Shown: positions 1 to 64,000 of the stretch, one piece after another
How the letters are laid out: each line of letters opens with the position of its first letter
Numbering within the stretch: position 1 is the first letter of the stretch
Origin: Bacillota bacterium
GTDB taxonomy: Bacteria; Bacillota; Clostridia; Peptostreptococcales; Acidaminobacteraceae
Assembly (NCBI GenBank): GCA_025210655.1
Contig: JAOARG010000031.1
Span: 1 to 64,000, forward strand
Direction: 5' to 3'
Length of the DNA stretch: 64,000 nucleotides
Program-made: the position numbers and the translations under genes
Notes under the pieces: generated by a model
What the model saw: only the letters and a program-made list of their open reading frames with translations
The model's database searches: none
What the model was told of the DNA's origin: nothing

Positions 1-21
1 ATAGCAGTTTTGAAAGTATAA

Positions 22-137
22 TCCAGTGACTATAGCAAGAGGGCTACACCTGTTCCCATACCGAACACAGAAGTTAAGCCTCTTAGCGCCGATGGTACTT
101 GGCGGGCAGCTGCCTGGGAGAGTAGGTCGTTGCTGGT
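22..137 (+). rRNA. rrf: 5S ribosomal RNA
   Basis: This is a near-consensus clostridial 5S rRNA. The terminal helix is visible as CCAGTGAC at 23-30 pairing with GTTGCTGG at 129-136. The conserved loop stretch CCGAACACAGAAGTTAAG lies in the middle. It is the last gene of an rRNA operon whose 16S/23S part lies outside the window, and a Rho-independent terminator follows at once. The exact ends are uncertain by one or two bases. Confidence 0.96.
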
Positions 138-148
138 TATACAAAATA

Positions 149-183
149 GGAGTCAAAAGTATAAGCTTTTGGCTCTTATTTTT
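149..183 (+). terminator. rRNA operon terminator
   Basis: GAGTCAAAAG (150-159) and CTTTTGGCTC (166-175) form a 10-bp stem with one G-U pair and a 6-nt loop, followed by a T-rich tract. It lies 12 bases after the 5S gene. Confidence 0.85.
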
Positions 184-310
184 ATTTTTTGTAATTTGTA
201 ATAAGTTCATTTAAATATTAGTATATTAAGTGATATAATTAGAAGCAAATCAATATGATAAAGGAGGATGTTCAATTCTAGTTTGCTTATGAGTTGAGCA
301 AAAGTATATT

Positions 311-829
311 ATGACTGATAATAGAAGAAATAAAATAATAGACATTCTTTCTAATTCTCAAAAGCCTGTTAAGGGACAGGAATTGTCTGAAAAATTTGAT
401 GTTAGCAGACAAGTTATAGTTCAAGATATTGCGGTAATAAGGGCTAGTGGAATCAGTGTGATGGCTACCTCTAATGGATACATAATTAAATCAGATCAAA
501 AGTTAAATAAAAATTATAGGTCTATATCTGTTTCCCATACTGGTGTTGAGGAAATGTATACTGAGCTTGAAACAATTATTGATTTTGGTGGTAAAATAAT
601 TGATATTACTGTAGAGCATCCTGTATATGGTGAGATAAATTGTCCCTTATATATTACCAGTAGATATGAACTTGATCAGTTTATAGAAAAAGTTAAGCTA
701 CATAATGCAGCACCACTGTCTACTTTGACGGATGGACTTCATATTCATACTATTGAAGTTCCAAGTGAAGAAATTTTTACAATAATTAAATCTAGTCTTA
801 AGAGCAAGGGTATATTATATGAAGAATAG
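311..829 (+). CDS. niaR: NiaR-type niacin-responsive transcriptional repressor (HTH + 3H domain)
   Basis: The 172-aa protein has an N-terminal winged helix-turn-helix (about residues 1-60; RNKIIDIL...SEKFDVSRQVIVQDI). A C-terminal 3H domain carries the conserved histidines (SVSHTG near 77, VEHPVYGE near 101, LHIHTIEV near 140). This is the architecture of NiaR/YrxA, which represses niacin uptake and NAD synthesis genes when niacin is abundant. The start is not well marked: the only strong Shine-Dalgarno (AAAGGAGG near 260) is about 45 bases upstream, and a stop at 290 blocks longer in-frame forms. The EIIC-like membrane protein downstream could be a regulated transporter, by analogy. Confidence 0.85.
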   Translation: MTDNRRNKIIDILSNSQKPVKGQELSEKFDVSRQVIVQDIAVIRASGISVMATSNGYIIKSDQKLNKNYRSISVSHTGVEEMYTELETIIDFGGKIIDITVEHPVYGEINCPLYITSRYELDQFIEKVKLHNAAPLSTLTDGLHIHTIEVPSEEIFTIIKSSLKSKGILYEE

Positions 830-853
830 TCAATATGACTATTCTTTTTTTTA
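823..853 (+). terminator. terminator of niaR
   Basis: GAATAGTCA and TGACTATTC form a perfect 9-bp stem around an ATA loop, followed by a run of T. The stem overlaps the niaR stop codon. Confidence 0.85.
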
Positions 854-921
854 TTGATTTCTTAATTTACATAATATAAAATAGTGACAAGACAGATGAA
901 TATACAGAAAAGGAGAAAGAT

Positions 922-1941
922 ATGAAAATCAGTTTAAGAAACTATTTTGTAAAGGTACTTAATGGAATGGCCCTGGGCTTGTTTTCTTCCCTAATAATTG
1001 GCCTTATTTTGAAACAGCTTGGGGAGTTTTCAGGTATTTCACAGATTGTTTATTTGGGGAAGTGTGCTCAATATATTATGGGACCAGCAATAGGTGCAGG
1101 AGTTGCTCATAGTTTGGGAGCTAGTCCACTTGGAATAATATCTTCTATGATTGCTGGCGCTGTTGGAGCAGGAACTATAAAAATTACTGATACAGCAAGT
1201 ATAGTAACAATTGGTGAGCCTGTTGGAGCATTCATTGCAGCTTTAATAGGAGCTGAAATTTCAAAGTTAGTGGCTGGCAAGACTAAGTTTGATATTATTC
1301 TTTTACCTGGGGTTACAATCTTAATAGGTGGATTTGTAGGACTTACTTTAGGACCTTTTATAAGTTCTGTAATGAAAGATATAGGAACTATGATTAATTT
1401 AGCCACTAATCTACAGCCTGTACCTATGGGGATTGTTCTGGCAGTTTCAATGGGGATTCTATTGACCCTTCCTATATCAAGTGCTGCAATTGCCATATCT
1501 TTAGGTTTATCAGGAATTGCCGCTGGGGCTTCTTTGGTAGGTTGCTGTTGTCAAATGATAGGTTTCTCGGTCATTAGTTATAAGGATAATGGGATTGGTG
1601 AATCTATTGCTCAAGGCTTTGGTACGTCGATGCTACAGATTCCTAATATCATTAAGAATCCTAGGATATGGATTCCACCTATTGTTGCTAGTGCTATACT
1701 GGGACCTATAGCTACAAGTGTATTAGTAATGGAATCAAATAGTGTTGGTGCTGGTATGGGCACTAGTGGATTTGTAGGTCAGTTTGGTACGGTAGAGGCA
1801 ATGTCTAGTGAAAGTTTTGATTTATTGATATCTAAAATAGGATTAATGCATTTTATTCTTCCAGGGATAATTTCCTATGGTATATATAGATATTTATTTT
1901 CTATAGGATGGATAAGAAAAGGGGATATGAAGCTTGAATAA
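922..1941 (+). CDS. EIIC-like integral membrane protein (PTS_EIIC_2 family)
   Basis: This 339-aa, very hydrophobic protein has many predicted membrane spans and glycine/alanine-rich segments (GPAIGAGVAHSLGASPLGII, AGAVGAGTIK). Its sequence resembles the stand-alone PTS sugar transporter subunit IIC family PF13303. No EIIA or EIIB partner is nearby, so phosphotransfer-coupled uptake cannot be assumed. Its position behind niaR suggests a vitamin or precursor transporter, which is inference only. The ribosome site AAAGGAG lies just upstream of the ATG, and a terminator follows. Confidence 0.7.
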   Translation: MKISLRNYFVKVLNGMALGLFSSLIIGLILKQLGEFSGISQIVYLGKCAQYIMGPAIGAGVAHSLGASPLGIISSMIAGAVGAGTIKITDTASIVTIGEPVGAFIAALIGAEISKLVAGKTKFDIILLPGVTILIGGFVGLTLGPFISSVMKDIGTMINLATNLQPVPMGIVLAVSMGILLTLPISSAAIAISLGLSGIAAGASLVGCCCQMIGFSVISYKDNGIGESIAQGFGTSMLQIPNIIKNPRIWIPPIVASAILGPIATSVLVMESNSVGAGMGTSGFVGQFGTVEAMSSESFDLLISKIGLMHFILPGIISYGIYRYLFSIGWIRKGDMKLE

Positions 1942-1962
1942 GGCTCATATCCCTTTATATTT
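1917..1962 (+). terminator. terminator after EIIC-like gene
   Basis: AAAGGGGATATGA and TCATATCCCTTT pair with a single bulged G across the stop codon and are followed by a T-rich stretch. Confidence 0.6.
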
Positions 1963-1973
1963 TTATGATTAAA

Positions 1974-2702
1974 TTATTTTATTTCAAATGTACATGTAAC
2001 AACAGAATTAATTACTTTATAAATACTTGAAGTATCATTAATTCCATAGTCAGATATTTCGGTTGAATACTGTGGTGTGATTTGGAATATTCCTACTTTT
2101 GCTGATTTAAGGTTACCTAATTTATTACCAGTAGCTTCTAACATCTTTTCTGCACGTTCTTTAGCATCCTTTGTGGCTTTGTTGATGGCATCTGCCTTAA
2201 GATCTGCTAAGCCTGTATAGTAGTATGTAGGATTATATGATTGAATCATAACACCATCAGATATTAAGTTGGTACTTTCCTTATATATCTTGTCTATGAG
2301 TTCAACGTTATTTGACTGGATTTTTATGTTTTTATAAAGTTTATATCTATCAATGATATTTGTATATGTACCATTTTCAAGAATTACATTATATGTTGTT
2401 GTTCCAATAGGCGAAAATGCAATCTGCTCTTTTTTTATACCTAATGTTTCTAAAAAGTCGATTGTCATTTTTTCTTGGTTTTCTAGTTCTAAAAATGCAA
2501 GTCGTCTGTCTTTATTTTCTGCATATATTTGACCTTCCCAAATACCGATGTCTGATTTGATTTCAAAGCTTGAAGATCCTTTTACAACTAGTGTATTATC
2601 AGTCTTAATGCTCTTTATGCCGTCCATAGCTATAAATGTAGATAGTATAAGAGAAAGACCTATTATTATTGCTGTAATTGGATTAATCAGTTTATCTTTC
2701 AT
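1974..2702 (-). CDS. SIMPL domain (DUF541) exported protein
   Basis: The 242-aa protein begins with a hydrophobic segment (about residues 8-26), a signal anchor or uncleaved signal peptide. A SIMPL/DUF541 domain follows, starting at VVKGSSSFEIKSDIGIWEG and ending with VTCTFEIK. Members are periplasmic or cell-surface proteins of poorly known function; some bacterial relatives are linked to oxidative-stress protection. A strong AAAAGGAGGTG site precedes the ATG. It stands alone on this strand. The family call is good; no specific role can be assigned. Confidence 0.8.
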   Translation of the reverse strand: MKDKLINPITAIIIGLSLILSTFIAMDGIKSIKTDNTLVVKGSSSFEIKSDIGIWEGQIYAENKDRRLAFLELENQEKMTIDFLETLGIKKEQIAFSPIGTTTYNVILENGTYTNIIDRYKLYKNIKIQSNNVELIDKIYKESTNLISDGVMIQSYNPTYYYTGLADLKADAINKATKDAKERAEKMLEATGNKLGNLKSAKVGIFQITPQYSTEISDYGINDTSSIYKVINSVVTCTFEIK

Positions 2703-2831
2703 ATTTTTTCACCTCCTTTTCAGTAGTATGCAATTATCATATTGCTTGCTATAATAATTGTAGCAAGCTAAGCTGATAAAATGGTTACAAAATAGTGAAA
2801 TAAGGGTTACTAAATAATGAAAATATTAATA

Positions 2832-2996
2832 TTATTTTGATTCGAATGCTTTGCATTTACTTCCAGAGGATCTAAAAACGTAAATAGATGGAAATACCTT
2901 TGTTTTAAAGTTGAAATATCTGCACCCGTGGGGGGATTTTTTATCCCATGTCACAAAATAGTACTTACATTTTATACAATTTACCCTATTGCTCAT
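2832..2996 (-). CDS. small cysteine-rich protein resembling the C-terminal extension of some uracil-DNA glycosylases
   Basis: The 54-aa protein has four cysteines in a Cx2C...GC...C pattern (NCIKCKYYFVTWD, PHGCRYF, SSGSKCKAF), suggesting a small zinc-binding fold. Free-standing proteins like this are common in Firmicutes and are often labelled uracil-DNA glycosylase, because the same module is appended to some of those enzymes. It has no glycosylase domain itself. I chose the ATG at 2996 because AGGTGGTGAG lies just upstream; a longer frame to 3065 adds an unconserved tail. Confidence 0.7.
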   Translation of the reverse strand: MSNRVNCIKCKYYFVTWDKKSPHGCRYFNFKTKVFPSIYVFRSSGSKCKAFESK

Positions 2997-3181
2997 TTGA
3001 CTCACCACCTGATATTTTGATCTTTCCTTTATTTTAATTATAATTAATTGAAATAATTTCTGCAAATTTGTTTAAGTTTATGAAATATTTTAGTATATTT
3101 TGTATATTTATCATGTGCCATTATATAAAAATATGTTATATTATAATAATGAGAATTAAATAGATTTGAACATGAGGTGGT

Positions 3182-3952
3182 ATGTTGAATAATTCAGATA
3201 GCCGTCCCATAGGAGTTTTTGATTCTGGTCTCGGTGGAATATCAGTAGTAAGGGAAATTGGAAGATTACTTCCTAATGAGAATATTATTTATATAGGTGA
3301 TAATCTCAATAATCCTTATGGTACGAAAAGTAAAGATGAAATATTAAGAATTACTCTAGATGTTGTTGATAGATTAATAAAAATGAATGTTAAGGCTGTA
3401 GTTATTGCATGTAATACTGCTACTTCTGCTGCTGTAAGGATTTTAAGAGAGAAATATAATGTACCTATTGTTGGTATGGAGCCAGCAATAAAACCGGCTG
3501 TAATGGAAAATAAGGGCGGTACAATAGGGGTTATGGCAACGATATCTACTTTGAAAGAGAAAAAGTTCCAAAATAATATGGATAAATTTAAAGATATATC
3601 AAATATTTATAAAATACCTACCCAGGAGCTTGTTGAATTAGTGGAAAATGATATTTTCAGTGGTGATGAGATAAATAGGGTTTTGGATAAGCATTTTTAT
3701 GAGTATAGGGATATTAAATTTGATGCAATTGTACTTGGTTGTACTCATTTTATTTTCTTAAAAGATTCTATTTCAGATTATTTTAAAGGAATTAAGATAT
3801 ATGACGGAAATGAGGGAACTGTTAATAGACTTAAAAATCTGTTAATGAGAGATGATATCCTTAATTATAGTAATCAAATGGGGAAACTTGAAATAATATT
3901 TACTAGGGAAAATGACAAGTTTAAAAGAAGGGCCATTGACCTTATGAAATAG
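3182..3952 (+). CDS. murI: glutamate racemase
   Basis: This enzyme interconverts L- and D-glutamate and supplies D-Glu for peptidoglycan. The 256-aa protein shows the family's N-terminal signature (IGVFDSGLGG) and both catalytic cysteines, Cys77 in IACNTATSA and Cys187 in LGCTHF. Length is normal. A GAGGTGG ribosome site precedes the ATG. The gene is followed after 32 bases by a 47-aa reading frame and then by a sigma-region-4-like protein, possibly one transcript. Confidence 0.95.
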   Translation: MLNNSDSRPIGVFDSGLGGISVVREIGRLLPNENIIYIGDNLNNPYGTKSKDEILRITLDVVDRLIKMNVKAVVIACNTATSAAVRILREKYNVPIVGMEPAIKPAVMENKGGTIGVMATISTLKEKKFQNNMDKFKDISNIYKIPTQELVELVENDIFSGDEINRVLDKHFYEYRDIKFDAIVLGCTHFIFLKDSISDYFKGIKIYDGNEGTVNRLKNLLMRDDILNYSNQMGKLEIIFTRENDKFKRRAIDLMK

Positions 3953-3984
3953 ATAAAGGGTTTGCAGTAAGAAAAGAGGTAATT

Positions 3985-4128
3985 ATGAAAAACAAGATAC
4001 TGAACATATTAAGAAGTATATTTAATATAAAGAATATATTTAGCAAGAAAAGTAAAAAGACAGATGAACCTAATTTGTCATCTTATCTTATATCTGATCA
4101 TATCAGACAGACTACTAAAGGTAGATAA
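3985..4128 (+). CDS. small basic protein, 47 aa, function unknown
   Basis: This short frame starts at an ATG with the good ribosome site AAAGAGG. It encodes a lysine/isoleucine-rich N-terminal half (MKNKILNILRSIFNIKNIF), possibly an amphipathic helix, and a polar C-terminus. It fits tightly between murI and the next gene, in the same direction. The clear ribosome site supports translation. No family is recognised. Confidence 0.45.
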   Translation: MKNKILNILRSIFNIKNIFSKKSKKTDEPNLSSYLISDHIRQTTKGR

Positions 4129-4151
4129 TTTAGTATAGGGAGGTGATTCCT

Positions 4152-4427
4152 TTGAAAGACAATTATTCCCTTGAAGAATATGCACTTTTCAATAATGAAG
4201 AAACTATAGAAATGCTAAATAATAGAATAATGAAACTTATTCAAGAAGAGAGCGATGAGAACTTTAGAAAAGTAGCATCTTTGAGATATGGTCTTGAAGA
4301 TAGAAAACCACTTACTGTTAAGGAACTTTCAAAGGAAATGAAGATGCCTGTGAAAAGTGTTCATGAATATGTAGTAAAGGTGGAAAAAAAAGTTTTTAAT
4401 ATGCTTAAAAAAGATATTTTAGATTGA
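4152..4427 (+). CDS. sigma-70 region 4-like helix-turn-helix protein
   Basis: The 91-aa protein has a central segment (RKVASLRYGLEDRKPLTVKE followed by LSKEMKMPVKSVHEYV) matching the helix-turn-helix of sigma factor region 4. Region 2, which would contact the core polymerase and the -10 element, is absent, so it is not a complete sigma factor. I chose the TTG at 4152 because GGGAGGTG lies 6 bases upstream; the alternative GTG at 4143 is inside that ribosome site. Function unknown; a small DNA-binding regulator is likely. Confidence 0.6.
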   Translation: MKDNYSLEEYALFNNEETIEMLNNRIMKLIQEESDENFRKVASLRYGLEDRKPLTVKELSKEMKMPVKSVHEYVVKVEKKVFNMLKKDILD

Positions 4428-4471
4428 TGTTTATTTTTAATTATGTTAAAATTTAAAAAAATAGTTTTTAC

Positions 4472-4680
4472 TTTGATGGGAAATAGTAACTATAGAGTTT
4501 TTTTAGAGAGTCAATGTTTGGTGAAAATTGATATTATTTCTGTTGTGAATCCATCCCGGAGTATTTCAAGTAATGTTGAAGGTTTTACATACCTTATAAT
4601 GTATTAGAGTGAATCTTAGGATTAACTAGGGTGGCAACGCGGATTATATCCGTCCCTTTTTTGAGGGACGGTTTTTTTGT
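4472..4680 (+). promoter_or_regulatory. T-box riboswitch for serS (Ser specifier TCC)
   Basis: The leader holds the T-box sequence AGGGTGGCAACGCGG (4628-4642) and a terminator hairpin, CCGTCCCT pairing with AGGGACGG, followed by seven T (4649-4679). In Stem I the text TGAA-TCC-A (specifier at 4550-4552) aligns with the matching positions of the metG and trpS leaders in this window, giving a serine codon. Uncharged tRNA-Ser should stabilise the antiterminator and switch on serS. The start of Stem I is approximate. Confidence 0.92.
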
Positions 4681-4744
4681 TGCAAAAATTAAGTGTAAAT
4701 CAGGGCGTAAGGTTTAAATATTGCCTTGTATGTGTAAATAATGA

Positions 4745-6045
<1,301 letters not shown>

Positions 6046-6046
<1 letters not shown>

Positions 6047-6151
6047 TAGTTAGTGAGTTAGTGGATAGTAGATAGAAATTAAAGCCCTCATTTGCAAAAT
6101 GCAAAAGAGGGCTTTTCCTATTTCTATCAACTAACCACTAGCTACTATTTA
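6046..6151. repeat. TAG-arm terminator element, copy 1
   Basis: Between the convergent serS and aminotransferase genes lies a left arm of TAGTTAGTGAGTTAG-type words, a strong central hairpin and a right arm of complementary words (AACTAACCACTAGCTACTA). The hairpin (6081-6116, AAAGCCCTC pairing with GAGGGCTTT) has T/A runs on both sides and should terminate both genes. Five similar elements occur later in the window. Confidence 0.75.
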
Positions 6152-6152
6152 A

Positions 6153-7331
6153 TTATAAAGATTCAATCATACTCTTAAGTCTATTAAGTCCTTCTTTTAA
6201 AGATTCAATATCAGTTGCATATGATATTCTTATGAAGTCGTCATTTCCAAATGCTATACCAGGTACCGCGGCACATTTGAATTTTTCTAGAAGCATATCA
6301 CAGAAGGCTATTGAATAGCTGTCTTCATATTGTAATTTTTCTTTGTAAGAGCTTATGTCCATAAATAGATAGAATGCTCCTTCTGGCTTAATATAATCAA
6401 GTCCAGAAATTTGATCTAATATCTTTACAGCTTCATTTTTTCTGTACTCATATTGATGTACCATAGTTTTCATTTCATGGTGACATTCTGTAAGTGCAGC
6501 TACAGATGCATATTGTGAAATAGTTGAAGGGTGTGATACTAAGTGTCCTTGAAGACTAGCAATTGCCTTAGCTATTTCCTTGTTTGATGCTGTATATCCT
6601 ATTCTCCATCCAGTCATTGCAGCTGATTTTGAAAGACCATTTATAGTAATTGTAATTTCTTTTGCTTTTTCAGATAATGAAGCTATGCTAACAAATTCAT
6701 CTACATATCTAATTTTTTCATAAATCTCATCTGCTAGGATATAGATATTGTTTTCTATACAAACATTTACTATTTCAATTAGCTCATCTTTACTGTAAAG
6801 AGAACCTGTTGGATTTGATGGATTTGTTATGAAAAGAAGTTTAGTTTTTTCTGTGATTGAAGCTTTTAATTCTTCTGCTGTTAATTTAAATCCATTTTCT
6901 TTTTTTGTGTTAACAACTACTGGAGTTCCTCCAGTTAGTTTAACCATCTCGGGATAACTAACCCAGTATGGTGCTGGTATTATAACTTCATCTCCGTGAT
7001 CCGTAAGTGCTATTAAAGTGTTTGTAATAGCGTGCTTAGCCCCTGATGATACGACTATTTGATCTATATCGTATGAAAGCTGGTTTTCAACTTCAAGTTT
7101 GTTTTTAATTGCATTTCTTAGATCTTTAAGTCCACTAGCTGCATCGTATTTCGTTTTATTCTTATTTATAGCAATTACTGCTGCTATTCTTGCGTTTACA
7201 GGTGTAGGAAAATCAGGCTCACCTATACTTAGGTTGATTATATCCTCACCTTGTGCTTTTAGTTCATTTACTTTTGTACTTATCCCGATAGTAAATGAAG
7301 GTGTTATTTTTGATATTTTACTTGATAACAT
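6153..7331 (-). CDS. pyridoxal-phosphate aminotransferase, aspartate/aromatic class I
   Basis: The 392-aa fold-type I aminotransferase carries the class I hallmarks: INLSIGEPDFPTP near residue 35, SNPTG near 168, LADEIYEKI near 200, the PLP-lysine segment NGLSKSAAMTGWRIGY near 230, and a C-terminal arginine in IRISY. It groups by eye with AspB/PatA-like enzymes, which transfer amino groups between aspartate or aromatic amino acids and 2-oxoglutarate. Exact substrate preference cannot be read from sequence. Monocistronic and convergent with serS. Confidence 0.88.
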   Translation of the reverse strand: MLSSKISKITPSFTIGISTKVNELKAQGEDIINLSIGEPDFPTPVNARIAAVIAINKNKTKYDAASGLKDLRNAIKNKLEVENQLSYDIDQIVVSSGAKHAITNTLIALTDHGDEVIIPAPYWVSYPEMVKLTGGTPVVVNTKKENGFKLTAEELKASITEKTKLLFITNPSNPTGSLYSKDELIEIVNVCIENNIYILADEIYEKIRYVDEFVSIASLSEKAKEITITINGLSKSAAMTGWRIGYTASNKEIAKAIASLQGHLVSHPSTISQYASVAALTECHHEMKTMVHQYEYRKNEAVKILDQISGLDYIKPEGAFYLFMDISSYKEKLQYEDSYSIAFCDMLLEKFKCAAVPGIAFGNDDFIRISYATDIESLKEGLNRLKSMIESL

Positions 7332-7497
7332 TTTAATATTCCCCTTTTTGTAATTCTTCTTGTGAAATCCTACACTAATTATACAAAAGTAATTATAAAA
7401 ATTAAAGGAAATTTATTATATAATGGTATAGTAAGTATTAATTTGTTTCTGTAATAGAAGATATTCAAAATATAATATGAAAGAATATGGTGAATAT

Positions 7498-7653
7498 ATG
7501 GGTTTGAGTAAAATGATAATTGGATATATCATACTTATTCCTGCAGTGTATATAGTTGCTTATGCCTTATATGATACTGGTAAGGAAGTAAGAAAAGAAA
7601 TGAAGGCTAGTAGAAAAAGTAGAGATACAAAGAAAAGAAGCACAAATAAATAG
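7498..7653 (+). CDS. small single-span membrane protein, 51 aa
   Basis: This small frame encodes one hydrophobic helix (MIIGYIILIPAVYIVAYALY, about residues 6-25) followed by a highly basic tail rich in K, R and S, so the tail should face the cytoplasm. A GGTG-like ribosome site precedes the ATG; a second in-frame ATG at 7477 lacks one. The stop is 17 bases before the next membrane protein, suggesting co-transcription. No family recognised. Confidence 0.45.
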   Translation: MGLSKMIIGYIILIPAVYIVAYALYDTGKEVRKEMKASRKSRDTKKRSTNK

Positions 7654-7670
7654 ACAAAAAAGGTGATAAT

Positions 7671-8150
7671 ATGTCAAAGTTGATTAAGCAAGATGTAGTT
7701 AATGAAAAAATCAGTTATTTAAAGATAATTATCAATATTATTGTTACAATATTATTGATGGAACTTAGTTTTGTATTTACTGTAAATCTTTCTCCGGCAC
7801 TTAGAAGTATATTTGCAGTATCTATACTTATTATGGGAACAGTTTATTGTTTCAAACTAATATATAGAAACCTCGCATATTATATTTACAGGATTATTGA
7901 TGATGAGCTAATACTTGAAAGGGCAATAGGTAGAGCGAATTATCTTGTTTATAATATTACTGAAGAGCAGATCATTGCTTTTGAAAAATATTCTAATCAG
8001 AAAAAAATTAATCATAGATTTTATAGGACTAAGAACAAGGAAAGTTTATACTTTTTGGAATTTAGTAATAAGGAAGAGAGTATAAGAATAGTTTTTGAGC
8101 CAAATGAAGATATAGTAAGTGTTGTTAATGAAATGATAGGAAATAAATAA
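7671..8150 (+). CDS. two-span membrane protein of unknown function
   Basis: The 159-aa protein has two adjacent hydrophobic helices (about residues 18-37 and 44-63). A soluble C-terminal part of alternating strands (DDELILERAIGRANYLVYNI onward) suggests a PH-like fold, as in some bacterial membrane-associated proteins. It precedes the PLP decarboxylase with a one-base stop/start overlap (TAATG), so translation is probably coupled. No known family is recognised with confidence. Confidence 0.6.
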   Translation: MSKLIKQDVVNEKISYLKIIINIIVTILLMELSFVFTVNLSPALRSIFAVSILIMGTVYCFKLIYRNLAYYIYRIIDDELILERAIGRANYLVYNITEEQIIAFEKYSNQKKINHRFYRTKNKESLYFLEFSNKEESIRIVFEPNEDIVSVVNEMIGNK

Positions 8151-9541
8151 TGGAGAAATATTTAAAGAAAATAGAAAATCACATTTCTTTTCATATGCCA
8201 GGTCATAAGGGAAGAGAAGTTTTTGATTCTAATATGCAAGATATTACAAAGTGGGATATTACTGAAATTCCTGGTGCAGACAATCTACAAGATCCAGAGG
8301 GAATAATTAAAGCAATTGAAGACAGATATGGTGCTTATTACGAATCTACAAGGTCATTTATTATGGTTAACGGTTCAACTGGAGGAATTTTATCAATGAT
8401 AATGGCTGCCACAAAGCCTGGTGATACTGTTATTGTTGATTCCAATTGCCATAAGTCGGTTATTAATGGATTGATGCTTGGAAGACTTAATCCTATCTTT
8501 GTAAATGCGGATACTGATACAAATGGGATTCCAATGTCGGTAAATGTGGACAAGATAATTGATATAATAAGTAGTAGGGATGATATAAAGGCGGTAATCA
8601 TAACAAGTCCTAATTATTTTGGATATGTTTCAAACATAAGTAAGTTAAAAAAGGCTATTTTAAATAGGGATATTGTAGTAATGGTTGATGAGGCCCACGG
8701 TAGTCATTTAAGGTTAAGCTGTAAATTGCCTGATGATAGTATTGAAATGGGAGCAGATATTGTTGTACATAGTATTCATAAAACATTATTGGGACTTACG
8801 CAAACTGCGGCATTACATGTAAATTCTTATAAAATTGATATTGAGAAAATCAAGCATTTTCTATATTGTTTCCAAACGTCTTCACCATCTTATATACTTA
8901 TGGCTTCTTTAGAAAAGTCAATAGATATAGTTGAAAAAAAGGGTGAAGATTTAATGGAAAAACTTCTATTTAATATAGATGAATTTTTTAATGACTGTAA
9001 TGAGTATTTGAGTATAGTTAAAGTGTTGGATTATAGAAATTTGAAAAATTATGATAATACTAAATTAATTCTTGATATTGCTAATTTAGACATTTCTACT
9101 TCACAATTTCTTGATATACTTGCTAAGGATTATAGTATAGAAGTTGAAATGACAATGGGTGAGTATATCCTTCTAATGACATCTATAAATAGTGAAAAGA
9201 AAGATTTTGATGAACTTTTAAGGGCTCTTATGGATATTGAAAAGATATATGGAGTAAAAAATCATAAAAAAGAGAATTTGATTGATTATGCTTTTAAATT
9301 AAATCAAAAGGTTAATCCATGGACTGCGTTTTATATGGAGAAAGAAGATATAAAGTTAAAGGATTCAGTTGGTAGGATTTCTGGAAGTTCTATTGTTCCA
9401 TATCCCCCAGGTATTCCTGTAATAAGTGTAGGACAAGAGATTACTAAAGACGTTGTGTCTTTTATTATTAAGAATAGAAACTCTTTTAATCAGATTATTG
9501 GGCTAAAAGATGAAGAGATTAAAGTATTGAAAGGATGTTAA
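8150..9541 (+). CDS. Orn/Lys/Arg decarboxylase-family PLP protein (YaaO-like)
   Basis: The 463-aa protein has the group III decarboxylase signature: HMPGHKGRE at the N-terminus, VNGSTGGILSMI, VDSNCHKSV, MVDEAHGSHL and the PLP-lysine in HSIHKTLLGLTQ, plus a C-terminal domain containing PYPPGIP. Enzymes of this family make polyamines or cadaverine; lysine, ornithine and arginine preference cannot be separated here. It lacks the N-terminal wing of the large enterobacterial enzymes and corresponds to B. subtilis YaaO, which likewise lies before tmk. Confidence 0.85.
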   Translation: MEKYLKKIENHISFHMPGHKGREVFDSNMQDITKWDITEIPGADNLQDPEGIIKAIEDRYGAYYESTRSFIMVNGSTGGILSMIMAATKPGDTVIVDSNCHKSVINGLMLGRLNPIFVNADTDTNGIPMSVNVDKIIDIISSRDDIKAVIITSPNYFGYVSNISKLKKAILNRDIVVMVDEAHGSHLRLSCKLPDDSIEMGADIVVHSIHKTLLGLTQTAALHVNSYKIDIEKIKHFLYCFQTSSPSYILMASLEKSIDIVEKKGEDLMEKLLFNIDEFFNDCNEYLSIVKVLDYRNLKNYDNTKLILDIANLDISTSQFLDILAKDYSIEVEMTMGEYILLMTSINSEKKDFDELLRALMDIEKIYGVKNHKKENLIDYAFKLNQKVNPWTAFYMEKEDIKLKDSVGRISGSSIVPYPPGIPVISVGQEITKDVVSFIIKNRNSFNQIIGLKDEEIKVLKGC

Positions 9542-9548
9542 TTAATAG

Positions 9549-10220
9549 ATGGGTAAATTGATTATTATTGAAGGTACTGATGGGAGTGGCAAGCAGACAC
9601 AGTCAGAGCTGTTATTTAAAAGATTAAAAGAGGAAGAGAGAAAAATAAAAAAGATTACATTTCCAGACTATGATTCTGATTCTTCTATGTTGGTAAAAAT
9701 GTACCTAAGGGGAGATTTTGGAGATAAACCTGGTGATGTAAATCCATATGTGTCATCAACATTTTATACTTGTGATAGATTCGCTAGTTTTAAGATGAAA
9801 TGGGGAAAGGATTATAATGATGGATCTATAATTTTGTCTGATAGATATACGACCTCAAATATGGTTCATCAAGCCAGTAAAATTGAAGATTCTGAAGAAA
9901 AGGATAAATATTTAAAATGGCTTATTGATTTTGAGTTTAATGTATATGGTCTGCCAGAGCCTGATATGGTTGTGTTTTTAAATATGAGTCCCGAAAAAAG
10001 CCAAGAGTTGATGAAAAATAGAAGTAATAAATTCTCTGGAGAGAAGGAGAAGGATATTCATGAGAAAGATCGTGAGTATTTAGAAAAATCTTATAATAAT
10101 GCTATGGATATAGCCAAGGAATATGGTTGGGTAATTATCGATTGTGTTGATGGAGAAAGAATAAAAACTATAGATGAGATTAATCAAGAGATATATGAAA
10201 AGGTTATAGAAATTCTTTAG
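9549..10220 (+). CDS. tmk: thymidylate kinase
   Basis: This kinase phosphorylates dTMP to dTDP. The 223-aa protein starts with the P-loop IIEGTDGSGKQTQSELL, followed by the DR-like motif LSDRYTTSNMVHQ and a lid region (KNRSNKFSGEKEKDIHEKD). It belongs to the slightly longer clostridial form with an FPDYDSDSS segment after the P-loop. Its location between the YaaO-like decarboxylase and the darA-holB block matches the conserved Firmicutes order. It starts 7 bases after the upstream stop. Confidence 0.9.
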   Translation: MGKLIIIEGTDGSGKQTQSELLFKRLKEEERKIKKITFPDYDSDSSMLVKMYLRGDFGDKPGDVNPYVSSTFYTCDRFASFKMKWGKDYNDGSIILSDRYTTSNMVHQASKIEDSEEKDKYLKWLIDFEFNVYGLPEPDMVVFLNMSPEKSQELMKNRSNKFSGEKEKDIHEKDREYLEKSYNNAMDIAKEYGWVIIDCVDGERIKTIDEINQEIYEKVIEIL

Positions 10221-10232
10221 GAGGATGTAAAA

Positions 10233-10790
10233 ATGATGAAAGAAGTAGTAGATTGGGTAAAATCAATAATAATAGCAGTAGTAGTAGCTCTTTTAATTAG
10301 CCAGTTTGTAAGGGGAACAACAGTATATAATACGTCTATGTACCCAAACATACTTCCTAAGGATCTTGTTATTATTGTAAAGACAATTACACCTGAAAGA
10401 GGAGATATAGTATCATTTAAGTCTGAAATAAATCTTACTAAAAGAGATATTGAAGGTTTAAGTCCATTTAAAAGACTTTTTGTAAGTGAAAAAAGCAAGA
10501 AAAACCTTATAAAGAGAGTAATTGGTCTTCCAGGTGATAAGGTTGATGTACAGGACGGAAAGGTATACATCAATGATGAGTTGTTTGTGGAGGATTATAT
10601 TGATGTAGAAACATTTGGAGATGTTCATATAGACAATATCCCAGATGGTAAACTTTTTGTTATGGGAGACAACAGACCTGTAAGTCTTGATTCAAGGGAC
10701 GAAAGGGTTGGCTTGATCGACCAAGGTAAAATAATTGGAAAAGCTGTGTTTAGAATTTTCCCATTCAATAGAATTGGGACTTTACATTAA
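10233..10790 (+). CDS. lepB: type I signal peptidase
   Basis: This membrane protease removes signal peptides from exported proteins. The 185-aa protein has one N-terminal membrane anchor (about residues 8-27). The catalytic serine is in NTSMYPNI and the lysine in KRVIGLPGDKV, followed by MGDNRPVSLDSR and a final hydrophobic IIGKAVFRIFP. All family boxes are present. AGGAGG lies just before tandem ATGs. Its insertion between tmk and darA departs from the usual Bacillus order. Confidence 0.93.
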   Translation: MMKEVVDWVKSIIIAVVVALLISQFVRGTTVYNTSMYPNILPKDLVIIVKTITPERGDIVSFKSEINLTKRDIEGLSPFKRLFVSEKSKKNLIKRVIGLPGDKVDVQDGKVYINDELFVEDYIDVETFGDVHIDNIPDGKLFVMGDNRPVSLDSRDERVGLIDQGKIIGKAVFRIFPFNRIGTLH

Positions 10791-10812
10791 ATCTTTGAGA
10801 GGACGTGATTTT

Positions 10813-11139
10813 ATGAAACTTGTTTTTGCTATTGTTCATGATGAGGATTCTAACATACTTATGGATAAACTGACAGAAAAAAGTTTTGGAGTTACAAAAC
10901 TTGCTTCCACAGGAGGATTTTTAAAATCTGGAAATACAACAATGATAATTGGTGTAAAAAAAGAGTTGGTAGATGAGGTTATTGATATAATTAGAAGTAC
11001 ATGCAAAACTAGAAAAGAAATGGCAACTCCTACTCCTATGCTTGCGGAGGGTGCTGGATTTATGGCTATGCCTGTTGAGATAACAGTAGGTGGAGCGACC
11101 ATTTTTGTAGTTGACGTAGAGAAGTACATGAAGGTTTAA
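10813..11139 (+). CDS. darA: cyclic di-AMP receptor, PII-like (DarA/PstA, YaaQ, DUF970)
   Basis: The 108-aa protein matches the DarA/PstA family: KLVFAIVHDEDSN at the start, KLASTGGFLKSGNTT, and GGATIFVVDVE at the end. Members are PII-like trimers that bind c-di-AMP; the downstream partner is still unclear. I use the ATG at 10813, with a GAGAGGACG ribosome site, instead of longer in-frame forms that run back into lepB. The position between tmk and holB is conserved. Confidence 0.92.
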   Translation: MKLVFAIVHDEDSNILMDKLTEKSFGVTKLASTGGFLKSGNTTMIIGVKKELVDEVIDIIRSTCKTRKEMATPTPMLAEGAGFMAMPVEITVGGATIFVVDVEKYMKV

Positions 11140-11157
11140 TGTACAGAGGTTTAGAAT

Positions 11158-12120
11158 ATGTTTTTTAATGAATTACTGGGTAATGACAATATAAAAGAAT
11201 TTTTGAATAGATCTATTGAAAGTGACAAAATAAGTCATTCATATATATTTGAAGGGCATGAATCTTTGGGGAAATTTTCTTTTGCCATGGAGTATGCAAA
11301 GCAATTACTTTGTAGTAGTGAAAATATGAATTATTGCTTGGAGAAGGTTGAGCATGGAAATCACCCTGATTTAAAAATAATTGAAATAGAGGGTAAATCA
11401 ATTAAGAACAAGCAAATTGAATCTTTTCAGGAATTTGTTCAGATCAAACCATATGAAGCTGAGAAAAAAGTAGTTATTATTAATGATGCAGAAAAGATGA
11501 CTACTAGTGCTCAAAATAGGATTCTAAAGGTTCTTGAAGAGCCACCTTCATATGGTGTGATTATTTTGGTGTGTAAAAATTCAATGGAGCTTCTTCCAAC
11601 TATAAAATCAAGGTGTCAACTTATTAAGTTTAATAGGGTAAGAAGGGATGAGATATCCAAATTTATTTGTGACAAGTACTCTGTTGAAGAGGAAAAGGGA
11701 AAGGTACTTTCTATCTTATCTGATGGAGCTGTTGGAAAAGCAATAGAGTTAGTTGAGTCAAAGACATATAATGAGAAAAGGGATTTTGTAATAGGGATTC
11801 CAAGAATGATAACTGAAGGCCAATTGAAAGTAATCAGAATAAATAAGTTTCTTAATGACAATAAGGAAAATATATCTGAAATATTTGGTATTCTTAGATC
11901 ATGGTTAAGGGATTTATTATTCTATTTTGAAATCGGAGAAAGTGATTTATTAGTAAATATAGACTATATATTTGACATGAGGGAACAATTGAAATATATT
12001 GATGGAGAGAAGTTAATTAAGTATATAAAAATACTTGACCATACAGAAGATAGAATTAGTAGAAATGTTAATTTCAATCTAGCAATAGATAATATGCTTT
12101 TAAATTGGCAGGAGGTTTAG
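11158..12120 (+). CDS. holB: DNA polymerase III delta-prime subunit
   Basis: The 320-aa protein is a clamp-loader AAA+ subunit. The P-loop is degenerate (FEGHESLGKFSFA), as usual for delta-prime, which binds but does not hydrolyse ATP. The sensor region (NRILKVLEEPPSYGVIILV) and the SRC motif (KSRCQLIKF) are present. It loads the sliding clamp together with the tau/gamma and delta subunits. Its stop is one base before the ricT start, so the two are probably translationally linked. Confidence 0.92.
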   Translation: MFFNELLGNDNIKEFLNRSIESDKISHSYIFEGHESLGKFSFAMEYAKQLLCSSENMNYCLEKVEHGNHPDLKIIEIEGKSIKNKQIESFQEFVQIKPYEAEKKVVIINDAEKMTTSAQNRILKVLEEPPSYGVIILVCKNSMELLPTIKSRCQLIKFNRVRRDEISKFICDKYSVEEEKGKVLSILSDGAVGKAIELVESKTYNEKRDFVIGIPRMITEGQLKVIRINKFLNDNKENISEIFGILRSWLRDLLFYFEIGESDLLVNIDYIFDMREQLKYIDGEKLIKYIKILDHTEDRISRNVNFNLAIDNMLLNWQEV

Positions 12121-12121
12121 A

Positions 12122-13234
12122 ATGGTAAAAGTTGTAGGAATCAGATTCAAAAAATCTGGAAAGATCTATTACTTCGATCCCAAGGATTTTGATATAGAAA
12201 AAGATGAAAATGTAATAGTTGAAACTGCAAGGGGAATAGAATTTGGTGTAGCAGTTTTAGGTATAAGGTTTGTAGCTGAAGACAATATTGTACAACCTTT
12301 AAAAGAAGTAATTAGAATTGCAACAGAAGAAGATGTTAAAAGACATGTTGAAAATAAGGAAAAGGCAAAAGAAGCTTTTGATGTGTGCCTGGAAAAAATT
12401 CAGAAACATGAACTTGTTATGAAACTTATTGATGTTGAGTATACTTTTGATAATAATAAAGTAATATTTTATTTTACAGCAGAAGGAAGAGTTGACTTTA
12501 GAGAATTAGTTAAGGATTTGGCTTCCGTATTTAGAACTAGAATCGAATTAAGACAGATCGGTGTTAGGGATGAAGCTAAAATGCTTAATGGAATAGGACA
12601 GTGCGGTGTTCCATTATGTTGTGCCAATTGGTTAGGTGATTTTGAGCCAGTGTCCATTAGAATGGCCAAGGATCAAAATCTTTCACTGAATCCAACTAAA
12701 ATATCTGGAATCTGTGGTAGACTAATGTGTTGTCTTAAATATGAGCATGATGTATATGTTGATGGTAAAAAGAAAATGCCTAAAGTAGGGGAAAAAGTAA
12801 ATACTCCAGAAGGTTTGGCAGTTGTTATGGATAGTAATATTCTTAAGGAAGAAGTAAAGGTAAGACTGGTAATTGAAAAGAAAAATGGTGAAACTGCCCT
12901 TGGGGATGATATGATAACTTTTAAGAACAAGGAGATTAAGAGATCTTCTAAAAAGCCATGTGATACATCAAAAGATTGTAATGGTGGTTGTTGTTCTAAA
13001 AAGCCTGGTGAGATTGACAAAGATCAAGTTGACAAAAAGGAAACTGATAAAAAAGTAGCTGATAAAAAAGTAACTGATAATAGGGCTTCAGAAAAGAAGG
13101 TATCTGATAAAAAGCCGTATAAGAAGAAGCAAGAATATAAAAAGCCAGATCATAGAAAACCAGATCATAGAAAAACTGATAAAAGAAAAACAGAAAATAA
13201 AAGAGCAGAAAAAGACAATAAGATAGAAGAATAA
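12122..13234 (+). CDS. ricT: PSP1-domain protein RicT (YaaT) with a long basic tail
   Basis: The 370-aa protein has the full PSP1 core (about residues 1-270) with the cysteine motifs GQCGVPLCCANWL and SGICGRLMCCLKYE. In B. subtilis RicT acts with RicA and RicF, and Fe-S clusters, to help RNase Y process mRNA and to influence sporulation and competence. The last 90 residues are low complexity, with repeats of DKK and K/R/H-rich blocks (PDHRKPDHRKTDKRK), plus a CGGCC-like cysteine patch near residue 285. The tail may bind RNA; that is inference. Confidence 0.9.
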   Translation: MVKVVGIRFKKSGKIYYFDPKDFDIEKDENVIVETARGIEFGVAVLGIRFVAEDNIVQPLKEVIRIATEEDVKRHVENKEKAKEAFDVCLEKIQKHELVMKLIDVEYTFDNNKVIFYFTAEGRVDFRELVKDLASVFRTRIELRQIGVRDEAKMLNGIGQCGVPLCCANWLGDFEPVSIRMAKDQNLSLNPTKISGICGRLMCCLKYEHDVYVDGKKKMPKVGEKVNTPEGLAVVMDSNILKEEVKVRLVIEKKNGETALGDDMITFKNKEIKRSSKKPCDTSKDCNGGCCSKKPGEIDKDQVDKKETDKKVADKKVTDNRASEKKVSDKKPYKKKQEYKKPDHRKPDHRKTDKRKTENKRAEKDNKIEE

Positions 13235-13293
13235 AAGTGAAAATTAGGCTCCATGTTGAGGTCAATAGATTTCAATATGGGGCTATTTTAAAA

Positions 13294-14085
13294 ATGACTA
13301 AGGGGAAAGAAAGATTGGATAAATATTTAAAAGATAATGAGAGACTTGATGACTTACAACTTAAGGGCTTTAAAATCATTCAGAATCCAGAGTGGTTTTG
13401 TTTTGGAATAGATGCAGTAATTTTAAGTGACTTTGTTAAGGTCTCAAGAAAAAGTAGAGTTGTGGAGTTTGGAACTGGTACGGGTATAATACCTTTGCTA
13501 ATTGAAGGTAAAAAAAGTCCTAAGGAAATACTTGCTTTTGAGATTCAAAAGGATGTAGCTGATATGGCGAAAAGATCAGTTGAATTAAACAATCTTCAGG
13601 AAAAAATAAATATAGTAAATGATGATTTAAATAATGTACTTGATCATGTGGACAAGGCTTCTGTAGATGTTGTGGTATCTAATCCACCTTACATGCCTGC
13701 AGGTGTTGGTATTGTAAATCCCCATGATAATAAGGCGATATCGAGACATGAAATCATGTGTACACTTGAGGATATAATTAGTAATGCTTCTAAAATTCTT
13801 AAGTATAGGGGTAGTCTATTTATGGTTCATAGACCAGGTAGACTTGTTGATATAATCATGCTTATGAAAAAATATGACATAGAACCTAAAATAATAAGAT
13901 TTGTACATCCTAAAAGTGATAAAAAACCTAATATAATGCTTATCAAGGGTACTAAGAAAGGTGGAGAAGAGTTGAAAATCTTAGATCCCCTTGTAGTTTA
14001 TAATAATGATGGATCCTATACAGATGAAATTTATAGAATCTATGACAGTCAAAATATAGATGTATTTGATAAAAGGAGTAAGTAA
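13294..14085 (+). CDS. tRNA1(Val) A37 N6-methyltransferase-like protein (TrmN6/YabB)
   Basis: This Rossmann-fold SAM methyltransferase has motif I VVEFGTGTGIIPL near residue 55 and the catalytic NPPY motif in VVSNPPYMPAG, which marks adenine-N6 or glutamine methylation. The start ERLDDLQLKGFKIIQNPEWF is typical of YabB/TrmN6. I prefer the ATG at 13294 (263 aa) by family length. A GTG at 13237, 2 bases after ricT, would add 19 unconserved residues. Neither start has a strong ribosome site. It is followed by rsmI, as in other Firmicutes. Confidence 0.85.
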   Translation: MTKGKERLDKYLKDNERLDDLQLKGFKIIQNPEWFCFGIDAVILSDFVKVSRKSRVVEFGTGTGIIPLLIEGKKSPKEILAFEIQKDVADMAKRSVELNNLQEKINIVNDDLNNVLDHVDKASVDVVVSNPPYMPAGVGIVNPHDNKAISRHEIMCTLEDIISNASKILKYRGSLFMVHRPGRLVDIIMLMKKYDIEPKIIRFVHPKSDKKPNIMLIKGTKKGGEELKILDPLVVYNNDGSYTDEIYRIYDSQNIDVFDKRSK

Positions 14086-14086
14086 A

Positions 14087-14914
14087 ATGGGAAAATTATT
14101 TATTTGTCCTACCCCAATAGGTAATCTTGAAGATATAAGTTACAGGGTTTTAAAAACTCTTGAAAATGTAGATTTAATAGCCGCTGAAGATACAAGACAT
14201 TCTAGAAAACTACTTAACCATTTTGAAATAGATAAAAAACTAGTTTCTTATCACGAGCATAATAAAGATGTATCAGGTAGAAGGCTTGTTGAAGACATGC
14301 TGTCAGGAAAAGATATTGCCTTGGTTTCAGATGCTGGTATGCCTGGAATTTCTGATCCGGGGGAAGATTTGGTTAAACTATGTATAAGTGAAAATATTCA
14401 GGTTGAGGTTTTACCGGGTGCAAGTGCCTTTACCCTTGGACTTGTTTTATCTGGATTTGATACAAGTAGATTTATATTTGAAGGTTTTTTAAGTAGAAAG
14501 AAGAAACAAAAGGCTGAGAAGCTTGAAGAGTTAAAGTATGAAAAAAGAACAATAATTTTTTATGAATCTCCCCACAGACTTGTGGAAACATTAGAGATAA
14601 TGGAAAAAGTTCTTGGAAATAGACAAATATCTATTTCAAGGGAATTAACTAAGATACATGAAGAAACACTTAGAATGGATATACTTTCAGCTGTAAGGCA
14701 CTTTAATGAGAAGTCTCCCAAGGGAGAATTTGTACTTGTACTTGAGGGTAGTAATGAAGAAGCATCAGAAGAGTTTTGGTTAGACATGGAGATTGAGGAG
14801 CATATAAGACATTATATGGACAGTGGAAACAGTAAAAAAGACGCTGTTAAAATGGTTGCAAAGGATAGGGGCGTTAAGAAATCTGATATATATAAATATT
14901 CTATTGATATGTAA
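14087..14914 (+). CDS. rsmI: 16S rRNA (cytidine-1402) 2'-O-methyltransferase
   Basis: The 275-aa enzyme belongs to the tetrapyrrole methylase fold. It shows CPTPIGNLEDISYRVLK at the N-terminus, AAEDTRHSRKLL, VSDAGMPGISDPGEDLV and VLPGASAF, all RsmI hallmarks. It modifies C1402 in the ribosomal decoding centre. I chose the ATG at 14087 because AAAGGAG lies 8-10 bases upstream; the start overlaps nothing and follows the TrmN6-like stop by one base. A TAG-arm terminator element follows. Confidence 0.94.
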   Translation: MGKLFICPTPIGNLEDISYRVLKTLENVDLIAAEDTRHSRKLLNHFEIDKKLVSYHEHNKDVSGRRLVEDMLSGKDIALVSDAGMPGISDPGEDLVKLCISENIQVEVLPGASAFTLGLVLSGFDTSRFIFEGFLSRKKKQKAEKLEELKYEKRTIIFYESPHRLVETLEIMEKVLGNRQISISRELTKIHEETLRMDILSAVRHFNEKSPKGEFVLVLEGSNEEASEEFWLDMEIEEHIRHYMDSGNSKKDAVKMVAKDRGVKKSDIYKYSIDM

Positions 14915-14915
14915 A

Positions 14916-15020
14916 TCTAGTAGATCGTGGTTAGATGTTAGTAGTTAGAGTAGAAAAGCCTTATTTTGCAATTTGCAAAATAAGGCTTTAAGTTTCTCTA
15001 ACTACTATCTACAGTATTAA
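14916..15020. repeat. TAG-arm terminator element, copy 2
   Basis: Left arm words (GTTAGATGTTAGTAGTTAG) and right arm words (CTCTAACTACTATCTAC) flank a 16-bp hairpin at 14955-14989 (AAAGCCTTATTTTGC pairing with GCAAAATAAGGCTTT). It separates the convergent rsmI and abrB genes and should end both transcripts. Confidence 0.75.
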
Positions 15021-15023
15021 ATG

Positions 15024-15266
15024 CTATAAACTAGCAATATCATCAATACATGATGGACAAATGTTTTTACCTTTAAGGTTTTTAACACCTTTAGCTTGTC
15101 CACAGAAAATACATGCTGGCTCGTATTTCTTAAGAATAATAGTATCTCCCTCAACGAAAATTTCTAAAGCGTCTTTCTCGCCAATAGAAAGAGTTCTTCT
15201 TAACTCGATAGGAATAACTACTCTTCCTAACTCGTCAACTTTTCTTGTGATCCCAGTTGATTTCAT
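15024..15266 (-). CDS. abrB: AbrB-family transition-state regulator
   Basis: The 80-aa protein has the N-terminal swapped-hairpin AbrB/SpoVT DNA-binding domain (STGITRKVDELGRVVIPIEL, then RRTLSIGEKDALEIFVEGD). A C-terminal Cx2C...Cx2C knuckle (CIFCGQ, CPSCID) is typical of clostridial AbrB. It should be a dimeric or tetrameric regulator of post-exponential genes. A GAGGAGG ribosome site precedes the ATG. It stands upstream of metG, as in Bacillus, but in the opposite direction. Confidence 0.92.
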   Translation of the reverse strand: MKSTGITRKVDELGRVVIPIELRRTLSIGEKDALEIFVEGDTIILKKYEPACIFCGQAKGVKNLKGKNICPSCIDDIASL

Positions 15267-15626
15267 TTAAATCCTCCTCAATAATTGATAATTTATATAT
15301 CAGTAAAAATTAATAACAAAATATGTCCTACCCACCATAATTCATACGATATATACCCATTTTCTTCAATTTATGCTACAACTTTTGGTAATTACTTTAG
15401 ATGAAAAAGAACATATATGCCTTACCATTATAACATATATTTATTAATGTTAAATAAGGTAAAATTAAAAAAATGCACAAAATGATAGTCAAATGTGTAA
15501 AAAATGCAAGGAGAATATATGGATTATTGTAAAAAATACACAAAGAGTACAAAAGTTAAGAAAATGTTTACATAATCTACAAAATGAGAATAAATAATAA
15601 TATCAAGGTTGATAGGAGTGTTGATA
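15267..15626. other. AT-rich divergent intergenic region
   Basis: This 360-base gap separates abrB (minus) from the HD-domain gene (plus), so both promoters should lie here. I see no structured RNA, terminator or inverted repeat of note. One 18-codon frame (15519-15575) has a strong AAGGAG site but no other support. Confidence 0.5.
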
Positions 15627-16988
15627 ATGGATAAATTACTGGAATTACTTAGAAGTTTTCATACAGATAGCATATATTTGTTTGGAGAAAGTGTTATAGA
15701 TATAAGGAAATTGGGAGCAATAGTAAATTATAAGATAGCTACAAAATTTGATATTAAGAGTATTTTCTCAGAAATATCTCAAAAATTTGATATGGAATAC
15801 TATAATATCAAGGATAATTATATTTATATTGTTATAAATGACAGAATGGTGATAGAGATATTTGGTCTAACAGAGGACCTTTCATTTGAAGAATTTTTAA
15901 TGTCTAGGGAACTTAACATTGAGCGTATTGGAATGGACCTTGATATGAATATACTATATGATTTTGCTGAGAATGGAATTAATAGCAAGATAATTGAAGT
16001 TGTAAGGAATTGTTGTGTAGAAAATCCTCTTAGGACCTTATTTAATATTGTAAGAATGATGTCGAAGTATAGTTTTAAAATTTCAAATAATACTGTTCTT
16101 TATTTAAGTAATGAAAAATTTGATAATACAGTTGATTCTTATGAAACTAGAAATTTACTCTTCACAGTTCTTTCTAATAAAAACAGTTATTTGTTTTTTA
16201 AGTATCTAGATAATTTTAATGTTATAGATAAGATTTTTCCTGAAGTATACGAAATGAAGGAAGTTGGAGAATGTAAATATCATGTTGTTGATACATGGAC
16301 CCATTCCCTTTATACTCTTGAGGTTCTAGAAGAAATAATTTATTCCAATGGATATTTTGAGGATCACGTTAAAAAATCCTATGAAAATCATACTTCAAGG
16401 GAATATGAGAATGGAATAATTCATATTGAGATGCTAAAACTTGCTGCTTTTTTCCATGATGTTGGGAAACCATCAGCAATGTGGATAGATAATACAGGCC
16501 GTGTGAGATTTAAGGGCCATGAGATAACTGGAGAGGAGATTGTTGGTGATATTGGTGAGAGGGTGAGACTTACTGATAATCAAATTGGATATCTAAAAAG
16601 AATGGTTAGGGAACACATGAGACCCCTAGTCCTATATAAGAGTAATAATCTAAGTAAAAATTCTCTTAATGAGCTGTTTTCTCTTTTTAAGGAAGAGGTA
16701 CATGATATCTTACTTATAGGACTGGCTGATATAATTGCTACAAGGAGATTATTAGATCCAAGTGAAGAAATGGGAATATATAAAATATATATTGAGTATA
16801 TGATGAATAATTACTTGGTTAGATATAAACCCCTATATGAAATTAGAAATATGAATAAACTTAAGCAAATGAAAAGTGACTTTCCAGATGACTATGAAAG
16901 ACTTCTAGATACACTAGTAAGTGAGATTTATCTAGGGAATGTAAAGCAGACTGAAGAAGGAATAACTGCTTTTATTGAGAATATTTAG
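15627..16988 (+). CDS. HD-domain protein related to PcnB/CCA-adding enzymes, nucleotidyltransferase head apparently inactive
   Basis: The 453-aa protein follows the layout of tRNA nucleotidyltransferases plus an HD domain. In the N-terminal part the expected GGxxRD and DxD residues are absent (LFGESVIDIRKLG, YIYIVINDRMVIEIF), so nucleotide transfer is unlikely. The HD phosphohydrolase half is intact by eye: TWTHSLYTLEV, AAFFHDVGKPSAMW, FKGHEITGEEI and REHMRPL supply metal ligands. It may hydrolyse a cyclic phosphate on tRNA or a nucleotide. I use the ATG at 15627 with AGGAG upstream instead of an earlier TTG. Confidence 0.75.
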   Translation: MDKLLELLRSFHTDSIYLFGESVIDIRKLGAIVNYKIATKFDIKSIFSEISQKFDMEYYNIKDNYIYIVINDRMVIEIFGLTEDLSFEEFLMSRELNIERIGMDLDMNILYDFAENGINSKIIEVVRNCCVENPLRTLFNIVRMMSKYSFKISNNTVLYLSNEKFDNTVDSYETRNLLFTVLSNKNSYLFFKYLDNFNVIDKIFPEVYEMKEVGECKYHVVDTWTHSLYTLEVLEEIIYSNGYFEDHVKKSYENHTSREYENGIIHIEMLKLAAFFHDVGKPSAMWIDNTGRVRFKGHEITGEEIVGDIGERVRLTDNQIGYLKRMVREHMRPLVLYKSNNLSKNSLNELFSLFKEEVHDILLIGLADIIATRRLLDPSEEMGIYKIYIEYMMNNYLVRYKPLYEIRNMNKLKQMKSDFPDDYERLLDTLVSEIYLGNVKQTEEGITAFIENI

Positions 16989-16993
16989 AATAA

Positions 16994-17022
16994 AAAAGGA
17001 ACTCATTTGAGTTCCTTAAATT
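16994..17022. terminator. bidirectional terminator
   Basis: AAGGAACTCA and TGAGTTCCTT pair around a short loop between convergent genes. The T-run is best on the minus-strand transcript. Confidence 0.7.
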
Positions 17023-17492
17023 TATAAATCATTCTTTATATCTTCATACTGTTTCTTTATTTTGTCAAAGGTTTCTTCTTTTGACTCTTCACTGTCGTCC
17101 TTATCTTTTCTTGAAACAAAAGAAAGGAAAGATTTAAGACTAGTAAGACTTTGTACAAATGAAGTAAGTCCTTTTATTACATCATTATTTTCTGCCATTT
17201 TACTTGTAACAGAATTACTACTTTTGGCTATATTGTCAACTGTACCTCTGAATGCACCTACATCATGGGCAATTTCTTCAGTAATATCATTTACACTTTT
17301 AGTTATACCGGGAAGTTCATTTATGATAAGATCAACATTATCCTTATTGTCATTAACTATCTTATTAACATCTTTTACGGTTTCATATAGTTTCTTAAGG
17401 ATGAGGATAAGATATGTAATAATAACTAGAACACCAATAACTATTAAAAGAGTTCCAAAATCCTTAAGAGTAAATGTAATCGAGTAGTTCAT
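17022..17492 (-). CDS. DUF948-like membrane-anchored coiled-coil protein
   Basis: The 156-aa protein has one N-terminal membrane span (about residues 13-33, LLIVIGVLVIITYLILIL). A long polar helical part follows with evenly spaced V/I/L (DVNKIVNDNKDNVDLIINEL onward), typical of the DUF948 group annotated as general stress or chemotaxis-like proteins. The C-terminus is acidic and lysine rich. It probably forms a cytoplasmic or surface coiled coil; no enzymatic motif is visible. Confidence 0.6.
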   Translation of the reverse strand: MNYSITFTLKDFGTLLIVIGVLVIITYLILILKKLYETVKDVNKIVNDNKDNVDLIINELPGITKSVNDITEEIAHDVGAFRGTVDNIAKSSNSVTSKMAENNDVIKGLTSFVQSLTSLKSFLSFVSRKDKDDSEESKEETFDKIKKQYEDIKNDL

Positions 17493-17625
17493 ATAATCCC
17501 TCCATATTTAAATAGTTTCTAAATATATTGTATCGTCTTTTTATAATAAATAAAAGGCTATGGGGAAAGATACCCAGAAAATTGTTGATAAACTCATGAA
17601 ATGTGGAAAAAAAATTAAAAACTGT

Positions 17626-17640
17626 GGATTTATCCACAGT
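17626..17640. promoter_or_regulatory. perfect DnaA-box match TTATCCACA in a small palindrome
   Basis: ACTGTGGATT-TATCCACAGT is a perfect 20-base palindrome and contains TTATCCACA at 17630-17638. It lies in the gap between two minus-strand genes, just before a minus-strand terminator. Binding by DnaA is possible; a single box is weak evidence. Confidence 0.35.
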
Positions 17641-17642
17641 AA

Positions 17643-17671
17643 AAAACCTAAGGCTAAACCTTAGGTTAAAT
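17643..17671 (-). terminator. terminator of the 128-aa protein gene
   Basis: AACCTAAGG and CCTTAGGTT form a perfect 9-bp stem with a 5-base loop. On the minus strand it is followed by a run of T. Confidence 0.85.
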
Positions 17672-18058
17672 TTAATTCAATGAAGTCCTCAAACTATATT
17701 CTTTACCATCAATAAATATTGATTTAGCTTCAATAAATATTGAAGAGTTTTTAAAATCTAGTGCAAAATTTGGTACTGACATTACTGGGGATTCATCATA
17801 AGCATATTCAGCTTTAGAAAATTCACCGAATCCTGAACTGTAATATGAAATTGAATTTATGTCTTCTAGTTCTTCTATGTTATTTTCAGACTCAATAAAA
17901 AAGAAAGAGTCAACTTTTCCAAAAATTATTTCAGTAGTTTCTTGGGACTTGTTTTTTAATTTAAAGGAAATAGTGTCCCCTGTAAAGTTAAAATAAAGGT
18001 TTTCTATTTTGCCTTTTCCTTTTTCAACCAAGACTTTATTTAGTTCAACTAAACTCAA
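17672..18058 (-). CDS. conserved hypothetical protein, 128 aa
   Basis: The soluble, acidic protein has alternating strand-like segments (ENLYFNFTGDTISFKLKNKS, ALDFKNSSIFIEAKSIFIDG) and no membrane span, cysteine or catalytic motif. A GGAGGTAAC ribosome site supports the ATG. It has its own terminator and lies alone upstream of the metG leader on the opposite strand. I do not recognise the family. Confidence 0.55.
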   Translation of the reverse strand: MSLVELNKVLVEKGKGKIENLYFNFTGDTISFKLKNKSQETTEIIFGKVDSFFFIESENNIEELEDINSISYYSSGFGEFSKAEYAYDESPVMSVPNFALDFKNSSIFIEAKSIFIDGKEYSLRTSLN

Positions 18059-18204
18059 ATTGTTACCTCCTTAATATATGACTATTTATTTTTATCATAA
18101 GTAAATTTAAAATTCAATAGAAAAGATATAAAAATGGATATTATATTTTTACATAAGTCCCTTCTTGACATTATCCTGTTAAGATGTATAATTAGAAAAT
18201 AAAA

Positions 18205-18444
18205 GCTATGAAGGAAAGAGTAAATTGACTAAAGTTTTTAGAGAGCTGATGTTTGGGTGAAAATCAGTAACGATGGTCTTTTGAATATGGCTCCGGAGCT
18301 GTGATGTTGAATAATTAGACATCAACGATTTGCCCCCGTTATTGGGCATGTGTTTGATACACTATGAGGCCTATTTGGTAACAAATTGGTGAATTAGGGT
18401 GGTACCGCGATTCTTTCGTCCCTGGGGATGAGGGGATTTTTTTT
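18205..18444 (+). promoter_or_regulatory. T-box riboswitch for metG (Met specifier ATG)
   Basis: The consensus AGGGTGGTACCGCGA lies at 18396-18410, followed by a terminator stem GTCCCT/AGGGGAT and eight T (18418-18444). The Stem I text TGAAT-ATG-G puts a methionine codon at 18287-18289, aligned with the specifiers of the serS and trpS leaders. Uncharged initiator or elongator tRNA-Met should relieve termination. The 5' boundary is approximate. Confidence 0.92.
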
Positions 18445-18494
18445 GTTTTTGAAAATAATAAAGATTTATATAAATTAATTAAGGAGGAGTTAAA

Positions 18495-20429
18495 ATGTCT
18501 AAAGGTAATTTTTATGTAACAACACCTATTTACTATCCAAGTGGTAATCTCCACATTGGACATACTTATACTACTGTTGCAGCAGACGCTATAGCGAGAT
18601 ATAAAAGAGAGTCGGGTTATGATGTAATGTTCTTAACTGGAACTGATGAGCATGGTCAAAAAATTGCTCAGGTTGCAGAAAAGAATAATACTACTCCAAA
18701 GGAATATCTAGATAATATTGTTGGTGAAATCCAAAAGCTTTGGGGAACAATGGAGATATCTTATGATTACTTCATTAGAACTACAGATGAAGATCATAAA
18801 AGAAGAGTTCAAGACATATTCCAAAAGCTTTATGATAAGGGAGATATCTATAAAGGAGAGTACGAGGGAATGTACTGTACTCCATGTGAATCTTTCTGGA
18901 CAGAGACTCAATTAAATGAAGGTAATTGTCCTGATTGTGGTAGACCTGTTGAAAAGACTAAAGAAGAAGCTTATTTCTTCAAGCTGTCTAAATATCAGGA
19001 TAGACTTTTAGAATTATTTGAATCTGAGACTCCTTTCCTTGAGCCACAGTCAAGAATTAATGAAATGGTAAATAACTTCATAAAACCAGGTCTAGAAGAC
19101 CTTTGTATAACAAGAACATCTTTTGACTGGGGAATACCAGTGCCATTTGATACTAAGCACGTTATTTATGTATGGCTTGATGCATTATCAAACTATATTA
19201 CTGCTCTTGGATATGGGGAAGATGATGAGAAATTTCAAAAGTACTGGCCAGCAGATGTACAGTTAGTAGGTAAGGAAATTGTAAGATTCCATACAATTAT
19301 ATGGCCTGCAATGCTTATGGCTTTAGATATTCCAGTTCCTAAGAAAGTATTTGGTCATGGCTGGATTCTTTTAGAGGGTGGAAAAATGTCTAAGTCTAAA
19401 GGAAATGTAGTAGATCCTGTAGTACTTATTGACAGATATGGTGTTGATGCTCTTAAGTATTTCTTAATCAGAGAATATACATTTGGACAAGATGGACTTT
19501 TCTCTAATGAGATTCTTTTAAATAGAATTAATTCAGATCTTGCGAATGATTTAGGAAACCTTGTAAGTAGAACAGTTGCAATGGTTGAAAAATACAATGA
19601 AGGTATCGTTGTTAAAAATGATGAATCTACAGAGTTTGATGCTGATCTTATGAGAGTAGCAGTATCTGTAAATGGATTATTAGAAGAGAAGATGGATAAA
19701 CTTGATCTTTCTAATGCTTTAGAGGAAGTTTGGAAGCTGGTTAGAAGATTAAACAAATATATTGATGAAACAGCTCCTTGGGTACTTGCCAAGGAAGAGG
19801 AGAATAAGGATGTACTTAATAAGGTGCTTTATAACCTAGTTGAGGGTATTAGAATAGTTTCTATCCTTATTAAGCCATTTATGCATCATACATCAAGGGG
19901 AATTTGGGAGCAGATAGGCATTGAAGAATCAGAACTTACTGCTTGGGAATCAACACTTGAGTTTGGAGCATACAAGTCTGGAACTAAGGTTAAAAAAGGT
20001 AAGGCACTTTTCCCAAGACTTGATGTTAAAAAAGAGCTTGAAGAACTTGAAAAAATCAGGGAAGCAAGTGCACCAAAGGAAGAAAAGAAAGAAGAAGTTA
20101 AGCCTGCTAAGCCTGAAATAACAATAGATGATTTTGGAAAAATGGATCTTAAGGTTGCTAAAATAAAATCTGTAGAGAAACATCCAAAGGCAGACAGACT
20201 ATTAGTTCTTAAGCTAGAAGTTGGAAATGAAGAGAGACAAGTAGTTTCTGGAATAGCAGAACACTATAGTGCAGATGATTTAGTAGGAGAAAATGTAATC
20301 CTAGTTGCTAACCTTAAGCCAGTAAAACTTAGGGGAGTAGAGTCACAGGGAATGATACTTGCAGCAACATCAGGTAAGAAGTTAAAGCTTGTGTCTGTTG
20401 ATATTGAGTCTGGAAGTACAGTATCATAA
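18495..20429 (+). CDS. metG: methionyl-tRNA synthetase with C-terminal tRNA-binding domain
   Basis: The 644-aa class I synthetase has the HIGH-type motif in [12 protein letters not shown], a zinc knuckle (CTPCES...CPDCGRP, residues about 127-147) and KMSKS in [12 protein letters not shown]. An anticodon-binding helical domain follows. After a charged linker (about residues 530-540, [13 protein letters not shown]) comes a C-terminal OB-fold tRNA-binding domain ([20 protein letters not shown]) that dimerises the enzyme. Length is normal. AAGGAGG lies just upstream. It is T-box regulated. Confidence 0.97.
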
Positions 20430-20552
20430 TATAGTAGTTAGTAGTTAGTAGTTAGTAGTTAGTAGTTAGTAGTTAGTAGTTAGTTAAAAAAAGCTTTCTT
20501 TTGCACTTTGCGAAAGAAGGCTTTTTATTTTTCCACAACTAGCTACTGACTA
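20430..20552. repeat. TAG-arm terminator element, copy 3, with expanded heptamer microsatellite
   Basis: After metG the left arm has expanded into about 7.5 tandem copies of the heptamer TAGTAGT (20432-20485). A terminator hairpin follows (20488-20526, AAAGCTTTCTTTTGC pairing with GCGAAAGAAGGCTTT). The right arm (CAACTAGCTACTGACTAG) is short. Here the element sits between two genes in the same direction and marks the end of the metG transcript. Confidence 0.75.
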
Positions 20553-20650
20553 GAAAACAAGTAATTTCGTTTTGTTATAGAAGAATAATATGATAATATG
20601 TATAAAGATTAAAAATAATAAGAGATTTTTATATAAAGAGGTGTTTTTTT

Positions 20651-21418
20651 ATGTTGTTTGATTCCCATGCTCATTTGGATGCTAGTAAATTTGATAAGGA
20701 TAGGGAGTTTGTTATTAATAGGGCTATTGCAAATAATGTTGAATATATTATGAATCCTGGAGCTGATTTTGAGTCTTCTGTTAAAGCTATAGAGCTTGCC
20801 GAGGAATATGATTTTATATATGCAGCTGTAGGTGTTCATCCCCATGATGCTGATACACTTGATGAGTCTATGCTTTCTCTTTTAAAGTCTATGGCAAAGA
20901 AAGAAAAGGTAAAGGCTATAGGAGAAATAGGTCTTGATTATTACTATGATAACTCTCCAAGGGATATTCAGAAGCATTGGTTTAGGAGACAACTTCAAAT
21001 GGCTAAGGAACTTGAAATGCCAGTTATAATACATGATAGGGATGCAAATCAAGATGTATTTGATATATTAAATGAAGAAAAAAGTTTTGAAACGGGAGTG
21101 CTTTTGCATTGTTATTCTGGCAGTACTGAATTAGCTAAGGAATATGTCAAGAGGGGTGCTTATATCTCAATTGCTGGACCTGTTACCTTTAAAAATGCAA
21201 GAAAGCTTGTTGAGGTTGTAGAGACAATTGATTTGGATCATCTTATGATTGAGACAGATTCACCTTACCTTACCCCAGAACCTTTTAGGGGAAAAAGAAA
21301 TGAATCATCTTATGTAGAGCATGTTGCAAGAAAGATTGCTGATATAAAGGGTATATCCTATGATGAAGTATGCGAAGCTACAAAAAGAAATGCTAAAAAG
21401 TTTTTCGATATAGACTAA
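20651..21418 (+). CDS. tatD: TatD-family metal-dependent DNase
   Basis: The 255-aa TIM-barrel hydrolase has all metal-binding motifs: FDSHAHLD at the start, GVHPHDAD near 66, GEIGLDYYYD near 96, VIIHDRDA near 128, LHCYSGS near 155 and ETDSPYLTPEPFRGKRNE near 204. TatD proteins have 3'-5' exonuclease and DNA-repair activity. In Firmicutes it commonly follows metG and precedes the yabE-rnmV-rsmA block, as here. GAGGTG lies upstream of the ATG. Confidence 0.94.
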   Translation: MLFDSHAHLDASKFDKDREFVINRAIANNVEYIMNPGADFESSVKAIELAEEYDFIYAAVGVHPHDADTLDESMLSLLKSMAKKEKVKAIGEIGLDYYYDNSPRDIQKHWFRRQLQMAKELEMPVIIHDRDANQDVFDILNEEKSFETGVLLHCYSGSTELAKEYVKRGAYISIAGPVTFKNARKLVEVVETIDLDHLMIETDSPYLTPEPFRGKRNESSYVEHVARKIADIKGISYDEVCEATKRNAKKFFDID

Positions 21419-21441
21419 TAGTCTTTAGGAGTTGATATTTA

Positions 21442-22512
21442 ATGATTAGATTGAGAAATATTATGAAAAATCAAGTTGTATTTTCAATATGTATTATTTC
21501 ATTTATGGCAATGTTACTTTTTGTCCTAAGAACAACTACACTGAAAGAAGTAACAGTTATTGATATTGATAAAAAATATATTATCTCAACTACAAAGTCA
21601 AATATCAATGCTATTCTTAAAGAAAATAATATAGATATTCATGGACGGGATAAATTGTCAGTAGCTTTTAATTCTAAGGTAAAAGATGGTGACCAAGTAA
21701 GGATAATTAGAGCTTATCCAATTTTTCTTCAGGACGGAAAAGATGGTAAAACCATTGAAACTACAGAGATTTCAATAGGAAATATCCTTAAGGAAAATAA
21801 TATTGAAGTTGATGACAATGACATTGTTTTTCCTTCTTTAGATGATAATATAGGCGGAGATAGATTTATTAAGATATCCAGAATCGAAGAAGAGATTATT
21901 ACTGAAAAAGTTGACAAAAAATATGAAACTGTTTTTAAACTTGTGTCTGATTTAAAACCTGGAGAAATAGAAAAGGTTTCAGATGGTAAAAATGGATTAT
22001 CAGAAATAACATATAAGCTTGTGTATGAAGATGGAGATTTTAAATCAAAAGAAATTGTAAAGGAAAAAATTATTGAAGAAAGTCAATCTGAAATAGTAAA
22101 AAAAGGTATGGATAAACTATTTGTAACCAACAGGGGCATGCCTTTTAGATATAAGGAAGTTATTATTATGGAGGCTACTGCTTATGATTTATCATATGAA
22201 AGTTGTGGTAAATATCCGGATCATCCTGAATACGGAATAACTTATTCAGGAACTAGGGCAAAACCAGGTGTTGTTGCTGTTGATCCAAGAGTGGTTCCTT
22301 TGAGATCAAAACTTTATGTTGAATCCCTTGATTCAACAAGAGACTATGGTTTTTCTTCTGCAGAGGACACTGGTAGTGCAATTAAGGGAAATAAGATAGA
22401 TTTATTTATTGGAGTAAAGAAAGATGCCCTTAGATACGGTAGAAGAAAAGTAAGGGTATACGTACTGGACGATGATGTTCCTGGTGATAAGATAGTTGGA
22501 TATGGTAAATAA
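21442..22512 (+). CDS. YabE-like cell-wall protein: DUF348, G5 and 3D domains
   Basis: The 356-aa exported protein has an N-terminal membrane anchor (about residues 12-29). Two DUF348-like segments follow (KYIISTTKSNINAILKENNI and the SIGNILKENNIEVDD repeat), then a G5 segment (ETVFKLVSDLKPGEIEKVSD). The C-terminal 3D domain has its three aspartates (EATAYD, VAVDPRVVP, KIDLFIG). This is the Rpf/YabE-type domain set, associated with peptidoglycan cleavage during resuscitation or germination. It sits between tatD and rnmV, the usual place. Confidence 0.88.
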   Translation: MIRLRNIMKNQVVFSICIISFMAMLLFVLRTTTLKEVTVIDIDKKYIISTTKSNINAILKENNIDIHGRDKLSVAFNSKVKDGDQVRIIRAYPIFLQDGKDGKTIETTEISIGNILKENNIEVDDNDIVFPSLDDNIGGDRFIKISRIEEEIITEKVDKKYETVFKLVSDLKPGEIEKVSDGKNGLSEITYKLVYEDGDFKSKEIVKEKIIEESQSEIVKKGMDKLFVTNRGMPFRYKEVIIMEATAYDLSYESCGKYPDHPEYGITYSGTRAKPGVVAVDPRVVPLRSKLYVESLDSTRDYGFSSAEDTGSAIKGNKIDLFIGVKKDALRYGRRKVRVYVLDDDVPGDKIVGYGK

Positions 22513-22534
22513 TCCATACAAAGAGGTTGAAAAT

Positions 22535-23083
22535 ATGAAAATAAAAGAAGTTATTGTAGTAGAAGGTAAGGATGACGAAAGAGCAATTAAAAAGGCTGTT
22601 GACGCCGAGGTCATTACTACAAGTGGATGGGGACTTAACGATAAAATAATAGAAAAGATTTCCGGTGCTTATAAAAGAACAGGAATAATAATTTTTACAG
22701 ATCCGGATCATGCGGGAGAAAAAATTAGGGAAAGATTGTCAAGACTTTTTCCGGATGCAAAGCATTGTTACTTGCCTAGGGAAGATGCCCGTTCTGGGGA
22801 TAATATAGGTATAGAAAATGGAAGTTCAGAGAATATTATTAAAGCACTTTCAAAGGTTAGAACAGTTGCTATTGAAAAGGAAGATGAGTTCTCTATGTCA
22901 GATCTAACATCTAATAAGCTGGTAGGTATGGATGGATCAACTCAGAGAAGAGATCGTCTTGGGGCTATACTAGGTATAGGATACTGTAATGGAAAGAGAT
23001 TTTTAAAAAGATTAAATTATTTTGGCATAAGTCGTGAGGAATTTGAGAGTGGCATATGTGAAATGGAAGCGGAGGAAAAATGA
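22535..23083 (+). CDS. rnmV: ribonuclease M5
   Basis: The 182-aa protein is a Toprim-domain nuclease that makes the final cuts of 5S rRNA precursors. Toprim motifs are visible: EVIVVEGKDDERAI at the start, TTSGWGLN and IIFTDPDHAGEKIR. I use the ATG at 22535, preceded by AAAGAGGTTG; an earlier ATG overlaps the upstream gene. The stop overlaps the rsmA start by four bases (ATGA), so the two are translationally coupled. Confidence 0.92.
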   Translation: MKIKEVIVVEGKDDERAIKKAVDAEVITTSGWGLNDKIIEKISGAYKRTGIIIFTDPDHAGEKIRERLSRLFPDAKHCYLPREDARSGDNIGIENGSSENIIKALSKVRTVAIEKEDEFSMSDLTSNKLVGMDGSTQRRDRLGAILGIGYCNGKRFLKRLNYFGISREEFESGICEMEAEEK

Positions 23084-23940
23084 AAAAATTAACGTCAGTA
23101 AGTACAATAAGATATATAATGGAGAAATATGGTTTTAATTTTTCCAAAAGTCTTGGTCAGAACTTCCTTACAAGTGATCATGTAGTTAATGAGATAGTAA
23201 GTGGGTCAGAATTATCAGAAGGTGACTATGTGCTTGAAGTAGGACCTGGAATTGGTGTTATGACATATGAGATGGCTAAAATAGCTAAGAAGGTTCTTGC
23301 AGTTGAAATAGATAGTTCACTTATTCCTGTATTAAATGAAACCTTAGAAGAGTATGATAATATTGAAATTATTAATCAAGATGTACTGAAGGTTGATATT
23401 CAAAGTGAAATAAAGCAGAGACTTGATGGAAGTAGACCGAAGGTAGTAGCAAATCTACCATACTATGTTACAACTCCTATCATAATGAAGTTTCTTGAAG
23501 AGGATATAAAGGTATCAGACATAATTGTTATGATCCAAAAGGAAGTAGCAGATAGGATAAATGCAGAACCAGGAAATAAGACTTATGGTGCACTGTCTGT
23601 TGCAGTTCAGTTTTTCTCGGAACCTTCAATTATTGCAAAGGTACCAAAAACAGTATTTATGCCACAACCAAAGGTAGATTCAACTGTAATTAGACTTAAG
23701 GTTTTAGATGAACCTAGGGTTAAGGTTGAAGATAGAAAGTACTTCTTTAAAGTAGTTAGGGCAGCCTTTGGGAAAAGAAGAAAGACTCTTCTTAACGCAC
23801 TAAGCTCGGGCCTAGGTATGGAAAAATCTATTATTGAGCAAGTTCTTCTTGATACAGGAATAGATCCTAAGAGAAGAGGAGAGACACTTTCTATAGAAGA
23901 GTTTGGGGAGTTGTCTAATAATCTTTGGAAAGTTAAGTAA
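23080..23940 (+). CDS. rsmA: 16S rRNA A1518/A1519 dimethyltransferase (KsgA)
   Basis: The 286-aa SAM-dependent enzyme dimethylates two adjacent adenines near the 3' end of 16S rRNA during 30S maturation. It shows KSLGQNFLTSDHVVNEIV, motif I LEVGPGIGVMT, the catalytic NLPYYVTTPI, and the C-terminal RRGETLSIEEF. Length is typical. A four-base overlap with rnmV is conserved in many Firmicutes. It is followed by the GCCTAA palindromic element. Confidence 0.95.
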   Translation: MKKLTSVSTIRYIMEKYGFNFSKSLGQNFLTSDHVVNEIVSGSELSEGDYVLEVGPGIGVMTYEMAKIAKKVLAVEIDSSLIPVLNETLEEYDNIEIINQDVLKVDIQSEIKQRLDGSRPKVVANLPYYVTTPIIMKFLEEDIKVSDIIVMIQKEVADRINAEPGNKTYGALSVAVQFFSEPSIIAKVPKTVFMPQPKVDSTVIRLKVLDEPRVKVEDRKYFFKVVRAAFGKRRKTLLNALSSGLGMEKSIIEQVLLDTGIDPKRRGETLSIEEFGELSNNLWKVK

Positions 23941-23984
23941 TTTCTTAATTTAATAATATGTGTATTATGCCATCTGAATTTATT

Positions 23985-24225
23985 TTTGGGTGGTTTTTTT
24001 CTGCTTTTGTAAGAAAAGGTGGATAGGTTTTTGCCTAATGTTGCCTAAAGCTACTCTGATCGCGCCTAATCACTGCTATTCAGTTTGCCTAATATTGTTT
24101 ATCTATAACTTTTCAAAATGAAAAGTTATAGATTTAAACACAACCTTAGGCTAGTTTCAGAGAAACGATTAGGCGCGATTGAAATAGCATTAGGCTATTT
24201 TAGGCCTGAAAAGGTAGGAGTTATA
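23985..24225. repeat. GCCTAA word-hairpin palindrome, copy 1
   Basis: Four GCCTAA words (24033, 24043, 24064, 24087) and four inverted TTAGGC words (24146, 24169, 24190, 24200) flank a perfect 15-bp hairpin at 24101-24133 (ATCTATAACTTTTCA and its complement). Word spacings are mirror-symmetric: 10, 21, 23 on the left and 23, 21, 10 on the right. Small hairpins such as GTTTC-AGA-GAAAC lie between words. It fills the gap between convergent rsmA and recU. Confidence 0.8.
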
Positions 24226-24766
24226 AAAAACTCCCGCTTTTTTTATCATTCAAATAAATATTCAAAGTAGAAATATAATCAATAATCCCATTCTTAGTAC
24301 GGTTAATCCTATACCTCTGGTCTAAGTCCTTGTAAGGAATAGATTTTCTTTTTCCACTTAAACTATCTTGGTAGTATTTATTTATGACTTCAAATGGTGT
24401 AAGGAAATACTCATCACAAAATTTGAAGTGAATTATTATGAATGCAAGTCCTTTTTGGTCGGTTATATCCTTCATATATTCTATTTGATGTTGATGAATA
24501 TTTGAAATGGGGATACTTTTTAGATTTGTTTCCTTTGCATCAAAAGCTACGGCTATTCCTTGAATAACCCCAGTAAAATCCACTGTGGATTTTTTTTCAA
24601 AGAAAGCCTTTGTAATCATTCCGTCTTTACCTAGTTCTATAACCTTTATGGGTGTATTGATTTTATCTATCCTACCTAAACCCTGTTTTTTATAAAATTC
24701 ATTTGTTGCTATTATAAGGTCTTCTAGAGCATCTCCTCTCAAACCCCTTGATTTCCATACAGTCAA
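24221..24766 (-). CDS. recU: Holliday junction resolvase RecU
   Basis: The 181-aa protein matches the Gram-positive resolvase RecU: RGLRGDALEDLI near the start, the catalytic region STVDFTGVIQGIAVAFDAKET, and HQHQIEYMKDITDQKGLAFIII. The D-x(n)-DAKET arrangement supplies the PD-(D/E)xK metal ligands. It cuts four-way junctions and cooperates with RuvAB in recombination. It is slightly shorter than the Bacillus protein at the N-terminus. AGGAGGT lies upstream of the ATG. Confidence 0.88.
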   Translation of the reverse strand: MTVWKSRGLRGDALEDLIIATNEFYKKQGLGRIDKINTPIKVIELGKDGMITKAFFEKKSTVDFTGVIQGIAVAFDAKETNLKSIPISNIHQHQIEYMKDITDQKGLAFIIIHFKFCDEYFLTPFEVINKYYQDSLSGKRKSIPYKDLDQRYRINRTKNGIIDYISTLNIYLNDKKSGSFL

Positions 24767-25079
24767 GCTGATACCTCCTGGTAGTTAATTCATATAAACT
24801 TAATATATTTATCATATTATTAATGATATCATATGGGTAAAAGATGTGTATAAAGAATTTTAAAACTGTTGATAACTTGTGGATAGTGTGGATAAAATAA
24901 TGGAATAATGGTGGATTATTCATAAAATGCATATGGATTAGTCAATATATTGGGTTGAAATATAATTATATAAGTATATATTGTGGTGCTTATGAATATT
25001 AAATGATAAGTACTTTTGAATATAAATGTGAGATATTGTGGATAAAATTGAGGATATTATCCTTAAGAGGTGAGTAATT
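24767..25079. promoter_or_regulatory. divergent intergenic region with DnaA-box cluster
   Basis: The 313-base gap between recU (minus) and the metalloprotease gene (plus) holds two perfect TGTGGATAA boxes (24887-24895 and 25037-25045) and one near match (24878-24886). A third perfect box lies just inside the downstream gene at 25145-25153. Spacing and orientation (all the same way) suggest DnaA binding. No AT-rich unwinding repeat array or dnaA/dnaN gene is nearby, so this is not called an origin. Confidence 0.45.
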
Positions 25080-27083
25080 GTGAAGAAAATATTGCTAATA
25101 CTAGTATTTATAATGTTTCTAAGCTGTGGATATGCTGGAGAGATTGTGGATAAAGAGTATAAAATAAAAATAAATGGATATAGTTATTCACAGGAGGAAT
25201 TGTTTCCTAATGTGATTATTGAAAATGATTTATTATATTTCAATAGGGAGGGAAGTATTTTTGGGGTTTTAGGATACAGTTTGACTGAAAATATCCTTAT
25301 TGATAATGGATTTAATAAAGCATATAACTATGGTGAAAAATGGTCTTTTAACAATGGGGATAAAGTAATTACAGCTGGAGCTATCTATTTTGAAAACAAC
25401 AATCTTCCTGTCAACTTAATGATTGTTGACAGTCAAAATTATGTTGCTGCTACTGAAGAATTTTTAAATAGCATAGGATATAATTATAGTTTTGACGGTC
25501 AAGTATTTAATCTTAGTAAAAAAAGTTCAGGGGAATTTAGATATAATTATCGTAAGGTTATTGGTGATATAAATGAATACTTGAATAGAAATTTTAAGAA
25601 GATTCTTAATGAAAATGATATAGTTTATGGGGAAGGTTATGAATATATTTATGGTACTGATGAAGTAGGTAAAGAATTTATATATTTAAAGTATGAAGAT
25701 GGATTTTCTTATATTGGAAATAGGGAAAAGGATGAATTTAATGGATTAGGAAGAATTGAATATGACGATGGTAGTGGATATATAGGAGAGTTTAAGGATT
25801 CGGAATTCCACGGCTTAGGTCAGTATAGATATAATTATGAGGATTACTTGCCAATAGCATTTTATAATAATGGTAAAAGAGAATATATGATGGATTATGA
25901 TATACCTTATGAAGGTATAAATGGTGAGCAGGATACATTAGTTATTTTAGTTGAGTTTCAAGATCAAAAGCTTACATTTCAAGAAGATACTTGGAGAGAT
26001 TATTTCTTTTTAGGTGGAAATAGTATCAGGGGATATTTGGAAAAACTAACTGATAAAAAAATGACAATTGTTCCGGCTTTAGAAAATAATGGTGTTGAGA
26101 ATGATGGAATACTAAAGGTTACCATGGACTTTAATCATCCGGATACTAAGGATGATCTTTCTAATGAAATGGCAAGAATTGTGGGTGAAGTATTAAAAAC
26201 TCAAGATGATTATGTTGATTTTTCAAAATATGACAAGAATAATGATGGTATAGTATCTACATTTGAACTTAAAGTTGTATCAATAATTGCAGGATATGAA
26301 TATAACAGAAGTTTCTTGAAAGGACCATCTATATACGCCCATAAGAATTCTTTTTATAGTAGTCCTGTTAGGATGGATGATGTTAATATAGATGGATTTC
26401 TTACAGTAGGTGAGAAAGATATTAGGGAGAATATGGTTTCTAAGGGAATAGTTCTACACGAACTTTTTCATTTGAATGGTTTAATAGATTTATATGATAG
26501 GGATTATTCATCAAATGGACTGGGCGTACACAGTTTAATGGCCAGTGGAGCTCTTATTTCTGATCAGAATGGCAATTATTACTTTACAGGGCTTGATCCT
26601 TGGTCAAAATATAAACTTGGAATAATTGAACCTCAGATAGTTAGCGAAAAAGGAAAATATAGAATATATGAAGATAGGGATAAGAATTATAATCTTCTAA
26701 AGATAGATATAGGAAAAGGACAATATTTGCTATTAGAGAACAGAAAATTTACTGGCCCCAACAAAATACTTTCTCAATTTTTAAGTAAGTCAGGAGTGGC
26801 TATTTTTAAAATTGACAATAATGTGATCGTTGAAAAGTTCTTAGAAAATAGTATTAATGATGATGAGAATAATTTTGGAGTTGAGTTGTTAGAAGCCAAT
26901 AGGACAAGACTTGGTTATAGTCAATTAAAAAAAGGTTGGAAGGCTAATCTTTCAAGTCATTATTTTAATAGTGACATTGATAATTTTAACTCTAGAGAAT
27001 ACTTAGGTGAAGAATTTAGAAATATAAATATCAAACTAAAGAGTAAAGAAGATTATTATGAAATTGAACTTGATATGGAGTAA
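25080..27083 (+). CDS. secreted M6-like metalloprotease with MORN repeats
   Basis: The 667-aa protein has an N-terminal signal segment (about residues 3-18, ending FLSCGYAG; a lipoprotein cleavage is possible but the lipobox is poor). A copper-amine-oxidase-like N-terminal part comes next, then two MORN-type repeats near 210-250 (YIGNREKDEFNGLGRIEYDD, YIGEFKDSEFHGLGQYRYN). The peptidase region has VLHELFHLNGLIDLYDRD near 460, the HExxH zinc site and distal Asp of M6 peptidases, and an EF-hand-like DKNNDGIVSTFE loop near 382. The combination is unusual. It starts at a GTG with AAGAGGTGAG upstream. Confidence 0.75.
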   Translation: MKKILLILVFIMFLSCGYAGEIVDKEYKIKINGYSYSQEELFPNVIIENDLLYFNREGSIFGVLGYSLTENILIDNGFNKAYNYGEKWSFNNGDKVITAGAIYFENNNLPVNLMIVDSQNYVAATEEFLNSIGYNYSFDGQVFNLSKKSSGEFRYNYRKVIGDINEYLNRNFKKILNENDIVYGEGYEYIYGTDEVGKEFIYLKYEDGFSYIGNREKDEFNGLGRIEYDDGSGYIGEFKDSEFHGLGQYRYNYEDYLPIAFYNNGKREYMMDYDIPYEGINGEQDTLVILVEFQDQKLTFQEDTWRDYFFLGGNSIRGYLEKLTDKKMTIVPALENNGVENDGILKVTMDFNHPDTKDDLSNEMARIVGEVLKTQDDYVDFSKYDKNNDGIVSTFELKVVSIIAGYEYNRSFLKGPSIYAHKNSFYSSPVRMDDVNIDGFLTVGEKDIRENMVSKGIVLHELFHLNGLIDLYDRDYSSNGLGVHSLMASGALISDQNGNYYFTGLDPWSKYKLGIIEPQIVSEKGKYRIYEDRDKNYNLLKIDIGKGQYLLLENRKFTGPNKILSQFLSKSGVAIFKIDNNVIVEKFLENSINDDENNFGVELLEANRTRLGYSQLKKGWKANLSSHYFNSDIDNFNSREYLGEEFRNINIKLKSKEDYYEIELDME

Positions 27084-27088
27084 TATGA

Positions 27089-27120
27089 TAAACCAAGGAC
27101 AAAGTCCTTGGTTTATTTTT
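27089..27120 (+). terminator. terminator of metalloprotease gene
   Basis: AAACCAAGGAC and GTCCTTGGTTT form a strong stem around AAA, followed by ATTTTTTA. Confidence 0.9.
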
Positions 27121-27160
27121 TATCTAGGGGGTATAATTAATAATGGGTTTCATTTAGGTG

Positions 27161-27220
27161 TTGACATTGAAATAAATATGATATAATATTATATAAAACA
27201 ACCCCCTACCACAGGGGTAT
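27161..27220 (+). promoter_or_regulatory. promoter plus candidate CstR operator of the HesB selenoprotein unit
   Basis: TTGACA (27161-27166) and TATAAT (27182-27187) form a sigma-A-type promoter with a short 15-base spacer. Directly downstream lies ACCCC-CTACCACA-GGGGT (27201-27218), a G/C-rich interrupted palindrome in otherwise very AT-rich DNA. It resembles operators of the CsoR/CstR family and a similar site in front of the gene at 32242. Its placement over the transcription start fits repression. Confidence 0.6.
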
Positions 27221-27235
27221 AAAAGGAGGATTAAT

Positions 27236-27541
27236 ATGACTTTCAAGGTTACAGATAAAGCTTTTGAAGAAATTAAGAATGTCATTGAAACTAGATCCAA
27301 TAAAGAATCTATCGGAGTTAGGGTATATATCAAGGGTATTGGTTGAGGCGGCCCAACTTTTGGAGTGGCTCTGGATGAGTCCAAGGATGAGGATTTTGTA
27401 GAAGAAGTAAATGGTGTTAAATATTTTGTAGAAGATCAGTTGCTAAATCAGTTTAAAAGTTTTACAATTGACTATAGTAACTCTTTCTGGTCCGGCAAAG
27501 GTTTTGTTGTAAGGGCAGAAATTGGCGGATCCAGCTGTTAA
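27236..27541 (+). CDS. HesB/IscA-like selenoprotein (in-frame TGA = selenocysteine)
   Basis: Reading through the TGA at 27344-27346 as selenocysteine gives a continuous 101-aa protein, with Sec at residue 37 in GIG-U-GGPTFGVAL and a C-terminal GGSSC. HesB-like proteins are a known prokaryotic selenoprotein family related to the A-type Fe-S scaffold IscA, where this position is normally Cys. A bacterial SECIS-like stem-loop begins 12 bases after the TGA. AAAGGAGG lies upstream, and a glutaredoxin follows after 31 bases. Ordinary ORF calling would miss or split this gene. Confidence 0.85.
27358..27386 (+). promoter_or_regulatory. candidate bacterial SECIS element
   Basis: TTTTGGA (27358-27364) and TCCAAGG (27380-27386) form a 7-bp stem (two G-U pairs) closing a 15-base G-rich loop that contains GGCTCTGG. 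The loop begins 19 bases after the UGA, within the usual bacterial SECIS distance. It lies within the coding sequence, as expected. Confidence 0.6.
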
Positions 27542-27572
27542 GAATAAGTAAATTATACTAGGAGGATTTGTT

Positions 27573-27800
27573 ATGAAGAACGTATTAGTGTATACAAGTA
27601 ATACATGTGGATACTGTCATGAAGTAAAGAAATATCTTGATGAAATTGGTGTTTCTTTTGAAGAAAAGAATGTATCTACAGATATGGAAGCTAGAAAAGA
27701 GCTTATGTCTAAAGGTTTCATGGGAGTTCCTGTTATAGTAATAGATGAAGAATATGTACAGGGATTTGATAAGCCTAAGTTAGATGAATTATTAAAATAA
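27573..27800 (+). CDS. glutaredoxin-like protein (CGYC)
   Basis: The 75-aa thioredoxin-fold protein has the redox motif [14 protein letters not shown] near residues 11-24, the cis-proline segment GVPVIVID and the C-terminal [11 protein letters not shown]. It belongs to the short glutaredoxin/NrdH-like group of anaerobes, which reduce disulfides or persulfides and may take electrons from thioredoxin reductase. AGGAGG precedes the ATG. Its close placement after the HesB selenoprotein suggests that it reduces the Sec/Cys pair of that protein. Confidence 0.85.
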
Positions 27801-27803
27801 TAG

Positions 27804-27842
27804 ATTAAGTCCTGTTTTACAATTGTAGAATAGGGCTTTTTA
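27804..27842 (+). terminator. terminator after glutaredoxin
   Basis: AGTCCTGTTTTAC pairs with GTAGAATAGGGCT through several G-U pairs around a short loop, followed by TTTTTA. Confidence 0.7.
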
Positions 27843-28040
27843 TTGTGCCTAAAATCGCCTAATACTAACTTTGATCGCGCCTAATTGTTGATTTTCAACT
27901 GGCCTAAAGTTGTTTTTATCATTACCTTCCTAGTTGCAGTAGTATAGATGTAAAAATGCTTTTGAACTTAACAATTTTAGGCTAAATTGCTAAGCAATGA
28001 CTTAGGCGCGAATAATAGCTTTAGGCAATCTTAGGCAACT
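27843..28040. repeat. GCCTAA word-hairpin palindrome, copy 2
   Basis: Four GCCTAA words (27847, 27857, 27879, 27902) and four TTAGGC words (27977, 28002, 28021, 28031) form opposing arms. Spacings are nearly mirrored: 10, 22, 23 and 25, 19, 10. The outer words are flanked by ATCGCGCC/GGCGCGA blocks, as in copy 1. It lies between the convergent glutaredoxin and Crp/Fnr genes and touches the stop region of the latter. Confidence 0.8.
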
Positions 28041-28701
28041 ATATAAGCTCTCCCTCAATATCCTCAATATCAAATATCTTAATAATATTCTTATCCATTT
28101 CAATTAGTCCATCACTTTGCATCTTAATAAGTTCTCTAGAAAGAGAAGGTCTTTGTACTCCCATTCTTTCAGCCATTTCTTTTTTACTTATGCCTATTTC
28201 TAAGTAATTGCTCTTTTGTTTTTTATATTCACTAATTAAATAATTACATACTTTTTTTCTGATTGTATCAAGGGAAAGAACCCTGATTTTTTTGTTCATC
28301 ATAAGTAGTCTTTCTGACAGTAAGGTCATATAGTTTGACATTATTTCAGGATTTCTTTTCATCATATTCATTAGGGATTTCTTATTAATGAATAGAACTT
28401 CACAGTCACTTTTAGCAAGTAGATCTACAGGGTATTTGTGAGATTTTGAGAAAAGAATTGCTTCGCCAAAAATGTGATTTTTCTCAAAATGTGTTATTGT
28501 AATTGATTTGCCAGAAGGAAAAATATTAAGAACTTCAATTTTTCCAGAAATGATTACTCCTAAACCGCTACAATCATCTCCTTCGTTAGCAATGTATGAG
28601 TTTTTTGCATATTTCTTAATAGGAAATGATTTAATCATATCCTCAACTTCTGTTTGTTCGATATTTTTAAATAATTGACTATTTTTCAAAGAAATCACCA
28701 T
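28039..28701 (-). CDS. Crp/Fnr-family regulator, probably HcpR-like
   Basis: The 220-aa protein has a cyclic-nucleotide-binding-type sensor domain (NSYIANEGDDCSGLGVIISG onward, about residues 10-120), a dimerisation helix and a winged HTH (GISKKEMAERMGVQRPSLSREL, near 170-190). No Fnr-type cysteine cluster is visible. It is divergent from a ferredoxin gene and close to hcp, the setting of HcpR, which controls nitrosative-stress genes in anaerobes. A palindrome in the shared promoter region is the likely operator. Confidence 0.8.
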   Translation of the reverse strand: MVISLKNSQLFKNIEQTEVEDMIKSFPIKKYAKNSYIANEGDDCSGLGVIISGKIEVLNIFPSGKSITITHFEKNHIFGEAILFSKSHKYPVDLLAKSDCEVLFINKKSLMNMMKRNPEIMSNYMTLLSERLLMMNKKIRVLSLDTIRKKVCNYLISEYKKQKSNYLEIGISKKEMAERMGVQRPSLSRELIKMQSDGLIEMDKNIIKIFDIEDIEGELI

Positions 28702-28713
28702 CCAATTAAATTT

Positions 28714-28727
28714 GTAACATATGTTAC
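28714..28727. promoter_or_regulatory. candidate Crp/Fnr-type operator
   Basis: GTAACATATGTTAC is a perfect 14-base palindrome in the gap between the divergent regulator and ferredoxin genes, 13 bases from the regulator's start codon. Its shape (5-base arms with a 4-base centre) is that of a Crp/Fnr-family site. Autoregulation and control of the ferredoxin gene are likely by position. Confidence 0.65.
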
Positions 28728-28807
28728 GTACATTATATCAGAAAGAAGGTATAGTATAAGTAGAAAATGATGATTAGTGATCTTTAAATATATAGGAGGT
28801 ATTTGTT

Positions 28808-29527
28808 ATGAAAAGAAAAATTATAAGTATTGATGAGAGTAAGTGTAATGGATGTAGACTTTGTGTAGATGCATGTCATGAAGGTGCAATAGAAATGGTT
28901 AATGGAAAGGCAAAACTTATTAGTGATATTTACTGTGATGGATTAGGGGATTGTTTACCGGCATGTCCTACTGGAGCTATTGAGATTATTGAGAGGGAAG
29001 CAGGAGCATATTCTCAGGAAGCAGTTGATGAACTTCTTGAAAGTAAGAAGAAGCCTACTCATGGTCACGGTGGAGGATGTCCAGGAAGTAGACAGATGAC
29101 AATCCAAAGAGATAATGTTGAAAGAAATGAAGAGCCTAAGGAAGTAAAATCAAGTGGATCTGCAATGTCAAATCTTACAAATTGGCCGATACAGATGAAA
29201 CTTATAAATCCTAATGCAGAGTATTTAAATGGGGCTAATCTTATGGTTGCGGCAGACTGTACTGCTTTCACATATGCTCAGTTTAATGATGAATTGAAAG
29301 ACCATATACTAGTTATAGCTTGTCCAAAATTAGATGATAATCAATTTAATTTGGAAAAATTGAAAATGATACTTGAAAACAATGATATAAAATCAATCAA
29401 AGTATTAAGGATGGAAGTGCCTTGTTGTACGGGAATTGTAAATGCTGTTAAGAAAGCCATGTTAGATACGGGTAAGATTGTTCAGTATAATGAGATTACT
29501 ATTGGTATTGATGGTAAGGTTAGATAA
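28808..29527 (+). CDS. 4Fe-4S ferredoxin-type protein of the hcp locus
   Basis: The 239-aa protein begins with two ferredoxin motifs: CNGCRLCVDACHEGAI (residues about 15-30) and CDGLGDCLPACPTGAI (about 44-59). The second has an extended CxxxxxC spacing. A His/Gly-rich linker (THGHGGGCPGSR) follows. The C-terminal domain has further cysteines (AADCTAF, IACPKLD, EVPCCTGI). Such proteins occur beside hcp in clostridia and may pass electrons to the hybrid-cluster protein. AGGAGG precedes the ATG. Confidence 0.82.
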   Translation: MKRKIISIDESKCNGCRLCVDACHEGAIEMVNGKAKLISDIYCDGLGDCLPACPTGAIEIIEREAGAYSQEAVDELLESKKKPTHGHGGGCPGSRQMTIQRDNVERNEEPKEVKSSGSAMSNLTNWPIQMKLINPNAEYLNGANLMVAADCTAFTYAQFNDELKDHILVIACPKLDDNQFNLEKLKMILENNDIKSIKVLRMEVPCCTGIVNAVKKAMLDTGKIVQYNEITIGIDGKVR

Positions 29528-29540
29528 ATAGATTTTTAAG

Positions 29541-29565
29541 GCCGCCCTTTTTGGGTGGTTTTTTT
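29541..29565 (+). terminator. terminator of ferredoxin gene
   Basis: CCGCCC and GGGTGG pair around TTTTT and are followed by seven T. Confidence 0.85.
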
Positions 29566-29735
29566 CCGCTGAAAAGGGGAATCGCACAGTTTCTGTGCTA
29601 GGTGAATCAGTTTTCTAAAGAAAACTTAGGTGAAGGGTAAGAGCAAAGACCTAAAAGAGTAGCTAAAAAAGTTTTTTATGCCCTTCCCATTCCCCCTTTT
29701 CCCCTTCAAAGCACCAGCTTTGAAATTCCCCTATT
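29566..29735. repeat. GGNGAA word-hairpin element, tandem copy 1
   Basis: This is the first of two direct copies of about 170 bases. The left arm has GGGGAATC (29576), GGTGAATC (29601) and GGTGAAGG (29629), with hairpins GCACAG-TTT-CTGTGC and AGTTTTC-TAAA-GAAAACT between them. The right arm has matching TTCCCC words and a hairpin AAAGC-ACCA-GCTTT. No reading frame spans it. Confidence 0.75.
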
Positions 29736-29908
29736 CCGCTGAAAAGGAGAATCCCACAGTTACTGTGCTAGGAGAATCAGTTTTCTATAGAAAACTTAGG
29801 TGAATGGGAAGGACTAAGACCCAAACCAATAGCTTAAAAGGTTCTTACGTTCTTCCCATTCACCTTTTCTCCTTCAAAGCATCAACTTTGAAATTCCCCT
29901 GTTCTGCT
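29736..29908. repeat. GGNGAA word-hairpin element, tandem copy 2
   Basis: This copy repeats the first at about 80% identity. The inner arms pair better here: GGTGAATGGGAAGGAC on the left with GTTCTTCCCATTCACC on the right. The hairpins CACAGT-TA-CTGTG, AGTTTTC-TATA-GAAAACT and CAAAG-CATCAA-CTTTG are kept although their loops differ. It ends about 90 bases before hcp. Confidence 0.75.
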
Positions 29909-29998
29909 AAATAATATTTGTTTCAATAAGTAAAGTTCAGGATAAATAAATACTGAGAAGAAAAATTTTGATCTAATTATTTTAGGAGGTATGTAAAA

Positions 29999-31651
29999 AT
30001 GGATAATAAAATGTTCTGTTTTCAGTGCCAAGAAACTGCAAAAAATCAAGGCTGTACTGTAAGGGGTGTCTGTGGAAAGAGTGATGTGGTAGCTAATGTC
30101 CAGGATGTCCTTATTTATAGCTTGAAGGGATTATCTTATTTTAATCATATTGCTCGACAAAATAAGTTGAATGATAAAGAAGCGGATAAACTTATTTTGG
30201 ATGGATTATTTACAACTATAACAAATGCTAACTTTGATGAAGAGGTTATTTCTGAAAAAATTTACAAGGTTCTTGAAAAAAGAGATGAAGTAAGAGCTAA
30301 ACTTGAGTCAAAGGGTATTGAAATTGAGAAATACATACATGATTCAGCTACTTTCGCTGTGGGTACAATCGAAGGAGTAAAAGAACTTGCTCCTAAGGTA
30401 GGGGTTCTTTCAACAGCTGATGAGGATGCTAGATCACTTAGAGAGCTTACAATCTATGGCCTTAAAGGTATGGCTGCTTATGCAGATCATGCTTTAAATC
30501 TTGGATATCACCATGATAATATTTCTGAGTTTATAGAAGAGGCATTAATAGCTACTACAAAGGATTTAACAGTAGCTCAACTTGTAGAATTAGTTCTTAA
30601 GACTGGTGAGTATGGTGTTAAAGCTATGGCCCTTTTAGATGAAGCCAATACTTCAACTTATGGAAATCCTGAGATTACTAAGGTTAATATTGGGGTTGGT
30701 GCTAATCCTGGTATTCTTATCAGTGGTCATGATCTAAAAGATATGGAAGAATTGTTAGAGCAAACTGCTGGAACTGGTGTTGACGTTTATACCCATAGTG
30801 AAATGCTTCCAGCTAACTACTATCCTAAGTTTAAAAAATATGATCATTTTGTAGGAAATTATGGTGGGTCTTGGTGGCATCAAAACAAAGAATTTGCATC
30901 ATTTAATGGACCAATTTTAATGACTACAAACTGTATTACTCCTGTTAAGGATGCATATAAAGATAGAATGTTTACTACAGGTTCTGCAGGATATCCTGGT
31001 CTTAAGCATATTCCTGAAAGGGAAGAAGGAGCTAAGAAAGACTTTAGCGAAATTATTGAAATGGCTAAATCTTGCGAAGCACCGATTGAACTTGAAAAAG
31101 GTGAAATAGTTGGTGGTTTTGCCCATAATCAGGTAATGGCTTTAGCTGACAAAGTAGTAGATGCTGTTAAGAGTGGAGCTATTAAGAAGTTTTTTGTAAT
31201 GGGTGGCTGTGACGGAAGAATGAAGGACAGACAGTATTATACTGATTTTGCAAAGGCTCTTCCAAAGGATACTATTATCTTAACAGCTGGTTGTGCTAAA
31301 TATAGATATAATAAGTTAGATCTTGGGGATATCGGCGGTATTCCTAGAGTTCTTGATGCTGGTCAGTGTAATGACTCATATTCACTTGCTGTGATAGCAC
31401 TTAAACTTCAGGAAGTGTTTGAGCTGGATGATATTAATGAATTACCTATAGCCTTCAATATAGCTTGGTATGAGCAAAAGGCAGTTATAGTTTTATTAGC
31501 TCTACTTTCACTAGGTGTTAAGAATATACACCTTGGCCCAACAGTACCTGCATTCCTTTCTGCAAATGTTCTTGATGTATTAATCAAGGAATTTGGAATA
31601 TCAGGAATTTCTACTGTTGAAGCTGATGTAGAGAAGTTGATGAAGTTATAG
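29999..31651 (+). CDS. hcp: hybrid-cluster protein (hydroxylamine reductase)
   Basis: The 550-aa protein starts with the class I Hcp cysteine motif [21 protein letters not shown] for its [4Fe-4S] cluster. Hybrid-cluster ligands appear later in [23 protein letters not shown] and [10 protein letters not shown], with the glutamate in YEQKAV. Hcp reduces hydroxylamine in vitro and is thought to act as a nitric oxide reductase in vivo. With the ferredoxin and Crp/Fnr regulator it forms a nitrosative-stress locus. AGGAGG lies upstream. Confidence 0.96.
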
Positions 31652-31663
31652 AATAAAATAGAA

Positions 31664-31692
31664 AGAATCCTCAATATGAGGATTCTTTTTTA
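31664..31692 (+). terminator. terminator of hcp
   Basis: AGAATCCTC and GAGGATTCT form a perfect 9-bp stem around AATAT, followed by TTTTTTA. It lies between hcp and a convergent response-regulator gene. Confidence 0.9.
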
Positions 31693-31697
31693 TTTTA

Positions 31698-32072
31698 TTA
31701 AAGTCCTAAAGCTATTTCATGGTCTATTCTATCAAGTTCGTATACAACTGATTTCACTTCAAAGGGTTTTACGATAAATCCACGGGCTCCTTTTTTTATT
31801 GCATTCATAATAAAGTCAGGTCTACCCATTGCTGAACATACAATAATGTGGGCATGGGGATCTAGCTTTATAATCTGCTCTATTGCAGAAATACCATCAA
31901 GATAGGGCATGGTGATATCCATGGTTACCATATCTGGTTTTAGAGATTTATACTTTTCAATTGCTTCATAGCCATCGGAAGCTTCTCCAATCACTTGGTG
32001 ATTTAAACTAATCAATATATTTTTAAGAGTCATCCTCATAAATGCGGAATCATCAGCAATTAATATTCTCAT
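31698..32072 (-). CDS. cheY: CheY-like single-domain response regulator
   Basis: The 124-aa receiver domain has the acidic pair in LIADDSAFM, the phospho-acceptor aspartate in MVTMDITMPYLDG (near residue 54), VCSAMG with the conserved T/S replaced by Ser-Ala, and the lysine in FIVKPFE. No output domain is attached, as in CheY. I chose the ATG at 32072 with AGGAGGT upstream; the longer frame adds 37 unconserved residues. No other chemotaxis core gene is adjacent, although a chemoreceptor lies at 48 kb. Confidence 0.85.
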   Translation of the reverse strand: MRILIADDSAFMRMTLKNILISLNHQVIGEASDGYEAIEKYKSLKPDMVTMDITMPYLDGISAIEQIIKLDPHAHIIVCSAMGRPDFIMNAIKKGARGFIVKPFEVKSVVYELDRIDHEIALGL

Positions 32073-32166
32073 AATACCTCCTGTATAAATAAAAGCTGTA
32101 TAGCTAGTTAATACCCAAAAATAATGGATATAAATACTATAGAGTGTTTTTATTCTCGTTAAGTAT

Positions 32167-32228
32167 TTGACAAAGGATTGCAAGTAAGGTATTATGATAA
32201 AAAATACCCCCTCCCAAGAGGGGTTGTA
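32167..32228 (+). promoter_or_regulatory. promoter plus candidate CstR operator of the persulfide-handling gene
   Basis: TTGACA (32167-32172) and TATTAT (32190-32195) with a 17-base spacer form a good promoter. ACCCC-CTCCCAAGA-GGGGT (32206-32224) lies just after the -10 box, within ATAC...GTAT flanks. It closely resembles the site at 27201. Repression by the CsoR-family protein encoded downstream at 34787 is proposed. Confidence 0.6.
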
Positions 32229-32241
32229 TAAGGAGGCTCTT

Positions 32242-34722
32242 ATGTCAAAAAAAATTTTAATAGTTGGTGGAGTAGCAGGTGGAGCGAGTGCTGCTGCGAG
32301 ACTTAGAAGAAATGATGAAAATGCTGAAATAATAATGTTTGAAAAGGGAGACTATATTTCTTTTGCAAACTGTGGATTACCATATTATATTGGTGAGACT
32401 ATAGAGGAAAGGGATGCGTTACTTGTACAGACCCCGGAGGGCATGGGTAAAAGATTCAATATTGATATTAGGGTGAAAAATGAAGTAATTAAGATTAATA
32501 AGGAAGAAAAATATGTAGAAGTAAAGAATCTAAATACGGAAGAGATTTATAGGGAGTCATATGATAAATTGATACTTTCTCCTGGTTCAACTCCACTTAA
32601 GCCACCTATTCCAGGCATAGAAAATTCAAGAATTTTTTCCCTGTGGAATATACCGGATACAGACAGAATTAAAGGTTATGTTGACAATAATAAGCCGGAG
32701 TCTGCTGTAGTTGTTGGGGGAGGTTTTATAGGAATTGAGATGGTTGAAAATCTCCATGATAGGGGTTTAAATGTATCATTAGTTGAAATGCTTGACCAAG
32801 TTATGGCACCTGTTGATTATGAAATGGCACAGGTACTTCATAGACATATTACTTCAAAAAATGTTGATTTAAATTTAAATGATGGTGTTAAGTCATTTGA
32901 GGATAAGGGCGGAAAAGTTATTGTACATCTTCAAAGTGGCAAGAAAATTGAGACTGATATGGTTATCTTGTCTATAGGTATAAAACCACAATCAGATTTA
33001 GCAAAGGATGCTGGACTTGAGGTGAATAGCCGTGGTGGAATAATTGTTGATGATAGAATGAAGACTAGTGATGATGATATATATGCAGTAGGAGATGCTA
33101 TAGAGGTTGAAGACTTTAACACTAAAGAAAAAACAATGGTGCCCCTTGCCGGTCCTGCAAATAAGCAGGGAAGAATAGTTGCCAATGTAATTGCAGGTCA
33201 GGATGATAGATATTATGGAACTCAAGGTACATCAATAGCTAAAGTGTTTGATATGACTGTTGCATCAACAGGTCTTAATGAAAAGACATTGATTAAGAGT
33301 GGTAAGATAAAGGGCAAGGATTATCAGCTTTCTATCATACATTCTAAATCCCATGCAGGATATTATCCAGGTGCAATACCTATGGCAATAAAGTTAATAT
33401 TTGATTTAGATGGAAAAGTTCTGGGATCTCAGATAGTTGGTTATGATGGTGTTGATAAGAGAATCGATGTAATTGCAACTTCAATAAGATTTGGAGCTAC
33501 TGTAAATGATTTGACCAGACTTGAACTTGCATATGCTCCACCATTTTCATCGGCAAAAGATCCTGTTAACATGGCAGGTTTTACAGCTGAGAATATTCTT
33601 AATGGAAAGATAAAGCTTGTATCTTGGGATGATTTAGAGAAGTTTGATGATAAGGATACAATAATCCTTGATGTAAGGGAAGGTATTGAAAGGGAACTTG
33701 GATATATTGAAAACTCTTTAAATATACCTCTTGATGAGTTGAGGGATAGACTAGGTGAATTAGATAAGGATAAAAATATTATTGTATACTGCGCAATTGG
33801 CCTCAGGGGATATGTAGGAGCTAGAATCCTTATGCAAAATGGATTTGAAAAAGTATATAACTTCAGTGGTGGATACACAACATATTCTTGTATATTCTGT
33901 CAAGATGATCCTGCAATGTGCGGTGGTGTAGAGTGCCAAGGTGAAATAAATTTTAATGATGATGGAGAGCCGGAGATGGATGTAATAGCAGATACGGGAA
34001 ATCGATATAATTTAAATGCATGTGGACTACAATGTCCTGGACCAATAATGCAGGTATATAAGCGAATGGAAGAAATGGTTCCTGGGGATGTTCTTGAAGT
34101 TAAGGCTACTGATCCTGGATTTGTTAATGATATTAATGCCTGGGCAAACAAGACAGGTAATATGGTTCTTGAATCTGGTAAAAGAAAAAAAGAGTTCTAT
34201 GCAGTTCTAAGAAAAGGTAAAAAAAAAGTTAGTACTGTAGGAAGACCCTTACCTGATGATAAGACCATGGTAGTTTTCTCAGGGGATTTTGATAAGGCGA
34301 TAGCTACATTCATAATTGCAAATGGAGCAGCGGCTATGGGTAAAAAAGTAACTCTATTCTTTACATTCTGGGGACTTAATATTCTTAGAAAGCATGAAAA
34401 GGTATCGGTTAAGAAGAATATGTTAGAAAGAATGTTTTCTTCAATGCTTCCTAGGGGAACTAAGAAGCTTAAGATGTCCAATATGAATATGATGGGAATG
34501 GGTCCAAAGATGATTAGAAAGGTAATGGAGATAAATAATGTTGATTCTCTTGAGAGTCTTATGAGCCAAGCCATTGATAATGGAGTAAGAATTGTTGCTT
34601 GTAATATGTCAATGGACCTTATGGGGATAAAACAAGAAGAATTAATTGATGGTGTTGAAATCGGCGGGGTTGCTTCCTATCTTGAGTCAGCTGAGGATTC
34701 AAATGTAAATCTATTCATTTAA
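32242..34722 (+). CDS. CoA-disulfide reductase fused to rhodanese, TusA and DsrE-like domains
   Basis: The 826-aa protein has four parts. Residues about 1-450 are an FAD/NAD(P)H disulfide reductase with the single active Cys in SFANCGLPYYIGE. Residues about 455-550 are a rhodanese with Cys in VYCAIGLRGYVGA. Residues about 590-660 are a TusA domain (NACGLQCPGPIMQ). The C-terminus is DsrE/F/H-like (MVVFSGDFDKAIATFIIANG, then GMGPKMIRKVM). Together these move and reduce persulfide sulfur. I start at the ATG at 32242 with AAGGAGG; an earlier ATG at 32194 lies within the promoter/operator. Confidence 0.92.
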   Translation: MSKKILIVGGVAGGASAAARLRRNDENAEIIMFEKGDYISFANCGLPYYIGETIEERDALLVQTPEGMGKRFNIDIRVKNEVIKINKEEKYVEVKNLNTEEIYRESYDKLILSPGSTPLKPPIPGIENSRIFSLWNIPDTDRIKGYVDNNKPESAVVVGGGFIGIEMVENLHDRGLNVSLVEMLDQVMAPVDYEMAQVLHRHITSKNVDLNLNDGVKSFEDKGGKVIVHLQSGKKIETDMVILSIGIKPQSDLAKDAGLEVNSRGGIIVDDRMKTSDDDIYAVGDAIEVEDFNTKEKTMVPLAGPANKQGRIVANVIAGQDDRYYGTQGTSIAKVFDMTVASTGLNEKTLIKSGKIKGKDYQLSIIHSKSHAGYYPGAIPMAIKLIFDLDGKVLGSQIVGYDGVDKRIDVIATSIRFGATVNDLTRLELAYAPPFSSAKDPVNMAGFTAENILNGKIKLVSWDDLEKFDDKDTIILDVREGIERELGYIENSLNIPLDELRDRLGELDKDKNIIVYCAIGLRGYVGARILMQNGFEKVYNFSGGYTTYSCIFCQDDPAMCGGVECQGEINFNDDGEPEMDVIADTGNRYNLNACGLQCPGPIMQVYKRMEEMVPGDVLEVKATDPGFVNDINAWANKTGNMVLESGKRKKEFYAVLRKGKKKVSTVGRPLPDDKTMVVFSGDFDKAIATFIIANGAAAMGKKVTLFFTFWGLNILRKHEKVSVKKNMLERMFSSMLPRGTKKLKMSNMNMMGMGPKMIRKVMEINNVDSLESLMSQAIDNGVRIVACNMSMDLMGIKQEELIDGVEIGGVASYLESAEDSNVNLFI

Positions 34723-34786
34723 GCTTTATAAAGTTTATTAAATAGTGTTATAATATAATGGATACTTGGATAAAGGAGCGGTTACA

Positions 34787-35056
34787 ATGGCAAATGAAGC
34801 TTCACAGAAGAAGGTAATTAATAGATTAAAAACGATAAAAGGACATATAGCTGGAATAGAAAAAATGATAGAAGAGGGAAAATGTTGTGATGATGTACTT
34901 GTCCAAATAGCGGCAGTTAAATCTTCTATAAACAAAGTTGGAGTTGTAATTCTTGAGGAATATGCAATGAATTGTCTTTTTGATGATGAGAAAGAAGAAA
35001 TGGACAAGGAACAGATGGAAAAAATCATTAAATCTATTTTGAATTATTCTAAATAA
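34787..35056 (+). CDS. cstR: CsoR-family repressor, CstR-like persulfide sensor
   Basis: The 89-aa all-helical protein matches DUF156/CsoR: VINRLKTIKGHIAGIEKMIE, then Cys33/Cys34 (GKCCDDVLVQIAAVKSSI) and Cys63 (EYAMNCLF). In copper sensors a histidine lies four residues before the last cysteine; here it is Tyr59. Loss of that ligand with both cysteines kept is the CstR pattern, which senses persulfides. It follows the persulfide-handling gene and is its likely repressor. The ATG at 34787 has AAAGGAG upstream. Confidence 0.82.
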   Translation: MANEASQKKVINRLKTIKGHIAGIEKMIEEGKCCDDVLVQIAAVKSSINKVGVVILEEYAMNCLFDDEKEEMDKEQMEKIIKSILNYSK

Positions 35057-35058
35057 AA

Positions 35059-35096
35059 AAGAAAGCCAGAATCCCGTTTGGGATTCTGGCTTATTT
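35059..35096. terminator. bidirectional terminator
   Basis: AAGCCAGAATCCC and GGGATTCTGGCTT form a perfect 13-bp stem around GTTT, with T-runs on both strands, between convergent genes. Confidence 0.92.
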
Positions 35097-35097
35097 T

Positions 35098-37677
35098 TTA
35101 ACCTAAAATTACATCCTCAACAATTTCACTAATTCCAGTTGGCTTGTTAAGTGCTTTTATAAGTGCACCTGATTTTTTGATGTCACCTATTAGTATACCA
35201 CCTATGAACATACCGTCTTTGAAGAACATTTTCTTGTAGCTTCCGGCTTCAGTATCCTTAATAGTTTTGATATCATCTCCGCTTGGATTTATATCACCTA
35301 TTGAGAATACCTCAGTATTCATTCCGTTGAATATATTTGATGGACGGATAGCCTTATACTCTTTGGAATCACCTGCAGCATTTGCTCCTGCAATGCTACC
35401 TTGTTCTATTGCGATTGGCCATATAGCGATATTCATGCCATTAAATTCAGCAACATCACCTGCAGCATAAATGTCTTTGGCTGATGTTTCCATCATTTCA
35501 TTTACTACAATTCCCCTATTTGTAGAAATATCTGTACCTTCAAGAATTCCAATATTAGCTCTTACTCCTGCTGATACTATAACAAGATCACAATCTATAT
35601 TGTCGCCGTTTAGAAGTTGAACTCCAGATACCTTATCACCACCAAGTATTACATTGGCTGAAACACCCTTCATAAGGGAGATACCAGATTTGATAATACT
35701 CTCTTCAAATATGCATGAAGATTCTTCATCTAATTGTCTAGGTAAGATTCTATTTTCCATTTCAAGAACTGTTACATCAAGGCCAGCAAGTTTTAATTCC
35801 CAAGCAGCTTCAAGACCTAATAGACCTCCACCGATAACTACACACTTTTCAGATTTCTTAGCATAGTTTTTAATTTCTATTGCATCTTTAAGGTTTTTAA
35901 GAGTAAATACACCAGTTTTATTTACATCAGAAATAGGTGGTACAAAACTTCTAGAACCATTAGCAAGGATTAACTTGTCATAAGAAAACTCCTTGTTTTC
36001 ACTGAATATTTTTTTCTTTTCTGGATCAATTTTATTGATAGTTGTATCAAGTTCAACGTCAATTTTGTTTTCTTCATACCATTTCTCGTCATGTAAGTAG
36101 AATTCTTCATCATTTAATTCAGTACTTATATATTCAGAAAGCATAGGTCTATAATAACCCATTGCACTTTCAGCAGTGATGACTTTAATGTTTGCATTAA
36201 GATTTCTTTTTCTAATAGCCTCTGCAGCACTTAGACCTGCACCATTATTTCCAACGATAACGAAGTTTTCTTCTGCCTCAGAAATGATTTCAACGTTTTC
36301 TTCAATATATTCTTCGAACTGTTCGTGTGTTGCTCCACAAGCTGGACAAATATCCGGTGGTTCAACTCCATCAAATACTTCATTACAAACCAGACACTTC
36401 CACTTCTTCATTTCACCTGAATCATTAACAGGCTTTTTCTTAACATCCTGTGTACTTACGGCAAGAATTATTTCTTTTTTCTTTGTAAGTTTTTCAACGA
36501 AGTCCTTACCGAAGTCAAAAGCACTTTGAAGTTCATCTTCAGAAGGCTTAAAGTTTATTCTAAGGCCTGGTTGAGTAATCTTCATTCTTAGTTCCTTAAG
36601 TCTTTTATCAATATTATAAACAGCTTCTCCACTCCAGCCATAAGATCCAAAGCTTGCAGCAAACTTCTTACCATGAACTATAGGGTTAAGAGAAGTAAGG
36701 ATACTCCAAATTGGAGGAAGTACATCTCCATTTATTGTAGGAGAGCCAAGAAGGAAACCATCAGCCCAGTACAATTCTCCCATTACCTGTCCCATGTCAG
36801 CATAAACCATATCGTATAGTTTAACATCAATATCACCTTCAGTTTCTATACCTTCAGCTATCTTTTTAGCCAAAGTTTCTGTATAACCATAAGCTGATAC
36901 ATAAGGTATGATAACTGTTTTCTTAGTGTTTGGATTTACCTCTGTTGACCATTTTTCGTATATGTCCACTATTTCCCAAGGATTTTCATTAAGAACAGGT
37001 CCATGTCCTGGGCAGATTATGTCGATTTCCTTATCTCTGATTTTAGAGATTGCTTCAAGTACATAAGGCTTGAAAGGCCCCATAATCATATCGTAATAAT
37101 ATCTTAGTGCCTTCATATAATCATCTTTATTGGTAATCTTTTCGTTTAGTACTTCGTCAAAGCAGTAGTGTGATCCAAAGGAATCACAAGTAATAAGTGT
37201 TTTATCTTCTTTAATATAAGTGTATATTGAATCTGGCCAGTGTAAAAACGGTGCAGAGATAAACTCAAGAGTCTTATTACCTAAAGAAATAGTATCCCCA
37301 GTATTTACTGCAATAGCTTCAAAAGGTTTGTTTACAATTGCTTTAAGGAATCTAATTGCAGAGTTAGAACCTACTATTTTTGCATTTGGAGAGTATTCAA
37401 GAATCATTTCAATACTTCCTGCATGATCTGGTTCTGTATGGTCTACTACAATATAATCTATATTGTTAATATCAGTAAGTGTTTTTAATCTTTCTAGGTA
37501 ATCATCAAAGCATTTTGCCTTTACTGTCTCGAAAAGGGCTGTTTTTTCACTTCCCTTTACAAGGTATGAATTATAAGTTGTACCAAATTCAGTGTGCATT
37601 ACTATGTCAAATATCCTTAAATCAGGATCAAGGGCTCCTACCCAGTGTATGTCGTCTTTGATTTTCAATGTTTTCAT
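35098..37677 (-). CDS. flavodiiron protein fused to rubredoxin and NADH:rubredoxin oxidoreductase
   Basis: The 859-aa protein joins a whole electron chain. Residues about 1-250 are a metallo-beta-lactamase-like diiron domain (DHTEPDHAGSIE, CPGHGPVL). Residues about 255-400 are a flavodoxin domain (YVSAYGYTETLAKKIAEGI). Residues about 424-460 are a rubredoxin (WKCLVCNEVF, DICPACGA). Residues about 470-859 are an FAD/NADH reductase (IVGNNGAGLSAAEAI, VIGGGLLGLEAAWEL). Such proteins reduce O2 or NO to water or N2O. It is divergent from the rubredoxin-rubrerythrin cluster. Confidence 0.93.
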   Translation of the reverse strand: MKTLKIKDDIHWVGALDPDLRIFDIVMHTEFGTTYNSYLVKGSEKTALFETVKAKCFDDYLERLKTLTDINNIDYIVVDHTEPDHAGSIEMILEYSPNAKIVGSNSAIRFLKAIVNKPFEAIAVNTGDTISLGNKTLEFISAPFLHWPDSIYTYIKEDKTLITCDSFGSHYCFDEVLNEKITNKDDYMKALRYYYDMIMGPFKPYVLEAISKIRDKEIDIICPGHGPVLNENPWEIVDIYEKWSTEVNPNTKKTVIIPYVSAYGYTETLAKKIAEGIETEGDIDVKLYDMVYADMGQVMGELYWADGFLLGSPTINGDVLPPIWSILTSLNPIVHGKKFAASFGSYGWSGEAVYNIDKRLKELRMKITQPGLRINFKPSEDELQSAFDFGKDFVEKLTKKKEIILAVSTQDVKKKPVNDSGEMKKWKCLVCNEVFDGVEPPDICPACGATHEQFEEYIEENVEIISEAEENFVIVGNNGAGLSAAEAIRKRNLNANIKVITAESAMGYYRPMLSEYISTELNDEEFYLHDEKWYEENKIDVELDTTINKIDPEKKKIFSENKEFSYDKLILANGSRSFVPPISDVNKTGVFTLKNLKDAIEIKNYAKKSEKCVVIGGGLLGLEAAWELKLAGLDVTVLEMENRILPRQLDEESSCIFEESIIKSGISLMKGVSANVILGGDKVSGVQLLNGDNIDCDLVIVSAGVRANIGILEGTDISTNRGIVVNEMMETSAKDIYAAGDVAEFNGMNIAIWPIAIEQGSIAGANAAGDSKEYKAIRPSNIFNGMNTEVFSIGDINPSGDDIKTIKDTEAGSYKKMFFKDGMFIGGILIGDIKKSGALIKALNKPTGISEIVEDVILG

Positions 37678-38026
37678 AATGCTCCTCCTAAATAAATTGT
37701 TTAATATTTGTCAATCCAAGAAGTTGATACCCCTTGAAAAAAATTTAAAACTCATTTTTACATTTTTTATACAAATTTATAATCATGTCATTTTGAATTG
37801 ATTATAAATAAGTATCTTTATAAAAAATGAAAAAATAATTTAAAATGTGGTTAAAAATTTATTTTTGGGATATATAACTTTATGGTTGACTAAAAAAATT
37901 AAAAATGCTAAAATAAATTTGTAATGAATACAAAGTTGATACGAAAACAATCAACTTGTGAATTCATCATACTATCATGGTCAATTAAAATCAAGATAAA
38001 ATTTAAAATTTTAAGGAGGAGCTATT
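37678..38026. promoter_or_regulatory. divergent promoter region of the oxidative-stress genes
   Basis: The 349-base region serves the flavodiiron gene (minus) and the rubredoxin operon (plus). On the plus strand TTGACT (37886-37891) and TAAAAT (37909-37914) have a 17-base spacer. Two candidate operators are seen: the inverted repeat TTATAATCA (37777-37785) / TGATTATAA (37799-37807), and AAGTTGAT at 37721, 37933 and (inverted) 37950-37957. Coordinated control of both sides is likely. Confidence 0.55.
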
Positions 38027-38188
38027 ATGAAGTATATTTGTGAAGCATGTGAGTACGTATATGATCCAGCAGTAGGAGATCCAGATGGAGGTATAGCACC
38101 AGGAACATCATTCGAAGCAATTCCAGATGATTGGGTATGTCCAGTATGTGGAGTTGGAAAAGATATGTTTGTACCTTATGAAGGTTAG
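38027..38188 (+). CDS. rubredoxin (first of a tandem pair)
   Basis: The 53-aa protein has the two iron-binding motifs [10 protein letters not shown] and CPVCGVGKD around the conserved [11 protein letters not shown] and DDWVCPVCG. It carries single electrons to rubrerythrin, desulfoferrodoxin or the flavodiiron protein. AAGGAGGAGC precedes the ATG. It is nearly identical to the next gene; differences lie at a few positions (for example TSFEAI versus TAFDAI, and a Pro versus Val near the C-terminus). Confidence 0.96.
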
Positions 38189-38249
38189 TTAAAAGTAGAA
38201 TAATAAGTAGCAAAAAATAAAATATTAAAAATACTTAGGAGGAGACATT

Positions 38250-38411
38250 ATGAAATATATTTGTGAAGCATGTGAGTACGTATATGATCCAGCAGTAGGA
38301 GATCCAGATGGAGGTATAGCACCGGGAACAGCATTTGACGCGATTCCAGATGATTGGGTATGTCCAGTATGTGGTGTTGGAAAAGATATGTTTGTAGTAT
38401 ATGAGGGATAG
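38250..38411 (+). CDS. rubredoxin (second of a tandem pair)
   Basis: The 53-aa protein repeats the preceding rubredoxin with only three or four substitutions and the same CxxC pairs. The DNA between and within the two copies is also highly similar, including the ribosome site AGGAGGAG, pointing to a recent tandem duplication or gene conversion. It is the second gene of the oxidative-stress cluster. Confidence 0.96.
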
Positions 38412-38462
38412 TGATTACTTAGGCAATCATTTGTTTAGCTAAGAGGGGAGACCATTATTTTG

Positions 38463-38888
38463 ATGAAAATAGTAATTGATAATGTAGGTGAATATTTAAA
38501 GAGTCATAATATTAAACCTTCTTATCAGAGAATAAGAATATTTGAATATCTTATTAATACTACTTCACACCCCACTGTAGATGAAATCTACAAGGTACTA
38601 ATAAGTGAGATACCTACCCTTTCTAAAACGACTGTATATAATACTTTGAATCTGTTTGTTGAGAATGAAATAGCCAAACTTCTCACAATAGAGGAGAATG
38701 AAGCAAGATATGACGCAAATACCGGTATTCACGGACATTTTAAATGTGATGGATGCGGAGAGGTTATGGATTTTGATTTTGATTTCACGAAACTAGGGGT
38801 TAGTGAATTAGATGGATTTCAAGTAAAACAACAAGATGTATTTTTTAGAGGAATGTGTAAATCTTGTTCAGGGAAGACGAAAAATTGA
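38463..38888 (+). CDS. perR: Fur-family repressor, PerR-like
   Basis: The 141-aa protein has the Fur winged helix ([14 protein letters not shown]...[11 protein letters not shown]...[13 protein letters not shown]). The metal region [18 protein letters not shown] and a second Cx2C (MCKSCSG) hold a structural zinc. Its place inside a rubredoxin-desulfoferrodoxin-ferritin-rubrerythrin cluster supports a PerR peroxide-sensing role, as known from C. acetobutylicum. It starts at the ATG at 38463 or a TTG one codon earlier; GGGGAG lies upstream of both. Confidence 0.82.
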
Positions 38889-38910
38889 TTATTATAAGGA
38901 GGATTTTGTA

Positions 38911-39285
38911 ATGGCAAAGAAGTTAGAAGTATATAAGTGTGAATTATGTGGTAATATAGTAGAAGTATACAGTGCTGGTGGCGGAACACTAAGTTGTTGT
39001 GGTCAGGATATGAAATTGATGGAAGAAAAATCAGCTGATAAAACTACTGAAAAGCATGTACCAGTTGTTGAAAAAATCGATGGCGGATACAAGGTAACAG
39101 TTGGTTCAACTCTTCATCCAATGGAAGAAAAACATTACATTCAGTGGATCGAATTAATTGCTGGTGATGAGGTATTAACAGCATATCTTAAGCCTGGTGA
39201 TAAGCCTGAAGCTGTATTTAAAACTGATGCTACAGAAGTAGTAGCAAGAGAATATTGTAATCTTCATGGTCACTGGAAGGCATAA
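38911..39285 (+). CDS. dfx: desulfoferrodoxin (superoxide reductase, two-iron type)
   Basis: The 124-aa protein has an N-terminal desulforedoxin domain with four cysteines ([15 protein letters not shown]) binding a rubredoxin-like iron. The C-terminal superoxide reductase domain has its ligands in [21 protein letters not shown] and EYCNLHGHW. It reduces superoxide to peroxide without making O2. I use the ATG at 38911 with AAGGAGG; the longer frame runs back into the PerR-like gene. Confidence 0.95.
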
Positions 39286-39311
39286 GGTTACATAGTAGAA
39301 GGAGAGATTTG

Positions 39312-39821
39312 ATGATGAACAAAAGAATGGAAGATGCTTTTAATAAGCAAATCAATGCAGAATTATACTCAGCTTACCTATACTTATCTATGTCAGCATG
39401 TTTTGAGGACATGAATCTTCCTGGATTTGCAAATTGGATGAGAGTTCAATTCCAAGAGGAGCAGTTCCACGGATTAAAGATGTTTGATTTTGTAAATGAA
39501 AGAGGAGGAAGGGTAAACCTACTTCCAATAGAGGGTCCAGAAACTAACTGGGAGACTCCACTTGATATATTTGAAGAAGTATACAAGCATGAGCAACATG
39601 TTACTAGCCTAATCAATGGTCTTGTAACAATTGCTATGGAAGAGTCTGATTATGCATCTAATAACTTCCTTGCATGGTTTGTTGATGAGCAGGTTGAAGA
39701 AGAAGCAAGTGCTTCAGAAATTCTTGGCCAATTAAAATTCATCGGTGATAACAAGCATGCAGTATTAATGATGGATAGAGAATTAAGAACTAGGGTATTT
39801 AACCCACCTGTAAAAGAATAA
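39312..39821 (+). CDS. ftnA: ferritin
   Basis: The 169-aa four-helix protein has the ferroxidase-centre residues visible in NAELYSAYLYLSM, FQEEQFHGLKMFDFV, YKHEQHVTS and DEQVEEEASASEI. Non-haem ferritins store iron and limit Fenton chemistry. Two ATGs (39312, 39315) follow AAGGAGAG; either could be used. It lies inside the oxidative-stress cluster, between desulfoferrodoxin and rubrerythrin. Confidence 0.95.
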   Translation: MMNKRMEDAFNKQINAELYSAYLYLSMSACFEDMNLPGFANWMRVQFQEEQFHGLKMFDFVNERGGRVNLLPIEGPETNWETPLDIFEEVYKHEQHVTSLINGLVTIAMEESDYASNNFLAWFVDEQVEEEASASEILGQLKFIGDNKHAVLMMDRELRTRVFNPPVKE

Positions 39822-39841
39822 TCGAGGAGGACTAATTAACA

Positions 39842-40417
39842 ATGGCTACTATTAAAGGAACAAAGACTGAGCAAAATTTATTAAAGGCATTTGCTGGAGA
39901 ATCACAAGCTAGAAACAGATATACATTATTTGCAAAGAAAGCAAGAGAAGAAGGATATGAGCAAATTGCAGATTTGTTCTTAGAAACAGCAAAGAACGAG
40001 CATTATCATGCAGAAAGATTTTTCAATTTCTTAGAAGGTGGAGCTGTTGAAATTACAGCAATGTACCCAGCTGGAAAAGTTGGAACTACTTTAGAAAACC
40101 TTAAGGCTTCTGCTGCTGGAGAAAACGAAGAGTATACTGAGTTATATCCAGAGTTCGCTAAAATTGCAAGAGAAGAAGGATTTGGAGCTGTAGCAGCTGC
40201 ATTTGATTTAATTTCAAAAGTAGAAGCTGAGCATGAAGCTAGATACCTTAAGCTTGCAAAGAACGTTGAAGATGAAATGGTATTCAAGAAGTCTGAAAAA
40301 GCTAGATGGAAATGTGCATTATGTGGTTACGTACATGAAGGAGAAGAAGCATTAGCTAAATGTCCTGTCTGTCTAAACCCTAAGGCATTCTTTGAAATTA
40401 AAGAGAAGAATTACTAG
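39842..40417 (+). CDS. rbr: rubrerythrin
   Basis: The 191-aa protein has an N-terminal four-helix diiron domain (LLKAFAGESQARNRYTLFA, ETAKNEHYHAERFF, AREEGF, EAEHEARYLKL). A C-terminal rubredoxin domain follows (WKCALCGYVHEG, AKCPVCLNP). It reduces hydrogen peroxide with electrons from rubredoxin. CGAGGAGG precedes the ATG. It is the last gene of the cluster, closed by the GCCTAA palindrome and its central terminator. Confidence 0.96.
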   Translation: MATIKGTKTEQNLLKAFAGESQARNRYTLFAKKAREEGYEQIADLFLETAKNEHYHAERFFNFLEGGAVEITAMYPAGKVGTTLENLKASAAGENEEYTELYPEFAKIAREEGFGAVAAAFDLISKVEAEHEARYLKLAKNVEDEMVFKKSEKARWKCALCGYVHEGEEALAKCPVCLNPKAFFEIKEKNY

Positions 40418-40429
40418 GAAATATGGACT

Positions 40430-40605
40430 GTAATAATCAGTCCGCCTAAAATGGCCTAACATAGCCTAATGTGGTCTAATATTGTAAAAACATAAGAACT
40501 CTAAAAATATTGTAAAATTCAATATTTCTAGAGTTCTTTTTTTAAACAACTTTAGGCTATATTAGGCCACATTAGGCCATTTTAGGCGGAGTGAAAAACA
40601 CTCCA
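40430..40605. repeat. GCCTAA word palindrome, copy 3 (compact form)
   Basis: Four words in the left arm (40444, 40454, 40464 and a GTCTAA variant at 40474) and four TTAGGC in the right arm (40552, 40562, 40572, 40582) are all spaced by exactly 10 bases, about one DNA helical turn. A strong central terminator hairpin (40495-40543, AGAACTCT...AGAGTTCT plus seven T) separates them. It fills the gap between convergent rubrerythrin and TPR-protein genes. Confidence 0.82.
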
Positions 40606-40610
40606 TAAAA

Positions 40611-41033
40611 TTACATCCTAGACTTATAAATCTTCTCAGCTTCAGATTCAATGAAATCATTTCTCTTTTCTAGTAATTTTTCTTTTATTTCAAACATTTT
40701 TTCATCTTCTACAATTAGATTATCAATAACTTCATCAAATGTTTGAATCATTGTTGTGCCCATTTCTAGATAAGCTGATGCCATGTCCATTTGACACATC
40801 TCATATAAGTTGTCTTCAAGTTCATACTCATTAATTATTCTTTGATAGATATCAATAGCTTGACCATAATCCTTATAGGCTAAGTTTCCTATGATATCAG
40901 CTATATACTTAAGTGACCAGTAGTGAATTTTTTGGTCTTCTTGATGTTCTTCAGATAATTTTCCAAAATACTCAATTGCCTCGTCAAATCTTCTTTCAGC
41001 CATCAATTGGAAACCTTGATTAAATATATCCAT
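40611..41033 (-). CDS. TPR-like helical protein
   Basis: The 140-aa protein consists of helix pairs reading as tetratricopeptide repeats (FQLMAERRFDEAIEYFGKLS; GQAIDIYQRIINEYELEDNL; DMASAYLEMGTTM), followed by a charged C-terminal helix. TPR proteins mediate protein contacts; the partner is unknown. It starts at an ATG with GAGGGAGG upstream and lies 17 bases after the M20 peptidase gene, so they probably share a transcript. Confidence 0.65.
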   Translation of the reverse strand: MDIFNQGFQLMAERRFDEAIEYFGKLSEEHQEDQKIHYWSLKYIADIIGNLAYKDYGQAIDIYQRIINEYELEDNLYEMCQMDMASAYLEMGTTMIQTFDEVIDNLIVEDEKMFEIKEKLLEKRNDFIESEAEKIYKSRM

Positions 41034-41050
41034 TGTGTTCCTCCCTCAAG

Positions 41051-42160
41051 TTATTTTTTGATTAGTTCAATAATTAGTTCTGTCATCTTTACAAGATCAG
41101 AAATCTTTATGCATTCATCCTTGGTATGGACATTTGTCATTCCAACAGCAAGGTTTATAGCCTCAATACCGTTTTCAAAGTAATTGTTTGTGTCACTTCC
41201 ACCACCGGAAGCCTTTAGAATAGGTGAAATGTCAAGATTTCTCATTGCAGATGAAATTTCTTTAACAAGCTCAGAATTTTCATCTACAACTAGAGGATTA
41301 TAGCTTCTTGTAACCTCGAAATCAAGTTTTCCTCCAAATTTATCACAAGACTTTGTCATTTCTTCAAGCATATGATCTGTTTGTTTTTGAAGTTTTTCAA
41401 GAGAAAGACTCCTTGCTTCACAGTTTACAATAACACTGTCACAAACTATATTTGTTGCACTACCACCAGAAATTTTACCAATATTAGCAGTTGTTTCTTC
41501 ATCGATTCTTAGAAGATTCATATTGCTAATAGCTTCTGAGGCAATTTGTATAGCGTTTATACCTTCTTCAGGACAAATACCGGCATGGGCAGTTTTTCCA
41601 GTGATTTTAAAATCAATTTTATTTTGACCAGGTCCTTTTATGATAATATTACCAGGATGTCCACTAGAATCAAGTACTATGGCTTTTTTTGACTTTATCA
41701 TGTCATAATCAAGATATTTAGATCCCAGAAGACCAACTTCCTCACAAATTGTAAATACAATCTCAAGATTGTGCATAAGGAGTTTATGTTCTTTTAAAGT
41801 TCTTACAGCTTCCATTATTGTAATAATGCCACCCTTGTCGTCTCCTCCAAGGATTGTAGACCCATCACTCTTTATATAATCACCCTCAATAATAGGAATG
41901 ATATCATTACCTGGAGTAACAGTATCCATGTGGGCAGATAGCATTATGTAATCTTCAGAAGGATCACTTGTATATTTAGCTATAATATTACTGGCATTAG
42001 ATCCACTTTTAACTTTTATACTTTCATCCAAAAATATTTCAAAACCCATATCTTTAAGTTCATTTACTAGTAGTTGCTGAAACCTAATTTCATCTCTAGA
42101 TTCGCTTGATACTTTTACGTATTCAATGAATTTTTCTATTAACCTATCTTGGTTAACCAT
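41051..42160 (-). CDS. M20-family zinc peptidase (tripeptidase/PepT-like)
   Basis: The 369-aa enzyme shows the M20 metal-binding motifs: LSAHMDTVTPG near residue 78, GGDDKGGI near 107, the catalytic CEEVGLLGS near 135 and VLDSSGHPGN near 160. The inserted dimerisation domain begins at GKTAHAGICPEEGINAI. The closest group by eye is the PepT-like clostridial tripeptidase/aminopeptidase set. I use the ATG at 42160 with GGAGG 8 bases upstream. Confidence 0.85.
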   Translation of the reverse strand: MVNQDRLIEKFIEYVKVSSESRDEIRFQQLLVNELKDMGFEIFLDESIKVKSGSNASNIIAKYTSDPSEDYIMLSAHMDTVTPGNDIIPIIEGDYIKSDGSTILGGDDKGGIITIMEAVRTLKEHKLLMHNLEIVFTICEEVGLLGSKYLDYDMIKSKKAIVLDSSGHPGNIIIKGPGQNKIDFKITGKTAHAGICPEEGINAIQIASEAISNMNLLRIDEETTANIGKISGGSATNIVCDSVIVNCEARSLSLEKLQKQTDHMLEEMTKSCDKFGGKLDFEVTRSYNPLVVDENSELVKEISSAMRNLDISPILKASGGGSDTNNYFENGIEAINLAVGMTNVHTKDECIKISDLVKMTELIIELIKK

Positions 42161-42208
42161 AATTAAAACCTCCAAATCATTTGATGTTTTAATATAATAT
42201 TATATTAA

Positions 42209-42690
42209 AAAGAGAGTGTCGACAAGATTGATATTCTCAGACTGTAGATAAACTACAGTCTGGTTGAGCATTATGATGAATCATAACGTTAAGCGGTCAT
42301 TTCATTCCTGTTAAGCGATGAATTTATCAATTCATTGTTAAGCAGTAATTCTTCGAATTACGTACAAGGTAATTTCCCAGAGGGGAAATACTTATAAAAA
42401 AAGCAATTTAAAAACCTTGCTTTTACAAGCTTTCAAATTTAAGCTTGCATAGCAAGGTTTCATTGTAGACTAGGAAATTATATTTATAATTTCCTTCGGA
42501 CAGGTTAAACAATCCCGCTTTGCGGGACCATCAAATCCTTTCTTAAAAGGATTTGACTTTGTTCTACAGCGTTTAAAAACGCCGCTTCACGTCTATGATA
42601 ATAGATGCTTAACGGTGCGAATGCACCTGCTTCACATATATTGAGATTCTCAATATATTGCTTAACGAGAGTGTTGACTTTGTCGGCACT
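42209..42690. repeat. composite GTTAAGC word-hairpin element (about 480 bases, about 14 hairpins)
   Basis: Outer ends GAGTGTCGACAA and TTGTCGGCACTC are inverted. Four left words (GTTGAGC 42263; GTTAAGC 42288, 42310, 42337) and four right words (GCTTCAC 42584 and 42629; GCTTAAC 42607 and 42660) enclose it. Between words lie small hairpins, for example CAGACTGTAG/CTACAGTCTG, GTAATTC/GAATTAC and ATATATTGAG/CTCAATATAT. Inside is a nested module closed by TGTAGA/TCTACA. No gene fits here. Confidence 0.75.
42464..42568. repeat. three-hairpin module, copy A
   Basis: TGTAGA (42464-42469) and TCTACA (42563-42568) close a branched structure with hairpins GGAAATTA/TAATTTCC (42473-42494), CCCGC-TTT-GCGGG (42514-42526) and CAAATCCTT/AAGGATTTG (42532-42555). 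A second copy at 59543-59648 keeps the last two hairpins with paired base changes. Confidence 0.75.
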
Positions 42691-42697
42691 CGATTAT

Positions 42698-43696
42698 TTA
42701 AAATCTAGGAACAAATCCAGACTTCTTATAAACTTTTCTTAAAGTTTTTCTAGCAATCTTTTCAGCTTTTTCAGCACCGGATTGATAGATTGACTGAAGG
42801 TATTTTTTATCGCTTATTAGGGCTTCGTATTTTTCTCTTATAGGATTTAATGCCTCGATTACCACTTCTCCTACATCAGTCTTGAAATCACCATATCCCT
42901 TACCTTCATAGTCCTTAACGATATCTTCAATAGGTCTTTTCGTAAGTACTGAATAAATTGTAAGAAGATTTTTTATACCTGGCTGCTCATCATTGTATTG
43001 TACTATTCCAACACTATCTGTTACAGCTCTTTTGAATTTTCTTCTGATTTCTTCAGGAGTGTCTGTGATATAAATAACTCCATTTTCATTATCATCAGAT
43101 TTACCCATTTTACTTGTTGGTTCCTGAAGACTCATTATTCTAGCTCCAGCTTTTGGAATATAAGGCTCAGGCACTTTAAATGTATCGGAGTATCTGTTGT
43201 TGAATCTACTAGCAAGATCTCTTGTTAGCTCTAAATGCTGCTTTTGATCTTCCCCAACAGGTACATAATCTGCTTGGTATAAAAGTATATCTGCTGCCAT
43301 TAATACAGGGTATGTGAAAAGTCCTGCATTTAAATTCTCTTCATTTTTCTTAGATTTGTCCTTGAACTGAGTCATACGATTAAGCTCACCCATGTATGTC
43401 ATATTGCTTAGCACCCAAGAAAGTTCTGGGTGGGCAGTTACATGGGACTGTATAAAAATAATATTTTTTTCTGGATCTAGTCCACAAGCAAGGTAAAGTG
43501 CTAAGGAATCAAGTGTTTGTTTTCTAAGTTTAGCTGGTTCTTGTCTTACTGTAACAGAATGAAGATCAGCTATGAAGTAATAGTTTTCAAACTCATCTTG
43601 ATTATCTACCCAGTTTTTTAAAGCTCCTATATAGTTTCCAAGTGTTATTTTTCCCGATGGTTTAATACCACTTACCATTATTTTTTTTTCACTCAT
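42698..43696 (-). CDS. trpS: tryptophanyl-tRNA synthetase
   Basis: The 332-aa class I synthetase has the HIGH-type motif as SGKITLGNYIGAL, the Trp-binding region MAADILLYQADYVPVGEDQ and the KMSKS-type motif SKMGKSDDN. Length is typical of bacterial TrpRS. AAGGAGGAT precedes the ATG. Expression depends on the T-box leader upstream with a Trp specifier. Confidence 0.96.
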   Translation of the reverse strand: MSEKKIMVSGIKPSGKITLGNYIGALKNWVDNQDEFENYYFIADLHSVTVRQEPAKLRKQTLDSLALYLACGLDPEKNIIFIQSHVTAHPELSWVLSNMTYMGELNRMTQFKDKSKKNEENLNAGLFTYPVLMAADILLYQADYVPVGEDQKQHLELTRDLASRFNNRYSDTFKVPEPYIPKAGARIMSLQEPTSKMGKSDDNENGVIYITDTPEEIRRKFKRAVTDSVGIVQYNDEQPGIKNLLTIYSVLTKRPIEDIVKDYEGKGYGDFKTDVGEVVIEALNPIREKYEALISDKKYLQSIYQSGAEKAEKIARKTLRKVYKKSGFVPRF

Positions 43697-43721
43697 ATGG
43701 TGTATCCTCCTTTTATAAAAT

Positions 43722-43935
43722 AAAAAAGCCCCTTATATAAAAATATAAGAGGCGAATATTCTCCGCGGTACCACTCTAATTGACCTTAGTCCACTTAAGA
43801 TTATATAACGGTAATCAGCCGCCAATCCCTACTATTTTCAAGATCAGACTCATGGGTCCATTCAGAAAAAAATCAGTGTCAATTTCCACCATACATTGAC
43901 TCTCTATAAAAGATTAAAATCTTACTAATCCCAGT
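43722..43935 (-). promoter_or_regulatory. T-box riboswitch for trpS (Trp specifier TGG)
   Basis: On the minus strand AGAGTGGTACCGCGG (43763-43777) is the T-box sequence. It is followed by a terminator, GCCTCTTATAT pairing with ATATAAGGGGC, and a T-run (43722-43753). Stem I reads TGAA-TGG-A, placing a tryptophan codon at 43859-43861. The codon context matches the serS and metG leaders. Upstream boundary approximate. Confidence 0.93.
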
Positions 43936-43986
43936 CTACGATTTATCAAAACAAGTATATCATATATAATTTTATTTTCAACATTA

Positions 43987-44424
43987 TTAATCAAGCTTAA
44001 TATTTCTATTATCCTTATATGTTGATAGAACGATATAGGTATAGGTGTTTTTAGCATAATTATTGATATTATCAATTAGTCTTTCTAGGTGTTGAGTGTC
44101 TTTTGTGATAGCCTTTACTAAAAAGCAAGTACCACCTGTAACCTTATGACATTCCATGATTTCATTTAAACCAGTCAGATGATTTTCCATTTCTTTAATA
44201 GTCATGTCTCCTACAGGTACAGTTATAAATGATATAAGACTAAAACCTACTTTTTCATAATCGATGACGGCTGAGTAGCCTTTGATTATACCCTCTGATT
44301 CAAGTTTTTTAATTCTTTCTTTTGTTGCAGTTGGTGAAAGCTCTATAATTCTTGCAAGTTCTGCAACAGATATTTTGCCGTTTTCTTGAAGAATATTTAG
44401 TATTTGAATATCATAAGAGTCCAT
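43987..44424 (-). CDS. Lrp/AsnC-family transcriptional regulator
   Basis: The 145-aa protein has the Lrp N-terminal HTH (DSYDIQILNILQENGKISVA, LARIIELSPTATKERIKKLE) and the C-terminal RAM ligand-binding domain (FITVPVGDMT...MECHKVTGGTCFLVKAITKD). Members sense amino acids and regulate amino acid metabolism. The ligand cannot be inferred. The gene is alone, divergent from the RNase H gene. Confidence 0.88.
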   Translation of the reverse strand: MDSYDIQILNILQENGKISVAELARIIELSPTATKERIKKLESEGIIKGYSAVIDYEKVGFSLISFITVPVGDMTIKEMENHLTGLNEIMECHKVTGGTCFLVKAITKDTQHLERLIDNINNYAKNTYTYIVLSTYKDNRNIKLD

Positions 44425-44523
44425 TGATTTTCCCCCACTATAGTATTTGCTTACATTATATTTTATTACTATGTCTTAGGCAAACTGTTTTTGGTATAAT
44501 GGTTTTAGAATAATTGAAAATAC

Positions 44524-44642
44524 AAGGCCACTGAAAAAGTCCTATTTGAAATTCTTATACCACAATATGTATCTTTCTTTCAACTATGGAACCCAACATA
44601 TTGAAGATAAGAATCAACCATAGCTACTTTTTCAGCGGCTTC
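44524..44642. mobile_element. MITE-like insertion, 119 bp, with 8-bp target duplication
   Basis: The segment is bounded by direct repeats GAAAATAC (44516-44523 and 44643-44650). Its ends are imperfect inverted repeats of about 33 bases sharing GCC-R-CTGAAAAAGT and, further in, ATTCTTAT. It has no reading frame. This is the form of a miniature inverted-repeat transposable element, moved by a transposase encoded elsewhere. It sits directly before the RNase H ribosome site. Confidence 0.7.
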
Positions 44643-44662
44643 GAAAATACCGAGGTGATGAT

Positions 44663-45205
44663 ATGAAATCTATAAATATATATACAGATGGTGGATGTTC
44701 TAACAATCAGAGTTCAGAAAACCATGGGGGTTGGGGAGCAATACTTGAATATAATGGACACAAGAAAGAACTTTATGGGAGTAAGAAAAATACTACTAAT
44801 AATCAAATGGAGATTCAGGCAGTAATTGAGGCCCTTAAGTCACTTAAGAGGCATGATATCCATATAAATATTTTTTCGGATTCAGGTTATGTAATAGATT
44901 GCTTTAATAAAAAATGGTATTTAAACTGGGAGAAAAACGGTTGGAAGACTTCTAGCAAAAAACCCGTAGAAAACAGGGGATTATGGGAAGAGTTAATAGC
45001 TTTAGTTAGGAAATTGGAATCTGTAAATTTCTATAGGATGAAGGGCCACTTAAATGTAGGGAAGCAAGCTGAAATAAACACGTGGTATGAAAAGTTCAAG
45101 AAATGGAACGGTGACCACTTCACAATGGAAGATTTTTTATATGTTGTGGATATGAATAATAGGGCAGATGAACTCGCCAATGTTGGAATAAGTGAGATAA
45201 AGTAA
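44663..45205 (+). CDS. rnhA: ribonuclease HI
   Basis: The 180-aa protein cleaves the RNA of RNA-DNA hybrids. The catalytic carboxylates are visible: Asp in IYTDGGCSNN, Glu in NNQMEIQAVIEAL, Asp in IFSDSGYVI and Asp in NNRADELAN. A long insert before the last motif (residues about 125-165) is typical of the clostridial form. The basic handle is present (KKWYLNWEKNGWKTSSKKP). GAGGTGATG lies just before the ATG and just after the MITE-like insertion. Confidence 0.9.
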   Translation: MKSINIYTDGGCSNNQSSENHGGWGAILEYNGHKKELYGSKKNTTNNQMEIQAVIEALKSLKRHDIHINIFSDSGYVIDCFNKKWYLNWEKNGWKTSSKKPVENRGLWEELIALVRKLESVNFYRMKGHLNVGKQAEINTWYEKFKKWNGDHFTMEDFLYVVDMNNRADELANVGISEIK

Positions 45206-45206
45206 A

Positions 45207-45306
45207 AATAGTAGATAGTGATTAGTAGATAGTAGATAGTGATTAGAAGTTGGAAAAAAAATCTTTTTCCAGCTACTAATGTCTAACTACTATCTACTAT
45301 TTTTTT
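45207..45306. repeat. TAG-arm terminator element, copy 4
   Basis: TAGTAGATAGTGATTAG-type words on the left and complementary CTAACTACTATCTACTA words on the right enclose a hairpin TGGAAAAA/TTTTTCCA (45251-45271). The arms together form a long imperfect palindrome. It lies between rnhA and mrp, in the same direction. Confidence 0.7.
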
Positions 45307-45309
45307 AGT

Positions 45310-45368
45310 TTGACATAAAAAAATATAAGAGTATAATTAAAAATAGCATATGCCAATAAAATTTGGCA
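45310..45368 (+). promoter_or_regulatory. mrp promoter with TGCCAA palindrome
   Basis: TTGACA (45310-45315) and TATAAT (45332-45337), spacer 16, form a strong promoter. TGCCAATAAAATTTGGCA (45351-45368) is an interrupted palindrome lying just after the expected transcription start, a typical repressor position. The regulator is unknown; the Fur-family protein in the same operon is one candidate. Confidence 0.5.
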
Positions 45369-45386
45369 AATACAGGGGTGAAAAAA

Positions 45387-46172
45387 ATGGAAAAAATAGT
45401 TGCAAGTAAAAATAGCAAAATTAAGAATTGTATAGCTGTTATGAGTGGAAAGGGTGGAGTTGGAAAAAGTTCTGTGACTTCAGTTCTTGCTACAAATCTG
45501 AACAGACAGGGTTATAAGGTAGGTATAATGGATGCGGATATCACTGGACCAAGTATTCCAAAGGTTTTTGGAGTTAATAAAAAAAGAGCTGGTGGAAATA
45601 GTGAAGTAATCTTTCCAGTTGAATCGGTTACAGGTATAAAGATGATTTCAATTAATCTTCTTATACCAAATGAAGAGGAACCTGTTATTTGGAGAGGTCC
45701 TGCTATTTCAGGAGTTGTTAAGCAGTTTTATTCAGAGGTTGAGTGGGGAGAACTGGATTATTTATTAATCGATATGCCTCCAGGAACAGGTGATGTACCT
45801 CTAACAATTATGCAGTCAATAGACATTGATGGTGTAGTAGTTGTATCTTCACCACAGGATTTAGTTAAATTAATAGTAAAAAAATCTATTAATATGACTA
45901 AAAAAATGGATGTTGAAGTACTAGGAATAGTTGAAAATATGTCTTATTTAAAATGTCCTGATTGTGATAAGAAAATAAATATTTTCGGTGAAAGTAAATT
46001 GGATGCAGTTGCTGAGGAATATGGAGTAAATGTAATTCACAAAATGCCAATTGATCCTGAATTTGCAAAACTATGTGATGAAGGAAAAATTGAACTTTAT
46101 CATGATTATAATAAGGAGTTTACGGATCAGCTTACAGCGAACGTGAATACTTATTTGACTAATTTAAAATAA
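45387..46172 (+). CDS. mrp: Mrp/NBP35-type Fe-S cluster carrier ATPase
   Basis: The 261-aa protein is a deviant Walker A ATPase (MSGKGGVGKSSVTSVLATNL) with Walker B-like DYLLIDMPPGTGD and the C-terminal MSYLKCPDCDKKINIFG, whose CPDC cysteines bridge an Fe-S cluster in the dimer. It delivers clusters to apo-proteins. I start at the ATG at 45387 with AGGGGTG upstream; an earlier TTG at 45363 lies in the promoter palindrome. It leads an operon with a Fur-family and a DUF134 gene. Confidence 0.9.
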   Translation: MEKIVASKNSKIKNCIAVMSGKGGVGKSSVTSVLATNLNRQGYKVGIMDADITGPSIPKVFGVNKKRAGGNSEVIFPVESVTGIKMISINLLIPNEEEPVIWRGPAISGVVKQFYSEVEWGELDYLLIDMPPGTGDVPLTIMQSIDIDGVVVVSSPQDLVKLIVKKSINMTKKMDVEVLGIVENMSYLKCPDCDKKINIFGESKLDAVAEEYGVNVIHKMPIDPEFAKLCDEGKIELYHDYNKEFTDQLTANVNTYLTNLK

Positions 46173-46192
46173 GTATATTGGAGAGATGAACC

Positions 46193-46633
46193 GTGTATGC
46201 TAAGTTAAATATTATCAAGAATATTCTTAAGGAAAATGATTTAAAAATAACACGTCCAAGGATTGAAATATCCAAACTTTTTTTAACTAATGATTGTCAT
46301 CTTGATGCTGAGGGTATATACAATTTTGTTAAGAGTAAAAGAATAAGTCTTCCAACCGTATATAGAACTTTGGATGTTCTTTATAAAAATGATATAATAA
46401 AAAAAGTATCTATTGATAACATTAAAGCTTATGAACTTAATTTGTTTAACGAAAAAAATTATCATGTTCATTTTAAGTGCAAGATATGTAAAAAGTTATT
46501 TGAATATGATGATATTGAGTTGAAGGATAATATAGAGTTTCAACTTAGTTTTGTAGAAGCAAAGTATCATGCAAAGGCTGATAGTGTAAGTATTATCATG
46601 GATGGACTATGTGAAGACTGTAGGAGGAAATAA
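46193..46633 (+). CDS. Fur-family transcriptional regulator
   Basis: The 146-aa protein has the winged helix (LKITRPRIEISKLFLTNDCH, then SLPTVYRTLDVLYK) and metal sites in YHVHFKCKICKKLFEYDD and GLCEDCRRK. It differs from the PerR-like protein at 38 kb. Fur, Zur or another specificity cannot be decided. It starts at GTG with GGAGAG upstream, and its stop overlaps the next ATG (TAATG), so translation is coupled. Confidence 0.82.
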   Translation: MYAKLNIIKNILKENDLKITRPRIEISKLFLTNDCHLDAEGIYNFVKSKRISLPTVYRTLDVLYKNDIIKKVSIDNIKAYELNLFNEKNYHVHFKCKICKKLFEYDDIELKDNIEFQLSFVEAKYHAKADSVSIIMDGLCEDCRRK

Positions 46634-47082
46634 TGCCAAGACCTGTTAAGTTGAGAAAAGTGGCTTTTATGCCGGATAGTGTGTATTTTAAACCTGATGG
46701 AATAAGGAAATGTTACTTAGAAGAGGTTCCTTTAAAGATAGAAGAACTTGAAGCAATGAGACTAAAAGATATTGAGGGTCTTAGCCAGGCTGAGTGTGCA
46801 GAGCTTATGAATGTTTCTAGGCAGACATTTCAACTAATAATAGATGAGGCCAGAAAAAAAGTTGCCATAGCCCTTACTCAGGGTAAGGCTATAAAAATAA
46901 GTGGTGGGAATTATACTCTAAACATATGTAAATATAGCTGTGAATCCTGTGGTAAAGAATTTGAAGCTGCATATGAAAATGAGGAAGTTAAGTGCCCTTC
47001 TTGCGGAGAAAACTTGGTTAAATGTTTAGATGATGATAAGTTTTGTAGACAAAGATGTAGGAAATCTGGATGTTGTAGATAA
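46633..47082 (+). CDS. DUF134 family DNA-binding protein with zinc-ribbon tail
   Basis: The 149-aa protein starts MPRPVKLRKVAFMPD and has a sigma-region-4-like HTH (GLSQAECAELMNVSRQTFQ), the DUF134 pattern. The C-terminal half has Cx2C pairs (YSCESCGKE, VKCPSCGEN) and ends in a cysteine-rich CRQRCRKSGCCR. DUF134 genes often sit beside Mrp-type carriers and dinitrogenase-iron-cofactor proteins, as here, suggesting a role in Fe-S metabolism regulation. Confidence 0.85.
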   Translation: MPRPVKLRKVAFMPDSVYFKPDGIRKCYLEEVPLKIEELEAMRLKDIEGLSQAECAELMNVSRQTFQLIIDEARKKVAIALTQGKAIKISGGNYTLNICKYSCESCGKEFEAAYENEEVKCPSCGENLVKCLDDDKFCRQRCRKSGCCR

Positions 47083-47092
47083 GTGAAATTAT

Positions 47093-47136
47093 GGACTTTA
47101 GCCCTAGTAATTAAATGGTGCTAAGGTCCTATTTTT
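47093..47136 (+). terminator. terminator of the mrp operon
   Basis: GGACTTTAGC and GCTAAGGTCC pair across a loop of about 18 bases, followed by ATTTTTATTT. Confidence 0.75.
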
Positions 47137-47359
47137 ATTTCGCCTTACAAAATATATATATTGATATGATTAAAAATTGTAGTAATTTACGAAAATCTAC
47201 TATATTTTTTGGAAAAATATAATGTATAATTATAAGTGCAAGGTCTTGTTTTTATACACACAGGTTTGTCAAGGCTTTGCAATTACTAGATTGTATATTT
47301 TGTATATAATGTTATTTTGAGGAATTGTCATATTTTGATTTTATTGAAAGGTGGTGTAA

Positions 47360-47376
47360 GGCTCTTTGGGAGAGCC
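47360..47376 (+). promoter_or_regulatory. hairpin covering the mgsA ribosome-binding site
   Basis: GGCTCT (47360-47365) and AGAGCC (47371-47376) pair around TTGGG. The likely Shine-Dalgarno GGGAGAG (47368-47374) is inside the hairpin, 9 bases before the ATG. Folding would hide the ribosome site. Confidence 0.5.
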
Positions 47377-47383
47377 GAGATTT

Positions 47384-47788
47384 ATGAATATTGCAATGAT
47401 TGCACATGATAAGAAAAAAGACCAAATTGTTAAATTTGCAGTAAGACATAGGGAAGCACTGGAAAAGCATAAGATATTTACAACGGGGACTACTGGTAAA
47501 AGGATTAACGATGTAACTGGATTACCTGTTACAAGATTTCTGTCAGGACCACTTGGGGGAGATCAACAGATTGGCTCTATGATTGCATGTGAGAAGATTG
47601 ATTTTGTTATATTTTTAAGAGATCCCCTTACTGCTCAGCCGCATGAACCAGATGTACAAGCCTTACTTAGGATGTGTGATGTTCATTTTATACCACTTGC
47701 TACTAATATTGTTTCAGCAGAAATACTTATTAAGGCACTTCAAAGTGATGATGTAAAATGGGCAGAAATAAAATCAAATTATCATTAA
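47384..47788 (+). CDS. mgsA: methylglyoxal synthase
   Basis: The 134-aa enzyme converts dihydroxyacetone phosphate to methylglyoxal and phosphate, a bypass of lower glycolysis under phosphate limitation. The family motifs are all visible: [22 protein letters not shown], the catalytic [13 protein letters not shown] and [16 protein letters not shown] use the ATG at 47384; an in-frame ATG is absent upstream and a weaker start near 47366 lies within the hairpin. Confidence 0.93.
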
Positions 47789-48007
47789 TCGGTAAGAAAA
47801 CTACTTTGGGGAAAAATCAATAATTCACAATAATATGTGGATAACCTGTTGATTATGTTGATAACCGAATTTTTGTTCGAGTAAAAATTGTTAAAAACAT
47901 GTTAAAAACTAATAATTTATGTGGGTAAATAATAATTTGCCCACATTTTTGTTAATAAACCTGTGGATAATGTTTATAAGCTAAATTCATTTATGGGAGG
48001 ACGGATG
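47789..48007. promoter_or_regulatory. intergenic region with two perfect DnaA-box matches
   Basis: TGTGGATAA occurs at 47836-47844 and 47962-47970 in the same orientation, with related GTTGATAAC at about 47858. A stem ATGTGGG...CCCACAT (about 47919-47946) may act as a weak terminator. The chemoreceptor promoter should be here. Confidence 0.4.
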
Positions 48008-50011
48008 ATGAAATTAAGGTACAAAGTATTAATACCTATAACTGCAATCATATTAATTGCTTCAGTTATATTTACTTTTAATGGAATTATGGGTGCAAAT
48101 GATATTGCTGAAAACTTAATTGGTACACAGCTTGGTGGTCAGATTAAAAGTATCGTTAGCAGTGTTAAGGCAAGGGATGAAATAGTTAATAATATTCTAG
48201 CTGATATGGATAACTCAAACATAGGAATGACAAAAGCGATTGCTAGGATTATTGCAGACGATCCAAAATACTTAGAATATGAAAATATGATGAAATTGAA
48301 AGACTATTTAGGTGTAGAAGAGATTCACGTTGTAAATGCTGATGGTATCATTGTTAGTGGTACGGTTAAAGAGTTCTATGGCTTTGACTTTGCAAGTTCT
48401 GAGCAAACAGTACCATTTCTTGATGGTATTGGGGTTGAAGGATATGAACTAGCCCAAAAACCTATGATAAGGGGAACTGATGGTGTGCTATTCCAGTATC
48501 TTGGAGTTTCTAGACTGGATCAACCAGGTATTGTTCAAATAGGTGTATCAATGGAGAAATTATTTGAGATTACTAGTGATCTTGATGTAGAAAAAATTGT
48601 TGAGAGAATGAAAATCGGTGAAACTGGTTATGCATTCGTTTTAGATGAAGATAATAAGGTTATGTTCCACCATGATTCTACTAAAATAGGTACAGATCTT
48701 AATCAAGTTGAATGGGCAAAAAAAATGCTTAGCCAAGATACAGGTGTTGAAATTGTAGACATTGAGGGTGTTAAGAGTTTTGTGTATTATGATACTGTTG
48801 AAGATATGAAACTTGGAGCAGTTATACCGGTTACTGAGTTTAAAGGAACCGTGGACAAGCTTATGATTAAGTCAGTTGTGCTTATAATTATTGCTCTTGC
48901 CATAGCATATCTATTAATAGCATATGTAATTGCCAGAACTGTAGTTAAGCCAGTAAATAAGATTAGAGAAAGTATGGAACGTGTAGGAAATGGAGATCTT
49001 AGCGTTTCCTTAAAGGCTAGAAATAAAGATGAGATTGGCGTTCTTATGGAGAACTTTAACCTTATGGTTGGGAATATTAAAAATCTTATCCATGGAGTAA
49101 AGGATCTTTCTAAGGAACTCGGAGACTCTTCAGAAGTGATTGCTGGTTCAGCTGATAATGTTGCAACTTCAAGTACACAAATTAGTGTGACAGTTGATGA
49201 AATTGCATCAGGAGCAACTTCTCAGGCAACAGAAGTACAAGAGGCAGCTGCCTTAGTTATGAAACTTTCTGAAAGTATTGATGATGTAAATCAAAACGCT
49301 CAGGAAATGGAAGTACAAGTTAAGGGTACTGTTACTTTAACAGATGATGGTATGAAAAACATTGGTGCATTAAGAAATACTTTTAGTGTGACAAATGAAA
49401 CAAATAGAAATCTTGTGGATGCTGTTGGAGTACTAAATGAGAAGTCTGAGAATATCAATACAATAATTGATGCAATAACTCAAATTTCTGATCAAACAGG
49501 ACTTTTAGCACTTAATGCAGCAATCGAAGCAGCAAGAGCAGGAGAAGCAGGAAGAGGATTCTCAGTAGTAGCTGATGAAATCAGTAAATTAGCAGATGAA
49601 TCTAAAAAATCTTCAGATGAAATTGCCAAGATTATTGAAGAAATTAAAAACATTATTGCTAAAATCGTTGATGATGTACAAAATACCAATCAACTTTTAG
49701 AAGAAAATGATGTAGCAATAGAAAAAACTAGGGAATCATTCGAATCTATTGTTAATGCAGTAGAAAGAATTGATCACGAACTTAATAATACTAAGCAGTC
49801 CACTGAAATAATGACTGACCAGAAAAATGGTATAGTAGCTTCTATAGAAAACATTTCAGCAGTATCAGAAGAAGCAGCAGCTTCAGCAGAAGAAGTAAGC
49901 GCTTCAAGCCAAGAGCAAAACACTGCTATGGAGAATACTGTAGATGCTATTAGAAGACTTAATGATAGTATTAAGGAACTTGTTGATAGTGTTGATAGGT
50001 TTAAAGTGTAG
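48008..50011 (+). CDS. methyl-accepting chemotaxis protein
   Basis: The 667-aa protein has a first membrane span (about residues 7-25), an extracellular dCache-like sensor domain (to about 290, containing [20 protein letters not shown]), a second span (about 292-318), a HAMP linker and a long signalling domain. The signalling tip reads [20 protein letters not shown] followed by [17 protein letters not shown], the conserved hairpin. It should feed CheA. The ATG at 48008 has GGGAGG 7 bases upstream. Ligand unknown. Confidence 0.92.
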
Positions 50012-50144
50012 TCTAGTTGATGGTAGTTAGTTGGTTAGTAGATAGGTAAATAAAAGCCTTATTTTGCATTATGCAAAATAAGGCTTTTTTGGTTTTTCTG
50101 TCCACTAACAACTATCTACTAACCAACTATTATCACTATCTAGA
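50012..50144. repeat. TAG-arm terminator element, copy 5
   Basis: Left words (GGTAGTTAGTTGGTTAGTAG) and right words (ACTATCTACTAACCAACTA) flank the perfect hairpin AAAAGCCTTATTTTGCA / TGCAAAATAAGGCTTTT (50052-50090). The same hairpin core occurs in copy 2. It separates the convergent chemoreceptor and antiporter genes. Confidence 0.8.
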
Positions 50145-51317
50145 TAAATGCTTCTCCCCAACAATTCTAATCCCCATAGATCCTAGTGGTGCCGTAATTA
50201 TAATAGATAGAACAGCTAAAGCAAGGATAATTTCTCCGCCCTCTACACCCATTGTAAGGGGGACAGCTCCTATTGCTGCTTGAACTGTTGCTTTTGGAAT
50301 ATATGAAATTACACAGAATAGTTTTTCATGTTTATTAAGATTTGTTCCAAGTAAAGATATTATTACCCCGATACTTCTAAATATAAGTCCGAAGGCAATT
50401 ATTAGTATGCCTATCATACCTGAATCCATTGCTACATGGATATTTACTTGGGCTCCTACTAGAACAAACAGAAGGATTTCTGCAAGACCCCATATCCTGT
50501 TGTATCCTAGGGACATTTCCAGTCCAAATTTACTATCCCTTTCAGATATTACATAACCGATTGCCATTATTCCAAGTAAGCTAGCTATAGGTATTATGCC
50601 TTTAAGATATTCTTCTCCTGCATTGTACATAAGTGAAATGGAGAAGAGTATTAATATTTTTTGTACATCAGAAAGATTAAACTTTTTGAATATTTCATAT
50701 ACTATTAATCCTATTAAAGCACCTGATAGTATTCCAAGTATTATTGATACAGGTATACCCAGAATTTGAAGTGCTAGGTTGGAGTTTGTACCAAAATATA
50801 GTCCTGTAAATGATGAAAAAATTGTTATTGCAAATACATCGTCTATTGATGCTCCTGCAAGAATAAGGGATGGGATTTCCTTATCTTTCCCCCTGCCTGT
50901 TTCGATAAAATGAAGCATGGATGGAACGACTACAGCTGGTGAAACTGCTGCTACAATGAATCCAAGAATACCACCTTGAATGAAAGTAAATCCAAGTAGA
51001 TATTTTGATATAAACATAATTGAGAAACCTTCAAGAAGCCCTGGTATACAACTCATTTTCATAGCTGGTTTACCAATTTTTTTTAGGGTTTCCTTTTTGA
51101 TTCCAAGACCAGCCCTAATTAGTATTACTATAAGGGCAATTTTCCTTAGCTCTGATGAAATGTTAAGAATTCCTTCATCAATAAGGGGCAGTGGTCCATA
51201 TGGTCCAATGATTACACCAAGTATTAGCATTCCCAAAAGTCCGGGAAGTTTTATCTTTTCAAAAGATAGTTTCAGTAGTATACCTAAAATAATTATAAGT
51301 CCTAAAGAAAATAGCAT
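50136..51317 (-). CDS. cation:proton antiporter (CPA family)
   Basis: The 393-aa polytopic protein has about 12 membrane spans and the CPA-type elements LPGLLGMLILGVIIGP near the N-terminus, GFIVAAVSPAVVVPSML and SLILAGASIDDVFAIT, where the Asp-Asp pair is the likely ion site. It probably exchanges Na+ or K+ for H+. I use the ATG at 51317 with GGAGG 6 bases upstream. It is monocistronic and convergent with the chemoreceptor. Confidence 0.82.
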   Translation of the reverse strand: MLFSLGLIIILGILLKLSFEKIKLPGLLGMLILGVIIGPYGPLPLIDEGILNISSELRKIALIVILIRAGLGIKKETLKKIGKPAMKMSCIPGLLEGFSIMFISKYLLGFTFIQGGILGFIVAAVSPAVVVPSMLHFIETGRGKDKEIPSLILAGASIDDVFAITIFSSFTGLYFGTNSNLALQILGIPVSIILGILSGALIGLIVYEIFKKFNLSDVQKILILFSISLMYNAGEEYLKGIIPIASLLGIMAIGYVISERDSKFGLEMSLGYNRIWGLAEILLFVLVGAQVNIHVAMDSGMIGILIIAFGLIFRSIGVIISLLGTNLNKHEKLFCVISYIPKATVQAAIGAVPLTMGVEGGEIILALAVLSIIITAPLGSMGIRIVGEKHLSR

Positions 51318-51449
51318 TATTGTCCTCCTAAATTGCAAAATCTTCTACCAACATAATAATCTTAAAAAAGCAAATATGCAAATTTAACTGACTTATTTTT
51401 TTCTGTTGGTTATAATAGTAGATGTAAGAAAAGATAAGGAGGAGAAGAA

Positions 51450-53225
51450 ATGAATAAGGATTTAAGATGGAATCTTGACAATATATATTCGGCCATTGAT
51501 TCAGACAAATATAAGGGCGATTTTTCAAAACTTGTAAGTATGACTGATGAGTTTAATATATGGGCAAAAGAAATAGACTCTAAAGAGCCAATTAAGGTTA
51601 TGGAAGAATATATTGCAAAGACAAGTGAAATCTATACTTTAATTGAGAAAATAAATTTATATGTTAATTTACTTATCTATGGTGATACTTCAAATACTCA
51701 GGCCCTAAAGGCAAGGGATTTACTCAGCAATGTAATGACTGAGTTAACTCTTCCCAATGTATTATTTCAGAAAGGGCTTTCCAAATTAGAGAATATTTTT
51801 GACCTAATTGAAAAGTCGGATTCTTTAATTGAACATAAATTTATGCTTATGGAAATATATGAATCATCTAAATATCTTCTTGATGAAAAAGAGGAGATAT
51901 TAATATCAAAGCTTAGACAAACAGGGTCAGAATCATGGGAAATGCTTCAATCAATACTTACTTCAACTCTAACTGTAAATTTAGGAAATGAAGAGGAGGA
52001 AATTGTTCCAATTTCAGTAGCTAGAAATCTTGCTTACCATGAGAATCAAGCTACTAGAAAAAATGCTTATGAAAAAGAACTAAAATCCTATGAAAAGATT
52101 GAGGACTCTATAGCATATTCTATTAACTCTATAAAAGGTGAAGTAAATACAATCACTGAGTTAAGGGGATATGAATCACCACTGCATGAAGCATTGAAAA
52201 AATCTAAAATGCAAAAGGAAACTCTGGATGCAATGTTAAGTGCTATAAAAGATTATTTACCTGATTTCTGGAGATACTTTAAGAGAAAAGGTGAATTAAT
52301 GGGATCGGATAAGGGTCTGGCATTCTATGATTTATTTGCCCCACTTGGAAAGACGGGAAATACTTTTACTTATGATGAAGCAAGAGTATTTATTGAAGAA
52401 AATTTTGCTAAGTATAGTGAGAAGCTTAAAAATTATGCAAAAAAAGCATTCGATGAAGAATGGATAGATGTTGCACCAAGGGAAAATAAGGTAAGTGGAG
52501 CATTTTGCAGTGGTTGCTATGATATAGAAGAGTCAAGGATACTTACAAACTTTACAGGAACAATGAGTGATGTAATAACCTTAGCTCACGAACTAGGTCA
52601 TGGATATCACAATGATTGTATCTATGGAGAGTCTATACTGAATACTGATTCACCAATGCCCCTTGCAGAAACAGCATCTACATTCTGTGAGACTATAGTT
52701 AATCAAGCTATTATATCATCTTGTGAAACAGACGAGGAAAAGCTATATATCCTTGATAATTCCCTTCAAGATGCAGGTCAAGTAATTTGTGATATATACA
52801 GTAGATTCCTATTTGAGTCAGAAGTATTTGAAAATAGAAAGGACAGCAGTCTTTCTGTAGCAGATCTAAAAGAAACCATGACAAATTCTCAGAAAGAGGC
52901 TTATGGAAGTGGACTAAATCATGAACTACTTCATCCCTACATGTGGGTAATAAAGCCCCACTACTATTCGGGTTCATTGAGTTTTTACAATTTCCCATAT
53001 GCATTTGGACTTTTATTTGCAAAGGGATTATATAGCAAGTACTTAGAGGATAAGGAAGAATTTATTCCAAAGTATGATATTCTACTATCTTCAACTGGTA
53101 AGAACACAGCTGAGGATGTTGCTAAAATAATGGATGTTGATATTACAAAGAAGGAATTCTGGGCTAGCTCACTTGAGCTTATTAAGGGAGATATTGAGAA
53201 GTTTTTGGAGATTACAGGTGTGTAG
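51450..53225 (+). CDS. pepF: oligoendopeptidase F
   Basis: The 591-aa M3-family zinc peptidase degrades cytoplasmic oligopeptides of about 7-17 residues. The zinc motif TLAHELGHGYH lies near residue 380, with the downstream glutamate in PLAETASTFCETIV. The N-terminus DLRWNLDNIYSAID is typical. Length matches PepF. AAGGAGG precedes the ATG. The stop codon abuts the first word of the GTCTAG element. Confidence 0.95.
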   Translation: MNKDLRWNLDNIYSAIDSDKYKGDFSKLVSMTDEFNIWAKEIDSKEPIKVMEEYIAKTSEIYTLIEKINLYVNLLIYGDTSNTQALKARDLLSNVMTELTLPNVLFQKGLSKLENIFDLIEKSDSLIEHKFMLMEIYESSKYLLDEKEEILISKLRQTGSESWEMLQSILTSTLTVNLGNEEEEIVPISVARNLAYHENQATRKNAYEKELKSYEKIEDSIAYSINSIKGEVNTITELRGYESPLHEALKKSKMQKETLDAMLSAIKDYLPDFWRYFKRKGELMGSDKGLAFYDLFAPLGKTGNTFTYDEARVFIEENFAKYSEKLKNYAKKAFDEEWIDVAPRENKVSGAFCSGCYDIEESRILTNFTGTMSDVITLAHELGHGYHNDCIYGESILNTDSPMPLAETASTFCETIVNQAIISSCETDEEKLYILDNSLQDAGQVICDIYSRFLFESEVFENRKDSSLSVADLKETMTNSQKEAYGSGLNHELLHPYMWVIKPHYYSGSLSFYNFPYAFGLLFAKGLYSKYLEDKEEFIPKYDILLSSTGKNTAEDVAKIMDVDITKKEFWASSLELIKGDIEKFLEITGV

Positions 53226-53572
53226 TCTAGTGTAATGTTTTACTATGTATCAACATTAGGTCTAGTATTTTTATTTAAAAATGTCTAGTGTAAAATCTGT
53301 GGCTTTGCCTGATTTGAAGTCTAGTGGAATAATGATATTCCGACCGTGGATATTTTGCATGGCAAAATTATATTAAAATAGACCCTAGAATCTTTTTAAA
53401 AGATCTTAGGGTCATTTTTTTAAAATATTATTATTTGCTATAGGCAAATAATTACCATGGACGTATTGCTAGTCAAAACACTAGACGTGTAATAAAGAAT
53501 AATATTACACACTAGACCTTTTGATTTATCAAAAAACTAGACATTAGTTTTCAAAGAAAATGCGTACTAGAC
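53225..53572. repeat. GTCTAG word-hairpin palindrome filling a convergent gap
   Basis: Four GTCTAG words (53225, 53260, 53283, 53319) and four CTAGAC words (53481, 53512, 53537, 53567) form the arms. Hairpins between words include TAATGTT/AACATTA, ATTTTTA/TAAAAAT, GTGTAATA/TATTACAC and TTTTGAT/ATCAAAA. A central terminator (53381-53421, GACCCTA...TAGGGTC plus T-run) is inside. The first word begins on the last base of the pepF stop, and the last word ends on the last base of the opposing gene's stop. Confidence 0.82.
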
Positions 53573-54504
53573 TATTCATCAATAGTCTTCCCAACTTCTT
53601 TCATAGATCCAACAAGACCAGCCAGATTCTGAATTTCAGAAGGGATAATAAGTTTAGTAGCTTGTCCGTCAGCAACTTTTGCTAGAGTTTCAAGGCTCTT
53701 AAGGGAAATAACACCTTGGTCAGGACCTGCTGATTTAATCATTTCTATACCCTTTGCAGTTGCTTCTTGTACCGTAAGGATTGCTTCTGCTTGACCTTCA
53801 GCAACTCTTATTGCAGCTTCCTTATCAGCTTCTGCCTTAAGGATAGCTGATCTCTTTGCAGCTTCTGCATCAAGTATAGCGGATTGTTTTTTACCTTCTG
53901 CAACAAGTATCGCAGATTTCTTTTCACCTTCAGCCCTAAGTATAGATTCTCTTCTTTCTCTTTCTGCTCTCATTTGTTTTTCCATTGCTTCTTGAATATC
54001 ATGTGGAGGTACGATGTTTTTAACCTCGACACGGTTAACCTTGATACCCCATGGATCTGTTGCTTCGTCTAAGATAGATCTCATTTGAGTATTGATAATA
54101 TCCCTTGAAGTAAGGGTTTCATCAAGCTCAAGCTGACCTATAATATTTCTTAAAGTAGTTGCAGTAAGATTTTCAATTGCCACGATAGGTTGTGCTACAC
54201 CGTATGTAAACAGTTTTGGGTCAGTTATCTGATAGTAAACAACCGTGTCAATTTTCATTGTAACATTATCCTTTGTAATAACAGGTTGTGGTGGAAAATC
54301 AATAACCATTTCCTTTAGAGTTACTTTTCCAGCTACCCTGTCGATAAAAGGAATTTTTACGTGTAGACCAACATGCCATGTAGTTACATAGGCTCCAAGT
54401 CTTTCTATTACGAAAGCTGTTGCTTGGGGTACAATTCTGATGTTGGATGCAACAAGAATTACACCGAAGAAAATTACTATTAAAGTAATAATGAAATTAA
54501 ACAT
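53572..54504 (-). CDS. SPFH/band-7 (stomatin/QmcA-like) membrane protein
   Basis: The 310-aa protein has one N-terminal membrane span (about residues 4-22), then a band-7 domain (VPQATAFVIERLGAYVTTWH to about 200). A long Ala/Glu/Lys coiled coil with repeated SAILxAEG-type segments (about 200-250) follows. Stomatin-like proteins form ring oligomers in membrane microdomains. The NfeD partner lies immediately upstream in the same operon, 12 bases away, the standard pairing. Confidence 0.92.
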   Translation of the reverse strand: MFNFIITLIVIFFGVILVASNIRIVPQATAFVIERLGAYVTTWHVGLHVKIPFIDRVAGKVTLKEMVIDFPPQPVITKDNVTMKIDTVVYYQITDPKLFTYGVAQPIVAIENLTATTLRNIIGQLELDETLTSRDIINTQMRSILDEATDPWGIKVNRVEVKNIVPPHDIQEAMEKQMRAERERRESILRAEGEKKSAILVAEGKKQSAILDAEAAKRSAILKAEADKEAAIRVAEGQAEAILTVQEATAKGIEMIKSAGPDQGVISLKSLETLAKVADGQATKLIIPSEIQNLAGLVGSMKEVGKTIDE

Positions 54505-54516
54505 ATGAATCCTCCT

Positions 54517-54954
54517 TTATTTAATTGATTTTGAAACAATAAGTTTAACACCCTCTATATCATTGACAGTAATTAGAGTATCTTTTTCAATTGTTTCATT
54601 AGATAAGGACTTGGCAGTCCAAATCTTACCGTCAACTTTTACTTGTCCATATGAGTGCTCACTTATCTCTTTGGTTACAATACCTTCTTTTCCATAAAGC
54701 TCTTGAATATTGGTTTTAACTGAACCAATTTTGAGATACTTTAGAGCAATTGGTTTAGTAAAATATAGAAGAATAATTGTTACCACAAGAAAAACTACTA
54801 CTTGCACAATAGCTGGCAAATGTATTAGGGCAGCAAACATTGCTGCAAGAGCACCAATAGCATACCATATGGAAGTAAGTCCAAAGGTCATGAGCTCACC
54901 AATACCAAACGCTATTGCAATTCCTAGCCATATGAGAACAAATGTATTGTCCAT
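54517..54954 (-). CDS. NfeD-family membrane protein
   Basis: The 145-aa protein has membrane spans in the first 75 residues (IWLGIAIAFGIGELMTFGLT, then VVFLVVTIILLYFTK). A C-terminal OB-fold domain follows (YGKEGIVTKEISEHSYGQVK, then DGKIWTAKSLSNE, DTLITVNDIEGVKLIV). Short NfeD proteins bind or regulate the SPFH protein encoded next to them. Both genes have AGGAGGA-type ribosome sites. Confidence 0.9.
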   Translation of the reverse strand: MDNTFVLIWLGIAIAFGIGELMTFGLTSIWYAIGALAAMFAALIHLPAIVQVVVFLVVTIILLYFTKPIALKYLKIGSVKTNIQELYGKEGIVTKEISEHSYGQVKVDGKIWTAKSLSNETIEKDTLITVNDIEGVKLIVSKSIK

Positions 54955-55156
54955 AAATAGTCCTCCTTCTATTTTACTTTATATATAATAACATATACTG
55001 ATTAATTATTTCTTAAACAGCTAATTTGCAAATAAACTAGATATATAGTAAGAATATTTAAAAAAGTCAAATAAAACATTATAATTGTAGTTGAGGATAA
55101 TATTTTACTATGATATAATCATTTAAATTTAGAGCTAGATGTTGGGAGATGTATAT

Positions 55157-56278
55157 ATGGATAGGAATGAAATTATTAAAGGTACAAAAAGGGTTGTAAT
55201 AAAGATTGGTACATCAACTCTTACCCATGGAACGGGACTACTTAATATAGCTAAAATAGAAAAACTAGCAAGACAAATTGCAGATCTAAAAAACAGAGGA
55301 CTTGAAGTAATCATGGTATCATCTGGTGCAATTGGAGCAGGTATGGGGAAATTGAAGTTGAAGGAAAGGCCTAAAACTATACCAGAAAAACAGGCAGCAG
55401 CAGCTGTTGGACAGGGTATACTTATACATATGTATCAAAAAATCTTTTCTGAGTATGGAATTGCTATTGGTCAAATTCTACTTAATAAGGATGACATAGT
55501 CCACAGAAAGAGATATTTGAATGCCAGAAATACATTTTTTAGTTTACTTAATCAAGATATTATCCCTATAGTAAATGAGAATGATGCTGTTATTACGGAA
55601 GAGATTAAACTGGGGGATAATGATACTTTATCAGCACTTGTTTGTTCACTTACAGAAGCTGATACTTTGGTTATTTTGTCAGATATTGATGGTTTATATA
55701 CAGACAATCCAAGAACTAATCCTGACGCTAAAAGAATAAGTATTGTGGAGGAAGTTAATGATGAAATAAAGGAACTTGGAAAAGGTGCAGGAAGTGAGCT
55801 AGGTACTGGTGGTATGTATACAAAACTACTTGCAGCAGAAATTGTAAGCAATGCGGGTCACAATATGATAATTGCTGATGGAGCCCATGAGGATATTTTA
55901 TTTGATATTTTTGATGGAAAAGAACTGGGAACACTTTTCTTAGGCAAGAAAAAATCCCTTGGTCTTAGAAAACACTGGATAGGTTACGGTGGAGAACCTT
56001 CAGGTAAGTTAATCGTTGATGCTGGAGCTGTCAAGGCACTTAGAAGAAATAAGAGTCTTCTTCCTTCAGGGGTGAAAAGTGTTGAAGGAGAGTGTGAGAA
56101 GGGTTCAATTCTTGAAATAGTAGATCCTGAAAATAATGTAGTAGGATACGGTATTTCAAATTATTCCAAGATGGAAATAGAATTGATAAGGGGTCACAAT
56201 ACTCAGGATATAGAAGATATTTTAGGTGAAAATAAGTATGATGAAATAATCCATGTTAATAATCTTACAATGGTGTAA
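55157..56278 (+). CDS. proB: glutamate 5-kinase
   Basis: This first enzyme of proline synthesis phosphorylates glutamate. The 373-aa protein has the amino acid kinase domain (VVIKIGTSTLTHGTG, VSSGAIGAGMG, NENDAV, LSDIDGLYT, GTGGMYTKLLAAE) and a C-terminal PUA domain (KLIVDAGAVKALRRNKSLLP). I start at the ATG at 55157 with GGGAG 8 bases upstream; an ATG at 55139 lacks one. It heads a proBAC operon with short gaps. Confidence 0.94.
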   Translation: MDRNEIIKGTKRVVIKIGTSTLTHGTGLLNIAKIEKLARQIADLKNRGLEVIMVSSGAIGAGMGKLKLKERPKTIPEKQAAAAVGQGILIHMYQKIFSEYGIAIGQILLNKDDIVHRKRYLNARNTFFSLLNQDIIPIVNENDAVITEEIKLGDNDTLSALVCSLTEADTLVILSDIDGLYTDNPRTNPDAKRISIVEEVNDEIKELGKGAGSELGTGGMYTKLLAAEIVSNAGHNMIIADGAHEDILFDIFDGKELGTLFLGKKKSLGLRKHWIGYGGEPSGKLIVDAGAVKALRRNKSLLPSGVKSVEGECEKGSILEIVDPENNVVGYGISNYSKMEIELIRGHNTQDIEDILGENKYDEIIHVNNLTMV

Positions 56279-56293
56279 GGGGGAGGAAAAATA

Positions 56294-57538
56294 ATGAATA
56301 TTTTTGAAATGGCAGTTAGTGCAAAGGATGCTTCAAAGAAACTTGCTCAACTTGACCAAAATACTAAGAGAAATATCCTTCATTCTATGGCAGATGCTTT
56401 GCTTGAAAATGGTAATCAAATTAAGGAAAAAAATGATATAGATCTTGAAAATGGTAAGAAGGCTGGTCTTTCAAGTGCAATGATAGATAGACTTACCCTT
56501 ACTAATAAAAGAATTCAGTCAATGGCTGAGGGCTTAAGGGTTATGGCTGACTATAAAGATCCAATAGGAGAAATTGTTGAAGGATGGAAGATGTATAATG
56601 ACCTTCAGGTTGCAAAGGTAAGGGTACCTATAGGGGTTATTGGAATGATATATGAATCAAGACCTAATGTAACTGTTGATTCAGCAGGCCTTGCCCTAAA
56701 ATCGGGAAATGCAATAATCCTAAGAGGTGGTAAAGAAGCAATAAATTCCAATAAGGTTTTATGCGATATAATTACTGAAGCGGGAATGAAAAATGGTATG
56801 CCTGATGGTTCAGTTCAACTTATTAGAGATACTGACAGGTCTTTGGTAAAAGAACTTATTCAATTGGATAAGATGATTGATGTAATTATTCCTAGGGGTG
56901 GACAGAGTTTGAAGAAGGCAATCGTAAATGATGCAAAAGTGCCAGTAATTGTTACGGGTGCAGGTCTTTGTCACTGCTATCTTGACTCCAGTGCTGATCC
57001 TGATATGGCACTAGATATTGTACTGAATGGGAAAGTTCAAAGACCGGGTGTTTGTAATGCCCTAGAGACTATACTTATAAATAAGGATTATAAAGAAGAT
57101 GAAGTTATATCAATAATAAATCTTCTTGAAGAAAATAGTGTTAAAGTACTTGGATGTTCCAGAATAAAAGAAATATATGATGGTGTTGAACTTGCAAGCC
57201 CAGAGGATTGGGATACTGAATATGTTGATCTTATTGTTTCTGTAAAGATTGTTGACGATATTGATGAAGCGATAGATCATATAAATAAATATGGAACGGG
57301 ACATTCTGAAACTATAGTTACATCAAATATATCAAATGCAGATAAATTTACCAGTGAAGTAGATGCTGCATGCTGTTATGTAAATGCAAGTACAAGATTT
57401 ACAGATGGAGGAGAGTTTGGATTTGGAGGAGAGATTGGAATAAGTACTCAAAAACTCCATGCAAGGGGCCCTATGGGGGTAAAAGAACTTACAACTACAA
57501 AGTATGTTATTAGGGGAAAAGGTCAAATTAGGGAGTAA
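56294..57538 (+). CDS. proA: gamma-glutamyl phosphate reductase
   Basis: The 414-aa NADPH-dependent dehydrogenase makes glutamate-5-semialdehyde. The core motifs are VRVPIGVIGMIYESRPNVT, LKSGNAIILRGGKEA, VIIPRGGQSL, the active-site cysteine in RPGVCNALETIL and TDGGEFGFGGEIGISTQKLHARGPMG. Length is typical. GGGGAGG lies upstream; it follows proB by 15 bases. Confidence 0.96.
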   Translation: MNIFEMAVSAKDASKKLAQLDQNTKRNILHSMADALLENGNQIKEKNDIDLENGKKAGLSSAMIDRLTLTNKRIQSMAEGLRVMADYKDPIGEIVEGWKMYNDLQVAKVRVPIGVIGMIYESRPNVTVDSAGLALKSGNAIILRGGKEAINSNKVLCDIITEAGMKNGMPDGSVQLIRDTDRSLVKELIQLDKMIDVIIPRGGQSLKKAIVNDAKVPVIVTGAGLCHCYLDSSADPDMALDIVLNGKVQRPGVCNALETILINKDYKEDEVISIINLLEENSVKVLGCSRIKEIYDGVELASPEDWDTEYVDLIVSVKIVDDIDEAIDHINKYGTGHSETIVTSNISNADKFTSEVDAACCYVNASTRFTDGGEFGFGGEIGISTQKLHARGPMGVKELTTTKYVIRGKGQIRE

Positions 57539-57550
57539 GGAGTGTAGACT

Positions 57551-58354
57551 ATGATTGGTGTAATTGGTTGTGGAAATATGGGTAAGTCAATGATAGAAGG
57601 TATTTCCAATAGTGGATTAATAGAAGGATCTCAAATAGGAATATTTGATATTAATAAGGATAAAGTGGATGAGCTTTCCTCAAGGCTGGGTGTAATATCA
57701 GAAGCTGATGAGACAGCTGTTTTTAATAACCATAAATATATTATTATAGCAGTAAAGCCCAATGGATTTGAAAAATTGTTTAAAACTTTGGGAAAAGTAG
57801 AAAATAAGTCAGACAAAGTAGTAATAAGTATTGGGGCGGGGATAAAAATTGCTAGTCTTGAGAAAATGAGTGATAAAAATTACAGATTTTTTAGAGCGAT
57901 GCCAAATCTTCCCGTACTTGTTGGAGAGGGTATGTCTGCCATATCCCATAGAGAAAATGTATCTGAAGGGGAAGTAGAATTTGTAAAATCTATTTTTGAT
58001 AGTTTTGGCAAAGGGGATATCGTCGATGAGTCACTTATGGATGTAGTAGTAGGAATAAGTGGTTCATCCCCTGCTTATGTATTTATGATAATAGAAGCAA
58101 TGGCAGATGGTGCTGTCTTAAAGGGAATGCCCAGGGACAAGGCTTATAAATATGCAGCCCAGACACTTATGGGTACAGCTAAGATGTTATTAGAAAGCAA
58201 AGAACATCCAGGCCTATTGAAAGATAGGGTATGTTCACCTGGTGGGACTACCATAGAAGCTGTAAAGGTACTTGAAGATTCAGGACTTAGATCAGCTATG
58301 ATTAAGGCTGTTGTATCGGCGACTGAGAAGAGTGAGGAAATGGGTAAGAAATAG
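57551..58354 (+). CDS. proC: pyrroline-5-carboxylate reductase
   Basis: The 267-aa enzyme reduces pyrroline-5-carboxylate to proline. It has the N-terminal NAD(P)-binding motif IGVIGCGNMGKSMIEGI, the mid-protein RAMPNLPVLVGEGMSAI and the signature GISGSSPAYVFMIIEAMADG plus SPGGTTIEAVKVLE near the C-terminus. It closes the proBAC operon, 12 bases after proA, and is followed by a terminator element. Confidence 0.95.
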   Translation: MIGVIGCGNMGKSMIEGISNSGLIEGSQIGIFDINKDKVDELSSRLGVISEADETAVFNNHKYIIIAVKPNGFEKLFKTLGKVENKSDKVVISIGAGIKIASLEKMSDKNYRFFRAMPNLPVLVGEGMSAISHRENVSEGEVEFVKSIFDSFGKGDIVDESLMDVVVGISGSSPAYVFMIIEAMADGAVLKGMPRDKAYKYAAQTLMGTAKMLLESKEHPGLLKDRVCSPGGTTIEAVKVLEDSGLRSAMIKAVVSATEKSEEMGKK

Positions 58355-58465
58355 TTGCTAGTAGATAGTTATTAGTAGTTTGGTTTTTAAAAATCCCTAT
58401 TATGCCATTGTGCAATAGGGATTTTTATTTCTTCCATCTACTTTCTACTAATCACTAACTACTAT
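58353..58465. repeat. TAG-arm terminator element, copy 6
   Basis: Left words (GTAGATAGTTATTAGTAG) and right words (CTACTAATCACTAACTACTA) flank a hairpin AAAAATCCCTATT / AATAGGGATTTTT (58388-58427), with A and T runs on both sides. It lies between convergent proC and the TIM-barrel gene and overlaps both stop regions. Confidence 0.78.
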
Positions 58466-59331
58466 TTATTTACATACTCAAGAAGTTCAACAAGTCCATC
58501 ATCATAATACTGTCTGCCCTTATAAATAGGTGTAGCCTCTATGATAATTGGTTTCTTGTGTTTTTTTATTATATCTAGGGCTTTTATTGTGTCAAAGGCC
58601 CATCCTTTTTCTTCAGTTTGATAAAGTCTAGGAATGATATGGTGGTTTTTTTTATAACAAAAAGACTTATCGTAGTATTCTTTTCCCTTTGCAGTCCATA
58701 TATGGAATGCTGTAGATGCTTCTGCCAATATATCTAAAGCTTCATAATAATCGAATCCGTGTTTGATACTTGAGAAGCTAAGGTGACCTGTGTCAGTTAA
58801 AAGGCCAATGTTTTTGTACTTATTAATTTCGGCGACCCATCTTTTAGGCTCGTAAAAATTAACGTTGGAACCGAAATATTCAAGTAAGACATACTTATTA
58901 TACTTTTCTGCCAATCGGTTTATTTCCCTAAGTCCGTGTTGAAGATATTTTTCAAATTCTTCTTCTGGATACTTATTATTGTTTATTCCCGGAAAGTGGA
59001 CAACGAAATATTTAGTTTTAAACTTTGAAAGTTTTTTTAGATTTAATTCCAGAAGTCTTATTGAAAGCTCTCTTTTTTCTTCATCTTCATCAATATAAAA
59101 AGCATCAAGGAAATTATATGTATACCAGTCCTCTACATATACTGGCAAATGTACGGAGTAAGTTTTACCTATAGACTCTATTGAATGTATGTCATTAATT
59201 ACTTTCTCAACTCTTTCCTCATAGGAGTTTCCTCCACCAAGGCATACCTCTGCTATTTCAAATCCCATTTCAAAAAGTTTTTCTGGACTAACATGTACAG
59301 TATTTGCACCAATTAAATATTTTTTTCCCAT
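58462..59331 (-). CDS. sugar isomerase/AP-endonuclease-2-like TIM-barrel protein
   Basis: The 289-aa protein has the xylose isomerase-like TIM barrel pattern: SVHLPVYVED, YFVVHFPGINNN, VLLEYFGSN, LLTDTGHLSF, FHIWTAKGKEYYD and IIIEATPI, which supply His, Glu and Asp metal ligands. Related proteins are sugar-phosphate isomerases, epimerases or endonuclease IV-like enzymes. The substrate cannot be assigned. It stands alone on the minus strand. Confidence 0.7.
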   Translation of the reverse strand: MGKKYLIGANTVHVSPEKLFEMGFEIAEVCLGGGNSYEERVEKVINDIHSIESIGKTYSVHLPVYVEDWYTYNFLDAFYIDEDEEKRELSIRLLELNLKKLSKFKTKYFVVHFPGINNNKYPEEEFEKYLQHGLREINRLAEKYNKYVLLEYFGSNVNFYEPKRWVAEINKYKNIGLLTDTGHLSFSSIKHGFDYYEALDILAEASTAFHIWTAKGKEYYDKSFCYKKNHHIIPRLYQTEEKGWAFDTIKALDIIKKHKKPIIIEATPIYKGRQYYDDGLVELLEYVNK

Positions 59332-59448
59332 TCAATCATCTACCTATCAGCATATTTGCAATAATCTTAAGTCAATTATATCAAATAAATATAGAAAAAA
59401 CTTAAAAATTGAGTTTTAAGATTAATAAATTTCTTGTATAATGAAAAT

Positions 59449-59537
59449 AGTTGTAATAAGACATAATGTCTTATATACTAACACCAAATTACATTTGCCA
59501 AAGGAAAAAGCTCACTTCAAAGTAAAGCTTTTTTCTT
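59449..59537 (+). ncRNA. candidate small RNA
   Basis: A TATAAT box at 59437-59442 precedes about 90 bases without a reading frame. They end in a terminator hairpin AAAAAGCT...AGCTTTTTT with an inner ACTT/AAGT pair (59505-59537). A short palindrome AGACAT/ATGTCT lies near the 5' end. No good -35 is seen at the right distance. Tentative. Confidence 0.3.
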
Positions 59538-59542
59538 TTTTT

Positions 59543-59648
59543 TGTAGACTAGAGTAAATTATATTTATTATTTTCTTCGGACAGCTTTAACAATCCCGTT
59601 TCACGGGAGCATCAAACCCTTTTTTAAAGAGGTTTGATTTTGTTTTTT
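59543..59648. repeat. three-hairpin module, copy B
   Basis: TGTAGACTAG at 59543 begins a second copy of the module at 42464-42568, including CTTCGGACAG and AACAATCCCG. Hairpin 2 is CCCGT-TTC-ACGGG (59595-59607) and hairpin 3 is CAAACC...GGTTTG (59613-59636). Both stems differ from copy A by paired changes. Hairpin 1 and the closing stem are degraded. The rest of the 528-base gap (59332-59859) holds AT-rich DNA with a short run of ACCTACGA-type words near 59675-59703. Confidence 0.7.
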
Positions 59649-59859
59649 TTAAAAGAGTTTTATATGTTCTTACGACCTACGATCTGCGACCAACAACCTA
59701 CGAATATAAAAGTGTTACAAACTTGTTACTTTTATTACTGAATTATTACCATTTATCATTCCCTTTACATATGGGTTACATGAGGTATTTTTGAAAAAAT
59801 ATCTGTTATACTCTAATTAATCAATGAGAAAATAAATTGTTTTTAAGGAGTGAAGAAGA

Positions 59860-60000
59860 ATGGAAGCGTTAATTATTGTGAGTCTGGGACTTTTCTATCT
59901 AGGACTGAATATGCCAATTGAAAAAAACAGGGGAGCAAAAGAAAATATTTCTTCTTCCCCAGATGTATATAGTGCGGATTTGAAAAAATATATCAGTTAA
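59860..60000 (+). CDS. small membrane-anchored peptide, 46 aa
   Basis: This short frame has the good ribosome site TAAGGAG, a hydrophobic N-terminal helix (MEALIIVSLGLFYLGLNMPI) and a polar tail (KNRGAKENISSSPDVYSADL). A strong terminator follows 6 bases after the stop, so it is a stand-alone gene unit. No family recognised. Confidence 0.55.
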   Translation: MEALIIVSLGLFYLGLNMPIEKNRGAKENISSSPDVYSADLKKYIS

Positions 60001-60005
60001 TGGGG

Positions 60006-60042
60006 AGCCTAAAGTCACTTGAAGTGACTTTAGGCTTTTTTA
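60006..60042 (+). terminator. terminator of the 46-aa peptide gene
   Basis: GCCTAAAGTCAC and GTGACTTTAGGC form a perfect 12-bp stem around TTGAA, followed by TTTTTT. Confidence 0.92.
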
Positions 60043-60137
60043 AATAGAACTCCAGTTCGATTAAATCACCCAAAAATGTTTAAACCTTTGTAAAAAAGGT
60101 ATAATAATAATATAAGGATGAGTCTGGGGGTGAGGTT

Positions 60138-61364
60138 ATGATTAATGGTATAACTTCATATAATTTTTACAATACCTATTTTAAGAATGTTATGAATTCT
60201 TATGATGGGAAGAATCAGGTTCCTAATTTATTTTCCATGGCGGTTGCGGCAATATATTCTGATAAGGTAAATACTAACCTGTCTAAAGAAATTTCAGGAT
60301 TCTTTTCTAATATCCATAAGAATCTTGAAAGCTTGAATGAAAATATTGAAAACCTTATGAGTCAGGAAGAAAGTAATACCTTATTTGAGTTTGATCAAGA
60401 GAAAAGTGATGAATCGGTTAATGTTTTGAGTTTTGGAAATCAAAATCAAAATGTTCAATATGCAGTGTCTCAAGATCCATTTGCCCAGACTAACAAATCT
60501 AATGTATTTGGACAGGAAGATCTATTCAATCAGGAACAATTTGGCAGTAGTTTTTCAATTACAAGGGGAGATGAAAGCTTTGAATTTCAATTGGAAAATC
60601 AGGGTCAAGATTCTACTGTAGGGGATGTATTTCATATTATTGCAGAAAATATTAGAAATAGTGATGCAGGTCTTAGTGCGGAAGTAATTCTTACTGATAA
60701 CAATGAAACTTTCCTTAATATTTCTTCAAATGAAACTGGTCTAGATGCTGGATTTGATGTTCAAGGAGATTTAGCTCAGTCATTGGGATTTGATCAAGTA
60801 TTTGTAGAGGCTCAGAATTTTCAAATTGAAATAAATGGTCAGGAGTATGAATCCCAGGATTATTTAGTTGAGACAGAAGAAGATATCGAAATAGATTTCA
60901 CAAATTATGAAGAAGATAGTGGAAGTATTTCTATTGAGTTTGATAGAGGGGCAATTGAGGATAAGCTTAGGGATTTTACAGAGGGAATAAATGATACTTT
61001 GAATTTTCTTGAAGAGTCTAGTAATAGAAATTTGAATATTTTAGGTAAGCAGATCGAAAATGATTTATCAAGGTATGAAGAGGATTTAAGAAATGTAGGA
61101 ATTACAATTGCTGGAGACAGACTTAATTTTAGAAGTATTGATGAAGATGTTAGTCAAAATGATATTTCTAATATTTTTTCAAGTGATTCAGGCCTAGCTA
61201 ATAGTGTAAATAGAAGAGTAAATATCTTTGAAAATAGGACATTGTTTAACAATGTAAATCTTTTAGATAGTCTTATTCCTGAGGAAGAAGAGAATGATTT
61301 TCTTTATACTCAGGGATATAATGTATTGAATCAGACTGGTGCAATATTGGACTTAAGAATATAG
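60138..61364 (+). CDS. FliD-like (hook-associated protein 2-like) protein of unknown role
   Basis: The 408-aa acidic protein has a Gln/Asn-rich stretch near residues 95-135. A middle domain resembles the FliD flagellar-cap fold: TVGDVFHIIAENIRNSDAGL with SAEVILTDNNETFLNISSNE and TGLDAGFDVQG matches the FliD pattern of G..-A-IN...-V-A-...-L-SKETG. The C-terminal part is helical (INDTLNFLEESSNRNLNILG onward) and ends INQTG-like, as in flagellin-type proteins. No flagellar gene is nearby. A possible cell-surface filament or adhesin component; assignment is tentative. Confidence 0.55.
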   Translation: MINGITSYNFYNTYFKNVMNSYDGKNQVPNLFSMAVAAIYSDKVNTNLSKEISGFFSNIHKNLESLNENIENLMSQEESNTLFEFDQEKSDESVNVLSFGNQNQNVQYAVSQDPFAQTNKSNVFGQEDLFNQEQFGSSFSITRGDESFEFQLENQGQDSTVGDVFHIIAENIRNSDAGLSAEVILTDNNETFLNISSNETGLDAGFDVQGDLAQSLGFDQVFVEAQNFQIEINGQEYESQDYLVETEEDIEIDFTNYEEDSGSISIEFDRGAIEDKLRDFTEGINDTLNFLEESSNRNLNILGKQIENDLSRYEEDLRNVGITIAGDRLNFRSIDEDVSQNDISNIFSSDSGLANSVNRRVNIFENRTLFNNVNLLDSLIPEEEENDFLYTQGYNVLNQTGAILDLRI

Positions 61365-61533
61365 ACGAACATGTGAATGACAGGAGAATTTATATGAAAA
61401 TACTGCTTTGGAGTTAGAGGCTTTATTAGGTGCCAAAATATTATGAAAGGCATTGTTATAAGTCTCTTTTTTTTTGCCTAAAAGGTGTTATAATTGGAGG
61501 GAAAGATTATGAGGGGAAAAGGGGTGTAATGTA

Positions 61534-63135
61534 ATGAAACTTTTTACCAACGGAAAGATTGTAAATATTAAAAATTCCCAGGTTCAGTATAATGAGAGTA
61601 TGCTGGTATTTGAGGGTAAAATTCTTTGGATTGGGAATGATAAATCATATGAAAAATATGATATTAAGGAAACTATAGATCTTGAAGGAAATTTGGTACT
61701 GCCTGGATTTAATGATTCCCACATGCATTTTGTAGGAATAGGTTTGGCCCTTTCAGGATGTGACTTGTCTGGAGTTAAGTCTATCGGTGAAATAAAGGAT
61801 AGATGTAAAAAATACATAGAAGAAAAAAATCCTAAATGGTTAGTGGGAAGGGGTTGGAATCAAGATAATTTTCAGGATAAAACTCTCCCGAGCTTAGAAG
61901 ATATGAATGAAGTTTCAAGGGATATTCCGATATTTTTGAAAAGGGTTTGTGGACATATAGCTGTTGTAAATAGGGCGGTCATAGACTTACTTATTGAGTC
62001 GAATATTGATTTAGAAGGGGAACTTTTCGGCCGTGATGAAAATGGGGATTTAGACGGTATAGTAAAGGAGCAAGCTTTAGATCAAGTTCAGTATTTTGTT
62101 CCGGAACCTTCTGTAGAAGATTATGAAAACTATATTCTATCTGCTCAAGAGAAATGTCTTGAATTGGGACTTACATCTGTTCAAACTGACGATTTTTGTG
62201 TAACAACTTTTGACAATATTGATAGGATTTTAAAAGCTTATGAAAATTTAGTTGAAAGAAATAAACTAAAGATTAAGGTGAATCATCAAAGTCTTATGAG
62301 AAATCAGTTAGAACTTGAAAAATTTTTAGCAATGGGTTTTTCATATGGTCTAGAGAAGGGTAATTTTAAAATTGGACCTATTAAGATTTTAGCTGATGGA
62401 TCTTTGGGAGCTAGAACAGCCTATATGAAGGAAGTCTATAATGATGATAAGACAACAAGGGGTGTTTTAGCAATAAAAGAGGAAGAATTAAAGAATCTTA
62501 TTTTTAAGTCAAATGAAAAGGGCTTTCCAGTAGCTGTTCATGGAATTGGAAGCGGGACAATTGATTTGACCCTTTCCTTGATTAAGGCTGTTGGTGATAA
62601 GAGTCTAAGGAATTCTATTGTTCATTCTCAAATAACAGATTTAGAAATATTTGATAAGTACAAAGAATCTGGTGCAATGGCTCATATTCAACCTATATTC
62701 CTAGATTACGATCTTCATATTGTAAGGGATAGGGTTGGTGATAAGATGGCTGAAAGCTCCTATAATTTTAAAAGGTATATTGATATGGATATTATGATGG
62801 CTTTTGGTTCAGATGCTCCCGTTGAGACGATGGATGTTTTTAAAGGTTTACATTGCGCGGTAAATAGAACTGATTTAAACAATTGGCCCGAGGGTGGATA
62901 TGTACCGAGTCAGAAAATTTCGGTCGAAGAGGGGATTGAGGCATATACTAGTTCAGGAGCCTATGCTTGTTATGAAGAGAATTATAAGGGAAAACTTCTT
63001 CCGGGATACTATGCTGATTTTATTGTAATAGAAAATAATATTTTTGAGGAAAATACAGAAAAATTAAAGGACAATAGGGTTATGAAAACCTATTGTGATG
63101 GGGAACTTTACTATGAACGTGAGAAACACAAGTAG
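61534..63135 (+). CDS. YtcJ-like amidohydrolase
   Basis: The 533-aa metal-dependent hydrolase has the N-terminal composite domain (KLFTNGKIVNI), the metal site PGFNDSHMHFVGIG near residue 65, a second metal region VAVHGIGSGTIDLTLS, then IVHSQI, and the aspartate in AFGSDAPVETMD. A C-terminal GYYADFIVIENN closes the fold. This is the amidohydrolase_3/YtcJ group, whose substrates (N-acylated or formylated compounds) vary. It overlaps the next gene by 23 bases. Confidence 0.85.
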   Translation: MKLFTNGKIVNIKNSQVQYNESMLVFEGKILWIGNDKSYEKYDIKETIDLEGNLVLPGFNDSHMHFVGIGLALSGCDLSGVKSIGEIKDRCKKYIEEKNPKWLVGRGWNQDNFQDKTLPSLEDMNEVSRDIPIFLKRVCGHIAVVNRAVIDLLIESNIDLEGELFGRDENGDLDGIVKEQALDQVQYFVPEPSVEDYENYILSAQEKCLELGLTSVQTDDFCVTTFDNIDRILKAYENLVERNKLKIKVNHQSLMRNQLELEKFLAMGFSYGLEKGNFKIGPIKILADGSLGARTAYMKEVYNDDKTTRGVLAIKEEELKNLIFKSNEKGFPVAVHGIGSGTIDLTLSLIKAVGDKSLRNSIVHSQITDLEIFDKYKESGAMAHIQPIFLDYDLHIVRDRVGDKMAESSYNFKRYIDMDIMMAFGSDAPVETMDVFKGLHCAVNRTDLNNWPEGGYVPSQKISVEEGIEAYTSSGAYACYEENYKGKLLPGYYADFIVIENNIFEENTEKLKDNRVMKTYCDGELYYEREKHK

Positions 63136-63919
63136 GGATTATTTAACTGATAAAGTAGTTGACGTGGCCCTTATAGTAGGCAAAATAATGCTAAGAAATG
63201 GTGCAGAAACCTACAGAGTAGAGGATACGATGTCAAGAATATGTGAATCAAAACACCTTTTTTTGACCCAGGTTTTTGTTGTTCCAACTGGAATATTCTT
63301 GACCGTAAGAGATGGTGAAGAGGTTTATACCAGGGTTGAACGTATTAAATCTTCTGGTATGAATTTAGCTGTTATTGATCAGATAAATGATTTTGCATGG
63401 AAATATGTCAACAATAAGATTACACCAGGAGAGGAATTTAGGACACTCAAAAAAATAAGCAAGGCAAAGGTATATTCTAAAAATGTTAGCATACTTTTTA
63501 CAGGTATTGCATCATGTTTTTTTACTATTCTTCTTGGAGGGGACATACCATCATTTATAGTGTCGTTTTTTGTAGGTATACTTACTGGTGTCTATATTGA
63601 TAAGTTAAGTTTTATGGGGATGATATTCTTTTTAAGAAACTTTATAGAAGGTACTTTGATGGGACTTACGACAATCTTATTTTCTTATATAGGTGGACTT
63701 ATGGGATATGACATAAGTATTGATTATGTAATGATTGGATGTCTAATGCCTCTAGTTCCTGGGGTTGCACTTACAAATGCAATTCGTGATTCTATTTCTG
63801 GTGATCTTATTTCTGGGGGATCAAAGCTATATGAGGCTATATTAATCGCCCTAGGAATAGCAGCAGGTGTCGGTGTAACATTAACAGTTTCAAATTATCT
63901 ATTTGGGGGTGCTATGTAA
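63113..63919 (+). CDS. ThrE-type threonine/serine exporter, large subunit (DUF1212)
   Basis: The 268-aa protein begins with the soluble ThrE N-terminal domain (ALIVGKIMLRNGAETYRVED, FVVPTGIFLTV). Five or so membrane spans follow (for example SILFTGIASCFFTILLGG, IIFFLRNFIEGTLMGL), ending IALGIAAGVGVTLTVSN. In Firmicutes the exporter is often split into this part and a smaller DUF3815 part, encoded next. The ATG at 63113 has GGGGAAC upstream. Confidence 0.85.
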   Translation: MNVRNTSRDYLTDKVVDVALIVGKIMLRNGAETYRVEDTMSRICESKHLFLTQVFVVPTGIFLTVRDGEEVYTRVERIKSSGMNLAVIDQINDFAWKYVNNKITPGEEFRTLKKISKAKVYSKNVSILFTGIASCFFTILLGGDIPSFIVSFFVGILTGVYIDKLSFMGMIFFLRNFIEGTLMGLTTILFSYIGGLMGYDISIDYVMIGCLMPLVPGVALTNAIRDSISGDLISGGSKLYEAILIALGIAAGVGVTLTVSNYLFGGAM

Positions 63920-63920
63920 T

Positions 63921-64000
63921 ATGATTAAGGAGTTTGTATTTTCCTTTATTTGTACAGTTGGATTTAGTGTTATATTCCACACTCCCAAAAAATATTTAGC
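63921..64000 (+). CDS. ThrE-type exporter, small subunit (DUF3815), 5' part
   Basis: The visible 26 codons begin MIKEFVFSFICTVGFSVIFH and continue TPKKYL, the characteristic N-terminus of the DUF3815 half of split ThrE exporters (a membrane helix with GF.ILF..P). It starts one base after the preceding stop. The gene runs off the window edge. Confidence 0.75.
   Translation, partial: MIKEFVFSFICTVGFSVIFHTPKKYL

Follow-up and report, generated by a model that had tools for sequence, protein, structure and literature searches.

A densely paired gap between trpS and an M20 peptidase gene

What is the densely paired DNA between trpS and an M20 peptidase gene, and does it belong to either of them? 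The window, the whole stretch of 64,000 nucleotides analysed here (contig JAOARG010000031.1 of a Bacillota bacterium of the family Acidaminobacteraceae), carries trpS at 42698-43696 and the M20 peptidase gene at 41051-42175, both on the minus strand, and since the gap at 42209-42690 lies between them, transcription across it is plausible. An earlier note on this DNA had described pairing far above that of the surroundings, and indeed, the minus-strand RNA of 42160-42700 folded with -181.5 kcal/mol, compared to -104.1 ± 5.9 kcal/mol in shuffled sequences (z = -13.1), and 0 of 100 shuffles gave a fold as good. The note had also counted four GTTRAGC and four GCTTMAC words, and exactly four plus four are read directly in the sequence. 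The features are the following, with the orientation of the element defined by its GTTRAGC arm coming first:

42212..42238, strand not given: flanking hairpin GAGAGTGTCGACAAGATTGATATTCTC, adjoining the left end of A
42239..42691, + strand: ladder element of family A, interrupted by B
42239..42262, + strand: left terminal hairpin of A, AGACTGTAGATAAACTACAGTCTG
42263..42343, + strand: left arm of A, with GTTGAGC at 42263, GTTAAGC at 42288, 42310 and 42337, and hairpins in between
42344..42583, + strand: final left-arm hairpin, GTAC-bounded hairpin core, insert B and AGCGTTTAAAAACGCC hairpin
42468..42564, + strand: nested repeat B, about 97 to 99 bp, three hairpins, ending ...GACTTTGTTC, placed within the GTAC of the core of A
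42584..42666, + strand: right arm of A, with GCTTCAC at 42584, GCTTAAC at 42607, GCTTCAC at 42629, GCTTAAC at 42660, and hairpins in between
42667..42691, + strand: right terminal hairpin of A, GAGAGTGTTGACTTTGTCGGCACTC, stopping 6 bases short of the trpS stop codon

The second interval of the left arm, GGTCATTTCATTCCT, is conserved yet hardly paired. In the window copy, the right end is degraded, and a further hairpin stands on the left, at 42212-42238; in the fold of lowest energy, it is paired to the right terminal hairpin, and it may be terminator-like or a remnant of another A right end. A perfect 24-base palindrome, TTTTAATATAATATTATATTAAAA, lies at 42187-42210, between the A element and the peptidase start.

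Two dispersed repeats, one inside the other

A search of the same genome with the gap sequence gave 61 matches that fall into two families, an outer one (A; query 30-263 plus 358-487) and an inner one (B; query positions of about 264-361). The smaller nested element that the note had seen is therefore real, since A and B occur apart elsewhere in the genome. At exactly the insertion site of the window copy, B is missing from several A copies, and B is therefore an insertion. Repeat B has more than 20 further copies, some of them in tandem with a period of 99 bp. About ten A copies, subset A1, are roughly 90% identical, and several older ones, subset A2, have many of their hairpins rewritten and their words unchanged. 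A1 copies have sharp ends with inverted repeats in unrelated flanks; their terminal inverted repeats, as in MITEs, read TCAGACTGTAGACAAA and TCAGAGTGTAGACAAA, and the outer inverted ends suspected earlier are indeed those of A1 copies, TCAGACTGTAGACAAA... and ...TTTGTCTACACTCTGA. A shortened copy on contig C9 retains two words per side.

A covariance model built from 14 family A copies found 41 matches in the genome itself. This was the only genome with a match among 41 genomes of the family, and again the only one among 394 genomes of the order. Structural conservation was seen among paralogous copies within one genome, and no relative searched has the element.

A superfamily of ladders with different words

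Family A has a plan that recurs with other words: four left words alternating with hairpins, a core, and hairpins alternating with four words that are the reverse complement of the first. The words of the sister families are GACTAGT/ACTAGTC, GTCTAGT/ACTAGAC, GTCTAGG/CCTAGAC, GCCTAAT/ATTAGGC and GCCCAGC/GCTGGGC. These families were first reached via weak matches to the covariance model. A finder blind to the words, which asks for at least three similar 7-mers spaced 18 to 40 followed by at least three of the reverse complement, detected at least 39 distinct ladders, a count that comes from regions of the genome picked mostly for carrying copies and should not be read as a density. Four of them lie in the window, the element described above and three more:

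53225..53572, + strand: family E ladder (GTCTAGT four times, ACTAGAC four times), between convergent genes
24033..24205, strand not given: short family G ladder (GCCTAAW/WTTAGGC), between convergent genes
27847..28036, strand not given: short family G ladder (GCCTAAT/ATTAGGC), between convergent genes

The genes flanking the ladder at 53225-53572 are a convergent M3 peptidase and Band-7 pair, and the two ends of the ladder provide both TAG stop codons.

The finder returned no ladder in shuffled sequences, in 1.18 Mb (741 kb plus 438 kb) from 15 relatives of the same family or in 115 kb of further contigs of the genome, most of them small; in 1.26 Mb of loci chosen for repeated words, it gave two tandem-repeat artefacts. 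A triple-word GTCTAGT pattern had 64 matches in the genome, compared to none for the reversed control and none in 40 genomes of the family, and the GCTGGGC pattern had 19 matches. No relatives were found in phage, plasmid and viral collections, none of the viral and GTDB pattern matches listed proved to be a ladder on checking, and no ladder tested scored above the curated threshold of any Rfam family. The assembly is a draft of 82 contigs, 93% complete, from which collapsed repeats have been dropped, and the genomes searched included no other of the same genus. The genes that it carries, among them rubrerythrin, and its T-box leaders would fit a Bacillota of Clostridia type.

Some ladders are chimeras, with a GTCTAGT-type left arm and a GCTGGGC-type right arm (L375 5382-5716, L384 4450-6050, L383 2150-2620, L368 2083-2410 and L200 1551-2051). 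E-type cores have a long stem whose inner part is conserved (AAAATCTATAGATTTT in many copies) and whose outer part differs from copy to copy and is well paired; such stems are present at L389, L390, L384, L364 and L381 and in the window at 53382-53420. Two ladders enclose an open reading frame between their half-cores. In L371 (2169-2944), it encodes a membrane-like protein of 118 amino acids with no Pfam match; in L392 (2312-3525), it encodes 192 amino acids, with an N terminus that looks helix-turn-helix-like by eye.

Pairing of hairpins and proposed pairing of words

In every family, the two arms are reverse complements of each other. The hairpins of family A have changes on both sides in 15 of 53 pairs, with 46 such cells compared to 14.4 after shuffling, a value reached in 0 of 500 shuffles. 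Family E is represented by only 6 sequences, of which 36 of 85 pairs carry changes on both sides, and 91.5% of the cells are paired, compared to 78.2% after shuffling and 36 to 45% in slid registers. RNAalifold, unprompted, returned the hairpins of this family together with the nested pairing of the words. Of all 215 inter-word units, 73% had a net stem with 5 pairs or more, compared to only 9% of shuffles, and 203 of the 215 units differ in sequence. We regard it as very likely, close to certain, that the gap holds a multicopy, nested element with ladder anatomy, that it belongs to a superfamily within its own genome and that the hairpins are under pairing constraint.

In ladders of the GWCTAGT type, the T or A at word position 2 fits the word it is nested with 52 times out of 56; this register gave a P value of 0.001 when shuffled between elements and 0.06 when shuffled within elements, with one element counted twice. 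In the chimeras, the GTCTAGT words on the left and the GCTGGGC words on the right can pair at all seven positions, three of them as G-U. Against rung pairing, family A rungs had no double changes in the nested register, and the register shifted by one word was slightly better paired (96.9% compared to 93.1%), owing to a single double change that five copies have inherited. Since all words of an element are alike, several rung registers may be possible. That the words may pair as rungs in RNA is supported by the reverse-complementary arms, the GWCTAGT register and the chimeras but not proved.

Gene context and transcribed strand

Using a simple open-reading-frame rule for gene calls, 23 of 38 ladders were between tandem genes, 15 were between convergent genes and none was between divergent genes. 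The background gaps in the same DNA were 270 tandem, 65 convergent and 63 divergent (398 in all), and therefore, the absence of all 38 ladders from divergent gaps has a probability of approximately 0.0014 by chance. An extragenic site between unidirectional or convergent genes is also what characterizes REP, REPIN and BIME repeats.

In ladders between tandem genes, 50 G-U compared to 26 A-C mismatches were found on the transcribed strand (two-sided P = 0.008), where about 52% G-U among these mismatches would be expected from base composition alone; this P value is generous because the copies are related, and the excess is modest. Between convergent genes, the numbers were 18 G-U and 17 A-C, and the contrast between the two contexts was not significant (P = 0.21). 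Family A alone had no strand preference: over all copies, G-U and A-C mismatches were about equal, and the orientation relative to transcription was about random. In all six chimeras examined, the strand that can form the G-U pairs is the sense strand of an upstream gene, which is automatic for the convergent ones. Some copies sit directly after a terminator, so that their transcription would need read-through. The sequence supports the folding and the placement well, and action at the RNA level is supported, although not proved.

The explanation we favor

On balance, the gap probably contains an RNA ladder that is placed like a REP element and was spread by some mobilizer. The locus is a dispersed, presumably nonautonomous repeat, a family A ladder, that was later invaded by a second repeat, B. 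In the transcript, the words would pair across the core as rungs, and with two hairpins between successive rungs each step would become a four-way junction, giving a stack of about four. The families preserve the ladder plan while their words differ and their hairpin sequences differ wholly. Elements would have spread within their own genome and persisted downstream of genes, between tandem or convergent neighbors, where transcription could make them structured RNA at 3' ends or between cistrons, in a manner similar to REP and BIME repeats; the effect on the neighboring genes might be to stabilize the RNA, to insulate or to terminate.

A broader reading, which we offer only tentatively, is that ladders form a new class of structured RNA in bacteria, selfish or domesticated, in which the chain of four-way junctions with identical rungs is the sole conserved property. 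A new family would then arise when a whole element switches its rung word in all eight copies, with the hairpins free to change completely.

Probable past mobility and possible explanations at the DNA level

From copy number, nesting and sharp ends, we infer that the elements were probably mobile in the past. The left end of A1 commonly adjoins an intrinsic terminator, and three A1 copies (C57:69k, C71:35k and C71:39k, in loci L028 and L027) have the same terminator hairpin of 20 to 25 bases directly repeated on both sides, which is possibly a long target-site duplication. E elements often begin right after the T run of a terminator or after TA, and often lie between TA and TA. In neither A1 nor E copies was the pattern of target-site duplication regular.

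The structure might serve DNA rather than RNA. In this view, a transposase or a nucleoid protein would bind the words, which form inverted arrays of sites, and the hairpins would act in single-stranded or cruciform DNA during transposition, as in HUH-like systems, with RNA structure as a by-product; the covariation of the hairpins would then come from active master copies or from template-switch correction of quasi-palindromes. We consider an explanation of this kind unlikely, but it is the strongest competitor. Within a family, an arm has the same word four times over, as expected of protein sites, A1 has terminal inverted repeats and adjoins terminators, the orientation of family A relative to genes is about random, and this family has no strong strand bias. 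The genome also encodes single-strand (Y1) transposases, in three PF01797 genes. However, no ladder was found in the 7 to 9 kb surrounding these genes, each of which is flanked by other repeats of its own, so that a RAYT gene flanked by the same repeat, the hallmark of REP systems, was not found in this genome. Nor was a transposase found near or inside any ladder of the incomplete draft assembly; the only genes enclosed are the two small, unrelated ones. Moreover, an explanation at the DNA level predicts neither the avoidance of divergent gaps nor the G-U excess on the transcribed strand, and E/I chimeras retain rung pairing only via G-U.

Candidate mobilizers were sought among the transposase genes and the IS-like sequences of the assembly. 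RAYT was rejected since its flanking repeats do not match the ladders: two Y1 (RAYT-like) genes of about 300 amino acids (L448 and L449) lie between inverted GGGGTCAGG-type repeats. A third Y1 gene, encoding 170 amino acids (L450, G000:C71:24500-32500), has one copy of a repeat of about 140 bp upstream and three downstream, and a related repeat is inserted in the ladders L211, L224 and L225. The ends of contigs C62, C39, C45, C28, C27, C51, C76 and C68 (L451 to L458) are edges of an unassembled multicopy IS-like element that starts with TTGTATAGGAAATTATATTT, has an open reading frame beginning MGSKIQEIFKDHW and lies mostly right after terminators. The left-end motif of repeat B resembles the edge at these eight contig ends. 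The N-terminal peptide MGSKIQEIFKDHW resembles the IS91-type family, which might make the element a candidate partner for B; a Pfam search of the assembly for an IS91-type partner gave no match, and the controls were equally without match.

Other explanations

Ladders might instead be domesticated modules of transcription ends, kept as bidirectional terminators, insulators or 3' stabilizers, with mobility only a matter of history. This would agree with their absence from divergent gaps and the short distance to stop codons, with E ends that often provide the TAG stop codon, with several E cores in which a long stem is accompanied by a T run (such as the window copy at 53382-53420) and with the four terminator-like sites of the A gap compared to 0.2 expected. 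Nevertheless, we consider it improbable: many copies already adjoin an independent terminator, the scan of the window's E element gave no site resembling a terminator, and several A copies lie in tandem gene runs within about 40 bases of the next start, where termination would silence the gene.

The earlier note had read the gap as transcribed after trpS or as the leader of the peptidase gene. The gap does lie between these two genes, both of one strand, but a regulatory RNA specific to either gene is very improbable and strongly contradicted by the copies: the same element occurs in either orientation beside unrelated genes in some twenty other places and here holds a second transposed repeat. 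In addition, there was no Rfam match, and trpS has a leader of its own, a separate T-box at 43745-43947.

An integron attC array, a CRISPR-like array or an intron derivative is almost certainly not what the gap contains, since the degenerate core words of integrons, GTTRRRY/RYYYAAC, accommodate GTTAAGC/GCTTAAC but not the sister words GACTAGT, GTCTAGT, GCCTAAT and GCCCAGC, and the word orientation is opposite to that of attC, in which RYYYAAC ... GTTRRRY cores fold into a single hairpin and go with an integrase, while the intervals are self-complementary hairpins rather than spacers and no Rfam intron matched.

This one genome is a natural experiment in which structure was retained and sequence was replaced. 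On it one can test by what route such repeats spread, why an element changes its words together and whether large structured RNA at gene ends serves the host. As a practical warning, when such a genome shows a single long "structured leader", this may be a repeat that was transposed there.

Comparison with known systems

Searches of the literature found papers on REP, REPIN and bcr1 but no earlier description of the ladder architecture. REP, REPIN and BIME repeats are extragenic, hairpin-forming and of high copy number, lie between tandem and convergent genes and are built of inverted units with compensatory changes, in which G-T pairs point to transcription (PMC3733652, PMC3116915). Ladders share all of these properties, from copy number, placement and inverted units to compensatory changes and G-T evidence. 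However, REP units are palindromes of 20 to 40 bp with a GTAG or CGTC tag and have a RAYT gene beside relatives, whereas ladders are about 150 to 420 bp long and have four identical 7-base words per arm with different hairpins between them, no adjoining RAYT gene and no tag that all families have. In family A, the words are GTTRAGC/GCTTMAC; those of family E are often CGTCTAGT, and the resemblance to the REP tag may be chance.

The bcr1 repeat has to our knowledge neither word arrays nor a series of families with exchanged words. Like the ladders, it is dispersed and intergenic, has features of a mobile element and a fold that is conserved, and is confined to one group, in its case the Bacillus cereus group (PMC2267715, citing Okstad 2004). 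It is one sequence family of about 150 bp, whereas ladders comprise several word families.

MITEs and nonautonomous IS derivatives resemble ladders in being short, noncoding, multicopy and nested, with sharp ends and, in A1, terminal inverted repeats. Ladders differ in their ordered series of hairpins under pairing constraint, and neither an autonomous partner nor a regular short target duplication was found. OLE, ROOL and GOLLD are large ornate bacterial RNAs of hundreds of bases, multibranched with many hairpins and described by Rfam models. They are not known as dispersed multifamily repeats, and the ladders tested match no Rfam family.

The usual dispersed repeats of bacteria have one or two palindromes; here, several families with differing words have one elaborate plan. 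This architecture appears to be new, and the kind of element to which it belongs, the dispersed extragenic hairpin repeat, is already known.
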